Source of the DNA: Saprospiraceae bacterium
GTDB taxonomy: Bacteria > Bacteroidota > Bacteroidia > Chitinophagales > Saprospiraceae
Assembly: GCA_022448955.1 (NCBI GenBank)
Contig: JAKVCU010000005.1
Coordinates: 1 to 64,000 of the forward strand
Direction of reading: 5' to 3'
DNA length: 64,000 bases
Every line of letters starts with the position of its first letter. Positions within the stretch are counted from its first letter, which is position 1. The translations under genes and the position numbers were made by a program. Under the pieces are notes generated by a model. That model was not told the DNA's origin. It ran no database searches and was given only the letters and a program-made list of their open reading frames with translations. Of this stretch, positions 1 to 64,000 are shown piece after piece.

Positions 1-1
1 T

Positions 2-1702
2 GGTGGCTGCTCAATTACGCTTATTAATGTAACGGAACCAGAATGCCAAGCTGCACCATTTGATGATCAATCTAGTTTCACGGTAACCTTTAATGTTACA
101 GGTGGTTCTGGACAGTACTTCTTATCCAATCCTAATACTAATATCCTAAATGGTTCTTCAGGCCCTCCTGGTGGACAACCAACGGATGGTATTATATCAT
201 TCAATGGACAAGCAGATATCACAGGTAATACAGAAGGTACAATGGCTCCAGTACGTTTATACAATAGCGCTAATCCTAGTGAATGTTTTGTAGATTTCAT
301 GATTAATGTACCAGTTTGTCCAGAACCAAGTTGTCCTACAGAAGCTTTTATTAATGAATTCCATTATGATAACGCTGGTGGTGATGTAGGGGAATTTATA
401 GAAGTGGCCGTAAGTGATGATTTTATGGGAAATCTTTCTGATCTTAAAGTTGAACTGTATAATGGTAATGGAGGCAGCTCATATAATATATTGGAACTAA
501 GCTCTGCTACAGAAGGCAGTACAGAAGGAGGCTATACCTATTATACACTCAACTTACCGTCCAACGGTCTTCAGAATGGTTCTCCAGATGGCATGGCACT
601 AGCATGTGGAACCACCCTAATTGAGTTTTTGAGCTACGAAGGTACCATGACTGCTTCAAACGGAGTAGCAAATGGAATGACGAGTACAGACGTTGGGGTA
701 GCCGAATCTTCTTCTCAAGTAATAGGTGGTTCTATTCAACTAATAGATAATGTTTGGACATTAACTTGTGATGATACGCCTGGAGCAGCCAACGCGCTTG
801 GTTTGCCTTGTGGATGGTCTGATTCAGAAGGCGTTGGGTGTACTGCTGGAGCAACAACCTACGATCCATCAACAGAAACTTTCACTTTGTCTTCTGGCGA
901 TTGCCAGATCGGTGGGTATCCATACACAGCAGATCAAATTTCTTTTGTTCACGAAGAGTTGTGCGGAGATGGTACAATCAAAGCATATATTGAGGCTGTT
1001 AATGGTAACGGTATAGCTGGTATTCAGATGCGTGAAACGCTAGATCCTGGTGCTAAAAAAGTAGAGATTGGTACTAATCGCACCAATCGAATAGTAAGAG
1101 CCTACCGCTTTACTAACAACTACCCTGCATTCCCACAAGAATTATACTCGCTAGATAAATTCTGGCTAAAAATAGAGCGTACGGGTAACACCTTTAAAGC
1201 CTTTGCCTCTGTTGATGATATCGTGTACTATCCTTACTTATTCCAAACTATTTCAATGGGAAGTTGTATTGAAGCAGGTATATTTGTTTATAGCAAAGAT
1301 GGCTCAGCGGTTACTGCAGATTTCACTGATGTCGAAGTTATTAACGGTCCTATCCCATTTGCAGCAGAAATCAAAGATGTCACACAATCTGAAGCAAATA
1401 CTACTGCTTTAGGTTCGGGTACAACAAATGCCTTCGCAACAGCTAATACAGCTACTGCAAACATAGGCTTAACACCAAACCCAGCCCGTGATGTGGTTAC
1501 ATTAAACTTAGATCAAGTGATTGGCGAAGAAACGATCATCCGTATTTTCAATATCAATGGTCAGTTGATGAATCAACTTCAGTTTGATCGTGTCGAAGAT
1601 GCCAACCACGACATCAATATCGACGAACTTCCTGCTGGAACCTACTACGTAAATGTAAGAACAACTTCAACGCAACAAACATTGAAGTTGATCAAACAAT
1701 AG
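2..1702 (+). CDS. T9SS-exported multidomain protein, 3' part
   Basis: The reading frame is open from the left edge, so the start lies outside the window; about 566 codons are visible. An in-frame ATG at 242 is internal. The visible part has a lamin-tail-like stretch (INEFHYDNAGGDVGEFIEV, about residues 115-260), then a concanavalin-like/DUF1349-like region ending near INGP, a low-complexity Thr/Ala linker, and a C-terminal Por secretion (type IX) sorting domain beginning near LTPNPARDVVTLNLD and ending LKLIKQ. The tail predicts export through the T9SS and cell-surface attachment or release. No catalytic site is visible, so the substrate cannot be named. It ends just before a strong hairpin and converges with the lactonase gene. 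Confidence 0.85.
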   Translation, partial: GGCSITLINVTEPECQAAPFDDQSSFTVTFNVTGGSGQYFLSNPNTNILNGSSGPPGGQPTDGIISFNGQADITGNTEGTMAPVRLYNSANPSECFVDFMINVPVCPEPSCPTEAFINEFHYDNAGGDVGEFIEVAVSDDFMGNLSDLKVELYNGNGGSSYNILELSSATEGSTEGGYTYYTLNLPSNGLQNGSPDGMALACGTTLIEFLSYEGTMTASNGVANGMTSTDVGVAESSSQVIGGSIQLIDNVWTLTCDDTPGAANALGLPCGWSDSEGVGCTAGATTYDPSTETFTLSSGDCQIGGYPYTADQISFVHEELCGDGTIKAYIEAVNGNGIAGIQMRETLDPGAKKVEIGTNRTNRIVRAYRFTNNYPAFPQELYSLDKFWLKIERTGNTFKAFASVDDIVYYPYLFQTISMGSCIEAGIFVYSKDGSAVTADFTDVEVINGPIPFAAEIKDVTQSEANTTALGSGTTNAFATANTATANIGLTPNPARDVVTLNLDQVIGEETIIRIFNINGQLMNQLQFDRVEDANHDINIDELPAGTYYVNVRTTSTQQTLKLIKQ

Positions 1703-1748
1703 AGTTTTAGTTGTCTCGAAAGCTTTCAGGACAACCAATAACCCAAAG

Positions 1749-1790
1749 AATAACCTTGCTAGACTCGATCTGGTGAGGTTATTTTTATTT
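1749..1790. terminator. Rho-independent terminator between convergent genes
   Basis: AATAACCT (1749-1756) pairs with AGGTTATT (1776-1783). The stem extends inward through wobble pairs to a CTCGA loop and is followed by TTTATTTT. It closes the T9SS gene on the plus strand and overlaps the stop of the minus-strand lactonase gene, so it may serve both. Confidence 0.75.
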
Positions 1791-2831
1791 TAACGCAAGC
1801 CGCATAATATACATATCTGCAGTAATGTAAAGCGCACTTTTATCCGCATTAAAAGCACAGTTGGAAGTCGCTTGTCCTGTACGAACTAATCCTAATGGCT
1901 CGCCTTCTGGCGAAAACACCCACACCCCTCCAGGGCCAGTAGCATATATATTCCCAGCATCATCTACTTTCATCCCATCTGGCAAGCCCTTCTCTATTGC
2001 TACTTTATCAGTAGCATCGTAAAAAACTTTTCCATTGGCAATGCTTCCATCTTCTTGCATATCATATACCATCCAAATTGCACGTTCTGGATCAGAATTG
2101 GCTACATACAATTTACTTTCGTCAGGCGAAAATGCTAGTCCATTAGGGCGAGTTAACTCATCCGTTAATAAGTGTACAATGCCACTAGTATCCACTCTAA
2201 ATACTCCTTGGTAATCCAATTCTTTGGATGGATCATTTTCTTGTTGTGCTAAACCGTAAGGAGGGTCCGTAAAAAATAACTCTCCTTTACTGTTGAATAC
2301 AGCATCATTAGGACTGTTGAAACGCTTTCCATTATAACGGTCTGCTAAAGTGGTAAATTTAGCTTCAGGCAAAATAACAGGTACGTCCATACGTGCCATA
2401 CGTCGATCGCCGTGCTGGCAAAGCACTAGACGTCCATCTGCATCCAAAATAAGTGCATTAGACCCTACTTCACCTCCTCTCTCTTCTTCTCCAGTGTAAC
2501 CAGAGGGTGTCAAATATAATTCCTTCCCTCCCTCTTCAGTCCATTTATAAATACTATTAGGTGGAATATCCGAAAACAGTAACATTTGATGCGCTTCTAC
2601 CCAAAGTGGTCCTTCCGACCAAACAAAACCTTCTGCCAGTATTTCTAGTTGTGCATCTTTTGCAATAAGTGCATCCATGCGCTCATCCATGCGCTCAATT
2701 GAGCCTACTGTAGGGTATTCCTTCTTCATTTTTTCTTCTGTTGTTTGTTGAGTAGTATCTTCTTTAGGTGCTTCGTTGGTACATCCAAATAAAACAAATA
2801 CACAAGCAAGATAGAAAAGTTGTTTCGTCAT
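1785..2831 (-). CDS. SMP-30/gluconolactonase-family lipoprotein
   Basis: This 348-residue protein has a lipoprotein signal (cysteine in LFGCTN near residue 17) followed by a Thr/Glu-rich linker. From about residue 60 it matches the SMP-30/gluconolactonase/LRE six-bladed propeller: EGPLW, FNSPNDAV, FTDPPYGL, RPNGLAFSPDE and LPDGMKVDDAGNIYATGPGG. Acidic and Asn residues in these motifs (EGP, SPND, PDG) are the metal-binding positions of the family. Such enzymes hydrolyse sugar lactones or other lactones in the periplasm; the substrate here cannot be told. It starts with ATG and is transcribed alone, divergently from the sialidase gene. Confidence 0.88.
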   Translation of the reverse strand: MTKQLFYLACVFVLFGCTNEAPKEDTTQQTTEEKMKKEYPTVGSIERMDERMDALIAKDAQLEILAEGFVWSEGPLWVEAHQMLLFSDIPPNSIYKWTEEGGKELYLTPSGYTGEEERGGEVGSNALILDADGRLVLCQHGDRRMARMDVPVILPEAKFTTLADRYNGKRFNSPNDAVFNSKGELFFTDPPYGLAQQENDPSKELDYQGVFRVDTSGIVHLLTDELTRPNGLAFSPDESKLYVANSDPERAIWMVYDMQEDGSIANGKVFYDATDKVAIEKGLPDGMKVDDAGNIYATGPGGVWVFSPEGEPLGLVRTGQATSNCAFNADKSALYITADMYIMRLALK

Positions 2832-2888
2832 GTTTTTTCCGAAAATATAGTCATTCTTTTACGAAAACCTTTTTTGTAGGTATTTTCA

Positions 2889-3974
2889 ATGCTCCAAAAC
2901 AATCATTCTATGAGGCACTTATCATCTATTTTATTGCTATTTCTACCCTTTATCATCCTTTCGCAAACCATTGCTGAAGATGAAATTTTTGCATCATTAT
3001 TCCCTACGAAAGAACAATCAGAGGTGGCTTGTTATCGCATTCCAGCACTTGTTACTAGTCCGAATGGCGTACTTATTGCAGCAATAGATGAAAGAGTACC
3101 CAATTGTAATGACCTTAGAGCTAATGACGATATCAATATTGTTATAAGAACAAGCAAAGACAACGGCAAAACATGGTCGGCCATCAATAAAATTGTAGAT
3201 TACCCCATCGGACGATCAGCATCTGACCCATCTTTTATTGTTGATACCATCACCAATACCCTTTTTCTTTTTTTTAATTATATGGATTTGGTGAACGAAA
3301 ATGGCATCTACTATCTAAAGGTGATGGAAAGTAAAGACGATGGCTTAACATGGAGTACGCCTAAAGATATCACCAAACAGATTACTAAGCAGGAGTGGAA
3401 AAAGGACTTTCAGTTCATTACCTCGGGCAGAGGCATTCAAACAAAATCTGGGAGATTATTACATACCTTGGTTAATTTACAGCAAGGGCTTCATGTATTT
3501 GAAAGCAATGATCATGGTAAAAGGTGGCAACTTATTGATACCCCAATACTACCTGGGGATGAATCAAAAATCATCGAACTATCTGATGGTACTTGGATGA
3601 TCAATAGCAGAGTAGCGGAAGCAGGATGCCGCTATGTACATCACTCCACTGACCAAGGAAAAACCTGGGAAACTAGCATTGATTCTACATTGATTGATCC
3701 GGCTTGTAATGCAAGTATTTTAAGTTATAAAGATCCCAAAACAAACAAAGAGATACTGTTATTTTCCAATGCCCATTCTCCAAATAAAAGAGAAAATTTA
3801 TCTATTTGCGTAAGCTACGACCAAGGCAAAACTTGGCCAAAGAAAACAACTATTTACAAAGGAAGTGCCGCTTATTCCACCATGACTATTTTGCCCGATG
3901 GAGATATAGGAATCTTTTTCGAAAAGGATGATTATTCTGATAATGTTTTCATCAAAATCCCTTTCAATGATTAG
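2889..3974 (+). CDS. Exo-alpha-sialidase (GH33, BNR-repeat) homologue
   Basis: The 361-residue product has a signal peptide (RHLSSILLLFLPFIILSQ) and a sialidase propeller. A YRIP motif near residue 49 supplies the first arginine of the triad. At least five Asp-box repeats are visible (SKDNGKTW, SKDDGLTW, SNDHGKRW, STDQGKTW, SYDQGKTW). Arginines in INSRVAEAG and SPNKREN are candidates for the second and third triad positions, and AAYSTM holds the likely nucleophilic tyrosine. The family releases terminal sialic acids, though some members use other sugars. An ATG at 2910 (Met8) gives a neater signal peptide and may be the real start. No sialic-acid catabolic genes adjoin it. Confidence 0.85.
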   Translation: MLQNNHSMRHLSSILLLFLPFIILSQTIAEDEIFASLFPTKEQSEVACYRIPALVTSPNGVLIAAIDERVPNCNDLRANDDINIVIRTSKDNGKTWSAINKIVDYPIGRSASDPSFIVDTITNTLFLFFNYMDLVNENGIYYLKVMESKDDGLTWSTPKDITKQITKQEWKKDFQFITSGRGIQTKSGRLLHTLVNLQQGLHVFESNDHGKRWQLIDTPILPGDESKIIELSDGTWMINSRVAEAGCRYVHHSTDQGKTWETSIDSTLIDPACNASILSYKDPKTNKEILLFSNAHSPNKRENLSICVSYDQGKTWPKKTTIYKGSAAYSTMTILPDGDIGIFFEKDDYSDNVFIKIPFND

Positions 3975-4060
3975 GCCTGAATAAGATCAAAAACAGATTG
4001 TTTATGCTCCTAATCTTAGACTTCATCTGCTGCCTTTAAAGTCTAACCCAATAAGCTATT

Positions 4061-4105
4061 CTAAAAATAAAACGTGGGTGATTGCTCTAGCCTTGCAATC
4101 ACCCA
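4061..4105 (-). terminator. Terminator of the tRNA gene
   Basis: An 11-bp perfect stem (4075-4085 with 4095-4105, TGGGTGATTGC / GCAATCACCCA) starts one base after the tRNA acceptor end. On the minus strand it is followed by a T-rich run (CGTTTTATTTTT). Confidence 0.85.
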
Positions 4106-4179
4106 TGATATTGGAAGGATTCGAACCTTCGCCTCAGGTTTGATGAGACCTGCGTTTTAGGCCACTTAACTACAATATC
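4106..4179 (-). tRNA. tRNA with an 8-nt anticodon loop, isotype unclear
   Basis: On the minus strand the sequence folds as a cloverleaf. The acceptor is GATATTG/CAATATC (7 perfect pairs). The D arm GTTA...AAAC has GG in its loop and A14 and A21 in place. The anticodon stem is CAGGT/ACCTG, the variable loop AGGC, and the T arm GAAGG-TTCGAAT-CCTTC. The discriminator is A and CCA is not encoded. The oddity is the anticodon loop, CTCATCAA, which has 8 bases instead of 7. U33 is followed by CAT (Met/Ile2-like) but then C37, so the isotype is uncertain; a four-base anticodon CATC is another reading. All other conserved bases look intact, and a terminator follows directly. It could be an unusual functional tRNA or a decayed copy. 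Confidence 0.75.
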
Positions 4180-4224
4180 AGCTGCGTTACAGGACCATTT
4201 TTCTACAAAATCAAATAAGCTATT

Positions 4225-4470
4225 TCACGTCATAGCCACGATGACAGGCTCTAGGCAATTGGTCATTAGCTCTTTAACCGTAAAAACGATCTCTTTACGC
4301 TCGTCGGGAATTTGCTCTGCAAATTCTTCCATTGAAACATATTTTTTGATCATCCCATCGAAAGCAACGAAGTTTTTGGAAAAGACTTTTTTTACTTCTC
4401 CAATAGTTTGATTGGCTTTATTTTTTCGATCTTGCTCGATTGCCAAAATTTCATGTAGTTTGTTTGACAT
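4225..4470 (-). CDS. Short conserved protein, probably an N-terminal remnant
   Basis: This 81-residue protein begins MSNKLHEILAIEQDRKNKAN and has no signal peptide or membrane segment. The opening resembles the start of a larger family of uncharacterised bacterial proteins (roughly 240 residues, from memory, not checked), in which the frame continues well beyond the point where this one stops (VIVAMT). It may therefore be a truncated copy whose 3' part was lost where the tRNA gene now lies, about 45 bp downstream. It could equally be an independent small protein. Function unknown. Confidence 0.45.
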   Translation of the reverse strand: MSNKLHEILAIEQDRKNKANQTIGEVKKVFSKNFVAFDGMIKKYVSMEEFAEQIPDERKEIVFTVKELMTNCLEPVIVAMT

Positions 4471-4515
4471 CTCTCTCTTGTTTTTTGGGTTGAATAATGA
4501 GCAAGATCATATACT

Positions 4516-5343
4516 TTATTTATGCCTTGCTATAATAGAATACACCATGGGTAAATTGCCTTCCATGCCTTGTATTTGGTATCCTTTTTCCATTGCGACT
4601 GTTTTTGGAAAACAGTCATAAGGGGAATAATCATATTCATCAAAATGATCAATACGAAGTCCATTACCTAGGAGTGATTTAAACACTTCAGATAGTGGAT
4701 GATTCCAAGAATAGGATTCGTTTTTTAGTGGAGCCTTTCGATCAGTATAGGTACCTTCGGTTATCTCGTAAATTGCTTCTTTGTTAAAGTAAGAATATTC
4801 AATTTTTGTAAAATGATCATCAAATGCCCAAATGACTGGATGAAATTCTACAAAAACAAGTTTTCCATCTTTTTGCAAATGTTGTGCAATCAATTGTGCC
4901 CACCTTCCTAACTCTGGCAGCCAGCCGATAGTGCCATAAGTTGCAAAAATGATATCAAATTTTTCATCATTTAGGTGTTGATCAATATCATAAACATTAC
5001 AACAAATAAACTCAGCATCTAGCCCTAGTTTTTCATTCATCTGCTTTGCTTTAGCAATCGCTTGGTCTGATAAATCAACGCCAGTGACCTTTGCGCCCAT
5101 TCGCGCAAGCGAAAGACTATCTTGCCCAAAATGACATTGTAAGTGTAATATTCTTTTGCCTTTAATATCACCCAACAAGTCTAATTCAATTTCTTTTAGG
5201 GAGGTGTCCCCTTTTAGAAAAGCATCAACGGCATAGAAGTCAGATCCGAAATGCACATCTGTTTTGGCATTCCACAATTTTCGGTTGATCTCTAGATAAT
5301 TTTCCATTTCTTTTGGATTTTTTGATTTTAATACTTTAGCCAT
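4516..5343 (-). CDS. Class I SAM-dependent methyltransferase
   Basis: The Rossmann-fold methyltransferase core is clear. Motif I is ILHLQCHFGQDSLSLARMG, followed by the acidic end of beta-2 (VTGVDLSDQAI), a motif near EFICCNVYD, and FDIIFATYGTIGWL for post-motif II. The C-terminal half (EFHPVIWAFDD ... GYQIQGMEGNLPMVYSIIARHK) is typical of a family of cytoplasmic methyltransferases of unknown substrate. The ATG at 5343 is taken as start; a TTG at 5349 lies inside the adjoining repeat, and Met14 of this call (MENYLEINRKLWN, ATG at 5304) is also possible. The gene stands alone, with a palindromic repeat immediately upstream. Confidence 0.8.
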   Translation of the reverse strand: MAKVLKSKNPKEMENYLEINRKLWNAKTDVHFGSDFYAVDAFLKGDTSLKEIELDLLGDIKGKRILHLQCHFGQDSLSLARMGAKVTGVDLSDQAIAKAKQMNEKLGLDAEFICCNVYDIDQHLNDEKFDIIFATYGTIGWLPELGRWAQLIAQHLQKDGKLVFVEFHPVIWAFDDHFTKIEYSYFNKEAIYEITEGTYTDRKAPLKNESYSWNHPLSEVFKSLLGNGLRIDHFDEYDYSPYDCFPKTVAMEKGYQIQGMEGNLPMVYSIIARHK

Positions 5344-5345
5344 AC

Positions 5346-5460
5346 GCAAAAAATAACTTTCCGATTTCTAAAAGTCTTTTCTTAGCATTGCCTGATTTAA
5401 TTGAACCGCTTAGCACCACTAAAAAAAGACGAAATCGTAAAGTAATTTTTCTGCTTTACC
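5346..5460 (+). repeat. MITE-like palindromic repeat, family A copy 1
   Basis: Left arm: GCAAAAAATAACTTTCCGAT, then TTCTAAAAGTCTTTTCTTAG. Right arm: CTAAAAAAAGACGAAATCG, then TAAAGTAATTTTTCTGC. The arms are imperfect inverted repeats of about 35 bp around a short unique centre. Related copies lie at 8521-8667 and 19511-19637. No coding capacity. Confidence 0.75.
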
Positions 5461-5542
5461 TCAATAAAAAAACAGGAGAATTAGTTCCCATAAATACGAA
5501 GCAGTGAGTAAAAAATGGATAGCATTCATTTGGACCAAGCAC

Positions 5543-8500
5543 TTACCAACGAAAATGACACTGTATAAAATAATAGGCGCCCTGAACACCAAATTGTTGT
5601 ACTCTTCGACTATAGACAAATATGCCATTGCCAATATTAGCAGAGTGTTTATGGCGATCAGGATATACGTCAAAGATATTGGTACCGCCTATAGTTAATT
5701 CCATCGCACTAGAAATTTTATATCCGATACTCATATCTGTCGTCCACTTAGGGCTAAAACGCTGATCTCGACTTTCTCTTTGGCCAGTATGCTCATTGAT
5801 AATCCAATTGGCTGGATTACCATCAGCCGCATGTATATAACTCAAACTCCCGAAACGTGTTACAGCGATTTTCCCTGCCCATCTTCTAGATTGAAATTGT
5901 ACACTACTCACGCATTTATCTCTAGGTAATGCTTTTTCTATTCTCGAAATTTCCTCTCTATTCAGCAAGATGTTTTCGTAACCTTCTAGAATACCTGTAG
6001 TTCGAATAATTGGCATTCCATTTCTATCGGTTCTAAGCCTTGTTTCATTAAAGTTGTAAAAAATAGACCAATAGATTTTTCCGTTTAATAAGGGTTTTTC
6101 ATAATGTATGCCGGCATCCATACCATAGGTACGAGTATCAATAGCATTAGTAAAAAACTGAACTTGATCTACCCCCAATGGATGTAATATTTCGGCGAAA
6201 GCCGCGCTTAGATCTCCCGAAAATCGGCCACTAATTACAATTCGATCATAGATGTTAATCTGATAGGCATCTAATGTAAAACTAATACCATCAAATACTT
6301 GATAAGCCCATGCTGCACTAATATTCAACGACTTTTCCGCTTTGAGCAAACCGATCCCTAGTGCCCGTAAAACGGGATGATCATTAGAGTAATGTACGAC
6401 ATCGACCCCCTCTAGGCCATTTGTAGAGGAAAAAAACTGTGTCGAGTTATTGCTAAAATGGATTTGGGGCATTGAAGGAGCACGAAAACCTGTGCCGATC
6501 GAAGCTTTTAGCGTATGCTTCTTATTTAAATGCCATCTGTTGTAAAGTTTTCCACTAAAATTGCTACCAAAATCAGTATAATATTCAAATCGGCCTGCTA
6601 TACCTAACAAATAAGCTTGCGCTAAACTTAGTTTTGCATCAGCATATATACCTAAGTTATATCGAAATCTATTCCGCTCATTTTCTGGGCGAAAACCAGG
6701 AAACATTTGTATACCAGCCTCTCGTAATTGTCCATTTGGGCCAGTTACTTCATATTGTTGCCAAGAAACCTCTTCCCCTTTATTTTGCTTAAAATTTTCT
6801 ATTCTAAACTCTCCTCCAAAACCAAAGCTTAAAGGCAGATCTGTACCAAAATCCCTATTGATATCAAAGTTAGTGACATTCTGCATATAGCTAAAACTTC
6901 CAGCATGGCTTGAGCTTGGCGAAGCCAATCCCAAGGAAGCATTATTAGAGTTTTGAACACCAAAGTGAAAACTATTTCGTCCAGTAGTATTACTAAAATC
7001 AACAGCCCATTTCCGAGCCTTCCCTTTAAGGCCAAGCGTAATGGAATTATCGAAAATATTGGTAATTAGTGCTGGTGCAAAGCCCCAAGTATAAATCCCT
7101 GATTGTTTATTTTTTTGATAAGGAAAGCGATAAAATCCACTAGAGCTCCCTCTTCTATAAGAGTATCCTCCGAATCCATATAAGTTTAAATGTTTAAAGA
7201 TGGGTAGAGCTGTATTAAAGAAGAGTCCAGCATTACTCATCTGGGCACCACCAACTGCCATTACCTTTTTCTCTTCAAAAGGTACATAATCATAAAAAAG
7301 GGCAATATCTAAAGGATTTTCATCTCTTTCATCGCCAAATATTTTACCAGAATAATCCCCTGAGCGATTAATATTATCTCTATGCTGAAAATCTGCTGAT
7401 ACGTGGAAGAATCCTCCTTTTTTTCCTAGATCAAAACCATAATTTGCATTCAGCTTATAGGTGGCCCCATCTCCTATTTTAGTAATTCCAGTATGGGTTC
7501 TTACATCACCAAGATTTGTATTTTCTTTTAATTGGATATTAATGACACCGGCAATCGCGTCTGAGCCATACTGGGCTGTTGCACCATCCCTTAGTACTTC
7601 AATCTTTTCAATAGCATTAAGTGGAATAGCATCCAAATCCGTTGCAACGGTTCCCTTTCCAACAGTACCATTGATATTTACAAGAGAGGAAGAGTGTCTC
7701 CTTTTGCCATTAATAAGTACGAGGACCTGATCAGGACCGAGTCCACGTAAGGATGCGGGATTAATATGGTCTGTGCCATCACTAATTGTCTGTTGCGTAG
7801 AATGAAAGGACGGTATCTGGAAGTGTAACAACTCACCAAGCAATTGATAATTCATATTGGCCATATCATCCGCCTTAATGATAGTTGCTGGCGAAGCTGA
7901 AGATAGCAAAGAACTTTCCTGAAATCGTGAGCCAACCACCACTACCTTATCTAAAGAAGCCAAACCATCCAGTTGAAAATCGAGTACTAAGGTATCATTC
8001 TTGAGTAGTTCAAACTGCCTTTTCTGAGCTTTTAGGCCAACATAACTGGCTTCTATTTCCCATTTCCCTGCTTTTAAAGACAAGGAATAATTTCCATCAA
8101 TTTGACTAGCAGTTCCTTGATTGGTATGGGTTAGTCGAATATTGGCACCAGCAAGTACTTCGCCCTGACTATTTGAAATTTGCCCAATAATGGTCCCTCT
8201 TTCTTTCGCTTTCGCTAAAGTAAAAGTTTGAGGTGCGATTTGAGCTACCTCAATATTAAGTTTGGAAAATACTTCAGAGAAAAGTGGTGATAAAACTTTT
8301 GAGGGTAATAAAGCTGGCACTTTAATGTCTTTTACTAGCGTACTTTCGTAAATAAAATAAATTTTTTGGTCATCCTCAATCGTTTTTATTAGCTGTACTA
8401 GCGGGATACTATCTTGAATATTAGGGTTTTGAGCTTGTAAAACACAAAAAGCTAAACAAGTAAAAATATTGACGCTCCATATTTTTAAGCTCAACTGCAT
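5543..8500 (-). CDS. TonB-dependent receptor with STN domain
   Basis: From the ATG at 8500 the product is about 985 residues. It has a signal peptide (KIWSVNIFTCLAFCVLQAQ), a secretin/TonB N-terminal (STN) domain (about residues 30-100), a carboxypeptidase-regulatory-like domain (GTIIGQISNSQGEVLAGANI...), a plug (DKVVVVGSRF ... LRGLGPDQVLVLINGKRRH ... IEKIEVLRDGATAQYGSDAIAGVINI) and an outer-membrane barrel. A TTG at 8524 is a poorer start. The STN domain normally signals to a FecR anti-sigma factor, which is encoded just upstream. The plug is strikingly similar to that of the receptor at 9923-12871, so the two are paralogues. The imported ligand is unknown; no SusD partner is present. Confidence 0.92.
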   Translation of the reverse strand: MQLSLKIWSVNIFTCLAFCVLQAQNPNIQDSIPLVQLIKTIEDDQKIYFIYESTLVKDIKVPALLPSKVLSPLFSEVFSKLNIEVAQIAPQTFTLAKAKERGTIIGQISNSQGEVLAGANIRLTHTNQGTASQIDGNYSLSLKAGKWEIEASYVGLKAQKRQFELLKNDTLVLDFQLDGLASLDKVVVVGSRFQESSLLSSASPATIIKADDMANMNYQLLGELLHFQIPSFHSTQQTISDGTDHINPASLRGLGPDQVLVLINGKRRHSSSLVNINGTVGKGTVATDLDAIPLNAIEKIEVLRDGATAQYGSDAIAGVINIQLKENTNLGDVRTHTGITKIGDGATYKLNANYGFDLGKKGGFFHVSADFQHRDNINRSGDYSGKIFGDERDENPLDIALFYDYVPFEEKKVMAVGGAQMSNAGLFFNTALPIFKHLNLYGFGGYSYRRGSSSGFYRFPYQKNKQSGIYTWGFAPALITNIFDNSITLGLKGKARKWAVDFSNTTGRNSFHFGVQNSNNASLGLASPSSSHAGSFSYMQNVTNFDINRDFGTDLPLSFGFGGEFRIENFKQNKGEEVSWQQYEVTGPNGQLREAGIQMFPGFRPENERNRFRYNLGIYADAKLSLAQAYLLGIAGRFEYYTDFGSNFSGKLYNRWHLNKKHTLKASIGTGFRAPSMPQIHFSNNSTQFFSSTNGLEGVDVVHYSNDHPVLRALGIGLLKAEKSLNISAAWAYQVFDGISFTLDAYQINIYDRIVISGRFSGDLSAAFAEILHPLGVDQVQFFTNAIDTRTYGMDAGIHYEKPLLNGKIYWSIFYNFNETRLRTDRNGMPIIRTTGILEGYENILLNREEISRIEKALPRDKCVSSVQFQSRRWAGKIAVTRFGSLSYIHAADGNPANWIINEHTGQRESRDQRFSPKWTTDMSIGYKISSAMELTIGGTNIFDVYPDRHKHSANIGNGIFVYSRRVQQFGVQGAYYFIQCHFRW

Positions 8501-8520
8501 AAATGAATCATTAGTATTAC

Positions 8521-8667
8521 ACAAAAAATTACTTTCTGATTTCTAGTAGTCTTTTCTTAGCCCTGCCTAGTTTGAATGCACCGTTTAGCATCACTTAGTA
8601 TACTGTAATCTAAGTTACAGTGTACTAAGCAAAGACGAAATAGAAAAGCTGATTTTTCTGCTCTGCT
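8521..8667 (+). repeat. MITE-like palindromic repeat, family A copy 2
   Basis: Same arms as copy 1 (CTGATTTCTAGTAGTCTTTT on the left; AAGCAAAGACGAAAT and ATTTTTCTGCTCTGC on the right). It is longer because a nested hairpin, CTTAGTATACTGTAA (8594-8608) with TTACAGTGTACTAAG (8615-8629), sits in the right arm. It fills the gap between the FecR gene and the receptor gene. Confidence 0.75.
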
Positions 8668-8670
8668 TAT

Positions 8671-9525
8671 TTACTTCTCGATAGTCAAGGTATTTTCTTT
8701 TGTTCTTTTTACTTTGATATCAAAGGCATTCGCAATCGCTTTAAGCAAGACATCAAGATTGGGATTAGGTAGTGTACCAGTGAGTTTTCGATTTAATAGT
8801 TCTTCATCATTAAGCTGAACTTCGTAGCCATAATGCTCTTCAATAAAATTGATCGAGTGAGAAAGTGGTGTATCATCAAAGACGAGCTGTTTTTGTGTCC
8901 ATGAAGTGAATACAGCTGTATTTTTTGGAAACCCTCTTTTGAGTTCTTTTCGATAAGAGACCAATTCGCCCTCTTGGACCTGAACGGCTTTTTGATTTTC
9001 TAATAATAACTCTACAACGCCCTCTGTCAGTAAAACGCGAAGGCCACGATCTCTTGTATTAGCATTAAAAACAGTACCAGTTACCTTGATATCTCCCTGT
9101 GAAGTATGAACTACGAATGGTTTATCTGATCGCTTTTTAGCAGAAATAACAGAAAAGTGCCCCTCCCCCTCTAACCAGACCTCGCGTACTTCTTTATTTT
9201 TCCAACTAGGCGAATATTTCAGACTAGAATTAGCATTTAAGACTACTTCAGAACCATCTGGCAAACCAATATTCTGCATTTCTGCAAATGCTGTCTGATG
9301 ATAAATATCTGAAGGAAAAAAAGAAAGAATCGTGAAAAATAATATGGCGGATATAGCTGCCGCACTAAGCGCCCACTTAACTATCCTGAGCGTTGGATAG
9401 AATGCAGGTGTACCTTTTATATGCATCTGGGCTTCTATTTCTTGCCACATGCGCGCTTTCTGTTCAGCGCTAGTTTGGTGTACGTTAAAATGCTGTTTAT
9501 GAAGAAAACGCTTTTCTTCTTCCAC
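8671..9525 (-). CDS. FecR-family anti-sigma factor
   Basis: This 284-residue protein has a cytoplasmic N-terminus, one membrane span (VKWALSAAAISAILFFTILSFF, about residues 49-70), a periplasmic FecR domain (LPDGSEVVLNANSSLKYS ... VWLEGEGHFSV ... GDIKVTGTVFNA) and a C-terminal DUF4974 domain (DDTPLSHSINFIEEHYGYEVQL ... KLTGTLPNPNLDVLLKAI). It should relay ligand occupancy of an STN-bearing TonB receptor to an ECF sigma factor. The start is a GTG, since no ATG follows the upstream stop until residue 26. The gene lies between two receptors, and its sigma factor is one gene further upstream, which is unusual for the sigma-FecR-receptor order. Confidence 0.9.
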   Translation of the reverse strand: MEEEKRFLHKQHFNVHQTSAEQKARMWQEIEAQMHIKGTPAFYPTLRIVKWALSAAAISAILFFTILSFFPSDIYHQTAFAEMQNIGLPDGSEVVLNANSSLKYSPSWKNKEVREVWLEGEGHFSVISAKKRSDKPFVVHTSQGDIKVTGTVFNANTRDRGLRVLLTEGVVELLLENQKAVQVQEGELVSYRKELKRGFPKNTAVFTSWTQKQLVFDDTPLSHSINFIEEHYGYEVQLNDEELLNRKLTGTLPNPNLDVLLKAIANAFDIKVKRTKENTLTIEK

Positions 9526-9559
9526 TACTACTCGTTTTTCAAAAAGTTAATACTACCTA

Positions 9560-9806
9560 CTAAGCGGCTAGTCAAATTTGCTTGTATAATAAATTCCTGC
9601 CAGCTGGCAGGCACAGCGTCAGCTCAAAAATAGTAAGTAACTGACGATAGGAAAGTTACGAGCGATTTTAGAACTGACTAAAAGAATTTATTATACCAAT
9701 TTTCTAGCCTAACTACTTAAGTAGTTTGCCCGAAAAATTAGTACAATAAAATTTCAGCCTGTGGCTGAAATTTTATTGTACCAGCAATTTTGTCTAGGCA
9801 CTTAAG
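9560..9806. repeat. Palindromic repeat cluster, family B
   Basis: Two adjoining units fill the 397-bp gap upstream of the FecR gene. Unit 1 has GTATAATAAATTC (9584-9596) inverted at 9684-9696 around a CCTGCCAGCTGGCAGG palindrome (9596-9611). Unit 2 has a perfect 19-bp inverted repeat, GTACAATAAAATTTCAGCC (9741-9759) with its complement at 9763-9781 and a 3-nt loop, flanked by AACTACTTAAGTAGTT (9711-9726), itself a palindrome. Both share the trailer TTTATT(A/G)TAC-AATTTT-TAG(C/G)C with the copy at 13749-13836. No ORF. Confidence 0.7.
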
Positions 9807-9922
9807 ATAATTGTTCATTACAAATGTAAGTAAAATAGGAGTCATCATAGATATTAGATGACCCCTACTTTTTATATATCACTCAATTACTATCATCAAA
9901 TAGCTTTTTTAAAATAAAGTTA

Positions 9923-12871
9923 TTACTTCAATGTAAATGCTAAACGGCCAAATACATGACGACCTCCTAAGCTAAACTGAGGAGAACGACGAGAATATAC
10001 AAAACGACCACTAGATTGGAACGCTGTATCTGCCTCATCTGGATAAACATCAAATAAGTTATTTGCACCAAGCGAAACACTTAGGTTGTTTGTAAACTGA
10101 TAACTAAACGATAAATCTGTAATCACTTTGGGTGAATTATAAGGATCGATAGCGTCATCAATCTGATTCAAGTCTGCATCAAAGATATTAGCTGCAGTAG
10201 CTTCTGTTGTTTCACCAAAGAACGTATTACGTAAGTAAACGGATAATTTATTTAAGCGTAAAGTATGTCCAAGCGTTACCTTTGTACGAGGAACAGCTTG
10301 TTCCAAATAAATACGGCTCGTTTGATCAAAGTAAGTATCTACTAATCCTTTTTCACGCAATAAGTCTGAAGCATTGATACCAGCATCCTGATCCCACTTT
10401 GTTTGAGAGAAAGTAGCCGCTAAATCATTACGTAAAGAACCTCCTGTGAATGCGATAGAATGAGAAACCACGATATCCAAACCTTGCGAAATAGTGCTAA
10501 TCGAATTAGCAAAGAAAGCGGCACGTGTTGCACCTGCTTGGTTAAATAAAATCTGAAGTTCTTCATCATCGCCAGGGCTAAACTGACCAGTTAATACAAC
10601 GCGATCATCGATATTTACCTGGTAGGCATCAATCGTAAACTTCAAGTTTGCGCTAGGAACTTTAAAGGTTGTACCAATACTAATACTTTGTGAAGTTTCT
10701 TCTTTCAAATCAGGAATACCCAATAACTTCGCTACGCGAGAAGTATTCGTAAATACCCCTACCTCCTGTGGAACAGAAACACCATCCACCAAACTAAAGA
10801 TTGTAGATGTACGACTGAAGTGAATTTGGTGTAAAGATGGGGCACGGAAGCCTGTGTTGAATCCAGCTCTTAAGTTAAAGTTGTCGGTAATTTTATAACG
10901 ACCTGTCAACTTATAGTTGAACGTAGAACCAAAGTCAGAATAATCCTCAAAACGAATAGCTCCACTCAATAAGAACGCTTCTGTCAAATCAAATTCCATA
11001 TCCAAGTAAGCAGCTACACTTGAACGGTTAGCGTCAACTGCATTACTAGGTAAGAAACCTGCGAAACATTGCGAACCAGATGGACGCGCACGACCGAAGT
11101 AATCCGTAACTAGTAAGCTATCTGGCGTAGCTGGATTCACTAAATTACCGTTTACATCATAGTTGCCATAAGATAACTCGGAACCTGGTGTAATACCATA
11201 ATTTTCAAAACGATACTCTCCACCAAATGCAACATTCATACCAACAATACCATCCATTTCATAGTACTGCGACAAGTCAAAATTAGAGGTAATCTGTGTG
11301 AAGTCATGCCCCCCAGCTTGGAAATCTGTTGGTGAGCTACTACCTAATGTTGCATTATGTGTTTGTGTCATATTATACAAAAACTCATTAAAGCCATAAG
11401 TTGTACTAAAATCTGCATTCCAATCACCAATCATACCACGAATACCTAAGCCAAAACTACGATCTACAATATTAGAATTAATTCGTGGTACCGTACCGTT
11501 TGGATAAATAGAAGTTGTTGTACGGCTTTGTGATGGCAAACGATAGAAACAACCAGAACATCCATTTCTGTAACCGACACCACCAAATGCATATACAGCG
11601 GCATTATCACCGACGGGCAACTCCATATTAGCAAAGAACTTACCACCTCTCAAGCTAGATTGACCAAATAATAGGTTAAAATCACTTCTTTCCATACCAC
11701 GGGCAGCCAATTCCTCTTCTGTAACATCGATATCCAGTACATCACCAAGGCCATCTAAGCTCGTTAAATCCATTAAACCCTGAGTGGTTGCTGCATCAAA
11801 GTAGCCTACTTGCTCGCCATATTTTTGAATATCTGCTAAAGATAGAGCAGATACATCCGCACCGTCTGCAGCAGCTACACGTTCAATTGCGTTGTATCCA
11901 TTAAATATAGAGCCAGAAAACTCACGCATACGACTGGTCTTCCCACGATAATTAAACTCACCTGTTAAATTGATGAATCCTCCATTATCACCTAATGGCA
12001 AACCATAGTTCAATCCTAAGTTCACCACTTCACCATCGTAATCTTGTGTCTCGCCACCAAATGGTCCGATTTCACTAGTGAAGTTGGCGCCAGTGGTCAA
12101 ACTTACACCTAGCTCATTTACATTTTCGCGCAATCTAATATTGATTACCCCAGCAATAGCATCTGTACCATACTGTGCAGCAGCACCATCACGAAGTACT
12201 TCAATTTTATCGATGGCACTAGCAGGAATAGCATTTAAGTCTGTACCGACATTACCACGTCCAAATGTACCATTGACATTAATTAAGGAAGACGTATGAC
12301 GACGCTTCCCATTCACCAATACTAAGACCTGGTCTGGACCTAAGCCACGTAAGGAAGCAGGATCGACGTGATCCGTACCATCTGAGATCGTCTGCGTATT
12401 AGAAGAGAAAGCAGGTGCTGTATAGTGTAGCAACTGGTTAACAGTCGTTTGCGGCGCAGCCGCAGAAAGCTCTCTTACATTGATAACATCAACAGGAACG
12501 GGGCTATCTGTATTCGTACGATTGCTTGCGCGAGTACCTAATACTACCACTTCATCTACAGTAATTCCTTGAGAAAGGGCGACAGTTAGATTTGTGTTCT
12601 GTCCAGCGGAGACTGATACATTTTCTCTTAGCGTGCTATATCCAATATAGCTAAACTCTAATACATAGTCACCAGCATCTAACTCAAGTTGATAGTTCCC
12701 ATCTAAGTCAGTAGTGGTACCTGTAGTGGTACCAAGCACGCTAATAGCAACTCCTAGAAGTGGTTCGCCATTATCAGTAACGGAACCAGTAACGGAACCT
12801 TTTTGAGCAAATAGGGAGAAAGAAAATAGGGTGAGGCTAATAAAAAGCCATGCTCGTAATTGTTTTTTCAT
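9923..12871 (-). CDS. TonB-dependent receptor, paralogue without STN
   Basis: This 982-residue outer-membrane receptor has a signal peptide (AWLFISLTLFSFSLFAQ), a carboxypeptidase-regulatory-like domain (GSVTGSVTDNGEPLLGVAISV, about residues 24-105), a plug (VDEVVVLGTRASNRTNTDSP ... LRGLGPDQVLVLVNGKRRH ... IDKIEVLRDGAAAQYGTDAIAGVINI) and a long barrel ending RHVFGRLAFTLK. Unlike the receptor at 5543-8500 it has no STN domain, so it should not signal directly to FecR. It lies 76 bp downstream of the ECF sigma start-to-stop block, on the same strand. The shared plug sequence points to a duplication with later division of labour. Confidence 0.92.
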   Translation of the reverse strand: MKKQLRAWLFISLTLFSFSLFAQKGSVTGSVTDNGEPLLGVAISVLGTTTGTTTDLDGNYQLELDAGDYVLEFSYIGYSTLRENVSVSAGQNTNLTVALSQGITVDEVVVLGTRASNRTNTDSPVPVDVINVRELSAAAPQTTVNQLLHYTAPAFSSNTQTISDGTDHVDPASLRGLGPDQVLVLVNGKRRHTSSLINVNGTFGRGNVGTDLNAIPASAIDKIEVLRDGAAAQYGTDAIAGVINIRLRENVNELGVSLTTGANFTSEIGPFGGETQDYDGEVVNLGLNYGLPLGDNGGFINLTGEFNYRGKTSRMREFSGSIFNGYNAIERVAAADGADVSALSLADIQKYGEQVGYFDAATTQGLMDLTSLDGLGDVLDIDVTEEELAARGMERSDFNLLFGQSSLRGGKFFANMELPVGDNAAVYAFGGVGYRNGCSGCFYRLPSQSRTTTSIYPNGTVPRINSNIVDRSFGLGIRGMIGDWNADFSTTYGFNEFLYNMTQTHNATLGSSSPTDFQAGGHDFTQITSNFDLSQYYEMDGIVGMNVAFGGEYRFENYGITPGSELSYGNYDVNGNLVNPATPDSLLVTDYFGRARPSGSQCFAGFLPSNAVDANRSSVAAYLDMEFDLTEAFLLSGAIRFEDYSDFGSTFNYKLTGRYKITDNFNLRAGFNTGFRAPSLHQIHFSRTSTIFSLVDGVSVPQEVGVFTNTSRVAKLLGIPDLKEETSQSISIGTTFKVPSANLKFTIDAYQVNIDDRVVLTGQFSPGDDEELQILFNQAGATRAAFFANSISTISQGLDIVVSHSIAFTGGSLRNDLAATFSQTKWDQDAGINASDLLREKGLVDTYFDQTSRIYLEQAVPRTKVTLGHTLRLNKLSVYLRNTFFGETTEATAANIFDADLNQIDDAIDPYNSPKVITDLSFSYQFTNNLSVSLGANNLFDVYPDEADTAFQSSGRFVYSRRSPQFSLGGRHVFGRLAFTLK

Positions 12872-12946
12872 AATAGGACTTTTAGTTAAAGTATTTCCTA
12901 TTAAGAGAGGCGTATTTTTACTTTCTACCCTTTTTTAGAATAAAAA

Positions 12947-13480
12947 TTACAAAAAAATCGAAAGAAGTGTCTTTAAACGCTTAATCGCCTTGGATACCAT
13001 TTTATAGGTAGAATGCTTTTCAAGTTCCATAATTTGGGCTATTTCATCATAGGAGTAGCCTTCGTAATATTTTAAGAATAAGGCTTCTCTTTGTCTCCTA
13101 GGTAATTTGTTGATGGCTTCTTTAAGCTGAGCTGCTCTTCGCTTGGTGAGCGTTTCCTCCAGAAACTCTATTTCAAAGATAGGGGTTTCCGTATACTCTA
13201 GATCTGTATTTTCGAGCTTAAATCGATCAATTCTCTTCAGAAGTGCTCTTCTAAAGCAAAGAATGAGATAATTTTTAAAAGAATACTGAATATTTAGACG
13301 AGCTCTTTTTTGCCATAAATTGATAAAAACCTCCTGTATACAATCTTCTATAACTGTATTTTTATTGGTAATTTGTTTGCCGTAGTTATACAATACATCA
13401 ACGTATTCCAAGTACATTGACTTGAAAGCCTTTGAATCCCCTTTCTTGATTTTTTCCCAAATGTTGACGTCTTGTTCCAT
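12947..13480 (-). CDS. ECF RNA polymerase sigma factor
   Basis: From the ATG at 13480 the protein has 177 residues (MEQDVNIWEKIKKGDSKAFK...), the standard ECF length. Region 2 covers about residues 8-75 (YLEYVDVLYNYGKQITNKNTV ... CIQEVFINLWQKRARL). Region 4 covers about residues 120-170 (INKLPRRQREALFLKYYEG-YSYDEIAQIMELEKHSTYKMV). An upstream in-frame extension to 13579 has no sigma-like sequence and is probably untranslated. The factor is expected to drive the receptor genes downstream under control of the FecR protein at 8671-9525. Confidence 0.9.
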   Translation of the reverse strand: MEQDVNIWEKIKKGDSKAFKSMYLEYVDVLYNYGKQITNKNTVIEDCIQEVFINLWQKRARLNIQYSFKNYLILCFRRALLKRIDRFKLENTDLEYTETPIFEIEFLEETLTKRRAAQLKEAINKLPRRQREALFLKYYEGYSYDEIAQIMELEKHSTYKMVSKAIKRLKTLLSIFL

Positions 13481-13748
13481 CACTAGTGCTGAGTTTTGCT
13501 TAAACAATAAGCCGTGTACAAAGCGTTTTTTTGTACTAACCCAGAGCATGCTCTTGCTGTAGCAACAGCTATCAGCCATACTGAAGAGCCATTTATAGCA
13601 TGCTAAATATAAACAATTCTACTTTGATCAACTGGCTAATTCTTATTTTACTACTTATTTATTGGACAGAACTAGATGTTTTTACCACAAAATAATACTA
13701 GCTTTCACTTATCCCAGCTCATGCTCTTCTAATAAAAGGTGCTACTCT

Positions 13749-13836
13749 AGTCAATTAAGTAGCTTACCCGAAACCTTGCCTGCTGGCAGGCTGGAATTTT
13801 ATTATACAAGCAATTTTTTAGCCTAACTACTTATAC
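13749..13836. repeat. Palindromic repeat, family B distant copy
   Basis: AATTAAGTAGCTTACCCGAAA leads into a CCTGCTGGCAGG palindrome and then GAATTTTATTATAC-AAGCAATTTTTTAGCC-TAACTACTTA, matching the trailer of the cluster at 9560-9806. It lies in the 499-bp gap between the divergent sigma and hydrolase genes. Apart from AT-rich promoter-like DNA near 13860-13979, nothing else is seen in that gap. Confidence 0.6.
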
Positions 13837-13979
13837 TAAGCACATTGGTCAATCCTATCTAAAATGGGAAAAAGAGCTTAGCTTTTTTTGTATCTTTTAT
13901 TTACAAATGAATTAATAAAATTCAATGGTGCAAAAAATGAAGAAAAGTTTGCAAAAATAAAACGAACAAAACGACAACT

Positions 13980-14861
13980 ATGACCTTTTCACAATGGCAT
14001 CAATCAGGACAGTACTTCAACTATAAAGAACAATACCCTGTCTTTTTTCAGGAAGCAGGCCAAGGAGAGCCTATTCTTTTTTTACATGGATTTCCAACTG
14101 CATCTTGGGATTGGCATAAAATATGGGAACCATTAGCTCAAAACTATCATTTAATTGCATTTGATTTTATGGGTTTTGGCTATTCGGCCAAACCAAAATC
14201 TTATCATTATTCAATCCACGATCAGGCTGATTTGGCAGAAGCCCTATTACAACATCTAGGTATTCAAAAACCACACATATTCGCCCATGATTATGGAGAC
14301 ACTGTGGGTCAAGAGTTAATGGCACGATTCATAGAGCGCAAAGAAAAAAGTAGAGAAAGATTTGATATACAATCTATGTGTTACCTAAATGGAGGCCTAT
14401 TTCCAGAACAACATCAAGCTCGGCCCATCCAAAAAGCACTAATTAGTCCTTTAGGTGTTTTTTTGACGCCATTTCTAAATAAAAAAATGCTAGATAAAAA
14501 TTTCAAACAAATTTTTGGTCCCAACACACAGGCTAGTCCACAAGAAATTGATGAGTTTTATACCTTGATTGAGCATAAAGGAGGCAAGTATATTTTCCAT
14601 AAACTTATTCGTTACATGGCAGAGCGAAAACAATACAGAGATCGATGGGTAAATACCTTAATCCATCCGCCCTGTCCTACTCGACTTATCGATGGTGCTC
14701 TTGACCCAGTATCAGGAAGACATCTTGCAGAATATTACTTAAAAGTAATTCCTCATCCAGATGTCGTTATATTAAATAATATTGGTCATTATCCTCAGAC
14801 CGAAGCGCCTGAAGAGGTACTTGAACTTTATCAGAAGTTCAGAAAGAAAATCAAATTGTAA
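13980..14861 (+). CDS. MEST-like alpha/beta hydrolase
   Basis: This 293-residue protein has the alpha/beta hydrolase fold: oxyanion motif LFLHGFP, nucleophile elbow AHDYGDTVG with Asp104 as candidate nucleophile, acid Asp242 in DGALDPVS, and His270 in NIGHYPQ. HDYGD followed by QELMARF, LNGGLFPE, FGPNTQAS and DRWVNTL match the eukaryotic MEST/PEG1 branch more closely than typical haloalkane dehalogenases or epoxide hydrolases. This comparison is from memory. An aspartate nucleophile suggests epoxide or haloalkane hydrolysis chemistry, but the substrate of the MEST branch is unknown. No signal peptide, so cytoplasmic. It precedes the MbnP-like operon by 91 bp and has no obvious link to it. Confidence 0.8.
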   Translation: MTFSQWHQSGQYFNYKEQYPVFFQEAGQGEPILFLHGFPTASWDWHKIWEPLAQNYHLIAFDFMGFGYSAKPKSYHYSIHDQADLAEALLQHLGIQKPHIFAHDYGDTVGQELMARFIERKEKSRERFDIQSMCYLNGGLFPEQHQARPIQKALISPLGVFLTPFLNKKMLDKNFKQIFGPNTQASPQEIDEFYTLIEHKGGKYIFHKLIRYMAERKQYRDRWVNTLIHPPCPTRLIDGALDPVSGRHLAEYYLKVIPHPDVVILNNIGHYPQTEAPEEVLELYQKFRKKIKL

Positions 14862-14910
14862 GTCATCTTACACAGCATGCAGAAGGCTATAATTCTCAAT
14901 TCTTTAGCTG

Positions 14911-14918
14911 TATATTTG
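14911..14918 (+). promoter_or_regulatory. Possible Bacteroidota -7 promoter box
   Basis: TATATTTG matches the TAnnTTTG -7 consensus of the Bacteroidota housekeeping sigma factor and lies 34 bp before the MbnP-like start. No good TTTG -33 box is seen at the right distance, so this is weak. Confidence 0.35.
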
Positions 14919-14952
14919 AAGACACTTTAGTATCATAATCAAATTTGTACAG

Positions 14953-15915
14953 ATGAAAAGAGCTTTACCCATTTTACTTTGTATTTTTTCTTTCAGTGCT
15001 TTCGCACAAACTAATATCTACCTAAATATTGAGCATAAATTAGGAGATGCTCCTTTTGCATTGGAACAAGAAGCGGAAAATAACTTAGGTCATCGATTTG
15101 AGCTCAGTCGAATGGAATATTACATTTCTGAAATTGTTATCAATCATGATGATGGCCAGAAAACTACTATCGAAGACCTTTGGATATTAGTCAATGCGAC
15201 AGAACCTACATCTGTAGATTTAGGAGTGTATGATATCAATTACATTAATAAAATTACGTTTAATGTAGGCGTGGACGAGGAACATAATCATCTAGATCCA
15301 GCAACTTACCCAATGGATCATCCACTTGCTCCTAAGTTCCCTTCTATGCATTGGGGATGGGCATTTGGCTATCGTTTTGTAGCATTAGAGGGGGTTTCTG
15401 GTGTAAACCTTGCTCAGCCACTAGAACTACATGGTTTAGGTGATGAAAACTATTTCAAGACCGAGATCACTCTAGATGCTAATATTGGCAATGGTCAATT
15501 TGATCTAAACTTAGCAGCAGACTATGCCGGTATTTTATATGATATGGACCTTAACGGAGGATTGATTGTACACGGTTCTCATACCGAAGCAGCCCAATCT
15601 CTAAAAAATATGAGAGATCATGTATTCACGCTCGGTGAAATTATTACGAACACCTCATCTTTAGCAAACATTCAGAGCTTCGATGTTTTTCCAAATCCGA
15701 GTACAGATGGACAAAGTTTCATTCATTTAGATACTGATTTGGCTAAAGCTTATCAAATCCGAGTAGTCGATGGCTTAGGTAGAACGATTCAATCATTTTC
15801 TACCCTTCAACAATCTTCCATCTTCCCAATTGAATTGCAACAAGCAGGCATTTATTACGTGCAATTGCAAGAGAATGGTCAAATAATTACAAGCAAAAAA
15901 TTAATGATAAAATAA
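14953..15915 (+). CDS. MbnP-like protein with T9SS sorting tail
   Basis: The 320-residue protein has a signal peptide ending at FSAFAQ and an MbnP-like domain over about residues 20-220: IEHKLGDAPFALEQ, NNLGHRFELSRMEYYISEI, HNHLDPATYPMDHPL, MHWGWAFGYRFVALEG, LHGLG. It ends in a Por secretion tail (FDVFPNPSTDGQSF ... SKKLMIK). MbnP of methanotrophs binds copper through a tryptophan that its diheme partner MbnH oxidises to kynurenine; Trp134 and Trp136 in MHWGW are candidates here. The next two genes, 4 bp apart each, encode MbnH-type diheme proteins, which supports the assignment. Replacement of plain periplasmic export by a T9SS tail means it is expected on the cell surface. Confidence 0.85.
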   Translation: MKRALPILLCIFSFSAFAQTNIYLNIEHKLGDAPFALEQEAENNLGHRFELSRMEYYISEIVINHDDGQKTTIEDLWILVNATEPTSVDLGVYDINYINKITFNVGVDEEHNHLDPATYPMDHPLAPKFPSMHWGWAFGYRFVALEGVSGVNLAQPLELHGLGDENYFKTEITLDANIGNGQFDLNLAADYAGILYDMDLNGGLIVHGSHTEAAQSLKNMRDHVFTLGEIITNTSSLANIQSFDVFPNPSTDGQSFIHLDTDLAKAYQIRVVDGLGRTIQSFSTLQQSSIFPIELQQAGIYYVQLQENGQIITSKKLMIK

Positions 15916-15919
15916 ATCG

Positions 15920-16939
15920 ATGCAGCGCTTACTAATCATAGCTATTAGTACTTGGATCATGCTGGTGGGCTGTCAGAAAGAGGAGATATCTAGACCTCCT
16001 TATTCACCCGCATTAATGGAAATCCCAAAGGGCTTCCCAGAGATGGATGTTCCAGCAGACAACCAATTTAGCATAGCGCGTTGGGCTTTAGGAAAAAAGC
16101 TTTTCTACGATCCTATTATGTCCGTCGATAGCAGTATTAGTTGTGCTCATTGCCATCAAACAGACTTAGCTTTTAGTGATGGATTGGCTGTGAGTAAAGG
16201 CGTTGAAGATCGCCTAGGTACTCGAAACGCTCCTAGCTTGGCGAATGTAGCTTATCACCCTTATTTCACTAGAGAGGGTGGTGTGCCGACCTTGGAAGGA
16301 CAAATTTTAGTACCTATTCAAGAGCATAATGAGTTTGATTTTAATATCGTCTTACTTACAGAGCGTTTGGCCTCGGATTCCACTTACGTTAAAATGGCTA
16401 AAGCAGCTTACGATCGATTGCCTGATCCTTTCGTTATCACGCGATCGATTGCCTGCTTTGAACGCAGTTTGTTAAGTGGATATAGCCGCTATGATCAATA
16501 TGTACAATATGGCCATACTGAAGTCTTATCAGAGCAAGAGCTTTCAGGTATGGCACTTTTTTTTAGTGAAAAAACGAACTGCAGCCATTGCCATAATGGG
16601 TTTGATTTCACCAATTACGCTTTTGAAAATAACGGCCTATATGAAGAATATCCAGATGTAGGTCGTTTCCGTTTAACGGGAGAAGAAAGTGATTTAGCCA
16701 TTTTTAAAGTACCTAGTCTTCGCAATGTAACTTTGACGGCGCCATATATGCATGACGGCTCTTTGGGCGATCTAGCGGCAGTGATAGATCATTATGATCA
16801 AGGTGGGGCCAATCATCCTAACAAAAACGCCATCCTTAAGCCATTAAACTTAACAGAAAGTGAAAAGATTGATTTAATCGCTTTTTTAGAATCTCTTTCG
16901 GATGAGACCTTTGTAAATAACTCACTTTTTAAAGAATAG
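15920..16939 (+). CDS. Diheme MbnH/cytochrome-c-peroxidase lipoprotein 1
   Basis: This 339-residue protein begins with a lipoprotein signal (IMLVGCQKEE). It has two c-type heme motifs, SCAHCH in the N-terminal half and NCSHCH in the C-terminal half, and the family landmarks LGKKLFYDP, GTRNAPSLANVAYHPYFTREGG, FKVPSLRNVTLTAPYMHDGSLGDL and VIDHYDQGG. The MauG/BCCP/MbnH superfamily includes peroxide-reducing and tryptophan-oxidising enzymes. The position 4 bp after an MbnP-like gene favours an MbnH role. It is anchored in a membrane and would act in the periplasm or at the outer membrane. No methanobactin precursor is seen. Confidence 0.87.
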   Translation: MQRLLIIAISTWIMLVGCQKEEISRPPYSPALMEIPKGFPEMDVPADNQFSIARWALGKKLFYDPIMSVDSSISCAHCHQTDLAFSDGLAVSKGVEDRLGTRNAPSLANVAYHPYFTREGGVPTLEGQILVPIQEHNEFDFNIVLLTERLASDSTYVKMAKAAYDRLPDPFVITRSIACFERSLLSGYSRYDQYVQYGHTEVLSEQELSGMALFFSEKTNCSHCHNGFDFTNYAFENNGLYEEYPDVGRFRLTGEESDLAIFKVPSLRNVTLTAPYMHDGSLGDLAAVIDHYDQGGANHPNKNAILKPLNLTESEKIDLIAFLESLSDETFVNNSLFKE

Positions 16940-16943
16940 AAAG

Positions 16944-18026
16944 ATGAAAAACATATCATATTTAGTCCTTTTCATCGTCATTTTTTTGGCTTGTGAAAAA
17001 GATAAAAATACAGAACCGATAATCATTGAAAAAGATGAAACCCCATATACTTTTTCCTATCAAACGCTGCCAGAACCAAACCTACCTTTGGATAATCCAC
17101 TTACGGTACAAGGAGTAGAGTTGGGTAGAATGTTATTTTATGACCCTATATTATCCAAAGATGCAAGACAATCTTGTGCGAGTTGTCATATTCAAAATAA
17201 GGGTTTTTCAGATCCTTCTAGGTTTTCAATAGGTGTAAATGAAATACGTGGTAATCGTCAGGCAATGCCAGTATTCAATTTAGCCTGGCATTCTAATGAT
17301 TTTTTCTGGGATGGACGAGCAAGTACCCTTCGAGAGCAGTCTTTAGAACCTATTCAGGACCCTCTAGAGATGAATGAAACTTTAGAGAATGTAATTTCTA
17401 AGCTCAATGGAATAGAAGCATACACCAATCAATTCTCTCTTGCTTTTGGAACGCCTGATATCACTGCACAAAGAATGGGATTAGCTATGGAGCAGTTCAT
17501 GTTAAGTATAGTCTCTAGTGATTCCAAATACGATCGATACTTAGCAGGGGAAGTTGAATTGACGGAAAGTGAAGAAAGAGGGAAGCAATTATTTGAAACA
17601 GAATACAATCCTTTTTTTCCACAATTTTCAGGAGCAGATTGTGCACACTGTCATGGAGGCTCTAATTTTGAAAATGATCAATACATGAACAATGGATTGG
17701 ATACTGATGACATGATGACTGATATTGGTAGAGAAGCCGTAACGCAAAACCCAATGGATAAAGGCAAATTTAAGGTGCCATCTTTACGAAATATTGAACT
17801 GACTGCGCCATACATGCACGATGGCCGATTCCAAACATTAGAAGAAGTGATCGACCATTATAACGAAGGGATCAAAATGTCTTCTACTGCTGATCCTACG
17901 GTGATTAATACGATGGAATCCGGTCTTTTCCTAACAGATCAAGATAAGGTAGATTTGATCAATTTCTTAAAAACACTAACGGATGAGTCGCTTGCGACTC
18001 ATCCTGCCTATCAATCTCCTTTTTAA
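16944..18026 (+). CDS. Diheme MbnH/cytochrome-c-peroxidase lipoprotein 2
   Basis: This 360-residue paralogue of the preceding gene starts 4 bp after it. The lipoprotein cysteine is in IFLACEKDK, and the heme sites are SCASCH and DCAHCHGG. Landmarks are LGRMLFYDPILSKD, NEIRGNRQAMPVFNLAWHSNDFFWDGRAST, FKVPSLRNIELTAPYMHDGRFQTL and VIDHYNEGI. The FFWDGR variant differs from the FTREGG of copy 1, so the two may not be redundant: one could modify MbnP while the other acts as a peroxidase or electron-transfer partner. It closes the operon at a convergent hairpin. Confidence 0.87.
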   Translation: MKNISYLVLFIVIFLACEKDKNTEPIIIEKDETPYTFSYQTLPEPNLPLDNPLTVQGVELGRMLFYDPILSKDARQSCASCHIQNKGFSDPSRFSIGVNEIRGNRQAMPVFNLAWHSNDFFWDGRASTLREQSLEPIQDPLEMNETLENVISKLNGIEAYTNQFSLAFGTPDITAQRMGLAMEQFMLSIVSSDSKYDRYLAGEVELTESEERGKQLFETEYNPFFPQFSGADCAHCHGGSNFENDQYMNNGLDTDDMMTDIGREAVTQNPMDKGKFKVPSLRNIELTAPYMHDGRFQTLEEVIDHYNEGIKMSSTADPTVINTMESGLFLTDQDKVDLINFLKTLTDESLATHPAYQSPF

Positions 18027-18039
18027 ATTATAGCTTAAG

Positions 18040-18069
18040 TCTGAATCATCGAAAAATTGATGATTCAGA
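18040..18069. terminator. Bidirectional terminator hairpin
   Basis: TCTGAATCATC (18040-18050) pairs perfectly with GATGATTCAGA (18059-18069) between the converging diheme operon and the DUF3037 gene. Flanking T-runs are short. Confidence 0.65.
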
Positions 18070-18070
18070 T

Positions 18071-18454
18071 TTACAAAACATACAATTCAAATAAATCTTG
18101 AAGTACTTTTTCTGGATCGGTGCAGATGCCCGGATGGATGCTAGAACTTTGAATAATAGTGCTTCGCGGAGCGGAAAGCCATCTGAAGCGCACGGCCATT
18201 TCTTGCTGGCCAATAGGTCCTCCTTCTTTACCGCCTTTGCACACCAACTCCCATGCATGAAGATAATTTTTGATCAGATCGACATCAATTTTTTCAGAAA
18301 ATGCTTTCAATTTGGAATCATCCACATAGTATTTAATACCTAGGTATTTTTTCCTTTTAGAATACAGAATCACGCCAATATTCATAAACTCTTCGCGTTC
18401 CACCTTTGGAACGACTCTGATAACTGCAAATTCGTATGGTACTCTATCTTGCAT
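18071..18454 (-). CDS. DUF3037 protein
   Basis: This 127-residue protein matches DUF3037: YEFAVIRVVPKVEREEFMNIGVILYSKRKKYLG near the N-terminus, then a helical middle and RFRWLSAPRSTIIQSSSIHPGICTDPEKVLQDLFELYV. It is cytoplasmic with no catalytic motif that can be named. It overlaps the HipA-like kinase gene by 11 bp (ATG inside the upstream coding end), a translational-coupling arrangement. DUF3037 and HipA-like kinase proteins are often found side by side, which suggests a shared but undetermined process. Confidence 0.85.
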   Translation of the reverse strand: MQDRVPYEFAVIRVVPKVEREEFMNIGVILYSKRKKYLGIKYYVDDSKLKAFSEKIDVDLIKNYLHAWELVCKGGKEGGPIGQQEMAVRFRWLSAPRSTIIQSSSIHPGICTDPEKVLQDLFELYVL

Positions 18455-19223
18455 CCGCCGCTTCTTTTGCTAGTAAATCAATATTGGACAACTTCGCATT
18501 CAAATACCTAATGTAGGCCGTTCTCTTTTCAGCTACGCTCAAATCATCATTTTCGTCCGCTAGCCAATCTTCTGGAATAGCATCAATGATTTCTTCTATC
18601 TTGGCTTTATTGATGGTCGTTTGAATCATTTCCTTAGCTTCTTCCAACTGAGAAGCTCTTTCCAACAATACATGATTTTTGATACTTGGGAAAGTGCGTG
18701 GCAAATGCTTTTCCCAACTTGGCCAATGGTGGTGAAAATACAAACTTGCACCATGATCAATTAACCATAAATCATTTTTCCAATTGAGCAAATTAGTATT
18801 CTTTGCTGTACGATCAATGTTAATGATCATACTATCCAAGAGTACGACCATAGAAGAAGTAAAGTCATCAGCTTTAGAAACCAAAGGGTCATAAGTGATA
18901 GCTTCTGAAAGAAAAGCTAAGCCTAAGTTTAAGCCCACACTAAACTTCAACAAGTCTTGAATTTCTTCGTCTGGTTCGGTTTGACTAAATGAATGATCTA
19001 AATTCATGAAGACTAGCTCTGGCACATTCAGTTCCATTGCTCTTGCCAATTCACCTCCAATGAATTCAGCAATTAATGCCTTTTTGCCTTGACCTGCACC
19101 ACGGAACTTCAGTACATATAGTTGTCCATCATCAGCTTTGATGATGGCCGGCAGCGAGCCGCCTTCGCGAAGGGGCTTCATATATTGAGTGACATCTAGG
19201 GTTCTGATTTCAATTTTATTCAT
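18444..19223 (-). CDS. HipA-like kinase protein
   Basis: From the ATG at 19223 (MNKIEIRTLDVTQYMKPL...) the product is about 259 residues. A kinase-like fold is suggested by the P-loop-like start LREGGSLPAIIKADDGQLYVLKFRGAGQG, with the lysine in YVLKF as the ATP-binding candidate, by MIINIDRTAKNTNLL (HxDR/N-like catalytic loop with Asp and Asn) and by LWLIDHGASLYF (metal-binding D). This is the HipA-related short kinase family, not full HipA, and no HipB-type helix-turn-helix gene lies nearby. It is translationally coupled with the DUF3037 gene. Substrate unknown. Confidence 0.8.
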   Translation of the reverse strand: MNKIEIRTLDVTQYMKPLREGGSLPAIIKADDGQLYVLKFRGAGQGKKALIAEFIGGELARAMELNVPELVFMNLDHSFSQTEPDEEIQDLLKFSVGLNLGLAFLSEAITYDPLVSKADDFTSSMVVLLDSMIINIDRTAKNTNLLNWKNDLWLIDHGASLYFHHHWPSWEKHLPRTFPSIKNHVLLERASQLEEAKEMIQTTINKAKIEEIIDAIPEDWLADENDDLSVAEKRTAYIRYLNAKLSNIDLLAKEAADAR

Positions 19224-19247
19224 ATGGAAACAAGATAACAAAAGCCT

Positions 19248-19511
19248 TTAGGAATCCTTATTTTTTAAATGCTCTTCTAGCCTTATCTTTTTTGATTGAA
19301 ATGAGAAAGCTTTCAAAATAGCCATTCCTTCCTCTTCTAGGATGGGACCAATTACCTGAGTTCGCTCTTTTACAATATTGATTAGATCATAGCAAGAAGG
19401 TTTGGGGTAGCCATCACTCACTTCTTGTAGTCTTTTCTGGCTTACGCCAAATGCTAGTGTATAAAGCCTCGCCCAATGGATAGCACCGCTGCACATAATG
19501 TAAGGTTCTAC
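19248..19511 (-). pseudogene. Nucleoside deaminase, 3' fragment cut by a repeat
   Basis: The frame reads ANVEPYIMCSGAIHWARLYTLAFGVS..., which matches the zinc-binding second motif of CDA-fold nucleoside/guanine deaminases (PCxxC-G-A-I-xW). The first cysteine of the PCxxC pair is Tyr here, and the N-terminal half with the catalytic HAE is missing. An ATG at 19496 gives an 82-codon remnant. The homology stops exactly where family A repeat copy 3 begins (about 19511), and no deaminase N-terminus is found beyond it. The remainder (SFQSKKIRLEEHLKNKDS) looks normal. It is 24 bp upstream of the kinase ATG. Judged non-functional. Confidence 0.75.
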
Positions 19512-19637
19512 ATTTGCGTAAAGCAGAAAAATTCACTTTTCGATTTCGTCTTTGCTTAGTGATGCTAAGTAATATATTTAAAGCAGGCTGTACTAAGAAA
19601 AGACTTTTAGAAATCGAAAAATATTTTTTTGCAGAAT
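19511..19637 (-). repeat. MITE-like palindromic repeat, family A copy 3
   Basis: Inverted relative to copies 1 and 2. Read on the minus strand it has TTCGATTTCTAAAAGTCTTT, TTAGCATCACTAAGCAAAGA, CGAAATCG and AATTTTTCTGCTTTACGC, closest to copy 1. It interrupts the deaminase gene at 19248-19511 and separates it from the divergent S41 peptidase gene. Confidence 0.78.
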
Positions 19638-19740
19638 ACTTAAAACTTACATAAAGGATTCTACTTCATTCTTAAGCAATTTTTGCCTTACTTTTTAAAA
19701 ATGTAGATGATACTTTTAAAAAACAAAAAATATTAGACCA

Positions 19741-21438
19741 ATGAAATACCGACTGTTTACCATTACTTTACTTCTTATCGGATGCGTTTTCCTCTATGGT
19801 TTTTATGAATCTGCTCAAGCAGATCCTGAATTTGATTATGGATCAGGCATCCAAATTGGAGAACTTACTCAACAACAACAGCAAGATCTTTTTCGCTTAT
19901 GCAAAGTATGGGGATTTGTAAAATACTACCATCCTACTATCGCCAAGGGTGACATTGATTGGGATTATGAATTGTTTAGAGTAATGCCTGAAATACTAAA
20001 GGCTAAAAAAGAAGGAGCTGCTAATTCCATTATGCTAAAATGGATCAATCAACTAGGGAAATTTGAACAAGCAACGGAGGCATGGTCTCCTGAAGCCGAT
20101 GTAAAACTAGAAGCGACTACCGATTGGATTAAAGATAAACAACAATATGGCAAAAAACTCAGTACCTTATTGGTCAAAATCCAAAAGGCAGAACGTACCG
20201 AAGATCACCACTATATCAGTTTTGCACCAAATATTGGCAATCCTGTTTTTGAAAATGAAAAGTTGTACAGCAACCTTGACCCAAAAGATGAAGGCTATAA
20301 ACTATTAGCATTATTCCGCTACTGGAATATGATTGAATATTTCTTCCCTTATAAACACCTTATGGATGACGAATGGAATGGTGTTCTAAAAGAAATGATT
20401 CCACAATTTGTAGCCGCTGAATCTGGACTGGCATACAAAAAAGCTTTGCTTACCATTATTGGTGCCATCAGTGATACGCATGCCAACATCTGGATGCAAG
20501 ATGAAGATTTAAGCACTTTTTGGGGCAAAAATATACTCCCAATTGAAACGAAAGAAATTGAAAACGAAATTATCATTACTCGTATTCTAGTCGATAATCC
20601 ATCTAGCTTAGGTGTAGCTGTTGGCGATGTTATCACGAAAGTGAATGGTCGCTCTATTCAAAAACTAATAGAAGAAAAAGCACCCTTTTGCCCAGCATCT
20701 AACCGTCCTACTCAAATGCGTGATGTGTGCAGCAAATTGCTACGCACCAACAACGCAGAACTAAATATTAGCATCAAAGGAAAAGGTGATGTAAAGCTTG
20801 CTGCACTCGGAGTTAGAGAAGTAAATTTCTGGACAAAAGATATCCCTGCCTATCGAATGCTCGATGATAAGATCGGGTGTTTATATCCAGCCAGCCTGAA
20901 AAAAGGTGAAATTAATGACATCATCGAAAAACTCAAATCTACAGATGGTTTAGTGATTGATCTTCGTTGTTATCCTTCTGATTTTATCGTTTTTTCATTA
21001 GGGAATTTTTTGGGTACTCAATCTGCTGAATTTGTAAAATTCACTTATGGCACGCATGGCATGCCAGGCGTATTCCAATTTACGCCGAAGCTGCGTGTTG
21101 GTAATCCAAGCGATTCTTACGGTAAACCAATCGTTATTTTAGTGGACGAGACGACTCAAAGTCAAGCAGAATATACCACAATGGCCTTTCAATCTGCTCC
21201 TAATGTTACAGTAATTGGAAGTACGACAGCAGCAGCAGATGGTAATGTATCACCGATTCTTTTGCCTGGTAATATTCGTACAATGATCTCTGGTATTGGC
21301 GTTTATTACCCTGATGGTACGGAAACACAGCGGATTGGTGTTCGTATCGATGAAAAAATGCGCCCTACCATCGCTGGAATCAAAGCAGGAAAAGATGAGT
21401 TGATGGAAAGAGCCATGGCTATCTTGGCAGGCAAATAA
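19741..21438 (+). CDS. S41-family (C-terminal processing type) peptidase
   Basis: This 565-residue protein has an N-terminal signal or membrane anchor (FTITLLLIGCVFLYGFY), a helical N-terminal domain (LFRLCKVWGFVKYYHPTIAKGDIDWDYELFR), a PDZ-like segment (LGVAVGDVITKVNGRSIQKL, about residues 295-320) and an S41 catalytic domain. GLVIDLRCYP and VILVDETTQSQAEYTT contain the usual core, with Ser474 as the expected nucleophile. YFFPYKHLMDDEWNGVL is typical of a Bacteroidota subfamily annotated as S41 or tricorn-like. It probably acts in the periplasm or at the cell surface. The substrate is unknown, and it is monocistronic. Confidence 0.88.
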   Translation: MKYRLFTITLLLIGCVFLYGFYESAQADPEFDYGSGIQIGELTQQQQQDLFRLCKVWGFVKYYHPTIAKGDIDWDYELFRVMPEILKAKKEGAANSIMLKWINQLGKFEQATEAWSPEADVKLEATTDWIKDKQQYGKKLSTLLVKIQKAERTEDHHYISFAPNIGNPVFENEKLYSNLDPKDEGYKLLALFRYWNMIEYFFPYKHLMDDEWNGVLKEMIPQFVAAESGLAYKKALLTIIGAISDTHANIWMQDEDLSTFWGKNILPIETKEIENEIIITRILVDNPSSLGVAVGDVITKVNGRSIQKLIEEKAPFCPASNRPTQMRDVCSKLLRTNNAELNISIKGKGDVKLAALGVREVNFWTKDIPAYRMLDDKIGCLYPASLKKGEINDIIEKLKSTDGLVIDLRCYPSDFIVFSLGNFLGTQSAEFVKFTYGTHGMPGVFQFTPKLRVGNPSDSYGKPIVILVDETTQSQAEYTTMAFQSAPNVTVIGSTTAAADGNVSPILLPGNIRTMISGIGVYYPDGTETQRIGVRIDEKMRPTIAGIKAGKDELMERAMAILAGK

Positions 21439-21439
21439 T

Positions 21440-22645
21440 TTACTTATGCCTTGATGCTTCTACATTCACAGTATTTTCATCAAAGCTTCGCCATTTATAT
21501 CGATCAGAATATTGGTGGGCTTGGCCTAATGCGGTTGCGGCAATCATTTTGCCTAATTCTGGCCCCATTTTAAAGCCATGCCCACTACCTCCTGTTCCTA
21601 TAGTTAGGCCTTTTATTTCTGGGTGTTGATCAATCCAAAAATGACCATCTTTTGTATCAGTGTATAAGCACCTTCGTGTATAAGTGATAGGCGCTTTCGC
21701 TAAATCAGGAAAGGTTTCCGCAAGGAAAACCCTAAACTGCGCTATCTCTTCCGCAGAAATCAAACGATCATCTAAGTCTGGATGCAATGGCAAACCAATA
21801 CCATGATGCCCAACCTTTAGCACCCCTTCCCGCGCATGAAAAGGAAATCCATACCATCCCGTATTAGACACATCTGCCATAAAAACGCTAAACTGAGGTG
21901 GTGAGTATCGTAAAGGTTCCGGCAGTAAAACATGGAACACAGCATGCCCCGTTGCTTGCATCATAGATTGCAATTCAGGCAGCAAATAAGGCGTATGTGC
22001 ACCTGCACAAACGATTACATGGCCACATTTGAGCTGTAATCCTTCCTTTGTTTTTAAACCTTCAATTTGGTTATTGTTTTTCACGAAAGTGGCTGCAGTT
22101 TGCTGCTCAAAAACATCTACGCCCAATTGTTTGGCGTAATCGGCCAATACCCCAACTGCACGACCTGCCTCTGCATAACCTGCATCGGGATTAAAAATCG
22201 CTTCTGGGTAAGTATTGATATCCCATGAAGGAAACCGATCAGTAATAGCAGTCCCAATAAGATGATCCGGCTGATAGCCTTTTTGAAGCATAACTTGATA
22301 ACTATCCCATATATACCCCTCTTTCTGAACGGACAAAGGCGTTTTGCTCGCCATCAATAAACCAACTTCATGGTACAGCGTATCATTAAATAAATCATTC
22401 CACTCTTTCCAGCCTTGGATCGAAGCTTCTGCCATATCTGCATATTCGCTATCTGCACCATACTCCATTCGAACCACTTTGCTAATATCTGTCGATGCTG
22501 CTCTTGGATGCGGAATACTATCTGGATTGATGATTGCGACCTGATACTTTTGCTTAGCTAATTCAATTGCAGTCGTAATCCCAAAAATTCCTGCACCTAC
22601 GATGAGAAAGTCATATGATTGCTTCATTACTTTGTCTTTATTCAT
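21440..22645 (-). CDS. Sarcosine/N-methyltryptophan oxidase-like FAD enzyme
   Basis: The 401-residue protein is a DAO-fold flavoprotein. It has the dinucleotide-binding motif DFLIVGAGIFGITTAIELAK near the N-terminus, SKVVRMEYG (typical of monomeric sarcosine oxidase), HVIVCAGAHTPYLL and the FAD-binding C-terminus IGTGGSGHGFKMGPELG. The RCLYTDTKDGHFWID segment has a cysteine at the place where monomeric sarcosine oxidase covalently binds FAD (compare CMYTNTPDEHF, from memory). It probably oxidises an N-methyl amino acid to the amine plus formaldehyde and peroxide; the specificity is inferred only at family level. It converges with the S41 gene, 2 bp apart. Confidence 0.87.
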   Translation of the reverse strand: MNKDKVMKQSYDFLIVGAGIFGITTAIELAKQKYQVAIINPDSIPHPRAASTDISKVVRMEYGADSEYADMAEASIQGWKEWNDLFNDTLYHEVGLLMASKTPLSVQKEGYIWDSYQVMLQKGYQPDHLIGTAITDRFPSWDINTYPEAIFNPDAGYAEAGRAVGVLADYAKQLGVDVFEQQTAATFVKNNNQIEGLKTKEGLQLKCGHVIVCAGAHTPYLLPELQSMMQATGHAVFHVLLPEPLRYSPPQFSVFMADVSNTGWYGFPFHAREGVLKVGHHGIGLPLHPDLDDRLISAEEIAQFRVFLAETFPDLAKAPITYTRRCLYTDTKDGHFWIDQHPEIKGLTIGTGGSGHGFKMGPELGKMIAATALGQAHQYSDRYKWRSFDENTVNVEASRHK

Positions 22646-22853
22646 TTAATTCTTCGATTCCAACTATCCGTCCATCTGCCATAATATTATCTCCTGAACT
22701 TCAGTTTGAAATGGTTCAAATTTCTTCTTCCCCTTCTAAGAAGGTAATTGAAACCAGTTGATCTTTACTTTTTGTAGTGATAAAGGAATCACCCACTTTG
22801 ATTTTCTCAATACTTTCAAAGCCTTTGTATTGTTTTGATTGATTGATTAGGCT
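22646..22853 (-). other. Decayed intergenic segment
   Basis: Downstream of the IS3-type fragment the minus strand has a short open stretch, KGFESIEKIKVGDSFITTKS, continuing to EGEEEI and a stop. It has no start and I do not recognise it. With the two transposase remnants it forms a 1.3-kb scar of degraded DNA (22646-23989). Confidence 0.4.
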
Positions 22854-22973
22854 TTAGTGAAGCCCAACATTTGTCATCAATTTTAAATGGATGGTCTTGA
22901 GTAGCTCTTGTTTTTGAAGTACTTCAAAGACCACTTTGGTCTTAAATCTTGATGTGAATTTTCTCTTTTTCAT
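22854..22973 (-). pseudogene. IS3-type transposase OrfA, N-terminal fragment
   Basis: An ATG at 22973 opens MKKRKFTSRFKTKVVFEVLQ, continuing KQELLKTIHLKL and stopping after 39 codons. This is the helix-turn-helix start of IS3/IS911-type OrfA (typical RKF...FK.KV..EAL). Everything past the first helices is lost. Too short to be functional. Confidence 0.6.
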
Positions 22974-23198
22974 AGTTCCTAAATTAAGAAGTTTTATTGT
23001 CTTAACTTTTAGTCCTAATTTTTGGGGAAACTACATTCTTAATCTTTAGGTAGATTTAGCTAATTCGCTAATTTTATACGTGCTCCATTTGAATACTTGC
23101 ATAGAAGTTATTTAAAATATTAAATTACATTTTAATTAACACAAACAAGCTGTAATATAAATTATTTTATAATTTAGGGATTCAAATGAGAATCTTGA

Positions 23199-23989
23199 AT
23201 GAAAAAGCAACACATTAGTTTAACAGACTTGGATTTGGAGTACCTGCAAGGTTTATTGTCAAAAGGGACGCTAAAAGTTCGTAAACAAAAACGAGGTCAG
23301 GCTTTACTGGAACTCAATAGAGGCAAAACTTATACTGAAGTTTGTACTCAACTCCATGTGAGCTACCCAACCGTTTGGAGCTGGGCCCAAAAGTACAATT
23401 CAGATGGTCTGGGTTTTTTAGATGATAAACCACGTTCTGGTCGCCCCGTAGGAATAAGTGTCGAACAACGAGCTAAAATCACGTCTCTAGCCTGCAGTAA
23501 TCCGCCTGAAGGTTACGCTCGATGGAGCCTTCGCCTGCTTGCGGATAGAGTAGTTGAACTGGGGCTAGTGGATCATATTTCACATAACCATGTCGGTGAA
23601 ATTCTAAAAAAAATGAATTGCAGCCTCACCGAAAAAGACAATGGTCCATCCGCAAAGTAACAGCCCAGTTTTTAGCCCGACTTGAAATCATTCTTAGGCT
23701 GTACTGTCTACAGTATAATAAAGATTATCCGATGGTTTGCTTTGATGAACACCCCTGCTTTTTGATTAGTGATATTGTTGAAGCTTTGGACATGGAAGCG
23801 GGCAAAGTAGCCAAACAAGATTACGCTTATTCCAAACATGGCTCTTTTTGTATCTTGGCGACAATCGAGCCATCGACCGGTAAAAGATTAGCTCATGTGA
23901 GGAAAAAAGTGCGAAAAAAGAATTTGCTTGTTAGGATCAAGTTGGCAGTAGAAGAGAATTTAAAACTTTACTCAACAGATAACAGCTGA
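23199..23989 (+). pseudogene. IS630-family transposase, frameshifted and truncated
   Basis: Two frames together match an IS630/Tc1-type transposase. Frame 1 (23199-23660) has the helix-turn-helix and linker (YTEVCTQLHVSYPTVWSWAQ, LGFLDDKPRSGRP). Frame 2 (to 23989) has LQPHRKRQWSIRKV, YPMVCFDEHPCFLI with the first catalytic Asp, and HGSFCILATIEPSTGKRL. A -1 shift within A8 at 23606-23613 joins them as ILKKNELQPHRKRQW, the sequence expected for the family, so the site could be a genuine slippery heptamer. However, the frame ends at NLKLYSTDNS without the second Asp and final Glu of the DDE triad, so the element is dead. No clear terminal inverted repeats seen. Confidence 0.82.
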
Positions 23990-24052
23990 TTCCTTTTCAT
24001 TGAACAAAAGACTATAAATACTATTTAGTCATAAAAAACGAGCATGATTTTG

Positions 24053-24144
24053 TTTAATCCTCCGCCTTAGGCGGACAGACAAGGATATGATTAAACAAAA
24101 TACATGCGAGCCTGCCTGCCGCACTTAGGTACTAAGGCAGGCAG
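24053..24144. repeat. Nested palindromes after the IS630 remnant
   Basis: ATTTTGTTTAATC is inverted as GATTAAACAAAAT around a CCGCCTTAGGCGG palindrome. Next comes a hairpin with CCTGCCTGC / GCAGGCAGG arms and an inner CTTAG-GTA-CTAAG. Such GC-cored palindromes recall the CCTGC(N)GCAGG cores of family B. It lies 66 bp before the DUF2177 start and may affect its mRNA, or be a degraded mobile-element end. Confidence 0.6.
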
Positions 24145-24209
24145 GTTCCTGAATGTATTTCAATTTTTTGCAGCTTGATTGCAAGCAAAAAATTTTAAAC
24201 AGATTAAAC

Positions 24210-24596
24210 ATGGCATTCCTTAAACTCTACGCTTTTGCAGCATTAGCTTTCTTTCCTATTGATATCCTTTGGATTGGTTTTATTGGCAATTCCATTTACA
24301 AGAAGCAAATTGGTCATTTAATGGCAGAGCAAACGGACTGGCTCGCAGCAGGTTTGTTTTATCCACTTTTTTTAGCAGGCGTTGTTTATTTTGTAGTAAT
24401 GCCTTCTTTGGAGGGAACCGCTATAGATGTACTGCTACGTGGCGCTTTCTTTGGTTTGATTACCTACGCCACTTTCGAGCTTACAAGTAAAGCAGTATTA
24501 GCAACTTGGCCATGGCCAGTGGTATTTATTGATATACTCTGGGGGATGGTCCTTTGCGCTGCGACCAGCTGGTTCAGTTGGTATTTTGGCCGTTAG
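24210..24596 (+). CDS. DUF2177 membrane protein
   Basis: From the ATG at 24210 (MAFLKLYAFAALAFFPIDIL...) the product has 128 residues and about four membrane helices, matching DUF2177. The start LKLYAFAALAFFPIDILWIGF, the loop YKKQIGHLMAEQTDWLAAGLFY and the end LWGMVLCAATSWFSWYF are all in place for a full-length member. Members are inner-membrane proteins of unknown function. An upstream in-frame ATG at 24153 adds a non-conserved hydrophilic stretch and is unlikely. Single gene. Confidence 0.82.
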   Translation: MAFLKLYAFAALAFFPIDILWIGFIGNSIYKKQIGHLMAEQTDWLAAGLFYPLFLAGVVYFVVMPSLEGTAIDVLLRGAFFGLITYATFELTSKAVLATWPWPVVFIDILWGMVLCAATSWFSWYFGR

Positions 24597-24876
24597 AACA
24601 GGATGATATTATATCCTTTATTGCCATAAGTCACGATAGCTGTCATCGCGGATAAAACCATTTTAACTGAAGCTACCAACTTTTCAGCACTAATAACCTA
24701 AGTTGTTTCATCTATTTCCTAGTTAGGTTCTGAGGTGATACATTAGCTTGCTCTAAATCAGGAATAATTAGTTCTTAATGGTGTATTTTACATTACCGGA
24801 AAACCAAATAGAACTGGAATTATTCTCATAAGTTATTATTTTGATCTTGGTTTTAAAATAACAAGACAACAGAATA

Positions 24877-26229
24877 ATGAAGCAAATTCTCATCACGATA
24901 AGTCTATTTTCTCTTTGTATCCTATCTTCTAATGCCCAAAATTGGAAAATTCTTTTTGATGGTTCCGACTTAGCACAATGGGAGAAAAGAGGAGGCAATG
25001 CTATTTATGAGGTTCAAGAGGGGGCGATTGTAGGTACCGCCGTACCGAATACCCCCAATACCTTTTTATGTACCAAAGAAAAGTTTTCAGATTTTATTTT
25101 AGAATTGGAAGTGCTGCTCCCTAATGACTTGAACTCAGGAGTACAATTTCGATCTAATGTGCATGAGAAAGGCTATGTATTTGGCTATCAATGTGAAATA
25201 GATCCTTCTAAACGTCGATTCACAGCAGGTATTTATGATGAATCACGAAGAGGATGGCTCTATCCGCTTAGTCGCAACCCTAAAGCACAAGATGCTTTTG
25301 AAATGGCGAAGTGGAATAGCATACGTATTGAATGCTTGGGCAATGAAATGCGTACTTACATAAATGGGCAAATGGCTTCTAATCTGATAGATGATGAAAC
25401 GGCCAAAGGTTTTTTGGGTTTGCAGGTACATAGCATTGGCGATAAAAGTCAAGAAGGCTTTAAGGTAATGTGGAAAAACATTCGCATCCTTTCGGAAAAT
25501 GTAAAACAGTACCGTTGGCCGACTGATCCTGATGTTCCGCAAATTAGCTACTTAAAAAATCAATTAACGGATTGGGAAAAAGCCCATGGTTGGCAATTGC
25601 TTTGGGATGGCCAAACTTCTGATGGATGGAGAGCTGCTACCCATGAAGCATTTCCAGATAATGCTTGGAAGATGGATAATGGAGAACTTACAGTGCTAGG
25701 AATGCAACAAAAAAGCTCAGGTGATATCATCACTGAAGAGCGCTTCAGTAATTTCGAATTAGAATTAGAATTTAAGGTACCTAAAAAAGGGAATAGTGGC
25801 ATCAAGTATTTTGTCAATCCTGATTTAAATGAAGGGAGAGGATCCACTATTGGTTGTGAGTTCCAAATATTAGATGACCGGAACCATCCAGATGCCCTTC
25901 TTGGAAAAAAAGGAAATCGAACCGTAGGTTCTTTATACGATCTTATTTCAGCCGATAATCTCACCACGCCAGGTAGAGGAAAGCAATTTAAAGGTATTGA
26001 TCGTTGGAACAAAGCAAGAATTGTCGTAAAAGATGGAAATGTAGAACATTGGTTAAATAATGAAAAAACGGTCACCTACAATCGCTTCTCACAAATCTTT
26101 CAATCTCTAATCAATTACAGTAAATTTGAAAACAACGATCATTTTGGTCAGTGGCCGGAAGGTGCCATCTTATTACAAGACCACGGAGATATGGTTAGCT
26201 TTAGAAGCATAAAAATTAGAAGACTATAA
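24877..26229 (+). CDS. Secreted protein with two DUF1080 domains
   Basis: This 450-residue protein has a signal peptide (LITISLFSLCILSSNAQ) and two tandem DUF1080 (3-keto-disaccharide hydrolase/LamG-like) domains. Domain 1 covers about residues 22-205 (WKILFDGSDLAQWEKRGGNA ... NSGVQFRSN ... GLQVHSIGD). Domain 2 covers about residues 235-450 (WQLLWDGQTSDGWRAA ... NSGIKYFVNP ... WNKARIVVKDGNVEHWLN ... GAILLQDHGDMVSFRSIKI). The family includes hydrolases of 3-keto-glycosides in the periplasm. No partnering oxidoreductase is nearby, so the substrate is open. It is monocistronic, followed by a small hairpin. Confidence 0.88.
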   Translation: MKQILITISLFSLCILSSNAQNWKILFDGSDLAQWEKRGGNAIYEVQEGAIVGTAVPNTPNTFLCTKEKFSDFILELEVLLPNDLNSGVQFRSNVHEKGYVFGYQCEIDPSKRRFTAGIYDESRRGWLYPLSRNPKAQDAFEMAKWNSIRIECLGNEMRTYINGQMASNLIDDETAKGFLGLQVHSIGDKSQEGFKVMWKNIRILSENVKQYRWPTDPDVPQISYLKNQLTDWEKAHGWQLLWDGQTSDGWRAATHEAFPDNAWKMDNGELTVLGMQQKSSGDIITEERFSNFELELEFKVPKKGNSGIKYFVNPDLNEGRGSTIGCEFQILDDRNHPDALLGKKGNRTVGSLYDLISADNLTTPGRGKQFKGIDRWNKARIVVKDGNVEHWLNNEKTVTYNRFSQIFQSLINYSKFENNDHFGQWPEGAILLQDHGDMVSFRSIKIRRL

Positions 26230-26334
26230 ATTCTTTAAGCTTCATGCAACCCTTTTATTTTCCTTCTGTCTATATATATGGCTGGTTGTTTAAAACGTTT
26301 GTATTACGATAATCAGCTACTTGTAAGATCTTTG

Positions 26335-26354
26335 AGCAAAACCACGGTTTTGCT
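26335..26354 (+). terminator. Hairpin, possible terminator
   Basis: AGCAAAACC-AC-GGTTTTGCT is a 9-bp perfect stem with a 2-nt gap, about 106 bp downstream of the DUF1080 stop. The following sequence is only moderately T-rich (GTTATTT), so termination is plausible but not certain. Confidence 0.4.
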
Positions 26355-26496
26355 GTTATTTCACCCGACTGATTTTTGACTATTTTCTAAATTGTTGAAA
26401 AGAAAAACCACACATTACCTAGGCGCTATTTTGGACTAACTTAACTTGCGCGGGTCAGAAGCATAAGCTTGCTTCGTTTAAAGCAAATCTAAGATA

Positions 26497-27042
26497 TTGG
26501 ATTACGCCAGCACACACAAGGACATTATTGAGAAATGCAAAAAAGGAAATCGCCAAGCACAGTTTGAACTCTACCGCTTGTATTCTAAAGCTATGTATAA
26601 TGTATGCTTAAGAATGGTAAATAACGAACAAGATGCGGAAGATTTACTTCAAAATTCATTCGTTGATGTGTTTACGAAATTACATTCGTTTCGCTACCAA
26701 TCTGCTGTTGGGGCATGGATAAAGCGAATAGTAATCAACAACTGCATCAATTATTTGAAAAAGAATCGACTCTATATTGAAGAGTTGAATGACCGGCATT
26801 CGGATACGATCTTTGATGAAGGCGTTTCTAATTATGAGTCTCCTTCTTTAAGTGTTGATAAAGTCAAAGTTGCTATCGCTCATTTGCCGGAAGGCTATAG
26901 AGTAGTGTTTTCGCTCTATCTGTTTGAAGGCTACGACCACAAGGAAATCGCTAGTATACTTGATATCTCGGAAGCCACTTCAAAGTCTCAGTATAGTCGT
27001 GCAAAAAAGAAATTAAGAGAAATTATCGTTTCCACTGTTTAA
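26497..27042 (+). CDS. ECF RNA polymerase sigma factor
   Basis: This 181-residue protein starts at a TTG codon (MDYASTHKDIIEKCKKGNRQ...). Region 2 is ELYRLYSKAMYNVCLRMVNNEQDAEDLLQNSFVDVFTKL. A central region (SAVGAWIKRIVINNCINYLKK) follows, and region 4 is AIAHLPEGYRVVFSLYLFEGYDHKEIASILDISEATSKSQYSRAKKKLREII. It heads a three-gene operon with a membrane protein that fits the anti-sigma role and an exported DUF4097-like protein, an arrangement widespread in Bacteroidota. It may respond to envelope stress. Confidence 0.9.
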   Translation: MDYASTHKDIIEKCKKGNRQAQFELYRLYSKAMYNVCLRMVNNEQDAEDLLQNSFVDVFTKLHSFRYQSAVGAWIKRIVINNCINYLKKNRLYIEELNDRHSDTIFDEGVSNYESPSLSVDKVKVAIAHLPEGYRVVFSLYLFEGYDHKEIASILDISEATSKSQYSRAKKKLREIIVSTV

Positions 27043-27101
27043 AGTAAAATTTACTTGTTTAAACTTTAGGAATGTGCAAAAGGTAATCAAACAAGGTGAA
27101 C

Positions 27102-27656
27102 ATGAAAAATTTAGATAAATTAGAACAATTCATTAATAATAATCGAGCAGATTTCGAGGATGCTGTACCTAGTTTAAAAGCCTGGGCAGAAATTGATAAG
27201 GTTATCAGTGCTCAGCGACCAAAGGTCATTAGTCTTCGCCAAGGATTAGCTGTTGCAGCCTCTGTTGTTATTTTATTAGTAGCAGGAGCCTCTTTCGGTA
27301 TATTTATGACCAAGAGCGCTGACAATAATTTGACGGCTCAACTATCCGAGATCGCGCCAGATTTTATAGAAGCAGAACAATACTATCAGCAAACAATTAA
27401 TCGCAAATATCAGCAATTAGCGAGCTATCCGCATGATCAAACAATAGAAGATGACCTTTCACAGCTTGATGATTTAATGAATGAATTAAAAGAAGAGTTA
27501 GTTATCGCTCCAAAAGGAAAAGAAGAAGAAATAGTAGAGCGTCTGATTGAGTCTTACCAAATCAAAATAAGCGTTCTAGAACGAGTGCTCGAGCGCATTC
27601 AGTCAACGCAACCACAACAAAATTCAAAACCTAAGGATAATGAGATTAGTATATAA
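27102..27656 (+). CDS. Membrane protein, probable anti-sigma factor
   Basis: From the ATG at 27102 (MKNLDKLEQFINNNRADFED...) the product is 184 residues. The cytoplasmic N-terminus LEQFINNNRADFEDAVPSLKAWAEID is typical of short Bacteroidota anti-sigma proteins. One membrane span follows (GLAVAASVVILLVAGASFGIFM), then a periplasmic helical part that is likely coiled coil (TAQLSEIAPDFIEAEQYYQQTINRKYQQL ... LIESYQIKISVLERVLERI). It has no FecR or zinc motif. It lies 59 bp after the sigma gene and overlaps the next gene by 17 bp. Confidence 0.8.
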   Translation: MKNLDKLEQFINNNRADFEDAVPSLKAWAEIDKVISAQRPKVISLRQGLAVAASVVILLVAGASFGIFMTKSADNNLTAQLSEIAPDFIEAEQYYQQTINRKYQQLASYPHDQTIEDDLSQLDDLMNELKEELVIAPKGKEEEIVERLIESYQIKISVLERVLERIQSTQPQQNSKPKDNEISI

Positions 27657-28764
27657 GTTTTCGCTTGCGCTCTTTTGCCTAGCGATATCCTACGCTTCGC
27701 TGCATGCGGAGGGGTGGGGAGAGTATAATAAAACTGTAAAGAAGGAGTTCGCTATTAGCTCCAATGGAACGGTTTATTTAGCTAATAAATATGGCAAAGT
27801 AGATGTTAAAACCTGGGATAGAAATCGAGTAAAGCTAGATATCCTTATATCCGTTCGTACTAGCAGTGAAAGTAATGCTCAAAGGGTTTTTAACCGCATC
27901 AATATTAACTTTTCTAACACTTCAAATCTTGTAAAAGCGATCACCGAAATAGAGCCTAAAAAAAGTAACTCTATTTTTGGAATCTGGGGTAATGATAAAA
28001 GTGATTATACCATAGATTATGAAATCTATCTTCCCGTAAGCTGCCAATTAGAGCTCAATAACAAATATGGAGATGTGTATATAGATAAAATGAATGCGCC
28101 TATCAGTATAAATATTGCACATGGCAGTTTCAAGATAGATGGTAGCTCTGATGATGTAAGAGTAGATGTAAAACACTCCAATGGTACACTAGGTACTGGT
28201 AAGAACGTCTATTTTTCTATCAAGCATTCTAACTTAAAATTAATTCGCGCAGAGGATGTGGAGTTTTCAAGCAAACACTCTAATATAAGTATCGAAAAAG
28301 CTAATTCTATTCGTTGCGCCTCCAAATATGACAACTACATCATCGAATCTGCTCGTAAAATTCGCAATAGCGGTAAATATGATAATTTTGAAATTGGTAG
28401 TGTAGATGAGATCAGTATTTCTGCAAAGTACACCAATTTAAGAGCATTAGAGGTCAATCAATCTATTGACTTTAATATGGAACATGGTGGCGGCACTATT
28501 AGAAAGCTAAGCCGCAACTTTACAGACGTACAATTAGATGGACGGCATTCGGATTTTAGAATTGGGCTCCAATCCGGAACTAGCTTCCATTTAGAAGCAC
28601 TTGGCGAATATGCTGGTATTCGATACCCCTCTGATCTAATAACGACTTATGAATTAGAAAAAGGAAATAAACACGAAGTTAAAGGGTACATGGGGAATTC
28701 CAATACCAAAAAGAAAATTCGTGCGGGATTAAGTTATGGCGGCCTAAGAATCACTAAAGATTAA
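27640..28764 (+). CDS. Exported DUF4097-like beta-helix protein
   Basis: This 374-residue protein has a signal peptide (FSLALFCLAISYASLHA) and repeated right-handed beta-helix-like turns with KHSN, KYDN and KYTN at the corners: VKHSNGTL, IKHSNLKLI, SKHSNISI, SKYDNYII, GKYDNFEI, AKYTNLRA. The opening (KTVKKEFAISSNGTVYLANKYGKVDVKTWDRNRVKL) is typical of DUF4097-type proteins (NKYG.V.V..W). It is presumably the exported output of the sigma/anti-sigma operon. Molecular function unknown; an adhesin-like or envelope-stress role is inference. Confidence 0.78.
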   Translation: MRLVYKFSLALFCLAISYASLHAEGWGEYNKTVKKEFAISSNGTVYLANKYGKVDVKTWDRNRVKLDILISVRTSSESNAQRVFNRININFSNTSNLVKAITEIEPKKSNSIFGIWGNDKSDYTIDYEIYLPVSCQLELNNKYGDVYIDKMNAPISINIAHGSFKIDGSSDDVRVDVKHSNGTLGTGKNVYFSIKHSNLKLIRAEDVEFSSKHSNISIEKANSIRCASKYDNYIIESARKIRNSGKYDNFEIGSVDEISISAKYTNLRALEVNQSIDFNMEHGGGTIRKLSRNFTDVQLDGRHSDFRIGLQSGTSFHLEALGEYAGIRYPSDLITTYELEKGNKHEVKGYMGNSNTKKKIRAGLSYGGLRITKD

Positions 28765-28791
28765 GTAATTGTTTATATCATGTTTAGCAAA

Positions 28792-28823
28792 GCCAATTCC
28801 GTTGTTCGGGATTGGCCTTTTTT
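28792..28823 (+). terminator. Rho-independent terminator of the sigma operon
   Basis: GCCAATTCCG (28792-28801) pairs with CGGGATTGGC (28807-28816) with one G-T pair and a TTGTT loop, followed by CTTTTTTG. Confidence 0.88.
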
Positions 28824-28910
28824 GTAGCTGTACGGAATTTTTCTATTTTAGAGCGTATTTAGAAATTTGTTCTTTCAGTAGATTCCAGTAGTGCCACTGT
28901 TTATTATGCA

Positions 28911-29269
28911 TTGAAACAGAGATTAATTAATAAACATAATCAACGAAAGTGTGATATTATTGAAACAGGACCATGGAATGAAACGATAGAAATATTCTAT
29001 ACTGAGCAAATAGCTACCGCTCTGCTCACAACAAATGAAGCGTACCAACTAGATGGTATAATTGTTTTAGAGGATAGTATCCTTATTGCAACTGAATTCA
29101 TCTCTACTGATTTTAACGACAATTACCTAAAAGACTTAGAAGAACATAAAGTGCAACTCAAATCAGAGTTTGACCACTTGGAAGGTAAAAAAGGGGGATA
29201 ATATATTAAGGCGTATCGATAATGAAGATTATTCAAATGACATTATGCAGAAATATATTAATGATTCAT
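28911..29269 (+). pseudogene. Small unrecognised gene with a probable frameshift
   Basis: A TTG at 28911 opens a 96-codon frame (LKQRLINKHNQRKCDIIETG...) ending at EGKKGG after an A6G5 run near 29189. Shifting by one base at this run lets the protein continue as GDNILRRIDNEDYSNDIMQK and on to a stop at 29269, with similar charged composition. The gene therefore looks like one ORF of about 118 codons with an indel. No ATG exists between the preceding in-frame stop (28860) and 28911. Function unknown; expression is uncertain. The rest of the gap to 29477 shows no further feature. Confidence 0.45.
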
Positions 29270-29477
29270 AACGTGCTGGTAGTGTTGTTATTCAAAAGGC
29301 CTAAAAAACTATTTACAACAAGCTGTAAAAATGCATTTTTTGCAACGCTAAGTATATCCGTAAGGTCAATCAATGAATTCCAATACGATCTTTGTTTTAC
29401 GTAAGAATTACTTTTTAATCTAAAGAGGTTTGTTTTTCTGCTTTAAGAATCTGATCATAACACAAAAAAGATAGCAG

Positions 29478-30878
29478 ATGAAAGTACAATTCTGTGGTGC
29501 AGCACAAGCAGTGACTGGAAGTTCGCATTTAATTACTTTGGATAGTGGATTCAAAATTCTATTAGACTGCGGCTTATACCAAGGTCGTTCAGCAGATATG
29601 AAGCATTTTAATGAAAATTGGTTGTTCAAACCCGCTGAAATTGACTGTGTTATTCTTTCTCATGCCCATATTGACCATAGTGGCCGTTTGCCCAAATTAA
29701 TCAAAGATGGTTTCCATGGAAATATTTATGCTACCCATGCTACGCGAAGCCTCTGCTCCATCATGCTTCTAGATAGTGCCAAGATACACGAAAGAGATGC
29801 TGCATATTTTAATAAAAGACAAGGAAAAAAGGGAAAAAAGATAAGTCGTGAACCACTTTATACCGCAAAAGATGTCACTGACACTATGGAACGATTTTGC
29901 GGAAATTCATACAAACGTTGGTTTAAGATTCATGAAAATGTAGAAGTCCTATTTCGAGATGCTGGCCATATCTTGGGTAGTGCAAATGTCACCCTAAAAA
30001 TTCATGAAAATGGTCAGACTACTTACTTTGGCTTCACAGGGGATATTGGTCGCCCGAATCGTCCGATATTACGTGATCCACAGCCTATGCCAAAGGTAGA
30101 TTATCTTATTTGCGAAAGCACCTATGGTCATAAAGAACACTTATCAGGAGCAACTGAACTAGATAAGTTTTTAGCAGTTATTCAGCAGACTTGCGTGAAA
30201 AAGAAAGGGAAGTTAATCATTCCTGCATTTAGTGTTGGACGAACGCAAGAGATTGTATATATGCTCGACCAATTAGAGACCGCAGGGAAACTGCCTCGGA
30301 TTCCGGTATATGTCGATAGCCCATTAGCAGTAAATGCAACCATGATTTTTGGAGCGCACCCGGAGTGTTTCGATAATGATTTGAATGAATATCTATTAAT
30401 TGATGATAATCCTTTTGGATTTAACAACTTACATTATGTTCGACAAGTGGAAGTTTCAAAAACTTTAAATAGCACTAACGATCCTTGCATCATTATTAGC
30501 TCTTCAGGAATGATGAATGCTGGAAGAGTGAAACATCACCTCTTTAACAGTATTGACAATCAGAAAAATACCATCTTGATCGTAGGTTATTGCTCGCCAG
30601 AAACACCTGGTGGAAAACTGCGCGCAGGAAAAGAAGAAGTCAAATTATTTGGTGAAATAAAAAGCGTAAAGGCTGAAATCCAAATTATGGATTCTTTTTC
30701 TGCTCATGCTGATCGGCTAGAAATTATGGACTTCCTAAAAAATCAAAGAGACAAAACGAAGAAAGTGTTTCTTGTACATGGTACAATAGAACGACAGGAA
30801 GTGCTGAAAGAACATCTTCTAAGGGTAGGCTTCAAAGGAGTAGAAATCCCTGAATTGGCTCAAGAATACCTCTTATAA
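29478..30878 (+). CDS. Beta-CASP metallo-beta-lactamase RNase (Ysh1/CPSF-like)
   Basis: This 466-residue cytoplasmic protein has the metallo-beta-lactamase motif SHAHIDHSG, then RDAGHILGSANV, GFTGDIGRPNRPIL, ESTYGH, the beta-CASP motifs (IPAFSVGRTQEIVYML; IISSSGMMNAGRVKHHL; GYCSPETPGGKL) and C-terminal SFSAHADRLEIMDFL and VHGTIERQEVL. These zinc endo/exoribonucleases process RNA. The family (COG1236-type) is widespread in Bacteroidota and usually monocistronic. The zinc ligands are all in place, so it should be active. The exact RNA targets are unknown. Confidence 0.9.
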   Translation: MKVQFCGAAQAVTGSSHLITLDSGFKILLDCGLYQGRSADMKHFNENWLFKPAEIDCVILSHAHIDHSGRLPKLIKDGFHGNIYATHATRSLCSIMLLDSAKIHERDAAYFNKRQGKKGKKISREPLYTAKDVTDTMERFCGNSYKRWFKIHENVEVLFRDAGHILGSANVTLKIHENGQTTYFGFTGDIGRPNRPILRDPQPMPKVDYLICESTYGHKEHLSGATELDKFLAVIQQTCVKKKGKLIIPAFSVGRTQEIVYMLDQLETAGKLPRIPVYVDSPLAVNATMIFGAHPECFDNDLNEYLLIDDNPFGFNNLHYVRQVEVSKTLNSTNDPCIIISSSGMMNAGRVKHHLFNSIDNQKNTILIVGYCSPETPGGKLRAGKEEVKLFGEIKSVKAEIQIMDSFSAHADRLEIMDFLKNQRDKTKKVFLVHGTIERQEVLKEHLLRVGFKGVEIPELAQEYLL

Positions 30879-30882
30879 AAAA

Positions 30883-30916
30883 TAGAGATATAAGCTAATA
30901 TACGCTTACATCTCTA
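30883..30916 (-). terminator. Terminator of the gene at 30935-31663
   Basis: TAGAGATATAAGC (30883-30895) pairs with GCTTACATCTCTA (30904-30916) with one mismatch. On the minus strand the hairpin is followed by TTTTTT. It also lies just after the plus-strand RNase gene. Confidence 0.65.
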
Positions 30917-30934
30917 CCGTAGCCATGGAATAAA

Positions 30935-31663
30935 TTACTCTTCTTTGGTATTCTGAATTTTATTAAGCACCAGTGCCGCTTTCATCAAGAAATCGTCGTG
31001 GTGCTCTGTATATTCATTATACACCATCATTAACCTTGCTGCATCAAAAGATGCAGATTTTGGCTGAATTTGTCTAGCAGCAATTGGATGCAACCAATAC
31101 TCCAGATTATTACTTCTTAGATAACTTCTATCGTAATCAAAATTGATGACTACCGCTAACTTATTCAAAGAGAAAAGGTAATCCGTCTCTTTGTTTAAAT
31201 CTTTTTGGATATCGATAATATTGAATCGATCGAACCTTACACCTGTACGTTCACAAAGGAAAATATCACGGCGACCATCAAATACGATAATGTCTCTAAA
31301 ACGGTACTTTTTAAAGTTTCTCATTAAAAAGCTCCGAATAGGCATTTTAGTAGGATGAAGTTGCTTAAAGTTATACTGCAAAGCTCTATCATCTAACCTA
31401 AACTCTTCATCGTAGGGTTTTCTTCTTCTTGTACGGAGGTTGATAACTTCCCTTGCTCTTCCAATCGTATGTCCTAGCTCATTTACCTTTGAAAAAACGC
31501 TTACGATGTCCACGTTTGCATTATTGACCCAACTTTCTAAGAAAATCTTGTTGGACCCTTGTTCAAAAATTAATAATGATACTTCGGCGATTGCATAGAA
31601 ATTAGGGTACCCACCGTAAATATTGCCATACTTTAATTCTAAAAACGCTATGTTATTGTTCAC
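30935..31663 (-). CDS. Uncharacterised protein, possibly exonuclease-like fold
   Basis: This 242-residue protein has a GTG start and no signal peptide or membrane span. The opening IAFLELKYGNIYGGYPNFYAIAEVSLLIFEQGS and the middle IVFDGRRDIFLCERTGVRFDRFNIIDIQKDL have the spacing of a DEDD-type 3'-5' exonuclease fold (L-E-L in place of D-x-E; FDGRRD in place of the second Asp motif; NIID for a third). However, the canonical catalytic aspartates are not all present, so this is a weak structural guess. It may be a catalytically inactive relative. The neighbours (an RNase gene and an aminopeptidase gene) do not clarify its role. Function unknown. Confidence 0.55.
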   Translation of the reverse strand: MNNNIAFLELKYGNIYGGYPNFYAIAEVSLLIFEQGSNKIFLESWVNNANVDIVSVFSKVNELGHTIGRAREVINLRTRRRKPYDEEFRLDDRALQYNFKQLHPTKMPIRSFLMRNFKKYRFRDIIVFDGRRDIFLCERTGVRFDRFNIIDIQKDLNKETDYLFSLNKLAVVINFDYDRSYLRSNNLEYWLHPIAARQIQPKSASFDAARLMMVYNEYTEHHDDFLMKAALVLNKIQNTKEE

Positions 31664-31961
31664 GGTTTAAGGATGTTAATGTGTTTTCGAAAAATGTTCT
31701 CTCTCATTGTTTAAGCATTTACTAATGCTGAATAATTTTAGTGCTATACTTAGTGTTTCTTATGCAATTTATGCATTTTCTAAACGTCAATGTTAGTATT
31801 CACCTCAAAAAAAATGAGATAAAAAGGTAGTGAATGCTAATACCAAAATTTTTGGGGTCATAATATTAAACATCCCTTACAAAACTGATTTGCAAATGGT
31901 TAGATTGTTAGATTTACAAATTAACTGCAAATCTCTCTAATTGTTGATGAATTTCAACAAT

Positions 31962-33062
31962 TTAAAAGAGAAAAACACCATTTTCGTAAATTTTTTCGTC
32001 ATCTGCAAGTATTATTCCACCATTTCTCATTTCTGTGATCATATCCCAGTGGATAGTAGATTGATTTTTACCTCCTGCCTGTAAATATGATTGTCCAATT
32101 GCCATGTGTACGGTACCACCTATTTTTTCATCAAATAGGATGTTTTTTGTCAATTTATCAATATTGTAATTGGTGCCAATTGCAGCTTCTCCAAAGCGCC
32201 TTGCACCTTCTATTTGAAATACTTGATCTAAAAAATCTTTCCCTCTTTTTGCTTCCCACTTTTCGATCCATCCATCTTTTACCCATAAGGTCACATCCTC
32301 TACTTCATGTCCCATATATACCCCAGGAAAGGAAAAGTGAATTACACCATTTACTGAATCCTCCACTGGTGAAGTATAAACCTCTCCGGAAGGCATATTA
32401 GTTTGTCCATCTGAATTAATCCATGTTCTTCCTTTTGTTGAGAATTCAATATCAATACCCTCCCCTAAATATCTAATTTTTGTACGCTTATTCAACAAAT
32501 CAACCATTTTTTGCTGACTATTTCTCACATCTAGCCATGCTTGAATAGGATCTTCTTCATTCAGTTTGCATGCATTGAAAATAAATTCTTCGTATTCTTC
32601 AAGAGACATACCCGCTTCTTGGGCATTAGCAATGGTGGGAAATTGACAAAGGTTGCGTTTAAGATCGCGTGTGGCGGTTCGCTCAAAATAAGTCTTTAAA
32701 ATGTGCTTCTGGGACTCCTTCCTAATTTTTGATTTTTCAGGCTGGATATTCTGGTCTTCACGAAGATTGAAAGGTGCTCGGATATACAAAAAACAATCAA
32801 ACTCATTGATTGCTTTATTGTAAAGAGTAGGCATGTGAAGCAACTGCTGATCATTAATCGCTTCATTTAATAGGATCCGATTTTTCTCTCTAAAATCCAA
32901 CTCTACTTCGACAATACCACCTGCTCGGATCACGGCACGATAGACCTCACGAGCTAGTGATTCAGCTAGTGTAGTGGTGCGTACATATACCTTTTCTCCT
33001 TCTTTTACATCCAGGCAATAACGTACTAATAAATCGGCATATTTCGAAAGCATACTTTTCAT
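31962..33062 (-). CDS. M29-family metalloaminopeptidase
   Basis: This 366-residue protein matches the M29 (thermophilic aminopeptidase, AmpS) family over its length. Landmarks are KYADLLVRYCLDVKEGEKVYVR at the start, GRTWINSDGQTNMPSGEVYTSPVEDSVNG (the Glu in PSGE is a metal ligand), FGEAAIGTNYNID (second ligand Glu), GGTVHMAIGQSY (His ligand) and IHWDMI (Asp ligand). It would cleave N-terminal residues from peptides in the cytoplasm. The ATG at 33053 (MLSKYADLL) is an alternative start. It is a single gene; the 298-bp gap downstream has only a TTAG-ATTCAC inverted repeat around 31794-31842. Confidence 0.9.
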   Translation of the reverse strand: MKSMLSKYADLLVRYCLDVKEGEKVYVRTTTLAESLAREVYRAVIRAGGIVEVELDFREKNRILLNEAINDQQLLHMPTLYNKAINEFDCFLYIRAPFNLREDQNIQPEKSKIRKESQKHILKTYFERTATRDLKRNLCQFPTIANAQEAGMSLEEYEEFIFNACKLNEEDPIQAWLDVRNSQQKMVDLLNKRTKIRYLGEGIDIEFSTKGRTWINSDGQTNMPSGEVYTSPVEDSVNGVIHFSFPGVYMGHEVEDVTLWVKDGWIEKWEAKRGKDFLDQVFQIEGARRFGEAAIGTNYNIDKLTKNILFDEKIGGTVHMAIGQSYLQAGGKNQSTIHWDMITEMRNGGIILADDEKIYENGVFLF

Positions 33063-33187
33063 GTATGTGATTCTTTTCCGTGTGCTCTTATTTGTTGTTT
33101 TCCAGCTCGTTGTTCAACGGAGCCCTTAATCGTCAACTATAAAATTTCTTTTTCGTTGCATTACGATAATAAAGTACAAATGTTCCA

Positions 33188-34402
33188 TTACCAGTGCCTT
33201 ACTTGGTAAGGATAACGAATTTTGTACTGCTGTTTTATCATTTGAGTTACTTTTTGTCGTAAGATATCAACATTTTCTTTTGTCATTGCTGACACTAGAA
33301 CATTTTCATGACCAAACTGATGATTCAAATTTCCTTGTATTCCATCCTCTATTTCCTTCATTGCCTCTTCGTCGATTAAGTCATCGTAGTTCTTTTGTCG
33401 ATACAAGTCAATTTTGTTAAAAATCATCAATGTCGGCTTATCCGTAACCTCTAAGTCTTTCAATGTTTGATTAACGGTACGGATATGGTCCTCATGCATG
33501 GGGTGTGCAATATCTACTACATGTAATAAGATATCGCTTTCGCGAACCTCATCCAAAGTTGATTTGAAACTCTCAATCAAATGGTGGGGCAACTTTCTAA
33601 TAAACCCAACTGTATCTGACAAAAGGAATGGCATACCTTCCCAAGCTATTTTTCTTACTGTAGTATCTAAGGTAGCAAAAAGCTTATTCTCTGCGAATAC
33701 ATCTGACTTCGTCAGCAAGTTCATCAAAGTAGACTTTCCCACATTAGTATATCCAACTAAAGCTACACGAATCAGCTCGTTCCTATGTTTTCTTCGTGTC
33801 ATATTTTGCTGGTCAATCTTTTCTAATTTCTTTTTAAGCAAAGAAATTTTGTCCCTTACAATACGACGATCTGTCTCGATTTCTTTCTCCCCAGGGCCAC
33901 GCATACCAATACCACCTCGCTGCCTCTCTAAGTGTGTCCAGAGTCCTCTCAATCGAGGAAGTAGGTACTGCATTTGCGCCAGCTCTACCTGCGTTTTGGC
34001 TTGGGCTGTTTGTGCTCGACTAGCAAAAATATCCAGAATTAAACTACTCCGATCAATAATTTTAACCTTCAACTCTTCTTCTAAAATACTTACTTGCTTG
34101 CCTGTCAAATCATCATCAAAGATGACCATATTGATCTCTTCATGATTTTCAATATACTCCGCTACTTCTTGTAGTTTTCCTTTACCAATAAATGTCTTTG
34201 AATCAGGATGTGGCAATTTCTGCATCACCCTCTTTTTTGTTAAGGCGCCAGCCGTTAATGCTAAAAACTCTAACTCGTCAAGGTATTCAACGACTTGTTC
34301 TTCAGTCTGATCTCTAGTAATCAGTCCGATTAATATGGCATACTCCGCCTTTTTCACAAGCCCTTTTTGATCCTTCTGCCCTAAATTCCATTCATTCGCC
34401 AT
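33188..34402 (-). CDS. hflX: HflX GTPase
   Basis: This 404-residue protein has the HflX N-terminal domain (EEQVVEYLDELEFLALTAGA), the family motif RGGIGMRGPGEKEIETDRRI and the G domain: G1 GYTNVGKSTLMN, G3 LSDTVGFIRKLPHHLI, G4 IFNKIDLY. HflX binds the ribosome and rescues stalled ribosomes under heat stress. The length and motifs are full. It has an ATG start and a single-gene arrangement between the aminopeptidase and EnvC-like genes on the same strand. Confidence 0.95.
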   Translation of the reverse strand: MANEWNLGQKDQKGLVKKAEYAILIGLITRDQTEEQVVEYLDELEFLALTAGALTKKRVMQKLPHPDSKTFIGKGKLQEVAEYIENHEEINMVIFDDDLTGKQVSILEEELKVKIIDRSSLILDIFASRAQTAQAKTQVELAQMQYLLPRLRGLWTHLERQRGGIGMRGPGEKEIETDRRIVRDKISLLKKKLEKIDQQNMTRRKHRNELIRVALVGYTNVGKSTLMNLLTKSDVFAENKLFATLDTTVRKIAWEGMPFLLSDTVGFIRKLPHHLIESFKSTLDEVRESDILLHVVDIAHPMHEDHIRTVNQTLKDLEVTDKPTLMIFNKIDLYRQKNYDDLIDEEAMKEIEDGIQGNLNHQFGHENVLVSAMTKENVDILRQKVTQMIKQQYKIRYPYQVRHW

Positions 34403-34598
34403 ATACTACTATTCTTTTCTTAAAATGAAGTTAATTTAATTTTTACTTCATACCTAACTCCATTACATAAAATATAATTCCATTTAAGCTATAGGGTTAA
34501 ATAATATGAACTCTTTTTTTACTGACTATTTCATCAAATGGACGCTTTGAGCTTTCTTTTGGTCCGTTCGTTCACATCATGCTTTAGGCCTACCTATT

Positions 34599-35846
34599 CT
34601 AAAAAGGTTTTACCCATAATGTTGGATTCATCCGCTTTTTTTCTTTCCAAACCTCAAAATGTACTTCGGGTTTTTGCTTATTTAAACGACCAATGGATTG
34701 ATCTGATTTAACTTGATCACCCCGATTTACAAATATTTCTTCTAGATTGGAATATACCGTGTAATAATTGCCATGTTGGATAATAATCATATTCTGGTTA
34801 CCGGGAATGTATTGAGTACCAACCACCTTCCCATCAAAAATAGCAAAAACTCTGGCCCTTGATTCACTCAGAATATCAATCCCATTATTGGTGATTTGAA
34901 TTGTCTGAATAGTAGGATGTGCCTGCTTTCCAAAATTACGCGTAATTTTTCCAGACTTCACAGGCCAAGGCAAATTTCCCTTCAAGCTCGCAAAGTTGCC
35001 ACTCAAAGTTCTATTTATACTTACACTTTTCTTTTTCTCTTCCTTATTTGCAGTAGCCGTAAGTGAACTGGCATCTCTCGATGCTTTTCGTTGTTCGGCC
35101 ATTTCTTTTCGAATAACGCCTTCTATAGCAGTATTCAAATTTGTATGCGCCTTTTGCTGAATCTCTAGCTCCCCTGCTAGTTTACTCTCGCTCGTTTTAA
35201 GAGATAATAACAATAAATCTTTATCCGTCAATTCTTTACTAAGTATTTGTTGCTGTTGCTCTTGAGATAATATGAGCATTTCCTTCTCTTTCTTCCTTTT
35301 TGCCAGCTGCTCTGATTTTCCAATTAAAGTCTCTTGGGTACGGAGAATAAGCCTAGCTTGTTGTTTGCGGAAGCTATTGTACTGACGAATATATTGCCAT
35401 CTAAGAAAAAGGTCATTAAAATTGTCTGCAGCAAAAAGAAATGCTAAGGAGCTATTATTGATTCTACTCCGATAGGCAGCCCTTTGGGTTTGGGTATACT
35501 CTTCCTTTAGTTTAGTAACGTCTTTATTTAGAGATTCAATCACTTCATTAGTTCGATCGATACTTATAATAACCAAAGAGAGCTCCGTCCTTAAAGTGTG
35601 GATCAGTTGTTGTCTTTTTTTGATCTGACGTTGCAGCGTAAAGTAACGATCTAAAGCAGCTGCTTTATCTTTTCTAGTTTGACTTAATTGGGCACTGGTT
35701 GCTTCAATTTCGCGAAGCAGTTTTTTACGTTTGCTTTCTAAATCCTGCCGGCTTTGACCAGCCAAGGACATTTGAATGCCCATTAGTAATCCTACGATCA
35801 AGAAAACCCACCTAATTAACTTTTGTATATCTTTTTGGTATTTCAA
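34599..35846 (-). CDS. EnvC-like LytM-domain protein with degenerate site
   Basis: This 415-residue exported protein has a signal peptide (WVFLIVGLLMGIQMSLAGQ), a long coiled coil (about residues 30-265: KRKKLLREIEATSAQLSQTR ... LSQEQQQQILSKELTDK) and a C-terminal LytM/M23 domain. The zinc ligands are degenerate: NNGIDI replaces HxGxD (His lost, Asp kept) and PEVHFEV replaces PHLHFE (first His lost). It is therefore probably an activator of a murein amidase, as in EnvC, rather than a peptidase. The start is a TTG within the end of the DUF4292 gene, giving translational coupling in the conserved four-gene operon. Confidence 0.85.
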   Translation of the reverse strand: MKYQKDIQKLIRWVFLIVGLLMGIQMSLAGQSRQDLESKRKKLLREIEATSAQLSQTRKDKAAALDRYFTLQRQIKKRQQLIHTLRTELSLVIISIDRTNEVIESLNKDVTKLKEEYTQTQRAAYRSRINNSSLAFLFAADNFNDLFLRWQYIRQYNSFRKQQARLILRTQETLIGKSEQLAKRKKEKEMLILSQEQQQQILSKELTDKDLLLLSLKTSESKLAGELEIQQKAHTNLNTAIEGVIRKEMAEQRKASRDASSLTATANKEEKKKSVSINRTLSGNFASLKGNLPWPVKSGKITRNFGKQAHPTIQTIQITNNGIDILSESRARVFAIFDGKVVGTQYIPGNQNMIIIQHGNYYTVYSNLEEIFVNRGDQVKSDQSIGRLNKQKPEVHFEVWKEKKRMNPTLWVKPF

Positions 35847-36594
35847 ATCGTATGTTCTCAGGGACGTTAATTTTTACGTTCGAAAATTTAATTTCCACAT
35901 CCACCTTACCTGTTTCTTGGCTATTCATATGGAGCTTGCGAAGATACGAAAATTTTTGCTGCTCATTTAAGACTTCATAAGCCTGCAAATCTAAATCTAT
36001 GGTGCGCTTATCTAATCGATCCCTAAGCAACATTTTTTTTAATAATAAACTGGAATTATCCAACCAATACTCATTTTCTAATTGTTGATTGTTTGCCCTT
36101 ATAATATGAGCATCCGGAAGGCTTTTTGAGCTTAAATTATCTTTAGTCAAGAAGACCGCTTTCCCCATCAAGATATGCTGAATGGTAGTCAAATCAGAGG
36201 GTATATTGTATAGCCGCTCTACATAAGCAATATCCTCTACATAATATTCTCTATTAAAGCGATCCATCACATATACTGAGTCAGCTGTAATCATTACTCT
36301 AGCTACCTCTAAACCAAATTTCTTGACATTCATCCACACCAAGCTATCTTTTTTCATTTTAATGGTAGAAGAAACGGTAATACCAGTGTTATCATCATTA
36401 TATTTAATTTTGGCTTTAGCGGTAAACCAATCGAAATTGATCTCTTCACTCAATAGTTTATCTAAAAAATACTCTTCGCTTTTTTCATCTACTTTTTTAT
36501 CAATTACTTTAGTTGTCTTACAGCTATTTAGCGTAAGCGTAAATGCAAAAAAACAGATAATGATTCTTAATAGAGATAAAATTTGTTTATTCAT
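35812..36594 (-). CDS. DUF4292 outer-membrane-type lipoprotein
   Basis: From the ATG at 36594 the product is 260 residues. The lipoprotein signal has cysteine in LNSCKTT (FFAFTLTLNSC). The domain matches DUF4292 (INFDWFTAKAKIKYNDDNTG, IKMKKDSLVWMNVKKFGLEVARVMITADSVYVMDRFNREYY, VDVEIKFSNVKINVPENIRFEIPKRY). The family has a LolA/LolB-like fold, so a role in lipid or lipoprotein handling is plausible. The TTG at 36612 is not needed. Its ends overlap both neighbours (TPR gene by 8 bp, EnvC-like by 35 bp), showing tight coupling. Confidence 0.85.
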   Translation of the reverse strand: MNKQILSLLRIIICFFAFTLTLNSCKTTKVIDKKVDEKSEEYFLDKLLSEEINFDWFTAKAKIKYNDDNTGITVSSTIKMKKDSLVWMNVKKFGLEVARVMITADSVYVMDRFNREYYVEDIAYVERLYNIPSDLTTIQHILMGKAVFLTKDNLSSKSLPDAHIIRANNQQLENEYWLDNSSLLLKKMLLRDRLDKRTIDLDLQAYEVLNEQQKFSYLRKLHMNSQETGKVDVEIKFSNVKINVPENIRFEIPKRYTKVN

Positions 36595-38293
36595 AAAGTT
36601 TTCGATCTGCAATCTTCTTTTTCAATAATTTGGAATAACTACCCTTATTTAATGCTTTTGTCCAATATTCTATTGCACGCTCGGCAGATTCAGTTTGAAA
36701 AAGCAAATCACCATAAGCTTCTAATACCTTTGGTAATTCTGAACCACCCAGCTGTAGTGATTGCTCTAACCACGTTTTTGCTTTCGCAAAATCTTTCTTT
36801 TTATAAAGAATCCATCCTTTCGCATAAGTTGTTTCTGGGCTATTCGGTAAAATGTCTACGGCATTTTCTACCATTTCTTCGGCTTTCGCCAAATCGGCCT
36901 CACGATCTACCAAACATACGGCGTAAGTACCTAATAATTCTGGTGCTTTGGCGTTAAGCTGAAGCGCTTTATCAAAAGCTTGATTAGATTGTGCACCATC
37001 ACCTAATAAATGATATGCCTTTCCTAAATTACCCAAAACCTGAAATTGAATATAGCCATCTCTAGAAGACATCAGCAAGGCCTGCTCCAAAACACTGACT
37101 GCCTCATCTGGGTTTCCAATTTCATTATTAGCTAATCCATTCAAGTAATAAGCACTAGCCTTATTGGGGAAAAAATCGATCGCTTCTTCGGATACTTTTA
37201 CTAGTTCTTTGTATTGCTTTAGCTCAGTATGGGCATACATTAACTGCTCCCATACAGCGTAGACGGTATCGTCAAGATTAAGTGTTTTTTTGTACTTTTT
37301 AATAGCTTGCTCTACACGATTAGTATAGAGATACAAATCACCTGATGCAGAAAAGGCTTTTGCTTCATTCGGGTGAACCTCCTCCAAAACGGTCGTTAGT
37401 TTCAATATCTCATCTGCTAAAATTTGATCTCCTTTATTCGCTACCTCTTGGATAAAAGGAATAATTCTTGCCATCTTAATATCGATATCTACATCAATTT
37501 GTTTAAATACCGGCATTAAAGAGGTCAAATACGCAGCCTCTCCTTCCTTTGGAGCTTTCTCCCCTGCTAATGCCATTACCGCTTTTGAGCTCTCTGGGTC
37601 GATATCAATAATTTCACGATAGATATTCATTGCCTTATCACGCTTGCCAATTTGCTCATAAAACGAGGATAATAAATAGCGATATTCTACTTCTTCCGGA
37701 AAAGCATCAATCAAACGACGTAATTCATTTGCTGCCTTCTTATTCTCCCCAAGGCCAATGTATAAAGAATGTTTACGACGAATCAATTCCTCGCTTATAC
37801 CGGCTTGAGACTCTAATAAATCATAAACATCTAGCGCATCTTTTATTTTATTAGACCGAACTAAAAAATAAGCCCACTTATAATAATAATAACCCTGGGT
37901 AGGATTTGCTTTTACTAAACCTTCATAAATATTTGCTGCTTCTCGATCCAAACCCATTTTCTGATAAATATCAGCTAGATATTTTTGATACCATTCATTG
38001 TTGGGATTCAACTTCAAGGCTTTTTCAAAGCTTTGAATTGCTTTTTCTGGCTGTGCGAGTTCATCATACACCTTACCCAACTCAAAAGCTGCAACATCAT
38101 TTGTTCTATCTTTTTTCAAATAGGCTTCAAATAATTCAGCTGCTTTTTCAAAATTGCCTAAAATCCTCTCTTTGGTTGCCATCAAGAAAGATTCTTGCAA
38201 TTTTATTTCTTCTTCACTAATTTGTTTTTGTGCCCATGCACCAAAGGTCGTACCAACTAAAAATACGACACAACATACCAATCGTACAAGCAT
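36587..38293 (-). CDS. Exported TPR-repeat protein
   Basis: This 568-residue protein has a signal peptide (LVCCVVFLVGTTFGAWA) and about ten tetratricopeptide repeats throughout, for example AAFELGKVYDELAQPEKAIQSFEKALKLNPNN, WYQKYLADIYQKMGLDREAANIYEGLVKANP and AYYLNGLANNEIGNPDEAVSVLEQAL. No enzyme motif. It is the second gene in the order nucleotidyltransferase-TPR-DUF4292-EnvC, which is conserved in many Bacteroidota (recalled, not checked here), and probably works in cell-envelope assembly. It is 47 bp downstream of the nucleotidyltransferase gene. Confidence 0.88.
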   Translation of the reverse strand: MLVRLVCCVVFLVGTTFGAWAQKQISEEEIKLQESFLMATKERILGNFEKAAELFEAYLKKDRTNDVAAFELGKVYDELAQPEKAIQSFEKALKLNPNNEWYQKYLADIYQKMGLDREAANIYEGLVKANPTQGYYYYKWAYFLVRSNKIKDALDVYDLLESQAGISEELIRRKHSLYIGLGENKKAANELRRLIDAFPEEVEYRYLLSSFYEQIGKRDKAMNIYREIIDIDPESSKAVMALAGEKAPKEGEAAYLTSLMPVFKQIDVDIDIKMARIIPFIQEVANKGDQILADEILKLTTVLEEVHPNEAKAFSASGDLYLYTNRVEQAIKKYKKTLNLDDTVYAVWEQLMYAHTELKQYKELVKVSEEAIDFFPNKASAYYLNGLANNEIGNPDEAVSVLEQALLMSSRDGYIQFQVLGNLGKAYHLLGDGAQSNQAFDKALQLNAKAPELLGTYAVCLVDREADLAKAEEMVENAVDILPNSPETTYAKGWILYKKKDFAKAKTWLEQSLQLGGSELPKVLEAYGDLLFQTESAERAIEYWTKALNKGSYSKLLKKKIADRKLYE

Positions 38294-38340
38294 ATTTTTC
38301 TAAAGTCTATTTTTGTAAAAGTAGTGCTTCTACAAAATTA

Positions 38341-39342
38341 TTAATAAGAAGAATAATCTCCTAAACTTACATCTGAAGCTTTTCCATCATATTGCACGTG
38401 GCTTCCAAGCATAGCTCTCTGGAGATTAGCATGATCCACATTAGTATGATTTTGAATCAAGGTATTGCTAAGAATACTATTTTCAATTACGCAGTGGTCT
38501 CCAATTGAAACGTGTGGTCCTACAACAGTGTTGCGCAAAACGGTATTCGCACCAATACAACAAGGAGGAATAATAACAGTATTTTCGGTGATTACGCTAT
38601 CATGCACTAAGTTTTCATTTTCTACTTTCAATTGTAAAATTCGAGTATTTGTATCTAAAACGTTGTCTTTATTACCACAGTCCAACCATTCTTCTATGCC
38701 AGAGGGACGAAACTTTAGTCCTTTTTGTTTCATATGTTCCAAGGCAGTTGTTAATTGATACTCTCCTTTTTCTTTTACGTCATGATCAATCAGATACTGC
38801 AACTCCGCTTTCAGATTGCCCCCATCTTTAAAATAGTAGATACCAACAATGGCCTTATCAGATATAAAATTAGACGGCTTTTCCACAAAGTCTGTAATTA
38901 TACCATCATCATTCAATTTAATAACACCAAAAGATGCAGGATTATCTACTTTTTGCACCCAAATAATTCCGTCTTCGTCTGAATTAAAATTAAAGTTAGC
39001 CTTAAATAGAGTATCAGAAAAGGCAACAATACACTTACCACTAAGACTCGGAGCTGCGCATAAAATAGCATGTCCAGGACCAAGTGGCTGTTCTTGGTGG
39101 TAGATACTTCCCTTAGCACCAATATTAGCAGCTATTTCCTTTAGTTGCTGTTCCACTGTTTCTCCAAAATCACCAATAATAAAGGCAATTTCTTCAACTT
39201 TTTCGGGTAAGGTAGCAGATAGATCTTCTACAAGGCGTTGCACCATGGGCTTTCCAGCAATAGGGATAAGGGGCTTTGGTACCGTTAGTGTGTGAGGACG
39301 CAAACGTGATCCTCGACCTGCCATAGGGATAATAATTTTCAT
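38341..39342 (-). CDS. Sugar-1-phosphate nucleotidyltransferase
   Basis: From the ATG at 39342 the protein is 333 residues: MKIIIPMAGRGSRLRPHTLT, KPLIPIAGKPMVQRLVEDL, GPGHAILCAAPSLSGKCIVAFSDTLFKANF (active-site region), GEYQLTTALEHMKQKGL and, from about residue 245, hexapeptide left-handed beta-helix repeats (VIPPCCIGANTVLRNTVVGPHVSIGDHCVIENS...). This is the dTDP-glucose/GlmU-type nucleotidyltransferase family. It makes a nucleotide sugar for cell-envelope or polysaccharide synthesis; the exact sugar cannot be told from the sequence. An upstream GTG at 39375 is unlikely. First gene of a four-gene operon. Confidence 0.88.
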   Translation of the reverse strand: MKIIIPMAGRGSRLRPHTLTVPKPLIPIAGKPMVQRLVEDLSATLPEKVEEIAFIIGDFGETVEQQLKEIAANIGAKGSIYHQEQPLGPGHAILCAAPSLSGKCIVAFSDTLFKANFNFNSDEDGIIWVQKVDNPASFGVIKLNDDGIITDFVEKPSNFISDKAIVGIYYFKDGGNLKAELQYLIDHDVKEKGEYQLTTALEHMKQKGLKFRPSGIEEWLDCGNKDNVLDTNTRILQLKVENENLVHDSVITENTVIIPPCCIGANTVLRNTVVGPHVSIGDHCVIENSILSNTLIQNHTNVDHANLQRAMLGSHVQYDGKASDVSLGDYSSY

Positions 39343-39557
39343 AATTGGTAGTTTAGGACAGGAGTAATAACTCACTTCTCCATCAAAAATTTGATTAAAA
39401 TATAATTTGAGACAACCATATAAGGTCGCTGTAAAATGTGCAGCAATGGGGTAAGCAATTTGTTTGTAATGATAAGGTATGTATATTAATGAATAAATAT
39501 GGTATTTTAACTACCAAGCCCCATAGAATTTAACAGAAATTTAAAACTAAGCTATCC

Positions 39558-39601
39558 TAAAAACAAAGGCTACCCTTTCCAAACGATCAAGGGTAGCCTT
39601 T
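39558..39601 (-). terminator. Terminator of the pyruvate kinase gene
   Basis: AAAGGCTACCCTT (39565-39577) pairs with AAGGGTAGCCTTT (39589-39601), a perfect 13-bp stem. On the minus strand it is followed by TTTGTTTTTAGG. Confidence 0.88.
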
Positions 39602-39632
39602 AGATTGATTGCTTTAACTAAAGCTCTTTTAA

Positions 39633-41069
39633 TTAATCTTCAACAACTGTAATCTTCAACATATTCGTACGATGCCTTTTGTGAAGTGGCATCGTGCCTG
39701 TGTTGATAATAATATCATCTTTTTTGATTCTTCCTGCTTTTTTCAGAATATCTACTACATCTGTTATGGTTTCATCTGTCGTTGTAAATCGATCATAATA
39801 ATAGCAACGAACTCCCCAAACTAAGTTGAGTGTAGAAAGCATATTCATTTGATCAGAGAAAATATAGATGCTACATTTTGGTCGAAAAGAAGAGACTTTG
39901 AAAGCTGTATAACCTGAACTTGTCATCCCTAGGATAGCTTTGGCACCAATTTCTTCTGATAATTTTCCAGCATTAAAACAAACCGCATCTGAAAGGAAAG
40001 TTCTTGACTTTTCAGATGGCTTTGGCCTTTTACTGCTAAATGAAAAATGCTTTTCCGTTTCTTCAATGATTTTATTCATTGCTTCCACTACTTTTACAGG
40101 GTGCTTACCCACAGAAGTTTCACCACTTAGCATAACTGCATCAGCGCCATCCAATACGGCATTTGCTACATCCGTAATTTCTGCCCGTGTAGGGCTTGGG
40201 TTAGTAATCATACTATCCATCATTTGAGTAGCTACAATTACAGGTCTTGCGCGTTGGATACACTTTTTGATAATCATCTTTTGAATGGATGGCAGGCGTT
40301 CCATAGGAACTTCAATGCCCAAGTCTCCACGAGCTACCATAATGCCATTAGATGCTTTGATAATTTTATCAATATGATCAATTGCTTCTGGTTTTTCAAT
40401 TTTAGCCATGATCTTTGCCGGATGGCCGATCTTATCCAATCGCTCTCTAAGATCTTTCATATCTTTTGCAGAACGGACGAATGATAAGGCAATCCAATTA
40501 ACCGGTTGGGTAAGAATATACTCTAAATCCAAACGATCCTTTTCTGTTAAAGAAGGTAGCGAAATACTTGTATTTGGAAGGTTCACTCCTTTTCTAGAGG
40601 ATAATATTCCTCCGAAAAGAACTTGAAGACGAACGGTGTCTTTCTTATTCGTTTCAATAACTTTGAAAACTAATTTCCCATCATCTACTAATACCTTTTC
40701 ACCAACTTCCACATCAGCTGCAAATTGATCATAGCTCATGTAAATTTTTTCCATAGTACCCATACACTCCTCATTTACGAAAGTAATTACATCACCTTCT
40801 TTCAATTCCAGAGCATTATTCTCTATTTGGCCCACCCTTAATTTTGGTCCTTGCAAATCTGCTAGGATACCGATATGAGTACCATATTTTTCATTGATAT
40901 AAGTAATTCTATTGATAACTTCTTCGTGATCCTCGTGCTTACCATGAGAAAAGTTCAGTCTAAATACATCTACGCCTGCTTGAATAAGAGCCAATAAATT
41001 CTCATAAGAACTAGAAGCAGGGCCAACCGTCGCAACAATCTTTGTATTTTGGTGATCTACAATTTTCAT
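39633..41069 (-). CDS. pyk: Pyruvate kinase
   Basis: From the ATG at 41069 (MKIVDHQNTKIVATVGPASS) the protein has 478 residues; an ATG at 41111 would add 14 non-conserved residues. Landmarks are DVFRLNFSHGKHEDH, ILADLQGPKLRVG, KVLVDDGKL, the active-site signature IMAKIEKPEAIDHIDKIIKASNGIMVARGDLGIEVP, KPVIVATQMMDSM-like (RPVIVATQMMDSMITNPSPTRAEITDVANAVLDGADAVMLSGETSVG) and the C-terminal regulatory domain. It converts phosphoenolpyruvate and ADP to pyruvate and ATP in glycolysis. Monocistronic. Confidence 0.96.
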   Translation of the reverse strand: MKIVDHQNTKIVATVGPASSSYENLLALIQAGVDVFRLNFSHGKHEDHEEVINRITYINEKYGTHIGILADLQGPKLRVGQIENNALELKEGDVITFVNEECMGTMEKIYMSYDQFAADVEVGEKVLVDDGKLVFKVIETNKKDTVRLQVLFGGILSSRKGVNLPNTSISLPSLTEKDRLDLEYILTQPVNWIALSFVRSAKDMKDLRERLDKIGHPAKIMAKIEKPEAIDHIDKIIKASNGIMVARGDLGIEVPMERLPSIQKMIIKKCIQRARPVIVATQMMDSMITNPSPTRAEITDVANAVLDGADAVMLSGETSVGKHPVKVVEAMNKIIEETEKHFSFSSKRPKPSEKSRTFLSDAVCFNAGKLSEEIGAKAILGMTSSGYTAFKVSSFRPKCSIYIFSDQMNMLSTLNLVWGVRCYYYDRFTTTDETITDVVDILKKAGRIKKDDIIINTGTMPLHKRHRTNMLKITVVED

Positions 41070-41111
41070 AGTTTCTAGGTTTGTTTTTTCTTTCGAAACA
41101 GCTATGTCCAT

Positions 41112-41457
41112 AACAACTAAGTGTATTTTTTACAATAATGCCCTAAAAGTACTACTTTTCTATAATAAATAACTGAAAATGAATAAAACTAGCGGGATAA
41201 ATTTGACAAAAAAGCACTAAAAATAAGATCAGTCGTAAAATATGGCATTCTAAAATTTGAAAGAAACAAAGTTTTAAGTGTCCTTAAAAAAAATATTAAA
41301 TATTTGGCAAACCTCTAGCATGCCCTTAGCTTCATTCGGCACTAGGGAGGTATTCATATAGATTGCGAAGCATAAAAAAAGTCTAAAAACTTTGGTTATC
41401 AGTAGAGTTCTATTTTTCTTTGCAGGAACATTCGTAAACCTCTAAAGCGAATTATCT
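41112..41457. other. Divergent promoter region of pyk and acpP
   Basis: This is a 346-bp AT-rich region with no ORF. On the plus strand TTGGCAA-N5-TAGCA (41304-41320) has the GG/GC spacing of a sigma-54 promoter, but the -12 box is imperfect and it lies 138 bp from acpP, so I do not call it. TTTGG near 41391 and TATTTTTC at 41411 are a poor fit to the Bacteroidota -33/-7 pair. Confidence 0.4.
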
Positions 41458-41691
41458 ATGTCTAACATTGCAGAAAGTGTAAAAAAAATTATCATTGACA
41501 AACTAGGTGTTGAGGAGTCAGAAATCACTCCAGAAGCTAGTTTTACAGGTGACCTTGGTGCTGACTCTCTAGATACAGTAGAGCTAATCATGGAGTTTGA
41601 AAAGGAATTCGAAATTTCAATCCCAGATGATGAAGCTGAAAATATCCAGACAGTAGGCCAAGCTATCGATTATTTAGAAGCGAACAAGTAA
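41458..41691 (+). CDS. acpP: Acyl carrier protein
   Basis: This 77-residue protein matches bacterial acyl carrier protein along its whole length, with the 4'-phosphopantetheine attachment Ser37 in [18 protein letters not shown]. The helix I start is [20 protein letters not shown] and the end is [14 protein letters not shown]. It carries acyl chains in fatty acid synthesis. It lies 170 bp before fabF, its usual neighbour, with a small hairpin (GCATA...TATGC) in between. Confidence 0.97.
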
Positions 41692-41732
41692 AGAAGGTTA
41701 AACTCGAAATACTTTTAGAGTAACGCTCAGGA

Positions 41733-41759
41733 GCATAGACCGGGATGCCCGGTTTATGC
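41733..41759 (+). other. Hairpin between acpP and fabF
   Basis: GCATA-G-ACCGGG-ATG-CCCGGT-T-TATGC forms a stable hairpin without a T-run. It may trim or stabilise the acpP transcript or raise acpP mRNA over fabF, a known need; this role is inference. Confidence 0.5.
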
Positions 41760-41861
41760 ACCTAAACTATCTAGCTGAGTTCCTCCTTAAATCTCTTTTG
41801 CGTTAAACATTTTAATCTAATTCAAATGTTTCAACGCATCTCATCCAAAAAATAAAGACCA

Positions 41862-43106
41862 ATGAGAAGGGTTGTTGTTACTGGTGTTGGTGCACTCACC
41901 CCGATCGGAAATAATTTGCAAGCTTATTCAGAAGCATTGCAAAATGGTGTCAGTGGGGCCAATACAATCACGCATTTTGATGCATCTAATTTTAAGACGC
42001 AATTTGCCTGTGAAATTAAAAATTTCCCTGCCGATATTCTTGATCGTAGAGAAGCACGTCGTATGGACTTGTACTCTCAGTATGCTATGATTGCAGCTCA
42101 CGAGGCAATAGAAAAATCAGGTTTAGATCTTGAAAAAATCGACCTAGACCGCTCAGGTGTTATTTGGGCTTCAGGAATTGGAGGATTACGTTCTTTAGAA
42201 AAAGAGATTGAAGATTACTCTACTGGCAGTGGCATACCTCGTTATAATCCATTTATGATTCCAAAGATGATTCCAGATTTAGCAGCTGGACTGATCTCCA
42301 TGAAATATGGATTTAGAGGTATCAATTATGCTCCAGTTTCAGCATGTGCTTCTTCTTCGCATGCACTAATGAATGCTTTTGACTATATTCGTATTGGTAG
42401 AAATGATATCATTATTTCTGGTGGGTCAGAAGCAGCGGTTACAAAAGCAGGTATTGGTGGCTTTAATGCCATGAAAGCACTGTCCACACGCAATGATGAT
42501 TATAAAACAGCTTCTCGTCCGTTTGATGTTGATAGAGATGGATTTGTATTAGGCGAAGGGGCTGGCGCTATCATTTTAGAAGAGCTAGAGCATGCAAAAG
42601 CACGTGGTGCTCATATTTTTGCAGAATTGGTTGGAGCTGGCGCTACAGCAGATGCTCACCATATGACCGCTCCTCATCCAGAAGGACTTGGCGCAATGAA
42701 TGTAATGAAAATGGCCATCCAAGATGCTGGTTTATCCCCTGAAGATATTGACTATATCAATGTACATGGTACTTCTACCCCACTTGGAGATAAAGCAGAA
42801 GTGATAGCTATTCAAAAAGTATTTGGAGAACACGCCTACAATTTGAATATCAGTTCTACCAAATCAATGACAGGTCATCTTTTAGGTGCAGCAGGAGCTA
42901 TTGAAGCCATCGCTGGAATTTTGTCAATAAATAATAACTTTGTACCACCAACGATCAACCACTTTACGGATGATCCGGACCTTGACCCTAAATTAAACCT
43001 TACTTTTAACGAAGCTCAAGAGCGTAAGATTGATGTGATGTTGAGTAATACCTTTGGCTTCGGTGGACATAACGCATCTGTGATTTTTAAGAGATTTGAA
43101 GGATAA
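41862..43106 (+). CDS. fabF: Beta-ketoacyl-ACP synthase II
   Basis: This 414-residue enzyme has the KAS II motifs: RRVVVTGVGALTPIGNN, PVSACASSSHALMNAFDYI (the cysteine is the acyl nucleophile), INVHGTSTPLGD and STKSMTGHLLGAAGAIEAIAG (the two active-site histidines). Length is standard. It elongates acyl-ACP by condensation with malonyl-ACP in the cytoplasm. It follows acpP and precedes rnc on the same strand. Confidence 0.96.
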   Translation: MRRVVVTGVGALTPIGNNLQAYSEALQNGVSGANTITHFDASNFKTQFACEIKNFPADILDRREARRMDLYSQYAMIAAHEAIEKSGLDLEKIDLDRSGVIWASGIGGLRSLEKEIEDYSTGSGIPRYNPFMIPKMIPDLAAGLISMKYGFRGINYAPVSACASSSHALMNAFDYIRIGRNDIIISGGSEAAVTKAGIGGFNAMKALSTRNDDYKTASRPFDVDRDGFVLGEGAGAIILEELEHAKARGAHIFAELVGAGATADAHHMTAPHPEGLGAMNVMKMAIQDAGLSPEDIDYINVHGTSTPLGDKAEVIAIQKVFGEHAYNLNISSTKSMTGHLLGAAGAIEAIAGILSINNNFVPPTINHFTDDPDLDPKLNLTFNEAQERKIDVMLSNTFGFGGHNASVIFKRFEG

Positions 43107-43321
43107 ATCAAATCCTCGTTCATCAAAAGAACTGGAAAATTGATTTGTCACTCAATCTTTGAATGATAAATAAGCCCCTTGGGCATCTAAAAATGCAGTA
43201 AAGAGATAATATACACTTTAATAAAGTTGTTATTTCTTTACTGCAAAGCGTTTTCAAGTATTCACACTTGTGGATACAATATATTGGAGTGCTTTTTTCC
43301 AGTAACTTTAAATGAACAGCT

Positions 43322-44050
43322 TTGCGGTTTTTATTTAGACTGTACAATTATTATTTTTCGCCAGACAAGCAATTTGCACGTAGACTGCGTTCACTTATTG
43401 GTTTTACGCCCTACCGTCTAGGCATCTTTAAGTTGGCTTTTTCTCACAAATCTACCGCTTCTGAAAAGGGCTATGCTGCCCAAAATAATGAACGCCTAGA
43501 GTATTTGGGAGATGCCGTATTGGGTACCATCGTCGCAGAATATCTCTTTAAGAAATATCCCAATAGTGATGAAGGCTTCCTTACCAAAATGCGATCGAAG
43601 ATCGTCAAACGTAAATCACTAAATAAGATTGGTGATAAAATGGGCTTGGATGTACTCCTTTCGGAATACAACAATACCCGTCTTAGTCGCTCCATGTTAG
43701 GAAATGCAGTAGAAGCATTGGTAGGTGCTATCTATCTAGAAAAAGGATATGATGGAACTAGTAACTTCATTGTAAGGAAGGTCTTGCGCAATTATGTCAA
43801 TGTCCATGAATTGGAAAGCTTTGACGATAATTACAAAAGCCAATTGTTGGAGTGGTGTCAAAAAAATGGTCAATCTGTCAATTACAAATTATTAGCTAGA
43901 TACAAGTTCGAAAAACGTGATCGCTTCAAAGTTGCCGTTATGGTCAATGGACAACGTATGGCAACAGCTGATGATTTTAATAAGAAAAGTGCAGAGCAAA
44001 CAGCTTCTGAAAAAGCAATGCAAGCACTCGGTATATTATCAGATGATTAG
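43322..44050 (+). CDS. rnc: Ribonuclease III
   Basis: This 242-residue protein begins at a TTG (MRFLFRLYNYYFSPDKQFAR...). An in-frame TGA at 43313 rules out any upstream start, and no ATG occurs before the conserved RNase III domain. The catalytic signature is NERLEYLGDAVLGTIVAEYLF, with DAVLG and the second acidic site in NAVEALVGAIYLEKG. The C-terminal dsRNA-binding domain covers about residues 170-240 (YKSQLLEWCQKNGQSVNYKLL ... SAEQTASEKAMQAL). It processes rRNA precursors and other double-stranded RNA. Only 2 bp separate it from the SWIM-protein gene. Confidence 0.95.
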   Translation: MRFLFRLYNYYFSPDKQFARRLRSLIGFTPYRLGIFKLAFSHKSTASEKGYAAQNNERLEYLGDAVLGTIVAEYLFKKYPNSDEGFLTKMRSKIVKRKSLNKIGDKMGLDVLLSEYNNTRLSRSMLGNAVEALVGAIYLEKGYDGTSNFIVRKVLRNYVNVHELESFDDNYKSQLLEWCQKNGQSVNYKLLARYKFEKRDRFKVAVMVNGQRMATADDFNKKSAEQTASEKAMQALGILSDD

Positions 44051-44052
44051 TT

Positions 44053-45330
44053 TTGACTATTACTTATGATCAAATATTAGCTTTAGCACCTAACGCTATA
44101 TCCATAGAAAGAGCCAAGGCCGCAAGTAAAAGAAGGAACTGGCTGTCTAGAGGAGAAAATGACCGTTTTCTTTGGGGAGAGTGTAAAAGTAGTGGAACAC
44201 AAACCTACAAAGTGGTGATTGAGCGAAAGCAATTGCACAGCTCTTGTAACTGCAAAGATCGCAAAGCCCCTTGCAAACATGTATTGGGGTTACTCTTTTC
44301 TTACCTAGAAGATAAACGAAGATTTGAATTTCAAGTAGAGCCGCCTGAATGGGTCACCCCACCAGCTCTACCAATAGCTCCTGAAAAGGCGAGCATTCAA
44401 AAACCACAAGAGAAGAATCTTGATAAACGCTTGGTGCTCATGCAAACAGGTGTTTTAGAGCTTAATGCTTGGTTGCTAGATATTAGTCATCAAGGTTTGG
44501 CAACTTTAGAAAGTGAAACAATTGATTTCTGGGATAGCTTCGCCGCCCGAATGGTTGATGCCAAATTAGGTAGCATTGGCCGGAAAATTAGAGGATTTAA
44601 ATTACTCTTTCAAAAAGCAAATTGGCTTGAATTACTCGCTAATGAAGTTGCTTATCTACATCTATTTTGCCAAGGGTTTCAGCAGTTTGATCTATTATCC
44701 AAAGATCAGCAAGCTGATCTTTTAACTGCCGCTGGCGTCAACCAAAAGAAAGAAGACCTGCTCTACCAAAAAGGTATTGCTGATCAGTGGTTAGTTATTG
44801 GCCAAACCAATGGTGAAGAAGAGCAGCTACAATGGAGAAAGACATGGCTAATCGGTGCCCAGAGTGGTCGCTTTGCGATCCTACTAGATTATGCCTGGGG
44901 CAACCAAGGGTTTACAATGGATTGGCCGATGGCCTCCGCCTATAATGGTGAAATGGTTTTCTACCCAGGAGCTTTTCCGACCAGAGCGATTTTTAAGCAA
45001 TATCGCTTTAATAATCAGCCCATTAATAACTTGAAAGGTTATATCACCCTTAAAGAACTCAGTACGGCTTTTGCGAAAGCCCTAGCGAAAAACCCCCTGC
45101 TATATACTATTCCTGGGCTCATCGCCAATGTCCATATCATAACAAAAAATGAATCCCATTACATCGTAGATGCTCATCAACAGCGCATTTTATTATTTGC
45201 AGAAGCAAAAAAAGTATGGTCTATCATCGCTCTAAGCGGAGGACAAGCCATTAATATTTTTGGGGAATGGAATGGAAAAGGCTTAACTCCTCTCTCTGTT
45301 TTTGCAGGAAATAGAGTGATTGCTATTTAA
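44053..45330 (+). CDS. SWIM zinc-finger protein
   Basis: This 425-residue protein starts at a TTG (MTITYDQILALAPNAISIER...) 2 bp after rnc. The SWIM finger CNCKDRKAPCKHVLGLLFSYL lies at about residues 64-84 (CxCx6CxH). The remainder is a predicted alpha/beta region without motifs I recognise (GVLELNAWLLDISHQGLATLE, LIGAQSGRFAILLDYAWGNQGFTMDWP). SWIM fingers bind DNA, RNA or proteins. In many bacteria such proteins sit with MoxR/VWA genes, but none are present here. Cytoplasmic; its function is not known. Confidence 0.85.
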   Translation: MTITYDQILALAPNAISIERAKAASKRRNWLSRGENDRFLWGECKSSGTQTYKVVIERKQLHSSCNCKDRKAPCKHVLGLLFSYLEDKRRFEFQVEPPEWVTPPALPIAPEKASIQKPQEKNLDKRLVLMQTGVLELNAWLLDISHQGLATLESETIDFWDSFAARMVDAKLGSIGRKIRGFKLLFQKANWLELLANEVAYLHLFCQGFQQFDLLSKDQQADLLTAAGVNQKKEDLLYQKGIADQWLVIGQTNGEEEQLQWRKTWLIGAQSGRFAILLDYAWGNQGFTMDWPMASAYNGEMVFYPGAFPTRAIFKQYRFNNQPINNLKGYITLKELSTAFAKALAKNPLLYTIPGLIANVHIITKNESHYIVDAHQQRILLFAEAKKVWSIIALSGGQAINIFGEWNGKGLTPLSVFAGNRVIAI

Positions 45331-46248
45331 ATGCTACTTATGATTCCAAAATTGATCGTTCATGGTGGTGCTTGGAATTTCCCGAAGGAAACAGAGCAAG
45401 CACACCGCAACGGAGTAAAATATGCAGTAGAAACAATTTATCCATTATTATTAGATGGAATGAGTGCTCTCGATGCAGCCGAAAAAGCAGTAAATATTCT
45501 AGAAGAAGATCCTACCTATGACGCTGGAAAAGGAGCCTTCCTTAATGAAATAGGAGAAATTGAATTGGATGCCATGATCATGGATGGCCGTGATTTATCC
45601 TTTGGAGCAGTTGCTGCCATACAAAATTTCTTACATCCCGTCAGTATTGCCCGAAAGGTGATGGAAAAAACCGAACACTGTTTATTGGTTGGCAAGGGGG
45701 CACAGTCCTTTGCACAAGCAGAGGGTTTTTCAATTTTAGCATCAGAAGAACTGCTCACGGAAAGAGAGCTGACGTTTTTTCAAAAAATTCAAAATGATCC
45801 ATCTTTTCGAACCTATCACCCTTTTGATATGAACAAACCGTCTGATACTGTGGGTGCAGTGGTCATGGACCATCATGGAAATTTAGCGGCAGCTACTTCT
45901 ACAGGTGGCACTGCCAGAAAAAAGCAAGGTAGAGTTGGCGATAGCCCAATAGTAGGAGCAGGTGCTTATGCAGATAATCAGCTGGGAGCAGTTTCCACTA
46001 CAGGTTGGGGAGAAAGTATCATGAAGGTATTATTGGCAAAGGCCTTGTGTGACCTCTTCTCTAAGTACAGCCCCATTAAAGCAGCCATCAAATCAATTGA
46101 TATATTAGAAAAACGTGTTAGCGGTTTGGGTGGAGTAATTGGAATTAATGCTGCAGGCAATTACGCCTTTGCACATAATACTCCTAAAATGGCTTTTGCC
46201 TATGCAAATGGCCCTGAGAAAGTGATCGCAAAGATCAAGTCTGCATAA
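45331..46248 (+). CDS. Isoaspartyl peptidase / L-asparaginase
   Basis: This 305-residue Ntn-hydrolase has LIVHGGAWNFPKE at the start, YDAGKGAFLNEIGEIELDAMIMDG, and the autocleavage site DTVGAVVMD, whose Thr becomes the N-terminal nucleophile. GGTARKKQGRVGDSPIVGAGAYADN and GAVSTTGWGESIMK follow. The family cleaves beta-aspartyl peptides and asparagine. The first ATG directly abuts the SWIM stop; the ATG at 45340 (MIPKLIVHGG) is equally good. No signal peptide is visible, so probably cytoplasmic. It lies in a plus-strand run with rnc and the SWIM gene. Confidence 0.9.
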   Translation: MLLMIPKLIVHGGAWNFPKETEQAHRNGVKYAVETIYPLLLDGMSALDAAEKAVNILEEDPTYDAGKGAFLNEIGEIELDAMIMDGRDLSFGAVAAIQNFLHPVSIARKVMEKTEHCLLVGKGAQSFAQAEGFSILASEELLTERELTFFQKIQNDPSFRTYHPFDMNKPSDTVGAVVMDHHGNLAAATSTGGTARKKQGRVGDSPIVGAGAYADNQLGAVSTTGWGESIMKVLLAKALCDLFSKYSPIKAAIKSIDILEKRVSGLGGVIGINAAGNYAFAHNTPKMAFAYANGPEKVIAKIKSA

Positions 46249-46321
46249 AATCTTTAATTATATATCTATTCGTCTTTAGGGATATTGTATTTTAGAGATT
46301 CAAAAACAAATTATCAACATC

Positions 46322-46741
46322 ATGAGCGAATTCACACAGATTGTAAAGGACGGCGCTAATACCGTTTTAGACTGGATCAAACGCTTCTTCTTAGCTATCT
46401 CTATTTTAGCTATAGTAGGTGTTGGGGCTTATTTATGGGTCTGTAATTGGACGTATAGTGAAGGTACCCGTGCTGGTTATTTAATCAAAATTTCCAAAAA
46501 AGGGATAGTTTTCAAAACCTATGAAGGTCAGTTAAATTTAGGAGGTTTCCAATCTGATGAATCCACTGGCTTAGCAGGAAATATCTGGAACTTCTCCGTC
46601 TATAAAGATGCTATCTATGAAGAGCTCCAACAAAATGAAGGCAATAAAGTAGTGCTACACTACCGTCAAAAATACAAATCCATGCCTTGGCAAGGAAAAA
46701 CAGATTACTTCATCTATAAAATAACAAGCGCTAAAGACTAG
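46322..46741 (+). CDS. Conserved small membrane protein
   Basis: This 139-residue protein has one N-terminal membrane helix (FFLAISILAIVGVGAYLWVC) and a conserved soluble part: YSEGTRAGYLIKISKKGIVFKTYEGQLNLGG, GNIWNFSVYKDAIYEELQQNEGNKVVLHYRQKYKSMPWQGKTDYFI. The pattern RAG.LIK.SKKG..FKTYEG is widespread in Bacteroidota; relatives have been mislabelled as 6-phosphogluconate dehydrogenase in databases (from memory), but no such domain exists here. Function unknown. Intact and probably expressed from its own promoter. Confidence 0.75.
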   Translation: MSEFTQIVKDGANTVLDWIKRFFLAISILAIVGVGAYLWVCNWTYSEGTRAGYLIKISKKGIVFKTYEGQLNLGGFQSDESTGLAGNIWNFSVYKDAIYEELQQNEGNKVVLHYRQKYKSMPWQGKTDYFIYKITSAKD

Positions 46742-46750
46742 AACACAATA

Positions 46751-46806
46751 AAACAAATTTGTTTACATTTTTGAAATAATTTGTTTACATTTGTAGACAA
46801 ATTTGT
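46751..46806 (+). promoter_or_regulatory. Operator-like repeat array
   Basis: Just upstream of the 46815 gene lie a direct repeat AATTTGTTTACATTT (46756-46770 and 46778-46792), two ACAAATTTGT palindromes (46753-46762 and 46797-46806) and the inverted repeat ATTTGT-AG-ACAAAT (46789-46802). TACATTTGTA (46786-46795) also fits the TACAnnTGTA box of CopY/BlaI-type repressors. Several binding sites are implied; which regulator uses them is unknown. Confidence 0.5.
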
Positions 46807-46814
46807 TTTTTTTT

Positions 46815-47147
46815 ATGCAGCATGACATTATCGTAAGTGACGAAAATCCTAATGGAACGATCATCAATCAGGTTTACCTTTCCTTTGATCAACCAATTGT
46901 TACTATTGAACAACTGATCAAAATAAGAGTAGAGCAGGAAATTGGAGCATATGATACTTCCGCAGAAGCTTCTACCGATAATATTGCCCTTCGACAAGGT
47001 CCCTCCAACAGATCACGCCATATCGTATTCAGTTCTTTTCGAGAAAATGGTTTCTTCATCCGAGTGAATGGCAAAATCGTCCACGAGCTAGATCAAAAGA
47101 TTAGTATCCATCCTAATACACAAATTTGCTTTGTACAAATGAAATAG
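46815..47147 (+). CDS. Uncharacterised small protein
   Basis: From the ATG at 46815 (MQHDIIVSDENPNGTIINQV...) the product is 110 residues, without signal peptide or membrane segment. The sequence VTIEQLIKIRVEQEIGAYDTS and FRENGFFIRVNGKIVHELDQKISIHPNTQICFVQMK resembles small bacterial proteins whose C-terminus reads VFLRLVPLVGG (weak recollection), which have a possible beta-grasp fold; the terminal GG is missing here. It is flanked by a dense operator-like array upstream and by the sigma-54 enhancer boxes of hsp20 downstream. Function unknown. Confidence 0.6.
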   Translation: MQHDIIVSDENPNGTIINQVYLSFDQPIVTIEQLIKIRVEQEIGAYDTSAEASTDNIALRQGPSNRSRHIVFSSFRENGFFIRVNGKIVHELDQKISIHPNTQICFVQMK

Positions 47148-47190
47148 TGACACTTTGTCATCATTATTTTGTTTTTTTGACAAAATGTCA
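47148..47190 (+). promoter_or_regulatory. Paired palindromes, likely sigma-54 activator sites
   Basis: TGACACTTTGTCA (47148-47160) and TGACAAAATGTCA (47178-47190) are two TGACA-N3-TGTCA palindromes with starts exactly 30 bp apart, about three helical turns. They lie at roughly -96 and -66 from the predicted hsp20 transcription start, where enhancer-binding activators of sigma-54 promoters bind. Confidence 0.7.
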
Positions 47191-47223
47191 TTACTTTCAA
47201 CTAATTTCACATCTCCTTTGTGC

Positions 47224-47240
47224 TTGGCACAGCAATTGCA
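47224..47240 (+). promoter_or_regulatory. Sigma-54 (RpoN) promoter of hsp20
   Basis: TTGGCAC-AGCAA-TTGCA matches the sigma-54 consensus TTGGCAC-N5-TTGCA at every fixed position, with GG at -24 and GC at -12. It is 78 bp before the Hsp20 ATG on the same strand. Confidence 0.85.
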
Positions 47241-47317
47241 ATATGGAAGTTGTTATTTGAAACAAGAAGGTGTAAAAATTATGCCTTGCTAATAGGTTAA
47301 ATAAAAAACTTCCAATA

Positions 47318-47734
47318 ATGAAAGTAGTAAATGTAAAACCAGGTTTCGTCCATAAATCTTCCATTGATCAAATTTTTGAAGATTTCTTCCAGCATAATCC
47401 ATCTAGCAAGATTTATCGGCCTGCAGCAAATATTATTGATCAAGAAAAAGCATTTGTACTTGAACTGGCTATTCCTGGTATCACAAAAGAAGACTTAAAT
47501 ATTGCTATTGAAAAGAATATACTCGTCATCAAATCGGATGTAAAAGAAAATGCAGTAGAAAAAGGACGTTATCTAAAAAAAGAATTTGGAGTGCGCAATT
47601 TTGAACGCAAATTCCAGCTAAAAGAAAAGGTCCTTACAGATGCAATAGAGGCAAAATTAGAGAACGGAATACTAGTTTTAGTTATCCCAAAAGCAGCGGA
47701 GGTCTACACTAAACACTTAATCGAAATTGCTTAG
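47318..47734 (+). CDS. Small heat-shock protein Hsp20
   Basis: This 138-residue cytoplasmic protein has an alpha-crystallin domain from about residue 36 (YRPAANIIDQEKAFVLELAIPGITKEDLNIAIEKNILVIKSDV ... FERKFQLKEKVLTDAIEAKLENGILVLVIPKAA). The usual A-x-x-x-n-G-v-L motif is LENGILVLVIP. It holds unfolding proteins. It has a consensus sigma-54 promoter and two upstream palindromes, so it should be activated by an NtrC-family regulator rather than by a sigma-32 homologue. Confidence 0.93.
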   Translation: MKVVNVKPGFVHKSSIDQIFEDFFQHNPSSKIYRPAANIIDQEKAFVLELAIPGITKEDLNIAIEKNILVIKSDVKENAVEKGRYLKKEFGVRNFERKFQLKEKVLTDAIEAKLENGILVLVIPKAAEVYTKHLIEIA

Positions 47735-48173
47735 ATATTTGTCGAGTTTAAATATTATCTAATCAGATTGAGGAATTTATTTTCGGTTTTATTTGTTGAC
47801 ATAAGTAGATGCGTAAAATAAGAGCGCACCTTTGACACAAAAAGCTATTCTTGTTAATTCAGGCATAAAAAATAATGAGACCGAATGGACTAAAAGAATG
47901 TTCAAGGTATCAATTTGATGAAGTAAAAAAATGAGTTCATATTATTTAGCTCCATGACTTTAACAGAAATGCTAAAAAAATCTTAAACTCAGCTTGGCAT
48001 GAATCTATGTACCTCAAAAAAGCATTTTATTATTAGAATTTGAAATACAATATCTTCAGGAATAGCTAGATCAAATGGTTAGACAATCGTTTTCCTAACA
48101 TGCTATTCAAATATAATTTTTAGAAGATTTAAAGATATAGGTTAGTTAATAGGGTTTTAGGTGTTTATTTTTG
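47735..48173 (+). other. 439-bp ORF-free leader region
   Basis: No gene is found in either strand between hsp20 and the terminator-like hairpin before the IMPase gene. It is AT-rich with no strong hairpin of its own. It could hold the hsp20 3' end and a long 5' leader of the next gene. Confidence 0.5.
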
Positions 48174-48204
48174 AGGTCAGTATCATTTTGGTACTGACCT
48201 TTTT
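48174..48204 (+). terminator. Terminator hairpin just before the IMPase-family gene
   Basis: AGGTCAGTA pairs with TACTGACCT (9 bp, plus C-G) with a 9-nt loop, followed by TTTTT. It ends 19 bp before the start codon at 48223, so it might be an attenuator of that gene or the terminator of the long leader upstream. Confidence 0.7.
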
Positions 48205-48222
48205 AGTATTATCCTTTAAATT

Positions 48223-49050
48223 ATGAAAACCCAAGATACCATACTACAATTTCTCATCGAACAAGCACACGCAGCGGGTGCTATCATGCTTCAATCTTAC
48301 CGAAAACAATATGATATCTTCACCAAAGCAGATGGATCAAAAGTAACCTCCGTAGATCTTGCCATTTCCAAGCAGTTTCAAGCAGCGCAGCAACAACAAT
48401 TCCCTGAGGTAAATCTTTTCACCGAAGAAAGCCAGTCTAAAGAGGCTGCTGCGGGAAAAAATTATTTTATCATCGATGAAATAGATGGCACCAGTTACTT
48501 TATAGATGGTATCCCGGGTTTTTCTCATCAAGCAGCTTACTTTGATACAGAAAAAGAGCTTTCCATCGGGCTCGTCCATTTTCCTTTAACAAACGAGACA
48601 GTTTATGGCATAAAGGGAGAAGGGGCATTTCTCCAAACCAATGGTAGAACTCAAGTCTTAAAGCCACCATTATTCCCTCCACCTGATTTACTTAGATTTG
48701 GTCATCCACAACGATACAAGGGAAAAAAATATCAGTATCTATTACAAAATATCGGAGCGGACCCTACACAAATTGTTTATACGACAGCATACAAAACCTT
48801 ACAATTTATAAGAGGAGAACTTGAGGTTTCTATATATGCAAAGCCATTTATGGCTCCTTGGGATTGGGCAGGGGATAAGGTAATCCTAGAAGAATTAGGT
48901 TTTTCCTATGCTTACCTAAATGGAAATGAACTAGATTTTCTAAATCATCCAATTCAAAATAATCCTGGATATTTAATATGCCCTGCTATCTATCAGCAAG
49001 AACTTTCTCAAAAAATAATGGATAACCATCAAAAAGGGAGTCAACATTAA
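48223..49050 (+). CDS. Inositol monophosphatase-family phosphatase (CysQ-like)
   Basis: This 275-residue protein has the IMPase signatures: KADGSKVTSVDLAISKQ, FTEESQSKE, IDEIDGTSYFIDGIPGFS (the family DPxDGTxxF/Y metal site, with E for the first P position) and the C-terminal PWDWAGDKVILEELG (WDxAA/G motif). Family members hydrolyse sugar or nucleotide phosphates such as 3'(2'),5'-bisphosphate nucleotides or inositol phosphates, with Mg2+. The exact substrate is not deducible. Its transcript is preceded closely by a terminator hairpin and followed by a 16-bp inverted repeat. Confidence 0.85.
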   Translation: MKTQDTILQFLIEQAHAAGAIMLQSYRKQYDIFTKADGSKVTSVDLAISKQFQAAQQQQFPEVNLFTEESQSKEAAAGKNYFIIDEIDGTSYFIDGIPGFSHQAAYFDTEKELSIGLVHFPLTNETVYGIKGEGAFLQTNGRTQVLKPPLFPPPDLLRFGHPQRYKGKKYQYLLQNIGADPTQIVYTTAYKTLQFIRGELEVSIYAKPFMAPWDWAGDKVILEELGFSYAYLNGNELDFLNHPIQNNPGYLICPAIYQQELSQKIMDNHQKGSQH

Positions 49051-49094
49051 ATTATTTGTTTTAATATTTTGTTTTTTAAAAACAAATAATTTAA
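49047..49094 (+). terminator. Long inverted repeat after the IMPase-family gene
   Basis: TTAAATTATTTGTTTT (49047-49062) is perfectly inverted as AAAACAAATAATTTAA (49079-49094) around a T-rich loop. AT-only arms make it a weaker hairpin, but 16 perfect pairs overlapping the stop codon fit a terminator or mRNA-end structure. Confidence 0.55.
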
Positions 49095-49129
49095 ATTGTT
49101 AAGGATTATCTCAATAAACAAAAGCCAAC

Positions 49130-49540
49130 ATGAATCCTATTCTAAGAAACATACTTGCTGTTTTAGCAGGGTACGCTGCCTTTACCGTCCTTAACATTGG
49201 CCTTATATTATTAGGTTTACAGATTATTCCAATGCCTGAGGGCATTGACCCTATGGATCCAGAAAGTATTAAGGCAGGTATGAAGCTGTTTAGCCTTCCA
49301 AATTTCATAGTTCCTTTTATTGCTCATGCTGGAAGTACATTAGTAGGCGCATTTACTGCGGCAAAGATAGGTATAGACAAAAAAATGATACTAGCATATA
49401 TAATCGGTGGTTTAGCATTAATGGGAGGTATTTCTGCTGTTTATCAGATTGGTGGTCCCATTTGGTTCCAAGTTTTAGATTTGGTGGTAGCATACATTCC
49501 TATGGCATACCTAGGTGGTACACTTGCAACTCGTAAGTAA
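49130..49540 (+). CDS. Four-helix inner-membrane protein
   Basis: This 136-residue hydrophobic protein has about four membrane spans: ILAVLAGYAAFTVLNIGLILLGLQII, FSLPNFIVPFIAHAGSTLVGAFTAA, MILAYIIGGLALMGGISAVY and WFQVLDLVVAYIPMAYLGGTLA. A loop with MPEGIDPMDPESIKAGMKLF separates helices 1 and 2. It has no recognised family; similar small proteins occur in Bacteroidota. It is followed by the convergent pgeF gene 4 bp later. Confidence 0.7.
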   Translation: MNPILRNILAVLAGYAAFTVLNIGLILLGLQIIPMPEGIDPMDPESIKAGMKLFSLPNFIVPFIAHAGSTLVGAFTAAKIGIDKKMILAYIIGGLALMGGISAVYQIGGPIWFQVLDLVVAYIPMAYLGGTLATRK

Positions 49541-49544
49541 TCAA

Positions 49545-50288
49545 CTAAAGCATACTAATAACTGCTAAAGCTCGTCCTGTTTTACCTTTTTCTTTTCGAT
49601 GAGAAAAGAAAAGATGATTATCTGAAACCGTAGAATAGGGCGATACTTCTATATGCTCTGCTCTCAAGCCCTTATTCATAAGCAGCGCCTTATTCGTTCC
49701 TTTTAAGTTGACGAAGTATTTTCCCTTTCCTTCATCCCATCTTTTGTATGCTTCCGCAAAATGATCTGCTACATCGGCATCCACTTCAAAATCACACTCT
49801 GCGATACATGCTCCGATATACGCTAAGCAATTGATAGGCTTAGTGCCATATTGTTCGTTCATTTTATCTAAGCAAATTCCAACAATATTGCCTATCGTTC
49901 CTTTCCATCCTGCATGTATCGCTGCAATAGCTTCTTTTTCTTTATCGTAAATTAAAATAGGCGTACAATCTGCGATTGTAGCTGCAAGGAACAATCCTTT
50001 TTTATTCGTGATAAATGCATCAAATCCATTCAGCTCTTCTACTTGCTCACAAACTGCCACTTTGGTACCATGCACTTGGTACGCACCACAAACCTGATTG
50101 GTAGTACCTCCTAATGCTTCAAAGAATCGCTTGCGATTCTCTGATACGTCATTGGCATTATCATCTGTGTATAAACCTAAATTTAAAGTAGAATAAGGAG
50201 CTTGACTAATTCCACCAAGGCGTGTGCTCTGAGCTGCAACTACCCCTTTCGGGAAAATACTTGGCCGAATAAATAACTCGTTTTTCAA
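49545..50288 (-). CDS. pgeF: Peptidoglycan editing factor PgeF (YfiH/DUF152)
   Basis: This 247-residue protein has the DUF152/YfiH motifs: STRLGGISQAPYSTLNLGLY, YQVHGTKV (zinc-binding His), FLAATIADCTPILIYD (zinc Cys), AIHAGWKGTIGNIV (zinc His), and the end FFSHRKEKGKTGRALAVI. The family removes wrongly placed L-serine at peptidoglycan position 1 and has been reported as a multi-copper-like or purine nucleoside phosphorylase-type enzyme. The TTG at 50288 is the apparent start, since no ATG lies in frame nearby. It converges with the four-helix membrane protein gene. Confidence 0.92.
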   Translation of the reverse strand: MKNELFIRPSIFPKGVVAAQSTRLGGISQAPYSTLNLGLYTDDNANDVSENRKRFFEALGGTTNQVCGAYQVHGTKVAVCEQVEELNGFDAFITNKKGLFLAATIADCTPILIYDKEKEAIAAIHAGWKGTIGNIVGICLDKMNEQYGTKPINCLAYIGACIAECDFEVDADVADHFAEAYKRWDEGKGKYFVNLKGTNKALLMNKGLRAEHIEVSPYSTVSDNHLFFSHRKEKGKTGRALAVISML

Positions 50289-50449
50289 TCTGTTTTTTTG
50301 TAAAGATAGAGAATATAAAAAGCTTCAATTACTTTATATAAAGCAATTTATCTACCAACCTACGGCATTAATCGAACAAAATACTTGAATTTATACATTG
50401 TAATTACTTTCGTAGGGCTGGAATTTCAAAACCGTCCACTATCTAAAAT

Positions 50450-51688
50450 ATGAACCTGCAAGAAAACATCCGACTAGCTATCCGATCCGTTCGCTCTAAC
50501 CTGCTTAGAGCTATTCTAACTATTATCATTATTGCTATTGGCATAATGGCATTAGTTGGTATTCTTACCTCTATTGATAGTGCTATTTATTCGCTTAATG
50601 ACAATCTGTCTTACTTAGGTGCAAATGCCTTTGATGTTGACCCCAAAGGAGACGGCGTAAGGGGAAATCGACGTGGCCGTCGTTCAAAAAGGGGAGAGCC
50701 ATTTTCTTATAAACAATCCATGGATTTTAAGGAAAAATATGATTTCCCTGCACAAACTTCGGTTTCTATCTGGTGTACATCTACTGCAACGATCAAATAC
50801 GAAGATGAAAAAACAAGTCCAAATTATTTGATTTTTGGTGTGGATGAAAACTATACTACCGCAAGAGGTTTTAATTTCGCTATTGGTCGTAATTTTACCG
50901 CTAAGGAAGCAGAAAATGGAGGCTATAAAACAATTATTGGCTGGGATGTCGCCAAAAACTTATTTGATGGAAAACCAGAAAAAGCTATTAATAAAACGAT
51001 TGCGGCAGGTAATATCAAACTAAAAGTTATTGGTGTACTCCAATCCAAAGGTTCTAGTATGAATCAAAGTGAGGATCGCCGAATTCTAATACCACTTCAA
51101 ACGGGTAAACGATATTACGCAACAGCGAATACCAATTACAATCTAATGGTTGCTGTTAATGATGCTTCCATGATTGATGCAGCTATTGATAATGCTACGG
51201 GAACACTTCGCAATGTACGCAGTTTAAAGGCATCCGAAGCAAATGACTTTGAAATATCAAAAAGTGATGGTCTAATTAGTATCATTAAAGAAAATACCTT
51301 CTATTTCCGATTAGCTGCAGTTGCTATTGGACTTATTACCTTAGTTGGTGCAGCCATTGGCTTAATGAATATCATGCTTGTTTCTGTTACAGAAAGGACT
51401 CGAGAAATTGGTATCTGTAAGGCTATTGGGGCCACTAGGAGAGGTATTCTGATTCAATTCCTGACAGAAGCTATCGTAATTTGCCAATTAGGAGGTTTAT
51501 TAGGAATTATACTTGGGGTATTAATCGGAAATCTCGTTACTTATGTCATGGGGGGTAATTTTCTATTCCCATGGATGTGGATTACTATTGCCATCTTCAC
51601 CTGCTTATTCGTAGGTTTGGCATCTGGCTTGTACCCCGCTTTGAAAGCAGCTCAGTTAGATCCAATCGAGTCATTACGTTATGAATAA
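50450..51688 (+). CDS. MacB-type ABC transporter permease
   Basis: This 412-residue protein has an N-terminal membrane helix ([20 protein letters not shown]), a large periplasmic MacB-PCD domain (about residues 45-270, starting [20 protein letters not shown]) and three C-terminal helices with the FtsX/MacB motif [50 protein letters not shown] and [19 protein letters not shown]. It would form half of a permease that couples to an ATPase; no ATPase gene lies adjacent, so the partner must be elsewhere. The family exports macrolides, lipoproteins or peptides. Confidence 0.9.
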
Positions 51689-51697
51689 TATTTAGCT

Positions 51698-51916
51698 ATG
51701 AAAATAAACTATCGCGAGTACCTTGGATACGTCTTGACTATGTTTATTATTTTGGTTGTGAGCCATATCTTTGTAGATGCTGTTGCAGGAGATAATATAT
51801 TTAGAATTTTTAAACTACAGCCATACAAGTATGTCATAATGTTGTTCATAGTCCTCATCGGAGCTTACAGTACCTATTTCGTGACAAAAAAAATGGCTCA
51901 ACATCCAAAAAAATAA
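51698..51916 (+). CDS. Small two-helix membrane protein
   Basis: This 72-residue protein starts 9 bp after the permease stop. It has two predicted membrane helices (EYLGYVLTMFIILVVSHIFV and YVIMLFIVLIGAYSTYFVT) and ends in basic residues KKMAQHPKK. It is not recognised. The tight spacing suggests it is co-transcribed with the permease and might be an accessory subunit, but this is inference. Confidence 0.6.
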   Translation: MKINYREYLGYVLTMFIILVVSHIFVDAVAGDNIFRIFKLQPYKYVIMLFIVLIGAYSTYFVTKKMAQHPKK

Positions 51917-51940
51917 AAAACAATCTTTAAATAGAACCCT

Positions 51941-52822
51941 TTGAAACAAGAACAGAGCACAATTAAAACGGATGTAATTAAGGTATTATCTTGGGGTTTA
52001 CTTTTTTTATTTTTTTCTACTTGTTCCGAATTAGACGTAGAAAAAAAATCACCTGTGCCAAAACAAGGTGGTCCTTTCACTACCAATCATTATTTTGGAG
52101 CTATTCTTGATTCCGCAAGAGTACAAGGTGCAATTCTTATCTATGCAGCTAAGGATCATACTTTTTATTCCAACGATTTCGAATGGTCAAAACAAGGCAG
52201 TTTACCTGCATCTACTTTTAAAATTCCCAACTCAATTATTGGGCTAGAAACAGGTGTTGTTGAAGGTGATAGTACTATTTTCAAATGGGATGGTCAACCG
52301 AAAGCATTAAAAGTTTGGGAACAAGATCTTCGATTTAGAGAAGCCTTTCATTATTCTTGTGTGCCCTGCTATCAGCAAGTTGCTAGAGGAGTCGGATATG
52401 AGCGCATGATAGCTTACATTCAAAAATTAGGCTATGGTAACATCCAATTTGATTCAAGCCAAATTGATCGCTTCTGGCTAGAAGGCGAATCAAAAATCAC
52501 TCCTTTCCAGCAAATTGACTTTCTCCAACGATTTTATAATGCTGAACTACCTATCAAAGAAAGGACATACTCCATTATGAAAAAATTAATGGTAATGGAA
52601 GAAAATGAGCAATTCAAAATAAGTGGTAAAACCGGATGGGCTATAAGAAATGGTAACAATAGAGGCTGGTTTGTCGGCTACGTAGAAACGAATGACCAGG
52701 TGTACTTCTTTGCTTCTAATATCATTCCAAAAGAGCAGTTTAACATGAACTTTTTTCCTGAAATCCGGAAAGAAATCACATACAAGGCGCTTCGATCACT
52801 CAATATTATCCCTAAGACTTAA
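51941..52822 (+). CDS. Class D (OXA-type) beta-lactamase-like lipoprotein
   Basis: This 293-residue protein starts at a TTG (MKQEQSTIKTDVIKVLSWGL...) and has a lipobox (LLFLFFSTCSEL). The class D hallmarks are PASTFKIPNS with nucleophile Ser91 and Lys94, HYSCVPCYQQVAR in place of the usual YSxV, FWLEGESKITPFQQIDFLQRF and the KTGW motif with Lys230. The YSC variant is unusual. The family hydrolyses beta-lactams or acts as a penicillin-binding protein/sensor (as in BlaR). It lies 25 bp after the small membrane protein, apparently in the same unit. Native, as no mobile element adjoins it. Whether it degrades drugs is unknown. Confidence 0.85.
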   Translation: MKQEQSTIKTDVIKVLSWGLLFLFFSTCSELDVEKKSPVPKQGGPFTTNHYFGAILDSARVQGAILIYAAKDHTFYSNDFEWSKQGSLPASTFKIPNSIIGLETGVVEGDSTIFKWDGQPKALKVWEQDLRFREAFHYSCVPCYQQVARGVGYERMIAYIQKLGYGNIQFDSSQIDRFWLEGESKITPFQQIDFLQRFYNAELPIKERTYSIMKKLMVMEENEQFKISGKTGWAIRNGNNRGWFVGYVETNDQVYFFASNIIPKEQFNMNFFPEIRKEITYKALRSLNIIPKT

Positions 52823-55800
52823 ACCCTAAAATATACTCCGTCAAATCATCTTCTGCATAGAGTCCTAATCGTTTTTTTAACCGATAACGACTTTTTTCCA
52901 CCCCTCTCACAGAAATATTCAATAATGAAGCCATTTCTTTTGTATTGAGGTTAATTCGTGTAAGCGTACAGATGCGTAGGTCATTTTGCGTAAGTCCAGG
53001 GTGCTTATCTAACATAGCTTGCACAAAATTTTGATCAAGCTGATTAAAATATACATTAAACTCATTCCAGTAATCTTCTCCCTTTAATTCTTGGTCTAAG
53101 GAGCGAATAATAGGTCTTAGAGGGGTGAGGTTTTGCTTAGGTAGGTCTACCAATTTTTGACGGATTTTATTGAGAAAATCATTTTTATGGGCCATTTGGA
53201 TAGCCGTTGTCATCAACTTTGTATTTTTTGCACCTACCTCTGCCTCCAATTTTTCATTCTTTAATGTCAATATTTTTCGTTCTGCCTCTAGTATGTCTCT
53301 TTTATGCTTGGTTTCTTTTCGTTGTAGAATGAACCAAACTATCCATAAAATAGCTAAGGCAGATAACAAGAAAACAATTGTACTAAACCAGATCGTTTTC
53401 CAGAAAGGTGGCCGAACAATGATATTTAATCGGGCCTCTTCGCCATATCGCCTGATTCTAAATATAAAGCTACCAGGATCAAGGTTGGTATAGGTAATAT
53501 TATATTGACCTGCCGATGTTTGCTGCCATTTTTGATCGAATCCTTCCATTAGATATTCAAAAACATCATCCTCTGGACTAGTATAATCTGTTGCCGAAAA
53601 AGAAATTGAGAAGGAATTATCTGTATAATTTAGATAAACAAACTCTGCATACTCAATAGGTTTTTTCAAGATAAATCTTCCGTTATCTAAGGGGCCTACT
53701 TCAACTGAACGATTAAAAACCTTGAAATCGGTAAATAGTATATTAGATGCAATCGTTTCATTTTTTATTAATTCCGGACGAATTGCATTTAATCCATTAA
53801 TTCCCCCAAAATATAGCCTACCATCGTTTCCTTTCAGGATAGCATCCTGATTGAATTGATTATTATTTTGACCAGTATGAAAATTAAAATTATTAAATAA
53901 TTCTTTTTCGGGATTAAAGCGACTAATACCCTCGAAAGTGCTAATCCAAATTAAGCCATTATCATCCTCTACCAGTCCCATCACGCTATTCGCGATAAGT
54001 CCATCATTATGTGTAAATCTTTTGAATCGGCTGCCACCTTCCCATAAATTAAGGCCACCACCTTCTGTTCCAATCCAAATCCGATCTTCACTATCTTGGA
54101 ATATACATCTCACTTCATTATTACTCAGCGAATGAGGATCATTACTATCGTAAGAATATCGAGTAAAAGATTGGGTTTCATCATTCCATTTAGCCAGTCC
54201 ATTATTTGCCGTTCCAATCCAAACCATATCTTTATTATCCACAAAGACTTTCATGATGTTTATTTCTGATATAGAATTTTCATCCCCTGCCACTGGGGAA
54301 TAGTTCTTTGATCGCTTATTTTTAGGATCAAAGACAATTAGACCATATCCAACCGTTCCAATCCAGAGTTTGCCATCCTTTCTTTGAGCAATTGACCAAA
54401 TATTACTAGTTCTGAGTGCATTTGTTCCATTATATGGATCTCCAATATGTTGAAAACTTCCAGTTCCTGCTTGAAGCAGCTCTAACCCATTTTGAAATAA
54501 ACCAACCCAAAGATGATTGTCGCGATCCTCAAAAATCGTTTTTACTACATTCCCTGAAAGGGAGTTTTTATCTAAAGAATTGTGTTTAAAGGAGCGAGTG
54601 TCAAATCTATTATTGTCCGTTTCTAGCCAATTCAAACCACCACCATCTGTGCCGACCCAGATTTTTCCATCTTGAGTTTGATTAATTGAAAGTACAGATC
54701 GATGACTCAATTCATCATCTCTTCTTGATATCGGTTTATAAAACTCAAAAGTGTTTTTGTTAATCTTAAAAATATTAAGCCCCCCATTAAAGGTTCCAAT
54801 CCAGATATTGCCCACTCGATCCTCAAAAAGTACATAAAGGGCATTCGAATTTAGCCCTCCTTCTTTATCAACCTGAGAAGCATAGGTTTGAAACTCATTT
54901 TTCCTCGGATGGTAAACTTGTAATCCACCACCATCTGTAGCAATATAGATAAGTCCATTTTTGGATTTGACAAGATCTCTTATAATATTTGAAGCTAGGG
55001 TGTTTTCCTGAGTAAAATGCTTAAAAGACCGTTCAGCAATATTCATTTGATATAAACCTGAACCTTCTGTCCCAATCCATAAATCATTATCATCCAAGAG
55101 TAATGTTTTGTGATAACCATTCATGTCTGCATCATCTGGTAAAGAAACATGAACTTGCTCAAATTGACCTAATTCGTTTAGAAAGTTAATACCTGTACCA
55201 GAGGTTGCTACCCAAATAGTACCAAATTGATCCTGTACGATATCAAAAACATTGTTATTAGATAATCCACTATTACTGCTATTAAAGTGCTGGCTACTTC
55301 CATCTTCTAATCGATACTTAATAATTCCATTACCAATAGAAGAAACCCAAATATTCCCCTTGTTATCTTCAAAAAAGGAAGAAATATCATAACCTTTAAA
55401 AGGGGCAAAAGCAGCTTCGCTTTTCAAATTTTTGAAGTATAATTCTTCTCTTCTTCTCAGGTTGATCCCTTCTTTACGAGTTCCAACCCAAAGGTTTTGT
55501 TTGCTGTCCTCAAAAAGAGCAGCAATGTGTTTACCTCTAAAACCATCAGCCAAGGCATCGGTTTCATTCGTCCTATAGACTTTCAACTCATGCCCGCTAT
55601 ACCTATTTAAGCCATTTTGGGTGCCAATCCATATGTAGCCAAGGTGGTCTTGAAGTATTGCATAAATTGAATTGTGAGAAAGGCCTTCTTCTATAGTGAG
55701 TCGATCAAATAAAATTTGATCGCTTGATGACTGTGAAACACCAATGCCTAATATATAGAACCAAAACAGTGAACAGGTCACAAACTTCTTCCTCAAGTGG

Positions 55801-55838
55801 TTTCCTTTTAAGCCAATCAAATGTAAGTTATTTATCAC
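52812..55838 (-). CDS. Propeller-sensor LuxR-type transmembrane regulator
   Basis: This 1008-residue protein (GTG start; TTG at 55793, MRKKFVTCSLF, is an alternative) has a signal peptide, about 14 Reg_prop repeats forming a periplasmic double beta-propeller (ILQDHLGYIWIGTQNGLNRY, LFEDSKQNLWVGTRKEGINL and others), a Y_Y_Y domain (about residues 700-790), a membrane helix (WFSTIVFLLSALAILWIVWFIL), a coiled coil (ETKHKRDILEAERKILTLK) and a C-terminal LuxR-type helix-turn-helix (about residues 948-1005, TKEMASLLNISVRGVEKSRYRLKKRLGL). It lacks the histidine kinase, receiver and AraC domains of hybrid two-component systems. Next to the GH genes, it is likely their sensor-activator. It overlaps the beta-lactamase gene by 11 bp at the convergent ends. 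Confidence 0.88.
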   Translation of the reverse strand: MINNLHLIGLKGNHLRKKFVTCSLFWFYILGIGVSQSSSDQILFDRLTIEEGLSHNSIYAILQDHLGYIWIGTQNGLNRYSGHELKVYRTNETDALADGFRGKHIAALFEDSKQNLWVGTRKEGINLRRREELYFKNLKSEAAFAPFKGYDISSFFEDNKGNIWVSSIGNGIIKYRLEDGSSQHFNSSNSGLSNNNVFDIVQDQFGTIWVATSGTGINFLNELGQFEQVHVSLPDDADMNGYHKTLLLDDNDLWIGTEGSGLYQMNIAERSFKHFTQENTLASNIIRDLVKSKNGLIYIATDGGGLQVYHPRKNEFQTYASQVDKEGGLNSNALYVLFEDRVGNIWIGTFNGGLNIFKINKNTFEFYKPISRRDDELSHRSVLSINQTQDGKIWVGTDGGGLNWLETDNNRFDTRSFKHNSLDKNSLSGNVVKTIFEDRDNHLWVGLFQNGLELLQAGTGSFQHIGDPYNGTNALRTSNIWSIAQRKDGKLWIGTVGYGLIVFDPKNKRSKNYSPVAGDENSISEINIMKVFVDNKDMVWIGTANNGLAKWNDETQSFTRYSYDSNDPHSLSNNEVRCIFQDSEDRIWIGTEGGGLNLWEGGSRFKRFTHNDGLIANSVMGLVEDDNGLIWISTFEGISRFNPEKELFNNFNFHTGQNNNQFNQDAILKGNDGRLYFGGINGLNAIRPELIKNETIASNILFTDFKVFNRSVEVGPLDNGRFILKKPIEYAEFVYLNYTDNSFSISFSATDYTSPEDDVFEYLMEGFDQKWQQTSAGQYNITYTNLDPGSFIFRIRRYGEEARLNIIVRPPFWKTIWFSTIVFLLSALAILWIVWFILQRKETKHKRDILEAERKILTLKNEKLEAEVGAKNTKLMTTAIQMAHKNDFLNKIRQKLVDLPKQNLTPLRPIIRSLDQELKGEDYWNEFNVYFNQLDQNFVQAMLDKHPGLTQNDLRICTLTRINLNTKEMASLLNISVRGVEKSRYRLKKRLGLYAEDDLTEYILGFKS

Positions 55839-56281
55839 GCTCTAGCTTCTGTGAAAGAGATAGAGCATCATCAATATGATTTACAAAATTATTTTATAAA
55901 ATAAAACAGTTATAACTTATTGACCAAATAATCAATTGTTAAAGATAGAACGAAGGAATTGCTTATTCCCTAATGAAGAGAAAAATTTATTCTTTGAGAA
56001 GGATTGACCAATCAGAATGGTAATGAAAAGATGCCATAAAAAGCTTCATTCCGTTACCATTCACTAGACTATTTTTGGAGGCTGACTTTACAGTATACCG
56101 ATAATTTATGGGTAATCTTGAATCAATCAAGCTGTTTTATTTATCGCAATCGAAGTTTGGAATTATCGAGAAGCGTTTGACAGTAATTTTACTTCCAGTT
56201 TTTATTTGCACTAACAGTCGTTTATTAGCACCAAGCAAACTACTGAACACTTCGGCTCGAAGAATATGTTTCCTAAAACTT
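55839..56281. other. 443-bp region between regulator and GH5 genes
   Basis: No convincing gene. It should hold the promoter of the regulator gene (minus strand) and the 3' end of the GH5 transcript. A plus-strand frame starting at 56108 has no recognisable sequence and overlaps the GH5 gene, so I reject it. Confidence 0.5.
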
Positions 56282-58993
56282 CTATCGATTATGGACAAAG
56301 GTCTTATTTATCGTCTGGCCATTTTCAAATATCAATCTTATAACGTACGTTCCAGATGGCCATGCTGATACATCTAATTGTTCTATTTTTTTGGCTGTTG
56401 CCCAATTATTTACCCACATTTGCTGTCCTATCATATTAGAAATAGTAACAAAGGCAGGTGGATCACCAACTACCTCTAGATGAAGATTTAAAATAGTAGA
56501 ACTAGGATTTGGAAAAATTTCAAATATATAATCTTTTTCTATTTCATTTGAATTAGAAACCAGGTCAAAATCTAGCCAATTAAAATTGAATCCTCCTTGG
56601 TTAATCAATACTCTTAGGGTATATCGACCACCTAATAGCGCTACATTTTTAGTTGTTGTATTCCAGTTTTGCCAATCTCCAGTTGGAAAAAAGCTTGCTG
56701 TATGAAGTGGCAAAAACTCATCTTCTTCATTCCTACGTAATAATTGAATAGCACCTATATCGCTCTCAGCAGCAGTTCGATACTGAACAGCATAAGTACC
56801 CGTCTGTTCTACATCAATCTCATAATCCACATAATCTCCACCATCGAGAAAAGATAGGTTTTGACCACCTCCTGTATCAGAACAATTTTCCAATTCAACG
56901 CCATTTTGAGCAGCGTAATCTTCTGCCTCGATCTTCCCAGGAATACTATGAATAATAGGAACTCTATTCTCTACATCTTTGAGAAAGAAATTATTAAGAG
57001 GTGTTTCATCTTCTGCGAAGACCTGAGCGCCCGTGTAAGATACTTTTATCACCTGCTCATGATTAAAGTTAGTGTTTAGATCAAAGAATATTATTCTAGG
57101 ATTAGCAGGGTTCAATTCAACATGAGTAATTTCAATTGGAGCCGCATTGGCAAAAACCGCAAAGTCAGTGATCGCAGCTTCGACTGGACCTTCAATTGGT
57201 TTATTCAAATTGAGCTGGATTCTATCATCGTCAACGGTAAATGCAGATAAAAATATGGTTTCGACTGCTGTTGTTGGTCCTTTCTCTTCAATTTCAAAGC
57301 TACTTAAATTAAAACCACTACCATCCGAATAAAACCTTATGTTATTATTTTCAGGAGTTAGAATCACATTCGGAGCAGTGATAGTCTGCCAATTTTGCCA
57401 CCCTCCTGTAACAGGCACATAAGATAAACGAGAAATATCCGCTCCATTTGAGATAAAATGGAAACGACCTGATGTATTGGGCGTAGCTACTCGGACATGT
57501 ATATCATATGCTGCTGTCTCAGGCACATCAATCGTATACTGCATCCATTCGCCTTTATTAATAAATCCAACGTTATGGTTAGTTGGATTTTGGAAATCAG
57601 TGGACGGTTCGATATCTACGCCATCATTTCTATAACTCCAACCATTATTCCATGCTGTATAATTTCCTGTTGAAACATGATAGGTTGCTATATCTGAATC
57701 TTCATAAGCCTCCCCTCGAATACCTAAATCATAATTTACAGCAGGGATATAACCAGGAATAGTATGTTCTTCAAATGGTAGTGTTTCATCTGAATACACC
57801 TGCCTAAACATTGCATCGATTACATCTTTTTGATAAGTGCAATTTTCAAACTTCAAATTTTCGGCCAATTCCATAAGTGTGGACTTTGCAAAACCTACAC
57901 TTGGAGGTGTGCCTCCATTTTCCCAATAGTTTAATAATGACTGATAAGCTGGCGTTTTAATTACTGATAAAGGACCTGAGATAGACTCCACCTTTTTCAT
58001 AGGCCACCAAGCCCATCCAATATGATTGTCTTCTAATAATTTGATAGCATCTCTGAACCAAACATTTGAGTTTTCACCACTTTCTCCGAGATATAGAGGA
58101 ACATTATAATTATCGCGAATATCTAGAACCCATTGTATAGATCCTTGGTCGTTGTAAGACCAGTATTTATGAGGGCTATACACCATATTATCATCAAATG
58201 GAGGGGTAAGGCCTGTAAAATCATTTGCGAACCAATTACCTTCAATAAAGATGATATGTGTTTGGTCAATTTCCCTAATTTCATTAATCACTTGTACATA
58301 TAAGCTACGCAGGAGTACGTTACCTGGCAGATTCCAATTTGGCTCATTTAAGAGATCATAGCCTGCCACCCAAGGTTCATCTACATAACGAGCAGCTAAT
58401 TGCCCCCATAGTGCAGCCATTTTGTCACGATTGGCTTGACTTTCCCACAAAGAGGGTTTGTTCGGATCATAATCCGAAATCCCTTGATCATAGCCCTGCC
58501 CTCCAGGAGCTGCATGCAAATCTAAGATTACATACATCTCATTCTCTGCACACCAAGCAATCAGACTGTCTGTCATTTCAAACCCTCTAGTTAACCAAGT
58601 ATTTTGTCCTTGAACGGGCTCCTCTTCTATTGGAAGTGTGAATAGATTATAATGCATTGGCAAACGAACAGAATTAAAGCCCCATTCTTTTAATGCATCT
58701 ATATCAGCTTTAGTAACGTGATTTTCCAACCACTTATCGTAAAATTCTTGCGTATTAGCATCTCCAATTAATTCTTCAATTTTACCTCTAATCTGATATT
58801 GAGCATTGGCAAAGGAAGCAGTTTGCAACATATATCCTTCTTGCAGCATCCACCCTCCTAATCCCATTCCCCTTAAAATAATGGTATCTCCAGCCTCATT
58901 AACAATTGCCTTTCCTTGCGTGCTTAGGAAACCTTGACTGAAAGTCAATGTATTAACCAAAAAGTATAAGATAATTGTAAACTTAATTTTCAT
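56282..58993 (-). CDS. GH5 endo-glucanase with two CBM6 and T9SS tail
   Basis: This 903-residue protein has a signal peptide (FTIILYFLVNTLTFSQG). A GH5 catalytic domain covers about residues 25-360: RGMGLGGWMLQEGYML, GFNSVRLPMHYNLF, VILDLHAAPGGQ, VAGYDLLNEPNWN (acid/base Glu) and LYLGESGENSN (nucleophile Glu). A CBM6 module follows (about residues 430-570, IATYHVSTGNYTAWNNGWSY), then a beta-sandwich, a second CBM6 (GKIEAEDYAAQNGVELENCS...) and a Por secretion tail (EIFPNPSSTILNLHLE ... KTFVHNR). It is exported to the surface. With the GH16 and GH3 enzymes it should cut beta-glucans, presumably laminarin. Confidence 0.9.
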   Translation of the reverse strand: MKIKFTIILYFLVNTLTFSQGFLSTQGKAIVNEAGDTIILRGMGLGGWMLQEGYMLQTASFANAQYQIRGKIEELIGDANTQEFYDKWLENHVTKADIDALKEWGFNSVRLPMHYNLFTLPIEEEPVQGQNTWLTRGFEMTDSLIAWCAENEMYVILDLHAAPGGQGYDQGISDYDPNKPSLWESQANRDKMAALWGQLAARYVDEPWVAGYDLLNEPNWNLPGNVLLRSLYVQVINEIREIDQTHIIFIEGNWFANDFTGLTPPFDDNMVYSPHKYWSYNDQGSIQWVLDIRDNYNVPLYLGESGENSNVWFRDAIKLLEDNHIGWAWWPMKKVESISGPLSVIKTPAYQSLLNYWENGGTPPSVGFAKSTLMELAENLKFENCTYQKDVIDAMFRQVYSDETLPFEEHTIPGYIPAVNYDLGIRGEAYEDSDIATYHVSTGNYTAWNNGWSYRNDGVDIEPSTDFQNPTNHNVGFINKGEWMQYTIDVPETAAYDIHVRVATPNTSGRFHFISNGADISRLSYVPVTGGWQNWQTITAPNVILTPENNNIRFYSDGSGFNLSSFEIEEKGPTTAVETIFLSAFTVDDDRIQLNLNKPIEGPVEAAITDFAVFANAAPIEITHVELNPANPRIIFFDLNTNFNHEQVIKVSYTGAQVFAEDETPLNNFFLKDVENRVPIIHSIPGKIEAEDYAAQNGVELENCSDTGGGQNLSFLDGGDYVDYEIDVEQTGTYAVQYRTAAESDIGAIQLLRRNEEDEFLPLHTASFFPTGDWQNWNTTTKNVALLGGRYTLRVLINQGGFNFNWLDFDLVSNSNEIEKDYIFEIFPNPSSTILNLHLEVVGDPPAFVTISNMIGQQMWVNNWATAKKIEQLDVSAWPSGTYVIRLIFENGQTINKTFVHNR

Positions 58994-59021
58994 AATTCAT
59001 CATTTTAGAGATCAGAAATTG

Positions 59022-59049
59022 AAAAATGGAAGGCCCAACTGGCCTTCCA
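59022..59049 (-). terminator. Terminator of the GH3 gene
   Basis: TGGAAGGCC (59027-59035) pairs with GGCCTTCCA (59041-59049), a perfect 9-bp stem. On the minus strand it is followed by TTTTTC. Confidence 0.85.
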
Positions 59050-59065
59050 GAAGTATTGGAAAGAC

Positions 59066-61315
59066 TTATTCTATTTCGAATTCTGTGCTCAAACCATCAG
59101 CAGAGTTGCCCCCTACCATTAGATCAAAAAATCCTGGTTCAACCACAAATTTTCTTTGATTATTGTAAAACCCTAGTTCTTGTTCTGTTAATGTAAAACT
59201 CACTTTCTTGGACTCTCCTGCTTGTAGCATGATCTTATCAAAACCCTTTAATTCTTTTACTGGTCGCGTCACACTAGCAACTCTATCTCGAATATATAGC
59301 TGTACGACCTCTTCTCCTGCCAAGGAACCCGTATTTTGGACAGTGACTTCCACATCTACTTTTTTACCCTGAACCTTGACATTTAGATTTTTGTATTCAA
59401 AAGTAGTATAGCTCAAGCCATATCCAAATGGATATAGCGGCGAATTCTCTTCATCTATATAGTGAGACCAGAATACGACTGGCTCTGGATATCTACGTCC
59501 AGTGTGTTTATTATTATAATAAATGGGAACTTGTCCTACCGTTCTAGGAAATGACATTGGTAATTTACCAGCAGGGTTATAATCTCCATAGAGTACTTGA
59601 GCAATGGCATGGCCACTTTGAGTGCCTAATTGCCAGGCTTCGATAATGGTTGGAATATGCTCAGCTGCCCATGAAATTGCTAATGGACGACCATTCATCA
59701 GCACAAGTACTACATTCTTGTTCACCGCGTATACCGCTTCTAACAATTCTTGTTGAAGGCCAGGCAGGTCCAGTTTTGTTCTACTTCTTCCTTCTCCTGA
59801 TTGGAAGCCATGCTCTCCAAGCACCATTACAACGACATCTGCATCTTTTGCAGTAGCAACCGCTTCTTCCATACCAGACCGATCATCTTTATTAATATTC
59901 ACTTGCATCACAAAGCTAACTTCTCCATTGACTAGAGCAGGGCCCGCAGAATGTAACAATTCATTCCCTTTATAAGCTTTCATACCTTCCAAAACAGAGA
60001 TGGCTGTATTGTCATCGGAGGCAATTCTCCAACTACCTAATGGGCTATTTTTATCATCTGCAAGCGCACCAATTAATGCAACTTTTTTGCCTGACTTAGG
60101 AAGTGGCAATAAATTATCTTCATTTTTTAATAGTACAATAGATTTCTTCGCAATATCTAGTACTGCTTTCATATGATCATCGTGATAAATCATTGTCTTT
60201 TCGCGCTCTTCATCACAATATTTATACGGATCGTCAAATAAGCCCAATTCAAACTTTGTACGCAAAATTCTTTTTACGGCATCATCAATTTTAGCTTCTT
60301 CTATTTTTCCACTTTCAACTAGTCCTTTTATATGATTGACATAATAGTAAGATTCCATATCCATATCCGAACCAGCATTCACAGCTCTTTCAGTAGCATG
60401 CTCTTCACTTTCAGCCTGTCCGTGATAAGCAATTTCCTTCACAGAGCCCCAATCAGAGACAACAAAGCCCTCAAAACCCCACTCTCCTTTTAATATTTCT
60501 CTTTGCAAGAATTCATCTGCTGTTGCCGGAATACCATTTAGCTCATTAAACGAATTCATGAATGTTCTTACACCTGCCTCCTGCGCTGCTTTAAAAGGAG
60601 GAAGAACTATATTATAAAGTGTAGACAATCCAATATCTACTGTGTTATAATCTCTTCCTGCTTCTGCAAACCCGTATGCTGCAAAGTGTTTAGCGCAAGC
60701 TAGAATGGTATTAGAAGCACTCAGATCATCTCCTTGAAAACCACGGACCCTAGCTGCTGCAATTAAACTTCCCAAATAAGGATCTTCGCCAGCACCTTCC
60801 ATTACTCTTCCCCAACGAGCATCACGAGACACATCCATCATTGGGGCAAAAGTCCAATTAAGGCCAGCGGCAGCCGCCTCTGTTGCTGCTATCCGAGCAG
60901 ATTTTTCGATGGCCTCTAGATCCCAACTTGCAGATTCTGCCAGAGGAATTGGAGAGAGCGTTTTATAGCCATGAATAATGTCATATGCAAATATCATAGG
61001 GATTCCCAACCTAGAATTCTCTACAGCTAATTTTTGCATTTTACGAATTTCTTCAACTCCTTTTACGTTAAGCATGGATCCTACTAAACCACCTTTAATA
61101 TGATCATATTTCTTTTTGGCATTCGCTTCGGATGGAGCAGGGCCTGTTACATCATAGAAACTGGAATATTGGTTCATTTGACCAATTTTTTCTTCGAGTG
61201 TCATTTTTGATAAAAGGCCATCTACTTTTTGATCTATAGACATGTCTTGTGCGGTTAATTCATTAATGAAAAAAAGAAATATACAGTTAAGTACTAAAAT
61301 TAGCGTCTGATTCAT
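59066..61315 (-). CDS. bglX: Beta-glucosidase (GH3, BglX-like)
   Basis: This 749-residue protein has a signal peptide (LILVLNCIFLFFINELTAQ) and the BglX three-part architecture. The GH3 N-domain is IGQMNQYSS, IPMIFAYDIIHGYKT, ARWGRVMEGAGEDPYLG and WGFEGFVVSDWGSV, where the Asp of SDW is the nucleophile. The C-domain (KKSIVLLKNEDNLLPLPKSG ... VLVLMNGRPLAISWA) and the C-terminal Fn3-like domain (VTVQNTGSLAGEEVVQLYIRDR) follow. It hydrolyses oligosaccharides from the endo-enzymes to glucose in the periplasm. It belongs to the same minus-strand cluster as GH5 and GH16. Confidence 0.94.
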   Translation of the reverse strand: MNQTLILVLNCIFLFFINELTAQDMSIDQKVDGLLSKMTLEEKIGQMNQYSSFYDVTGPAPSEANAKKKYDHIKGGLVGSMLNVKGVEEIRKMQKLAVENSRLGIPMIFAYDIIHGYKTLSPIPLAESASWDLEAIEKSARIAATEAAAAGLNWTFAPMMDVSRDARWGRVMEGAGEDPYLGSLIAAARVRGFQGDDLSASNTILACAKHFAAYGFAEAGRDYNTVDIGLSTLYNIVLPPFKAAQEAGVRTFMNSFNELNGIPATADEFLQREILKGEWGFEGFVVSDWGSVKEIAYHGQAESEEHATERAVNAGSDMDMESYYYVNHIKGLVESGKIEEAKIDDAVKRILRTKFELGLFDDPYKYCDEEREKTMIYHDDHMKAVLDIAKKSIVLLKNEDNLLPLPKSGKKVALIGALADDKNSPLGSWRIASDDNTAISVLEGMKAYKGNELLHSAGPALVNGEVSFVMQVNINKDDRSGMEEAVATAKDADVVVMVLGEHGFQSGEGRSRTKLDLPGLQQELLEAVYAVNKNVVLVLMNGRPLAISWAAEHIPTIIEAWQLGTQSGHAIAQVLYGDYNPAGKLPMSFPRTVGQVPIYYNNKHTGRRYPEPVVFWSHYIDEENSPLYPFGYGLSYTTFEYKNLNVKVQGKKVDVEVTVQNTGSLAGEEVVQLYIRDRVASVTRPVKELKGFDKIMLQAGESKKVSFTLTEQELGFYNNQRKFVVEPGFFDLMVGGNSADGLSTEFEIE

Positions 61316-61767
61316 AAGTAAATATTGTTACTATTTTGAAATGGATTTGCTAAAGCAAAATACCAGCAGATTACTAAGTAAGACAATTCTGTTGTTACCT
61401 AGTAGTATATCCATAGTGATTTGTTCATTATAAATTTTTCCAATAACTGCCCCCTTCGAACTAATTGCTTAAATAAAGAAATCTCCTGATTATCCAAAAA
61501 GCTACTCAGGAAGATTACATTTCTTGAAGTTACTTATGAGTCTGTTATAGAATTTATCTTTTTGTCGAAATTATTAATAGTTTATTTAGTCCCTTTTAAC
61601 TATCGGCAGACTGAAAAATTTGAGTTTAGCTATTACCGAAAGCTTTGAGTACAAATGTTTATTTCACTAATGAGATACCAGTATATGAATACTCTACCGA
61701 TAGCTAGCTATCGGTAGGCCTAATTTAACAATCCTCAGCAAGCTCTAGCTATTAAAGTCAAAAAGTA
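61316..61767. other. 452-bp region between GH16 and GH3 genes
   Basis: No gene is seen. It contains a perfect 24-bp palindrome (61694-61717) and a partial relative, ATCGGCAG, near 61600-61609. A weak TCCTGA/TCAGGA hairpin lies around 61481-61512. The rest is AT-rich and may hold the GH3 promoter. Confidence 0.5.
61694..61717. promoter_or_regulatory. 24-bp perfect palindrome
   Basis: CTACCGATAGCT and its complement AGCTATCGGTAG form a perfect 12+12 palindrome, 51 bp downstream of the GH16 stop and about 380 bp upstream of the GH3 start (both minus strand). It may be an operator, or a transcription-end structure of the GH16 gene. Confidence 0.5.
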
Positions 61768-62958
61768 TCAATTTTTTTCAAATACTCGGATATAATCCAC
61801 AATCATTCGTTGAGGAAATTGAGTACTGGCATCTGGATAACCTGGCCAATTCCCCCCCACTGCAATATTAAAAATGAAGAAAAACTCTTCATTAAATGGA
61901 TAACTCTCCTGAATATCTGCATTACCAAGGACGAAATAAACATTGTCATCTACCATCCATGTCATTTGATCTGGTTCCCAAATAATAGAAAACACATGGT
62001 ATTCGTCAGAGAATTTCCCAGATTGTAATTGATAGGCATTTCCTGCATTATTACTATACCCTTGACCTTGCGCACCCCAATGAGCTGTACCATGTATTTT
62101 TCCTGGCTCATGTCCTACCAATTCCATGATATCAATTTCCCCGCATGCCGGCCAGCCTATATCTGAGATATTAGTACCTAGCATCCAAAGTGCCGGCCAA
62201 ATTCCCTGTCCTTCTGGAAGGATTGCGCGGATATCGATTCTACCAAAGCGAAAAAGTTGTTTATTCTGCGTAATCATTCTTGCAGAAGTATAATTTGCTC
62301 CATTATAATTCTCTTCCTTTGCCTCAATAACCAAGCTGCCATCAGAAATAAAGGAATTTTCTGTGCGGTTTGTATAATACTGCCATTCATTATTTCCCCA
62401 GCCACTATTTCCTAATTCATGCGTCCAGTCTGATGTATTGATTGAAGTGCCCTCAAATTCATCCGCCCAAGCAAGCGAATATCCAGTATAATTATCAGGA
62501 GTAATATATCCATCTTCAGGCACAAAAATAAAGGTATCATCATTTCGAATTGTACCTATACCCTCTGATTCAAAGATAGTGGCATTTACAGGATTAGATA
62601 ATACCAATTTAAACACTTCGTCAGATTCCTTGATGGTATCACCAACTATTTCTACCTCAATAAATGCTTCTCTTTCAGTTGGAGCAATTGTAATTGTACC
62701 AGAATTAGAAACAAAATCGGTTCCTTCAGCAGCAGTTACCTCTTCAGTTGTATAATCTACCTTTATAGCCTGATCAAAAGCAGCACTTGTAGCAATTTTG
62801 AAAGAGAAAACGTTATTTTCATCCCCCTCAAAAAGGGTAATACTTGAAATATTTAGGCGAGGAAGATCTGTCGGATTAGGATCATCCGTTTCCTTATCAC
62901 CACAACTCCAAATTAGTAGAGCAATACACAAAGTCGAAAAAAAATTTGTTAAGTTCAT
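61768..62958 (-). CDS. GH16 laminarinase lipoprotein with Calx-beta domain
   Basis: From the ATG at 62958 (MNLTNFFSTLCIALLIWSCG) the protein is 396 residues. Its lipobox cysteine is in LIWSCGDKE. A Calx-beta domain (about residues 35-135: LNISSITLFEGDENNVFSFKI ... LVLSNPVNATIFESEGIGTIRNDD) precedes the GH16 domain. There WADEFEGTSINTSDWTHELG starts the fold, and WPACGEIDIMELVGHEPGKIHGTAHW holds the ExDxxE catalytic motif. GH16 of this type (laminarinase) cleaves beta-1,3-glucan endo-wise. It is a surface or periplasmic lipoprotein. Upstream codons to 63018 lack the signal pattern. Confidence 0.93.
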   Translation of the reverse strand: MNLTNFFSTLCIALLIWSCGDKETDDPNPTDLPRLNISSITLFEGDENNVFSFKIATSAAFDQAIKVDYTTEEVTAAEGTDFVSNSGTITIAPTEREAFIEVEIVGDTIKESDEVFKLVLSNPVNATIFESEGIGTIRNDDTFIFVPEDGYITPDNYTGYSLAWADEFEGTSINTSDWTHELGNSGWGNNEWQYYTNRTENSFISDGSLVIEAKEENYNGANYTSARMITQNKQLFRFGRIDIRAILPEGQGIWPALWMLGTNISDIGWPACGEIDIMELVGHEPGKIHGTAHWGAQGQGYSNNAGNAYQLQSGKFSDEYHVFSIIWEPDQMTWMVDDNVYFVLGNADIQESYPFNEEFFFIFNIAVGGNWPGYPDASTQFPQRMIVDYIRVFEKN

Positions 62959-63049
62959 ATGATTAAGTTTTACAGTCGAGCTAAAAGAGATGCATGAATA
63001 TCTAGCTGTTAGACTCAAGGCACTAAAAGTTCATGCCCCCTTAATAGTT

Positions 63050-63931
63050 TTATTCTGATACTAAAGTAAATCTCCAAATACCAACAGTATAATTTACCTC
63101 AACTTCGAGAATATCCTTTGTACCATCGTTTTCCATTTTCAAAATATCATAAGTAATACTTGATTGCGGCGTACTAACTTCTGCTCCATTAGCTGCTTTG
63201 GGCAAACCAATAAAAGCCCCTAGGCCCACAACCTGTAGCTGGTTTGGAGCACCTTCTGTTAAACTATAGAAATGAGTTCCAGAACCCCAAGGGGCAAAAG
63301 TTTCACTTAATAAAGCTTCGTCAACACATTCAAAATTGAACCCCATATAATCTTCTCCCCAGATATCTCCATTAGTTTCATAAATCATCTGTTCATCTCC
63401 TGTAAAGGTCCAAGTATCATCCCATGCACAAGAACGAGCTGCAACATCATCTTCTGAGTTAGACCACCAGGTAGAACCACTACCATCTGCTGGCCCTACC
63501 CATAATGCACCAGGGCCAGGAAGTAGCTTCCAAGTTTTAGAGGTACAATTGGAAAGAAACTCATATAGTTCATTACCTACACAATCAAATGGTGCATCTT
63601 GTGCAACATTTACAGTTTGCGAAGTCGACGCGGAACCACCTCTATTAAAAGTAGTCATTGTGATCTCGTACTCTCCCATTAATGGGTAATTAGCCACTAT
63701 CTGTTCACCTGTTTTTTGAACACCATTACCTAGATCCCAATTGGTTAAAAAAGCGCCATCTGTTGTATTCGTCAAAATAAACTGGTTAGCATTTTCGCCT
63801 TCAGAAAGTGAAAAAGAAGGATTAGGTGGAGCACCCAAATCAGACTTTTCCTCTTCAAATGGCTCACATGCAAATACACTTAACAAAAGTGCTAGGAGTA
63901 GTATATTTATATTGTTAGTTTTGAAATTCAT
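63050..63931 (-). CDS. PKD-domain lipoprotein of the PUL
   Basis: This 293-residue lipoprotein has its cysteine in LLLSVFACEPFEEE. A PKD-type beta-sandwich follows (about residues 40-110: NPSFSLSEGENANQFILTNTT, NWDLGNGVQKTGEQIVANYPLMGEYEITMTTFNRGG). The remaining part (DCVGNELYEFLSNCTSKTWKLLPGPGAL..., AARSCAWDDTWTF) is of a kind often encoded next to SusD (carbohydrate-binding SusE/SusF-like role). It lies between susD and the GH16 gene. It is probably a surface glycan-binding protein; no enzyme motif is seen. Confidence 0.78.
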   Translation of the reverse strand: MNFKTNNINILLLALLLSVFACEPFEEEKSDLGAPPNPSFSLSEGENANQFILTNTTDGAFLTNWDLGNGVQKTGEQIVANYPLMGEYEITMTTFNRGGSASTSQTVNVAQDAPFDCVGNELYEFLSNCTSKTWKLLPGPGALWVGPADGSGSTWWSNSEDDVAARSCAWDDTWTFTGDEQMIYETNGDIWGEDYMGFNFECVDEALLSETFAPWGSGTHFYSLTEGAPNQLQVVGLGAFIGLPKAANGAEVSTPQSSITYDILKMENDGTKDILEVEVNYTVGIWRFTLVSE

Positions 63932-63952
63932 AATAATTCGTTTAAAAACTTA

Positions 63953-64000
63953 TTAATATCCTTGATTCTGTATGAGGTTCCCCTCTGAAATATCAATTTC
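63953..64000 (-). CDS. SusD/RagB-family C-terminus, partial
   Basis: The minus strand reads EIDISEGNLIQNQGY followed by a stop (63953-63955). This is the standard ending of SusD proteins (EIDLSNG..QNPGY), so the gene continues beyond the right edge. SusD binds polysaccharide at the surface with the SusC TonB receptor, which should lie further on. It anchors the reading of the neighbouring genes as a PUL. Confidence 0.82.
   Translation of the reverse strand, partial: EIDISEGNLIQNQGY

Follow-up and report, generated by a model that had tools for sequence, protein, structure and literature searches.

A sigma-54 promoter with helically phased boxes before hsp20 and EBP3 as its candidate activator in a Saprospiraceae bacterium

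The promoter region of hsp20

The question raised by the DNA upstream of the small heat-shock gene hsp20 of this Saprospiraceae bacterium is whether a sigma-54 promoter and two palindromic boxes lying there constitute a true regulatory switch or a chance motif, and which activator may read them. The window, i.e., the whole stretch of 64,000 nucleotides analysed, is designated contig C176 in a genome of 6.4 Mb and 230 contigs, and hsp20 (47318..47734, forward strand, with the ATG at 47318) encodes in it a protein of 138 aa matching PF00011 (E 1e-17); a contig search with Hsp20 returned a distant rhizobial relative as the sole match. Direct reading of the sequence confirmed the perfect sigma-54 promoter TTGGCAC-N5-TTGCA claimed in the initial annotation, namely the -24/-12 element TTGGCACAGCAATTGCA (TTGGCAC-AGCAA-TTGCA) at 47224..47240 of the forward strand, which matches the consensus TGGCAY-N5-TTGCW exactly at 47225-47240 and is the single occurrence of exact TGGCAC-N5-TTGCA in the whole window. 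Two activator boxes precede it on the same strand: box 1, TGACACTTTGTCA (47148..47160), an exact TGACA-N3-TGTCA palindrome 76 bp upstream of the promoter TTGG, and box 2, TGACAAAATGTCA (47178..47190), TGACA-N3-TGTCA, 46 bp upstream of it, with a spacing of 30 bp between their starts and no other exact copies in the window. With the transcription start of hsp20 predicted near 47251, the box centres fall at about -67 and -97, in agreement with the annotated palindromes 30 bp apart at about -66 and -96. The boxes were also said to begin at the stop codon of the upstream gene, and box 1 does start directly after the TAG (47145-47147) of a gene (46815..47147, forward strand) whose 110-aa product belongs to no known family. 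Ahead of this gene, at 46760-46815 of the forward strand, a repeated AATTTGTTTACATTT is found together with a TAnnTTTG vegetative-type motif at 46786. Further along the window (51941-52822, forward strand) there is a class D (OXA-type) beta-lactamase homologue of 293 aa, scoring 269.7 bits against the NCBIfam general class D cut-off of 250 and far under all the named OXA families shown.

It is probable that hsp20 is activated through the sigma-54 promoter and the two boxes by EBP3, one of the sigma-54 activators encoded in the genome, as a member of a chaperone and protease regulon. RNA polymerase with sigma-54 would transcribe hsp20 from 47224-47240, dimers of the activator would bind both palindromes on one face of the helix, and the bound activator would form an AAA+ hexamer that opens the promoter complex. 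The hsp20 promoter would share this control with those of hsp20-2/clpB, groESL, dnaK and lon. EBP3, with neither a receiver nor a sensor domain, would presumably be regulated either through its abundance or by a partner bound to it, as PspA regulates PspF. We infer the binding of EBP3 to the boxes, protein-folding stress as the signal and the mode of switching the activator on, and heat is suggested as a signal because of the genes controlled.

The regulon and its helical geometry

The list of regulon members was built from pattern searches and gene searches of the genome. The pattern TTGGCAY-N5-TTGCH occurs exactly at 11 sites in 6.4 Mb, 8 of them inside open reading frames; the remaining 3 are intergenic and stand before hsp20, dnaK and lon, with an exact box near every one of them. 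The genome-wide search for TGACA-N3-TGTCA, proposed in the initial annotation, returned 8 places, two before hsp20, one before dnaK and one before lon, so that 4 of 8 adjoin one of the 3 exact sigma-54 sites located between genes (about 3e-14 by a binomial estimate). The box alone is not enriched in the genome (8 places versus 5 for the reversed control pattern), several exact copies fall in coding sequence (loci L016, L018 and L022), and one is intergenic, without a sigma-54 site (L021); boxes alone were therefore rejected as a regulon marker because their count is near chance. Sigma-54 sites with one mismatch were likewise set aside, nearly all of the 19 loci examined being within coding sequence. 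The groES promoter, TTGGCATACTCTATGCT, is slightly degenerate and lies 74 bp before the ATG, with boxes 24 and 86 bp upstream of it and a third, at 69 bp, out of phase. On contig C225, the second Hsp20 gene (hsp20-2), followed by clpB, has the slightly degenerate promoter ATGGCACAGCAATTGCA and boxes 56 and 87 bp from it, which fit the lattice described below; this promoter was inspected only after the spacing rule had been formed. The lon box of this genome is placed 50 bp downstream of the promoter. The sigma-54 promoters before groESL, dnaK, lon and clpB, by which the Bacteroidota quality-control regulon is defined, were thus all found in this genome. A second ClpB-like gene of 920 aa (locus L280, contig C165) has no recognisable sigma-54 site upstream.

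For conservation, Hsp20 loci were drawn from 40 related genomes and groES loci from 25. Among the hsp20 upstream regions, a sigma-54 match was found in 18/36 versus 0.24 in dinucleotide shuffles, and a full box in 11/36 versus 0.10; for groES the corresponding values were 18/27 versus 0.27 and 11/27 versus 0.05. Half of the regions upstream of hsp20 in relatives are without the sigma-54 pattern, some of them belonging to second genes of operons. The hsp20 box pairs are 31 bp apart in 11 of 19 cases, with overlapping chance matches included in the 19. Across about 25 related genera, the box-to-promoter distances gather near 24, 35, 45, 56, 66, 76, 87 and 97 bp, and the Rayleigh test at a period of 10.5 gives R=0.88 for hsp20 (n=28, p 4e-10) and R=0.80 for groES (n=32, p 1e-9), with R=0.79 on the 10.5-bp lattice for lon/dnaK (n=7) and an identical phase for hsp20, groES and lon/dnaK. 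At periods of 9.5 and 11.5, the hsp20 value drops to 0.4 and 0.3, respectively. Because related sequences are not independent, a stricter test was made with one box per hsp20 promoter, and it retained R=0.94 (n=15, p 1.6e-6); with the period left free, 0 of 2000 random distance sets were as good. Such varied distances on one lattice are hard to explain by simple descent, and the lattice is the strongest sign of a putative protein touching the promoter complex; dimers that would be stacked on one face with a three-turn spacing fit an enhancer-binding protein. In Flavobacterium-like groES loci (L259, L260, L266, L267 and L271), the in-phase box overlaps an apparent terminator hairpin, TGCCAGC...GCTGGCA followed by T's, where a single element may serve two roles; the boxes in these regions are weaker evidence because of this overlap.

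The near-chance frequency of the box pattern alone would suit a chance resemblance, with hsp20 driven by an ordinary promoter, but this reading is rendered very improbable by the conservation, the phasing and the regulon-wide pattern, and no TAnnTTTG vegetative motif was found upstream of hsp20. The layout of promoter and boxes looks like a real, class-wide chaperone switch rather than a chance motif.

RpoN, the five activators and EBP3

The initial annotation also suggested looking for rpoN, the lack of which would speak against its reading, and for activators of the NtrC type. One copy of rpoN was found (L015), with all three sigma-54 domains, AID, CBD and DBD, matched, so the reading stands on this point; a strong match to the sigma-54 activator domain is, moreover, found in five proteins, EBP1 to EBP5. 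EBP1 (L001, contig C221) consists of a receiver and AAA+ domain with no DNA-binding end; EBP2 and EBP4 both have receiver, AAA+ and Fis domains and each adjoins an NtrY-like kinase; EBP3 (contig C188, 11783-13075) is a protein of 431 aa with AAA+ and Fis domains and no receiver; and EBP5 (L005, contig C159), beside an unknown gene of 256 aa, has a receiver and AAA+ domain and a C-terminus without a Pfam HTH match. The scanned flanks of the genes of all five contain no box. Given rpoN, the NtrC-type activators and the conserved, helically phased layout, control by RpoN and an enhancer-binding activator at phased boxes, as first suggested, appears well supported.

EBP3 is the most likely candidate for the box-binding activator. 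It matches the sigma-54 activator AAA+ domain PF00158 (E 7e-68) and the Fis HTH PF02954 (E 2e-14), carries the GAFTGA loop in its own sequence and has no match to the receiver PF00072, which sets it apart from the NtrC response regulators. It was found in 16 of 16 genomes examined, with 52-81% identity in relatives, and its recognition region LGISERTLYRKIK is invariant in the aligned set. The gene order miaB-EBP3-lptE-TPR-secG-groES-groEL is found in 5 relatives, with an extra gene in some (the names besides miaB, lptE, EBP3 and groES were assigned by reading translations), and 16 of 23 other genomes of the class have EBP3 on the groES strand, no more than 4 kb upstream of that gene; in this genome it does not adjoin groESL. 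An AlphaFold model of EBP3, poor except for the C-terminal HTH (mean pLDDT 51.5), was not used.

The assignment of the boxes to EBP3 proceeds by elimination: in the relatives G003, G004, G005, G006 and G008, EBP1 and EBP3 are the only activators, and EBP1 has there no DNA-binding end, which would leave EBP3 as the reader of boxes that are clear at lon (G003) and hsp20 (G004, G006) and are also present at groES. This elimination works solely via the relatives because the genome under study has EBP2 and EBP4, with Fis domains, and EBP5, with an unclear C-terminus. Placed beside their kinases, EBP2 or EBP4 might read the boxes at the sigma-54 promoter as two-component activators, and hsp20 would then answer an envelope or nutrient signal, a possibility for which the heat-shock gene lonD of Myxococcus xanthus offers a parallel, being activated by HsfA/HsfB, a two-component pair (Ueki and Inouye 2002, as cited in PMC9548883). 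It is nevertheless unlikely, for G003, G004 and G006, without EBP2 or EBP4 homologues, retain the boxes at lon or hsp20.

The Fis end of EBP1, a widespread response-regulator activator, is missing in this family (G001-G006, G008 and G010, besides this genome) and retained in G025-G028, which represent further families of the order. A frameshift was rejected as the cause, for no HTH is found downstream in any frame and the loss is common to the relatives. The presence of EBP1 in nearly all family genomes examined, with its DNA-binding end lost, would suit another arrangement, in which a separate factor, a repressor or an architectural protein, occupies the boxes and EBP1, being HTH-less, opens the promoter independently of any enhancer; HTH-less activators have been noted in Bacteroidetes (PMC3372290). 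The strict phasing to the promoter over 24-97 bp fits instead a factor contacting the polymerase, and boxes or half-boxes are also conserved in families whose EBP1 retains the HTH, so that this arrangement is rated somewhat less likely still than a two-component reader, and activation by EBP3 is kept as the preferred reading.

Known systems and the distribution of HrcA

The activator PspF has no receiver domain, combines an AAA+ domain with a Fis-type DNA-binding end and serves a stress response. EBP3 has the same receiver-less architecture but is longer than PspF, has chaperone genes as putative targets and falls below the NCBIfam PspF cut-offs (267 bits for TIGR02974, with a cut-off of 443.55). 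The HsfA/HsfB regulator of lonD is of the NtrC type and likewise activates a heat-shock protease gene, as a two-component system, whereas EBP3 is without a receiver. The ibpB gene of E. coli reportedly (Kuczynska-Wisnik, 2001) has sigma-32 and sigma-54 promoters; it resembles hsp20 in that sigma-54 serves a gene for a small heat-shock protein, but the sigma-54 promoter is there a secondary one beside sigma-32, and we know of no comparable enhancer pair.

The initial annotation considered the control of hsp20 to be unusual and to define a new circuit, which was overstated, since hsp20 appears as a member of a regulon whose starts have already been mapped (PMC9723704) and which has been predicted across Bacteroidota (PMC12316311). 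In Flavobacterium psychrophilum, sigma-54 starts were mapped for groES-groEL, lon, dnaK, grpE-dnaJ, htpG and clpB, and three activators were noted, none of which is assigned to these promoters in the available part of PMC9723704. Its SM4 (sigma-54) quality-control cluster likewise places sigma-54 before groESL, lon, dnaK and clpB, but hsp20 is not among the Table 2 entries consulted, and no activator, enhancer or box phasing is given in that part of the source. In a survey of 2025, predicted sigma-54 promoters were enriched for IbpA/Hsp20, GroES, GroEL, DnaK, DnaJ, GrpE and ATP-dependent proteases in Bacteroidota and Planctomycetota, the regulon being drawn from promoter matrices alone, with no activator or enhancer assigned (PMC12316311). 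The association of sigma-54 with heat-shock genes is therefore of a known kind, as F. psychrophilum, the Bacteroidota survey and the Myxococcus lonD precede it; new here, within the literature searchable, are the putative enhancer and the way it is phased, together with a candidate for its activator.

To judge by the papers found, little is understood of how Bacteroidota that lack HrcA control their heat-shock genes. The analysis supplies a named candidate activator, the DNA site it probably recognises and a strict rule of geometry, and the distances along the helical lattice would lend themselves to the study of the short-range approach of sigma-54 activators to the promoter. No match to PF01628 (hrcA) was found in this genome or in any of 24 genomes of the class, while HrcA is present in 55 of 99 genomes sampled across the phylum (0/24 in this class). 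It is suggested tentatively, at slightly less than even chances, that EBP3 may be the class-wide master switch of the chaperone and protease regulon in place of HrcA, reading TGNCA-N3-TGNCA boxes on one helix face over about 10 turns and switched on by a partner such as a chaperone titrated by unfolded proteins. By hand count, a long EBP3 match is present in 39 of the 44 genomes without HrcA versus 6 of 55 with it (Fisher p about 1e-15, uncorrected for shared ancestry); for 4 of the 39 the alignment is partial, and close relatives of these genomes have complete ones. The CIRCE repeat is present at many of the groES loci read from outside the class; at the groES loci of several families without HrcA there is a sigma-54 site.
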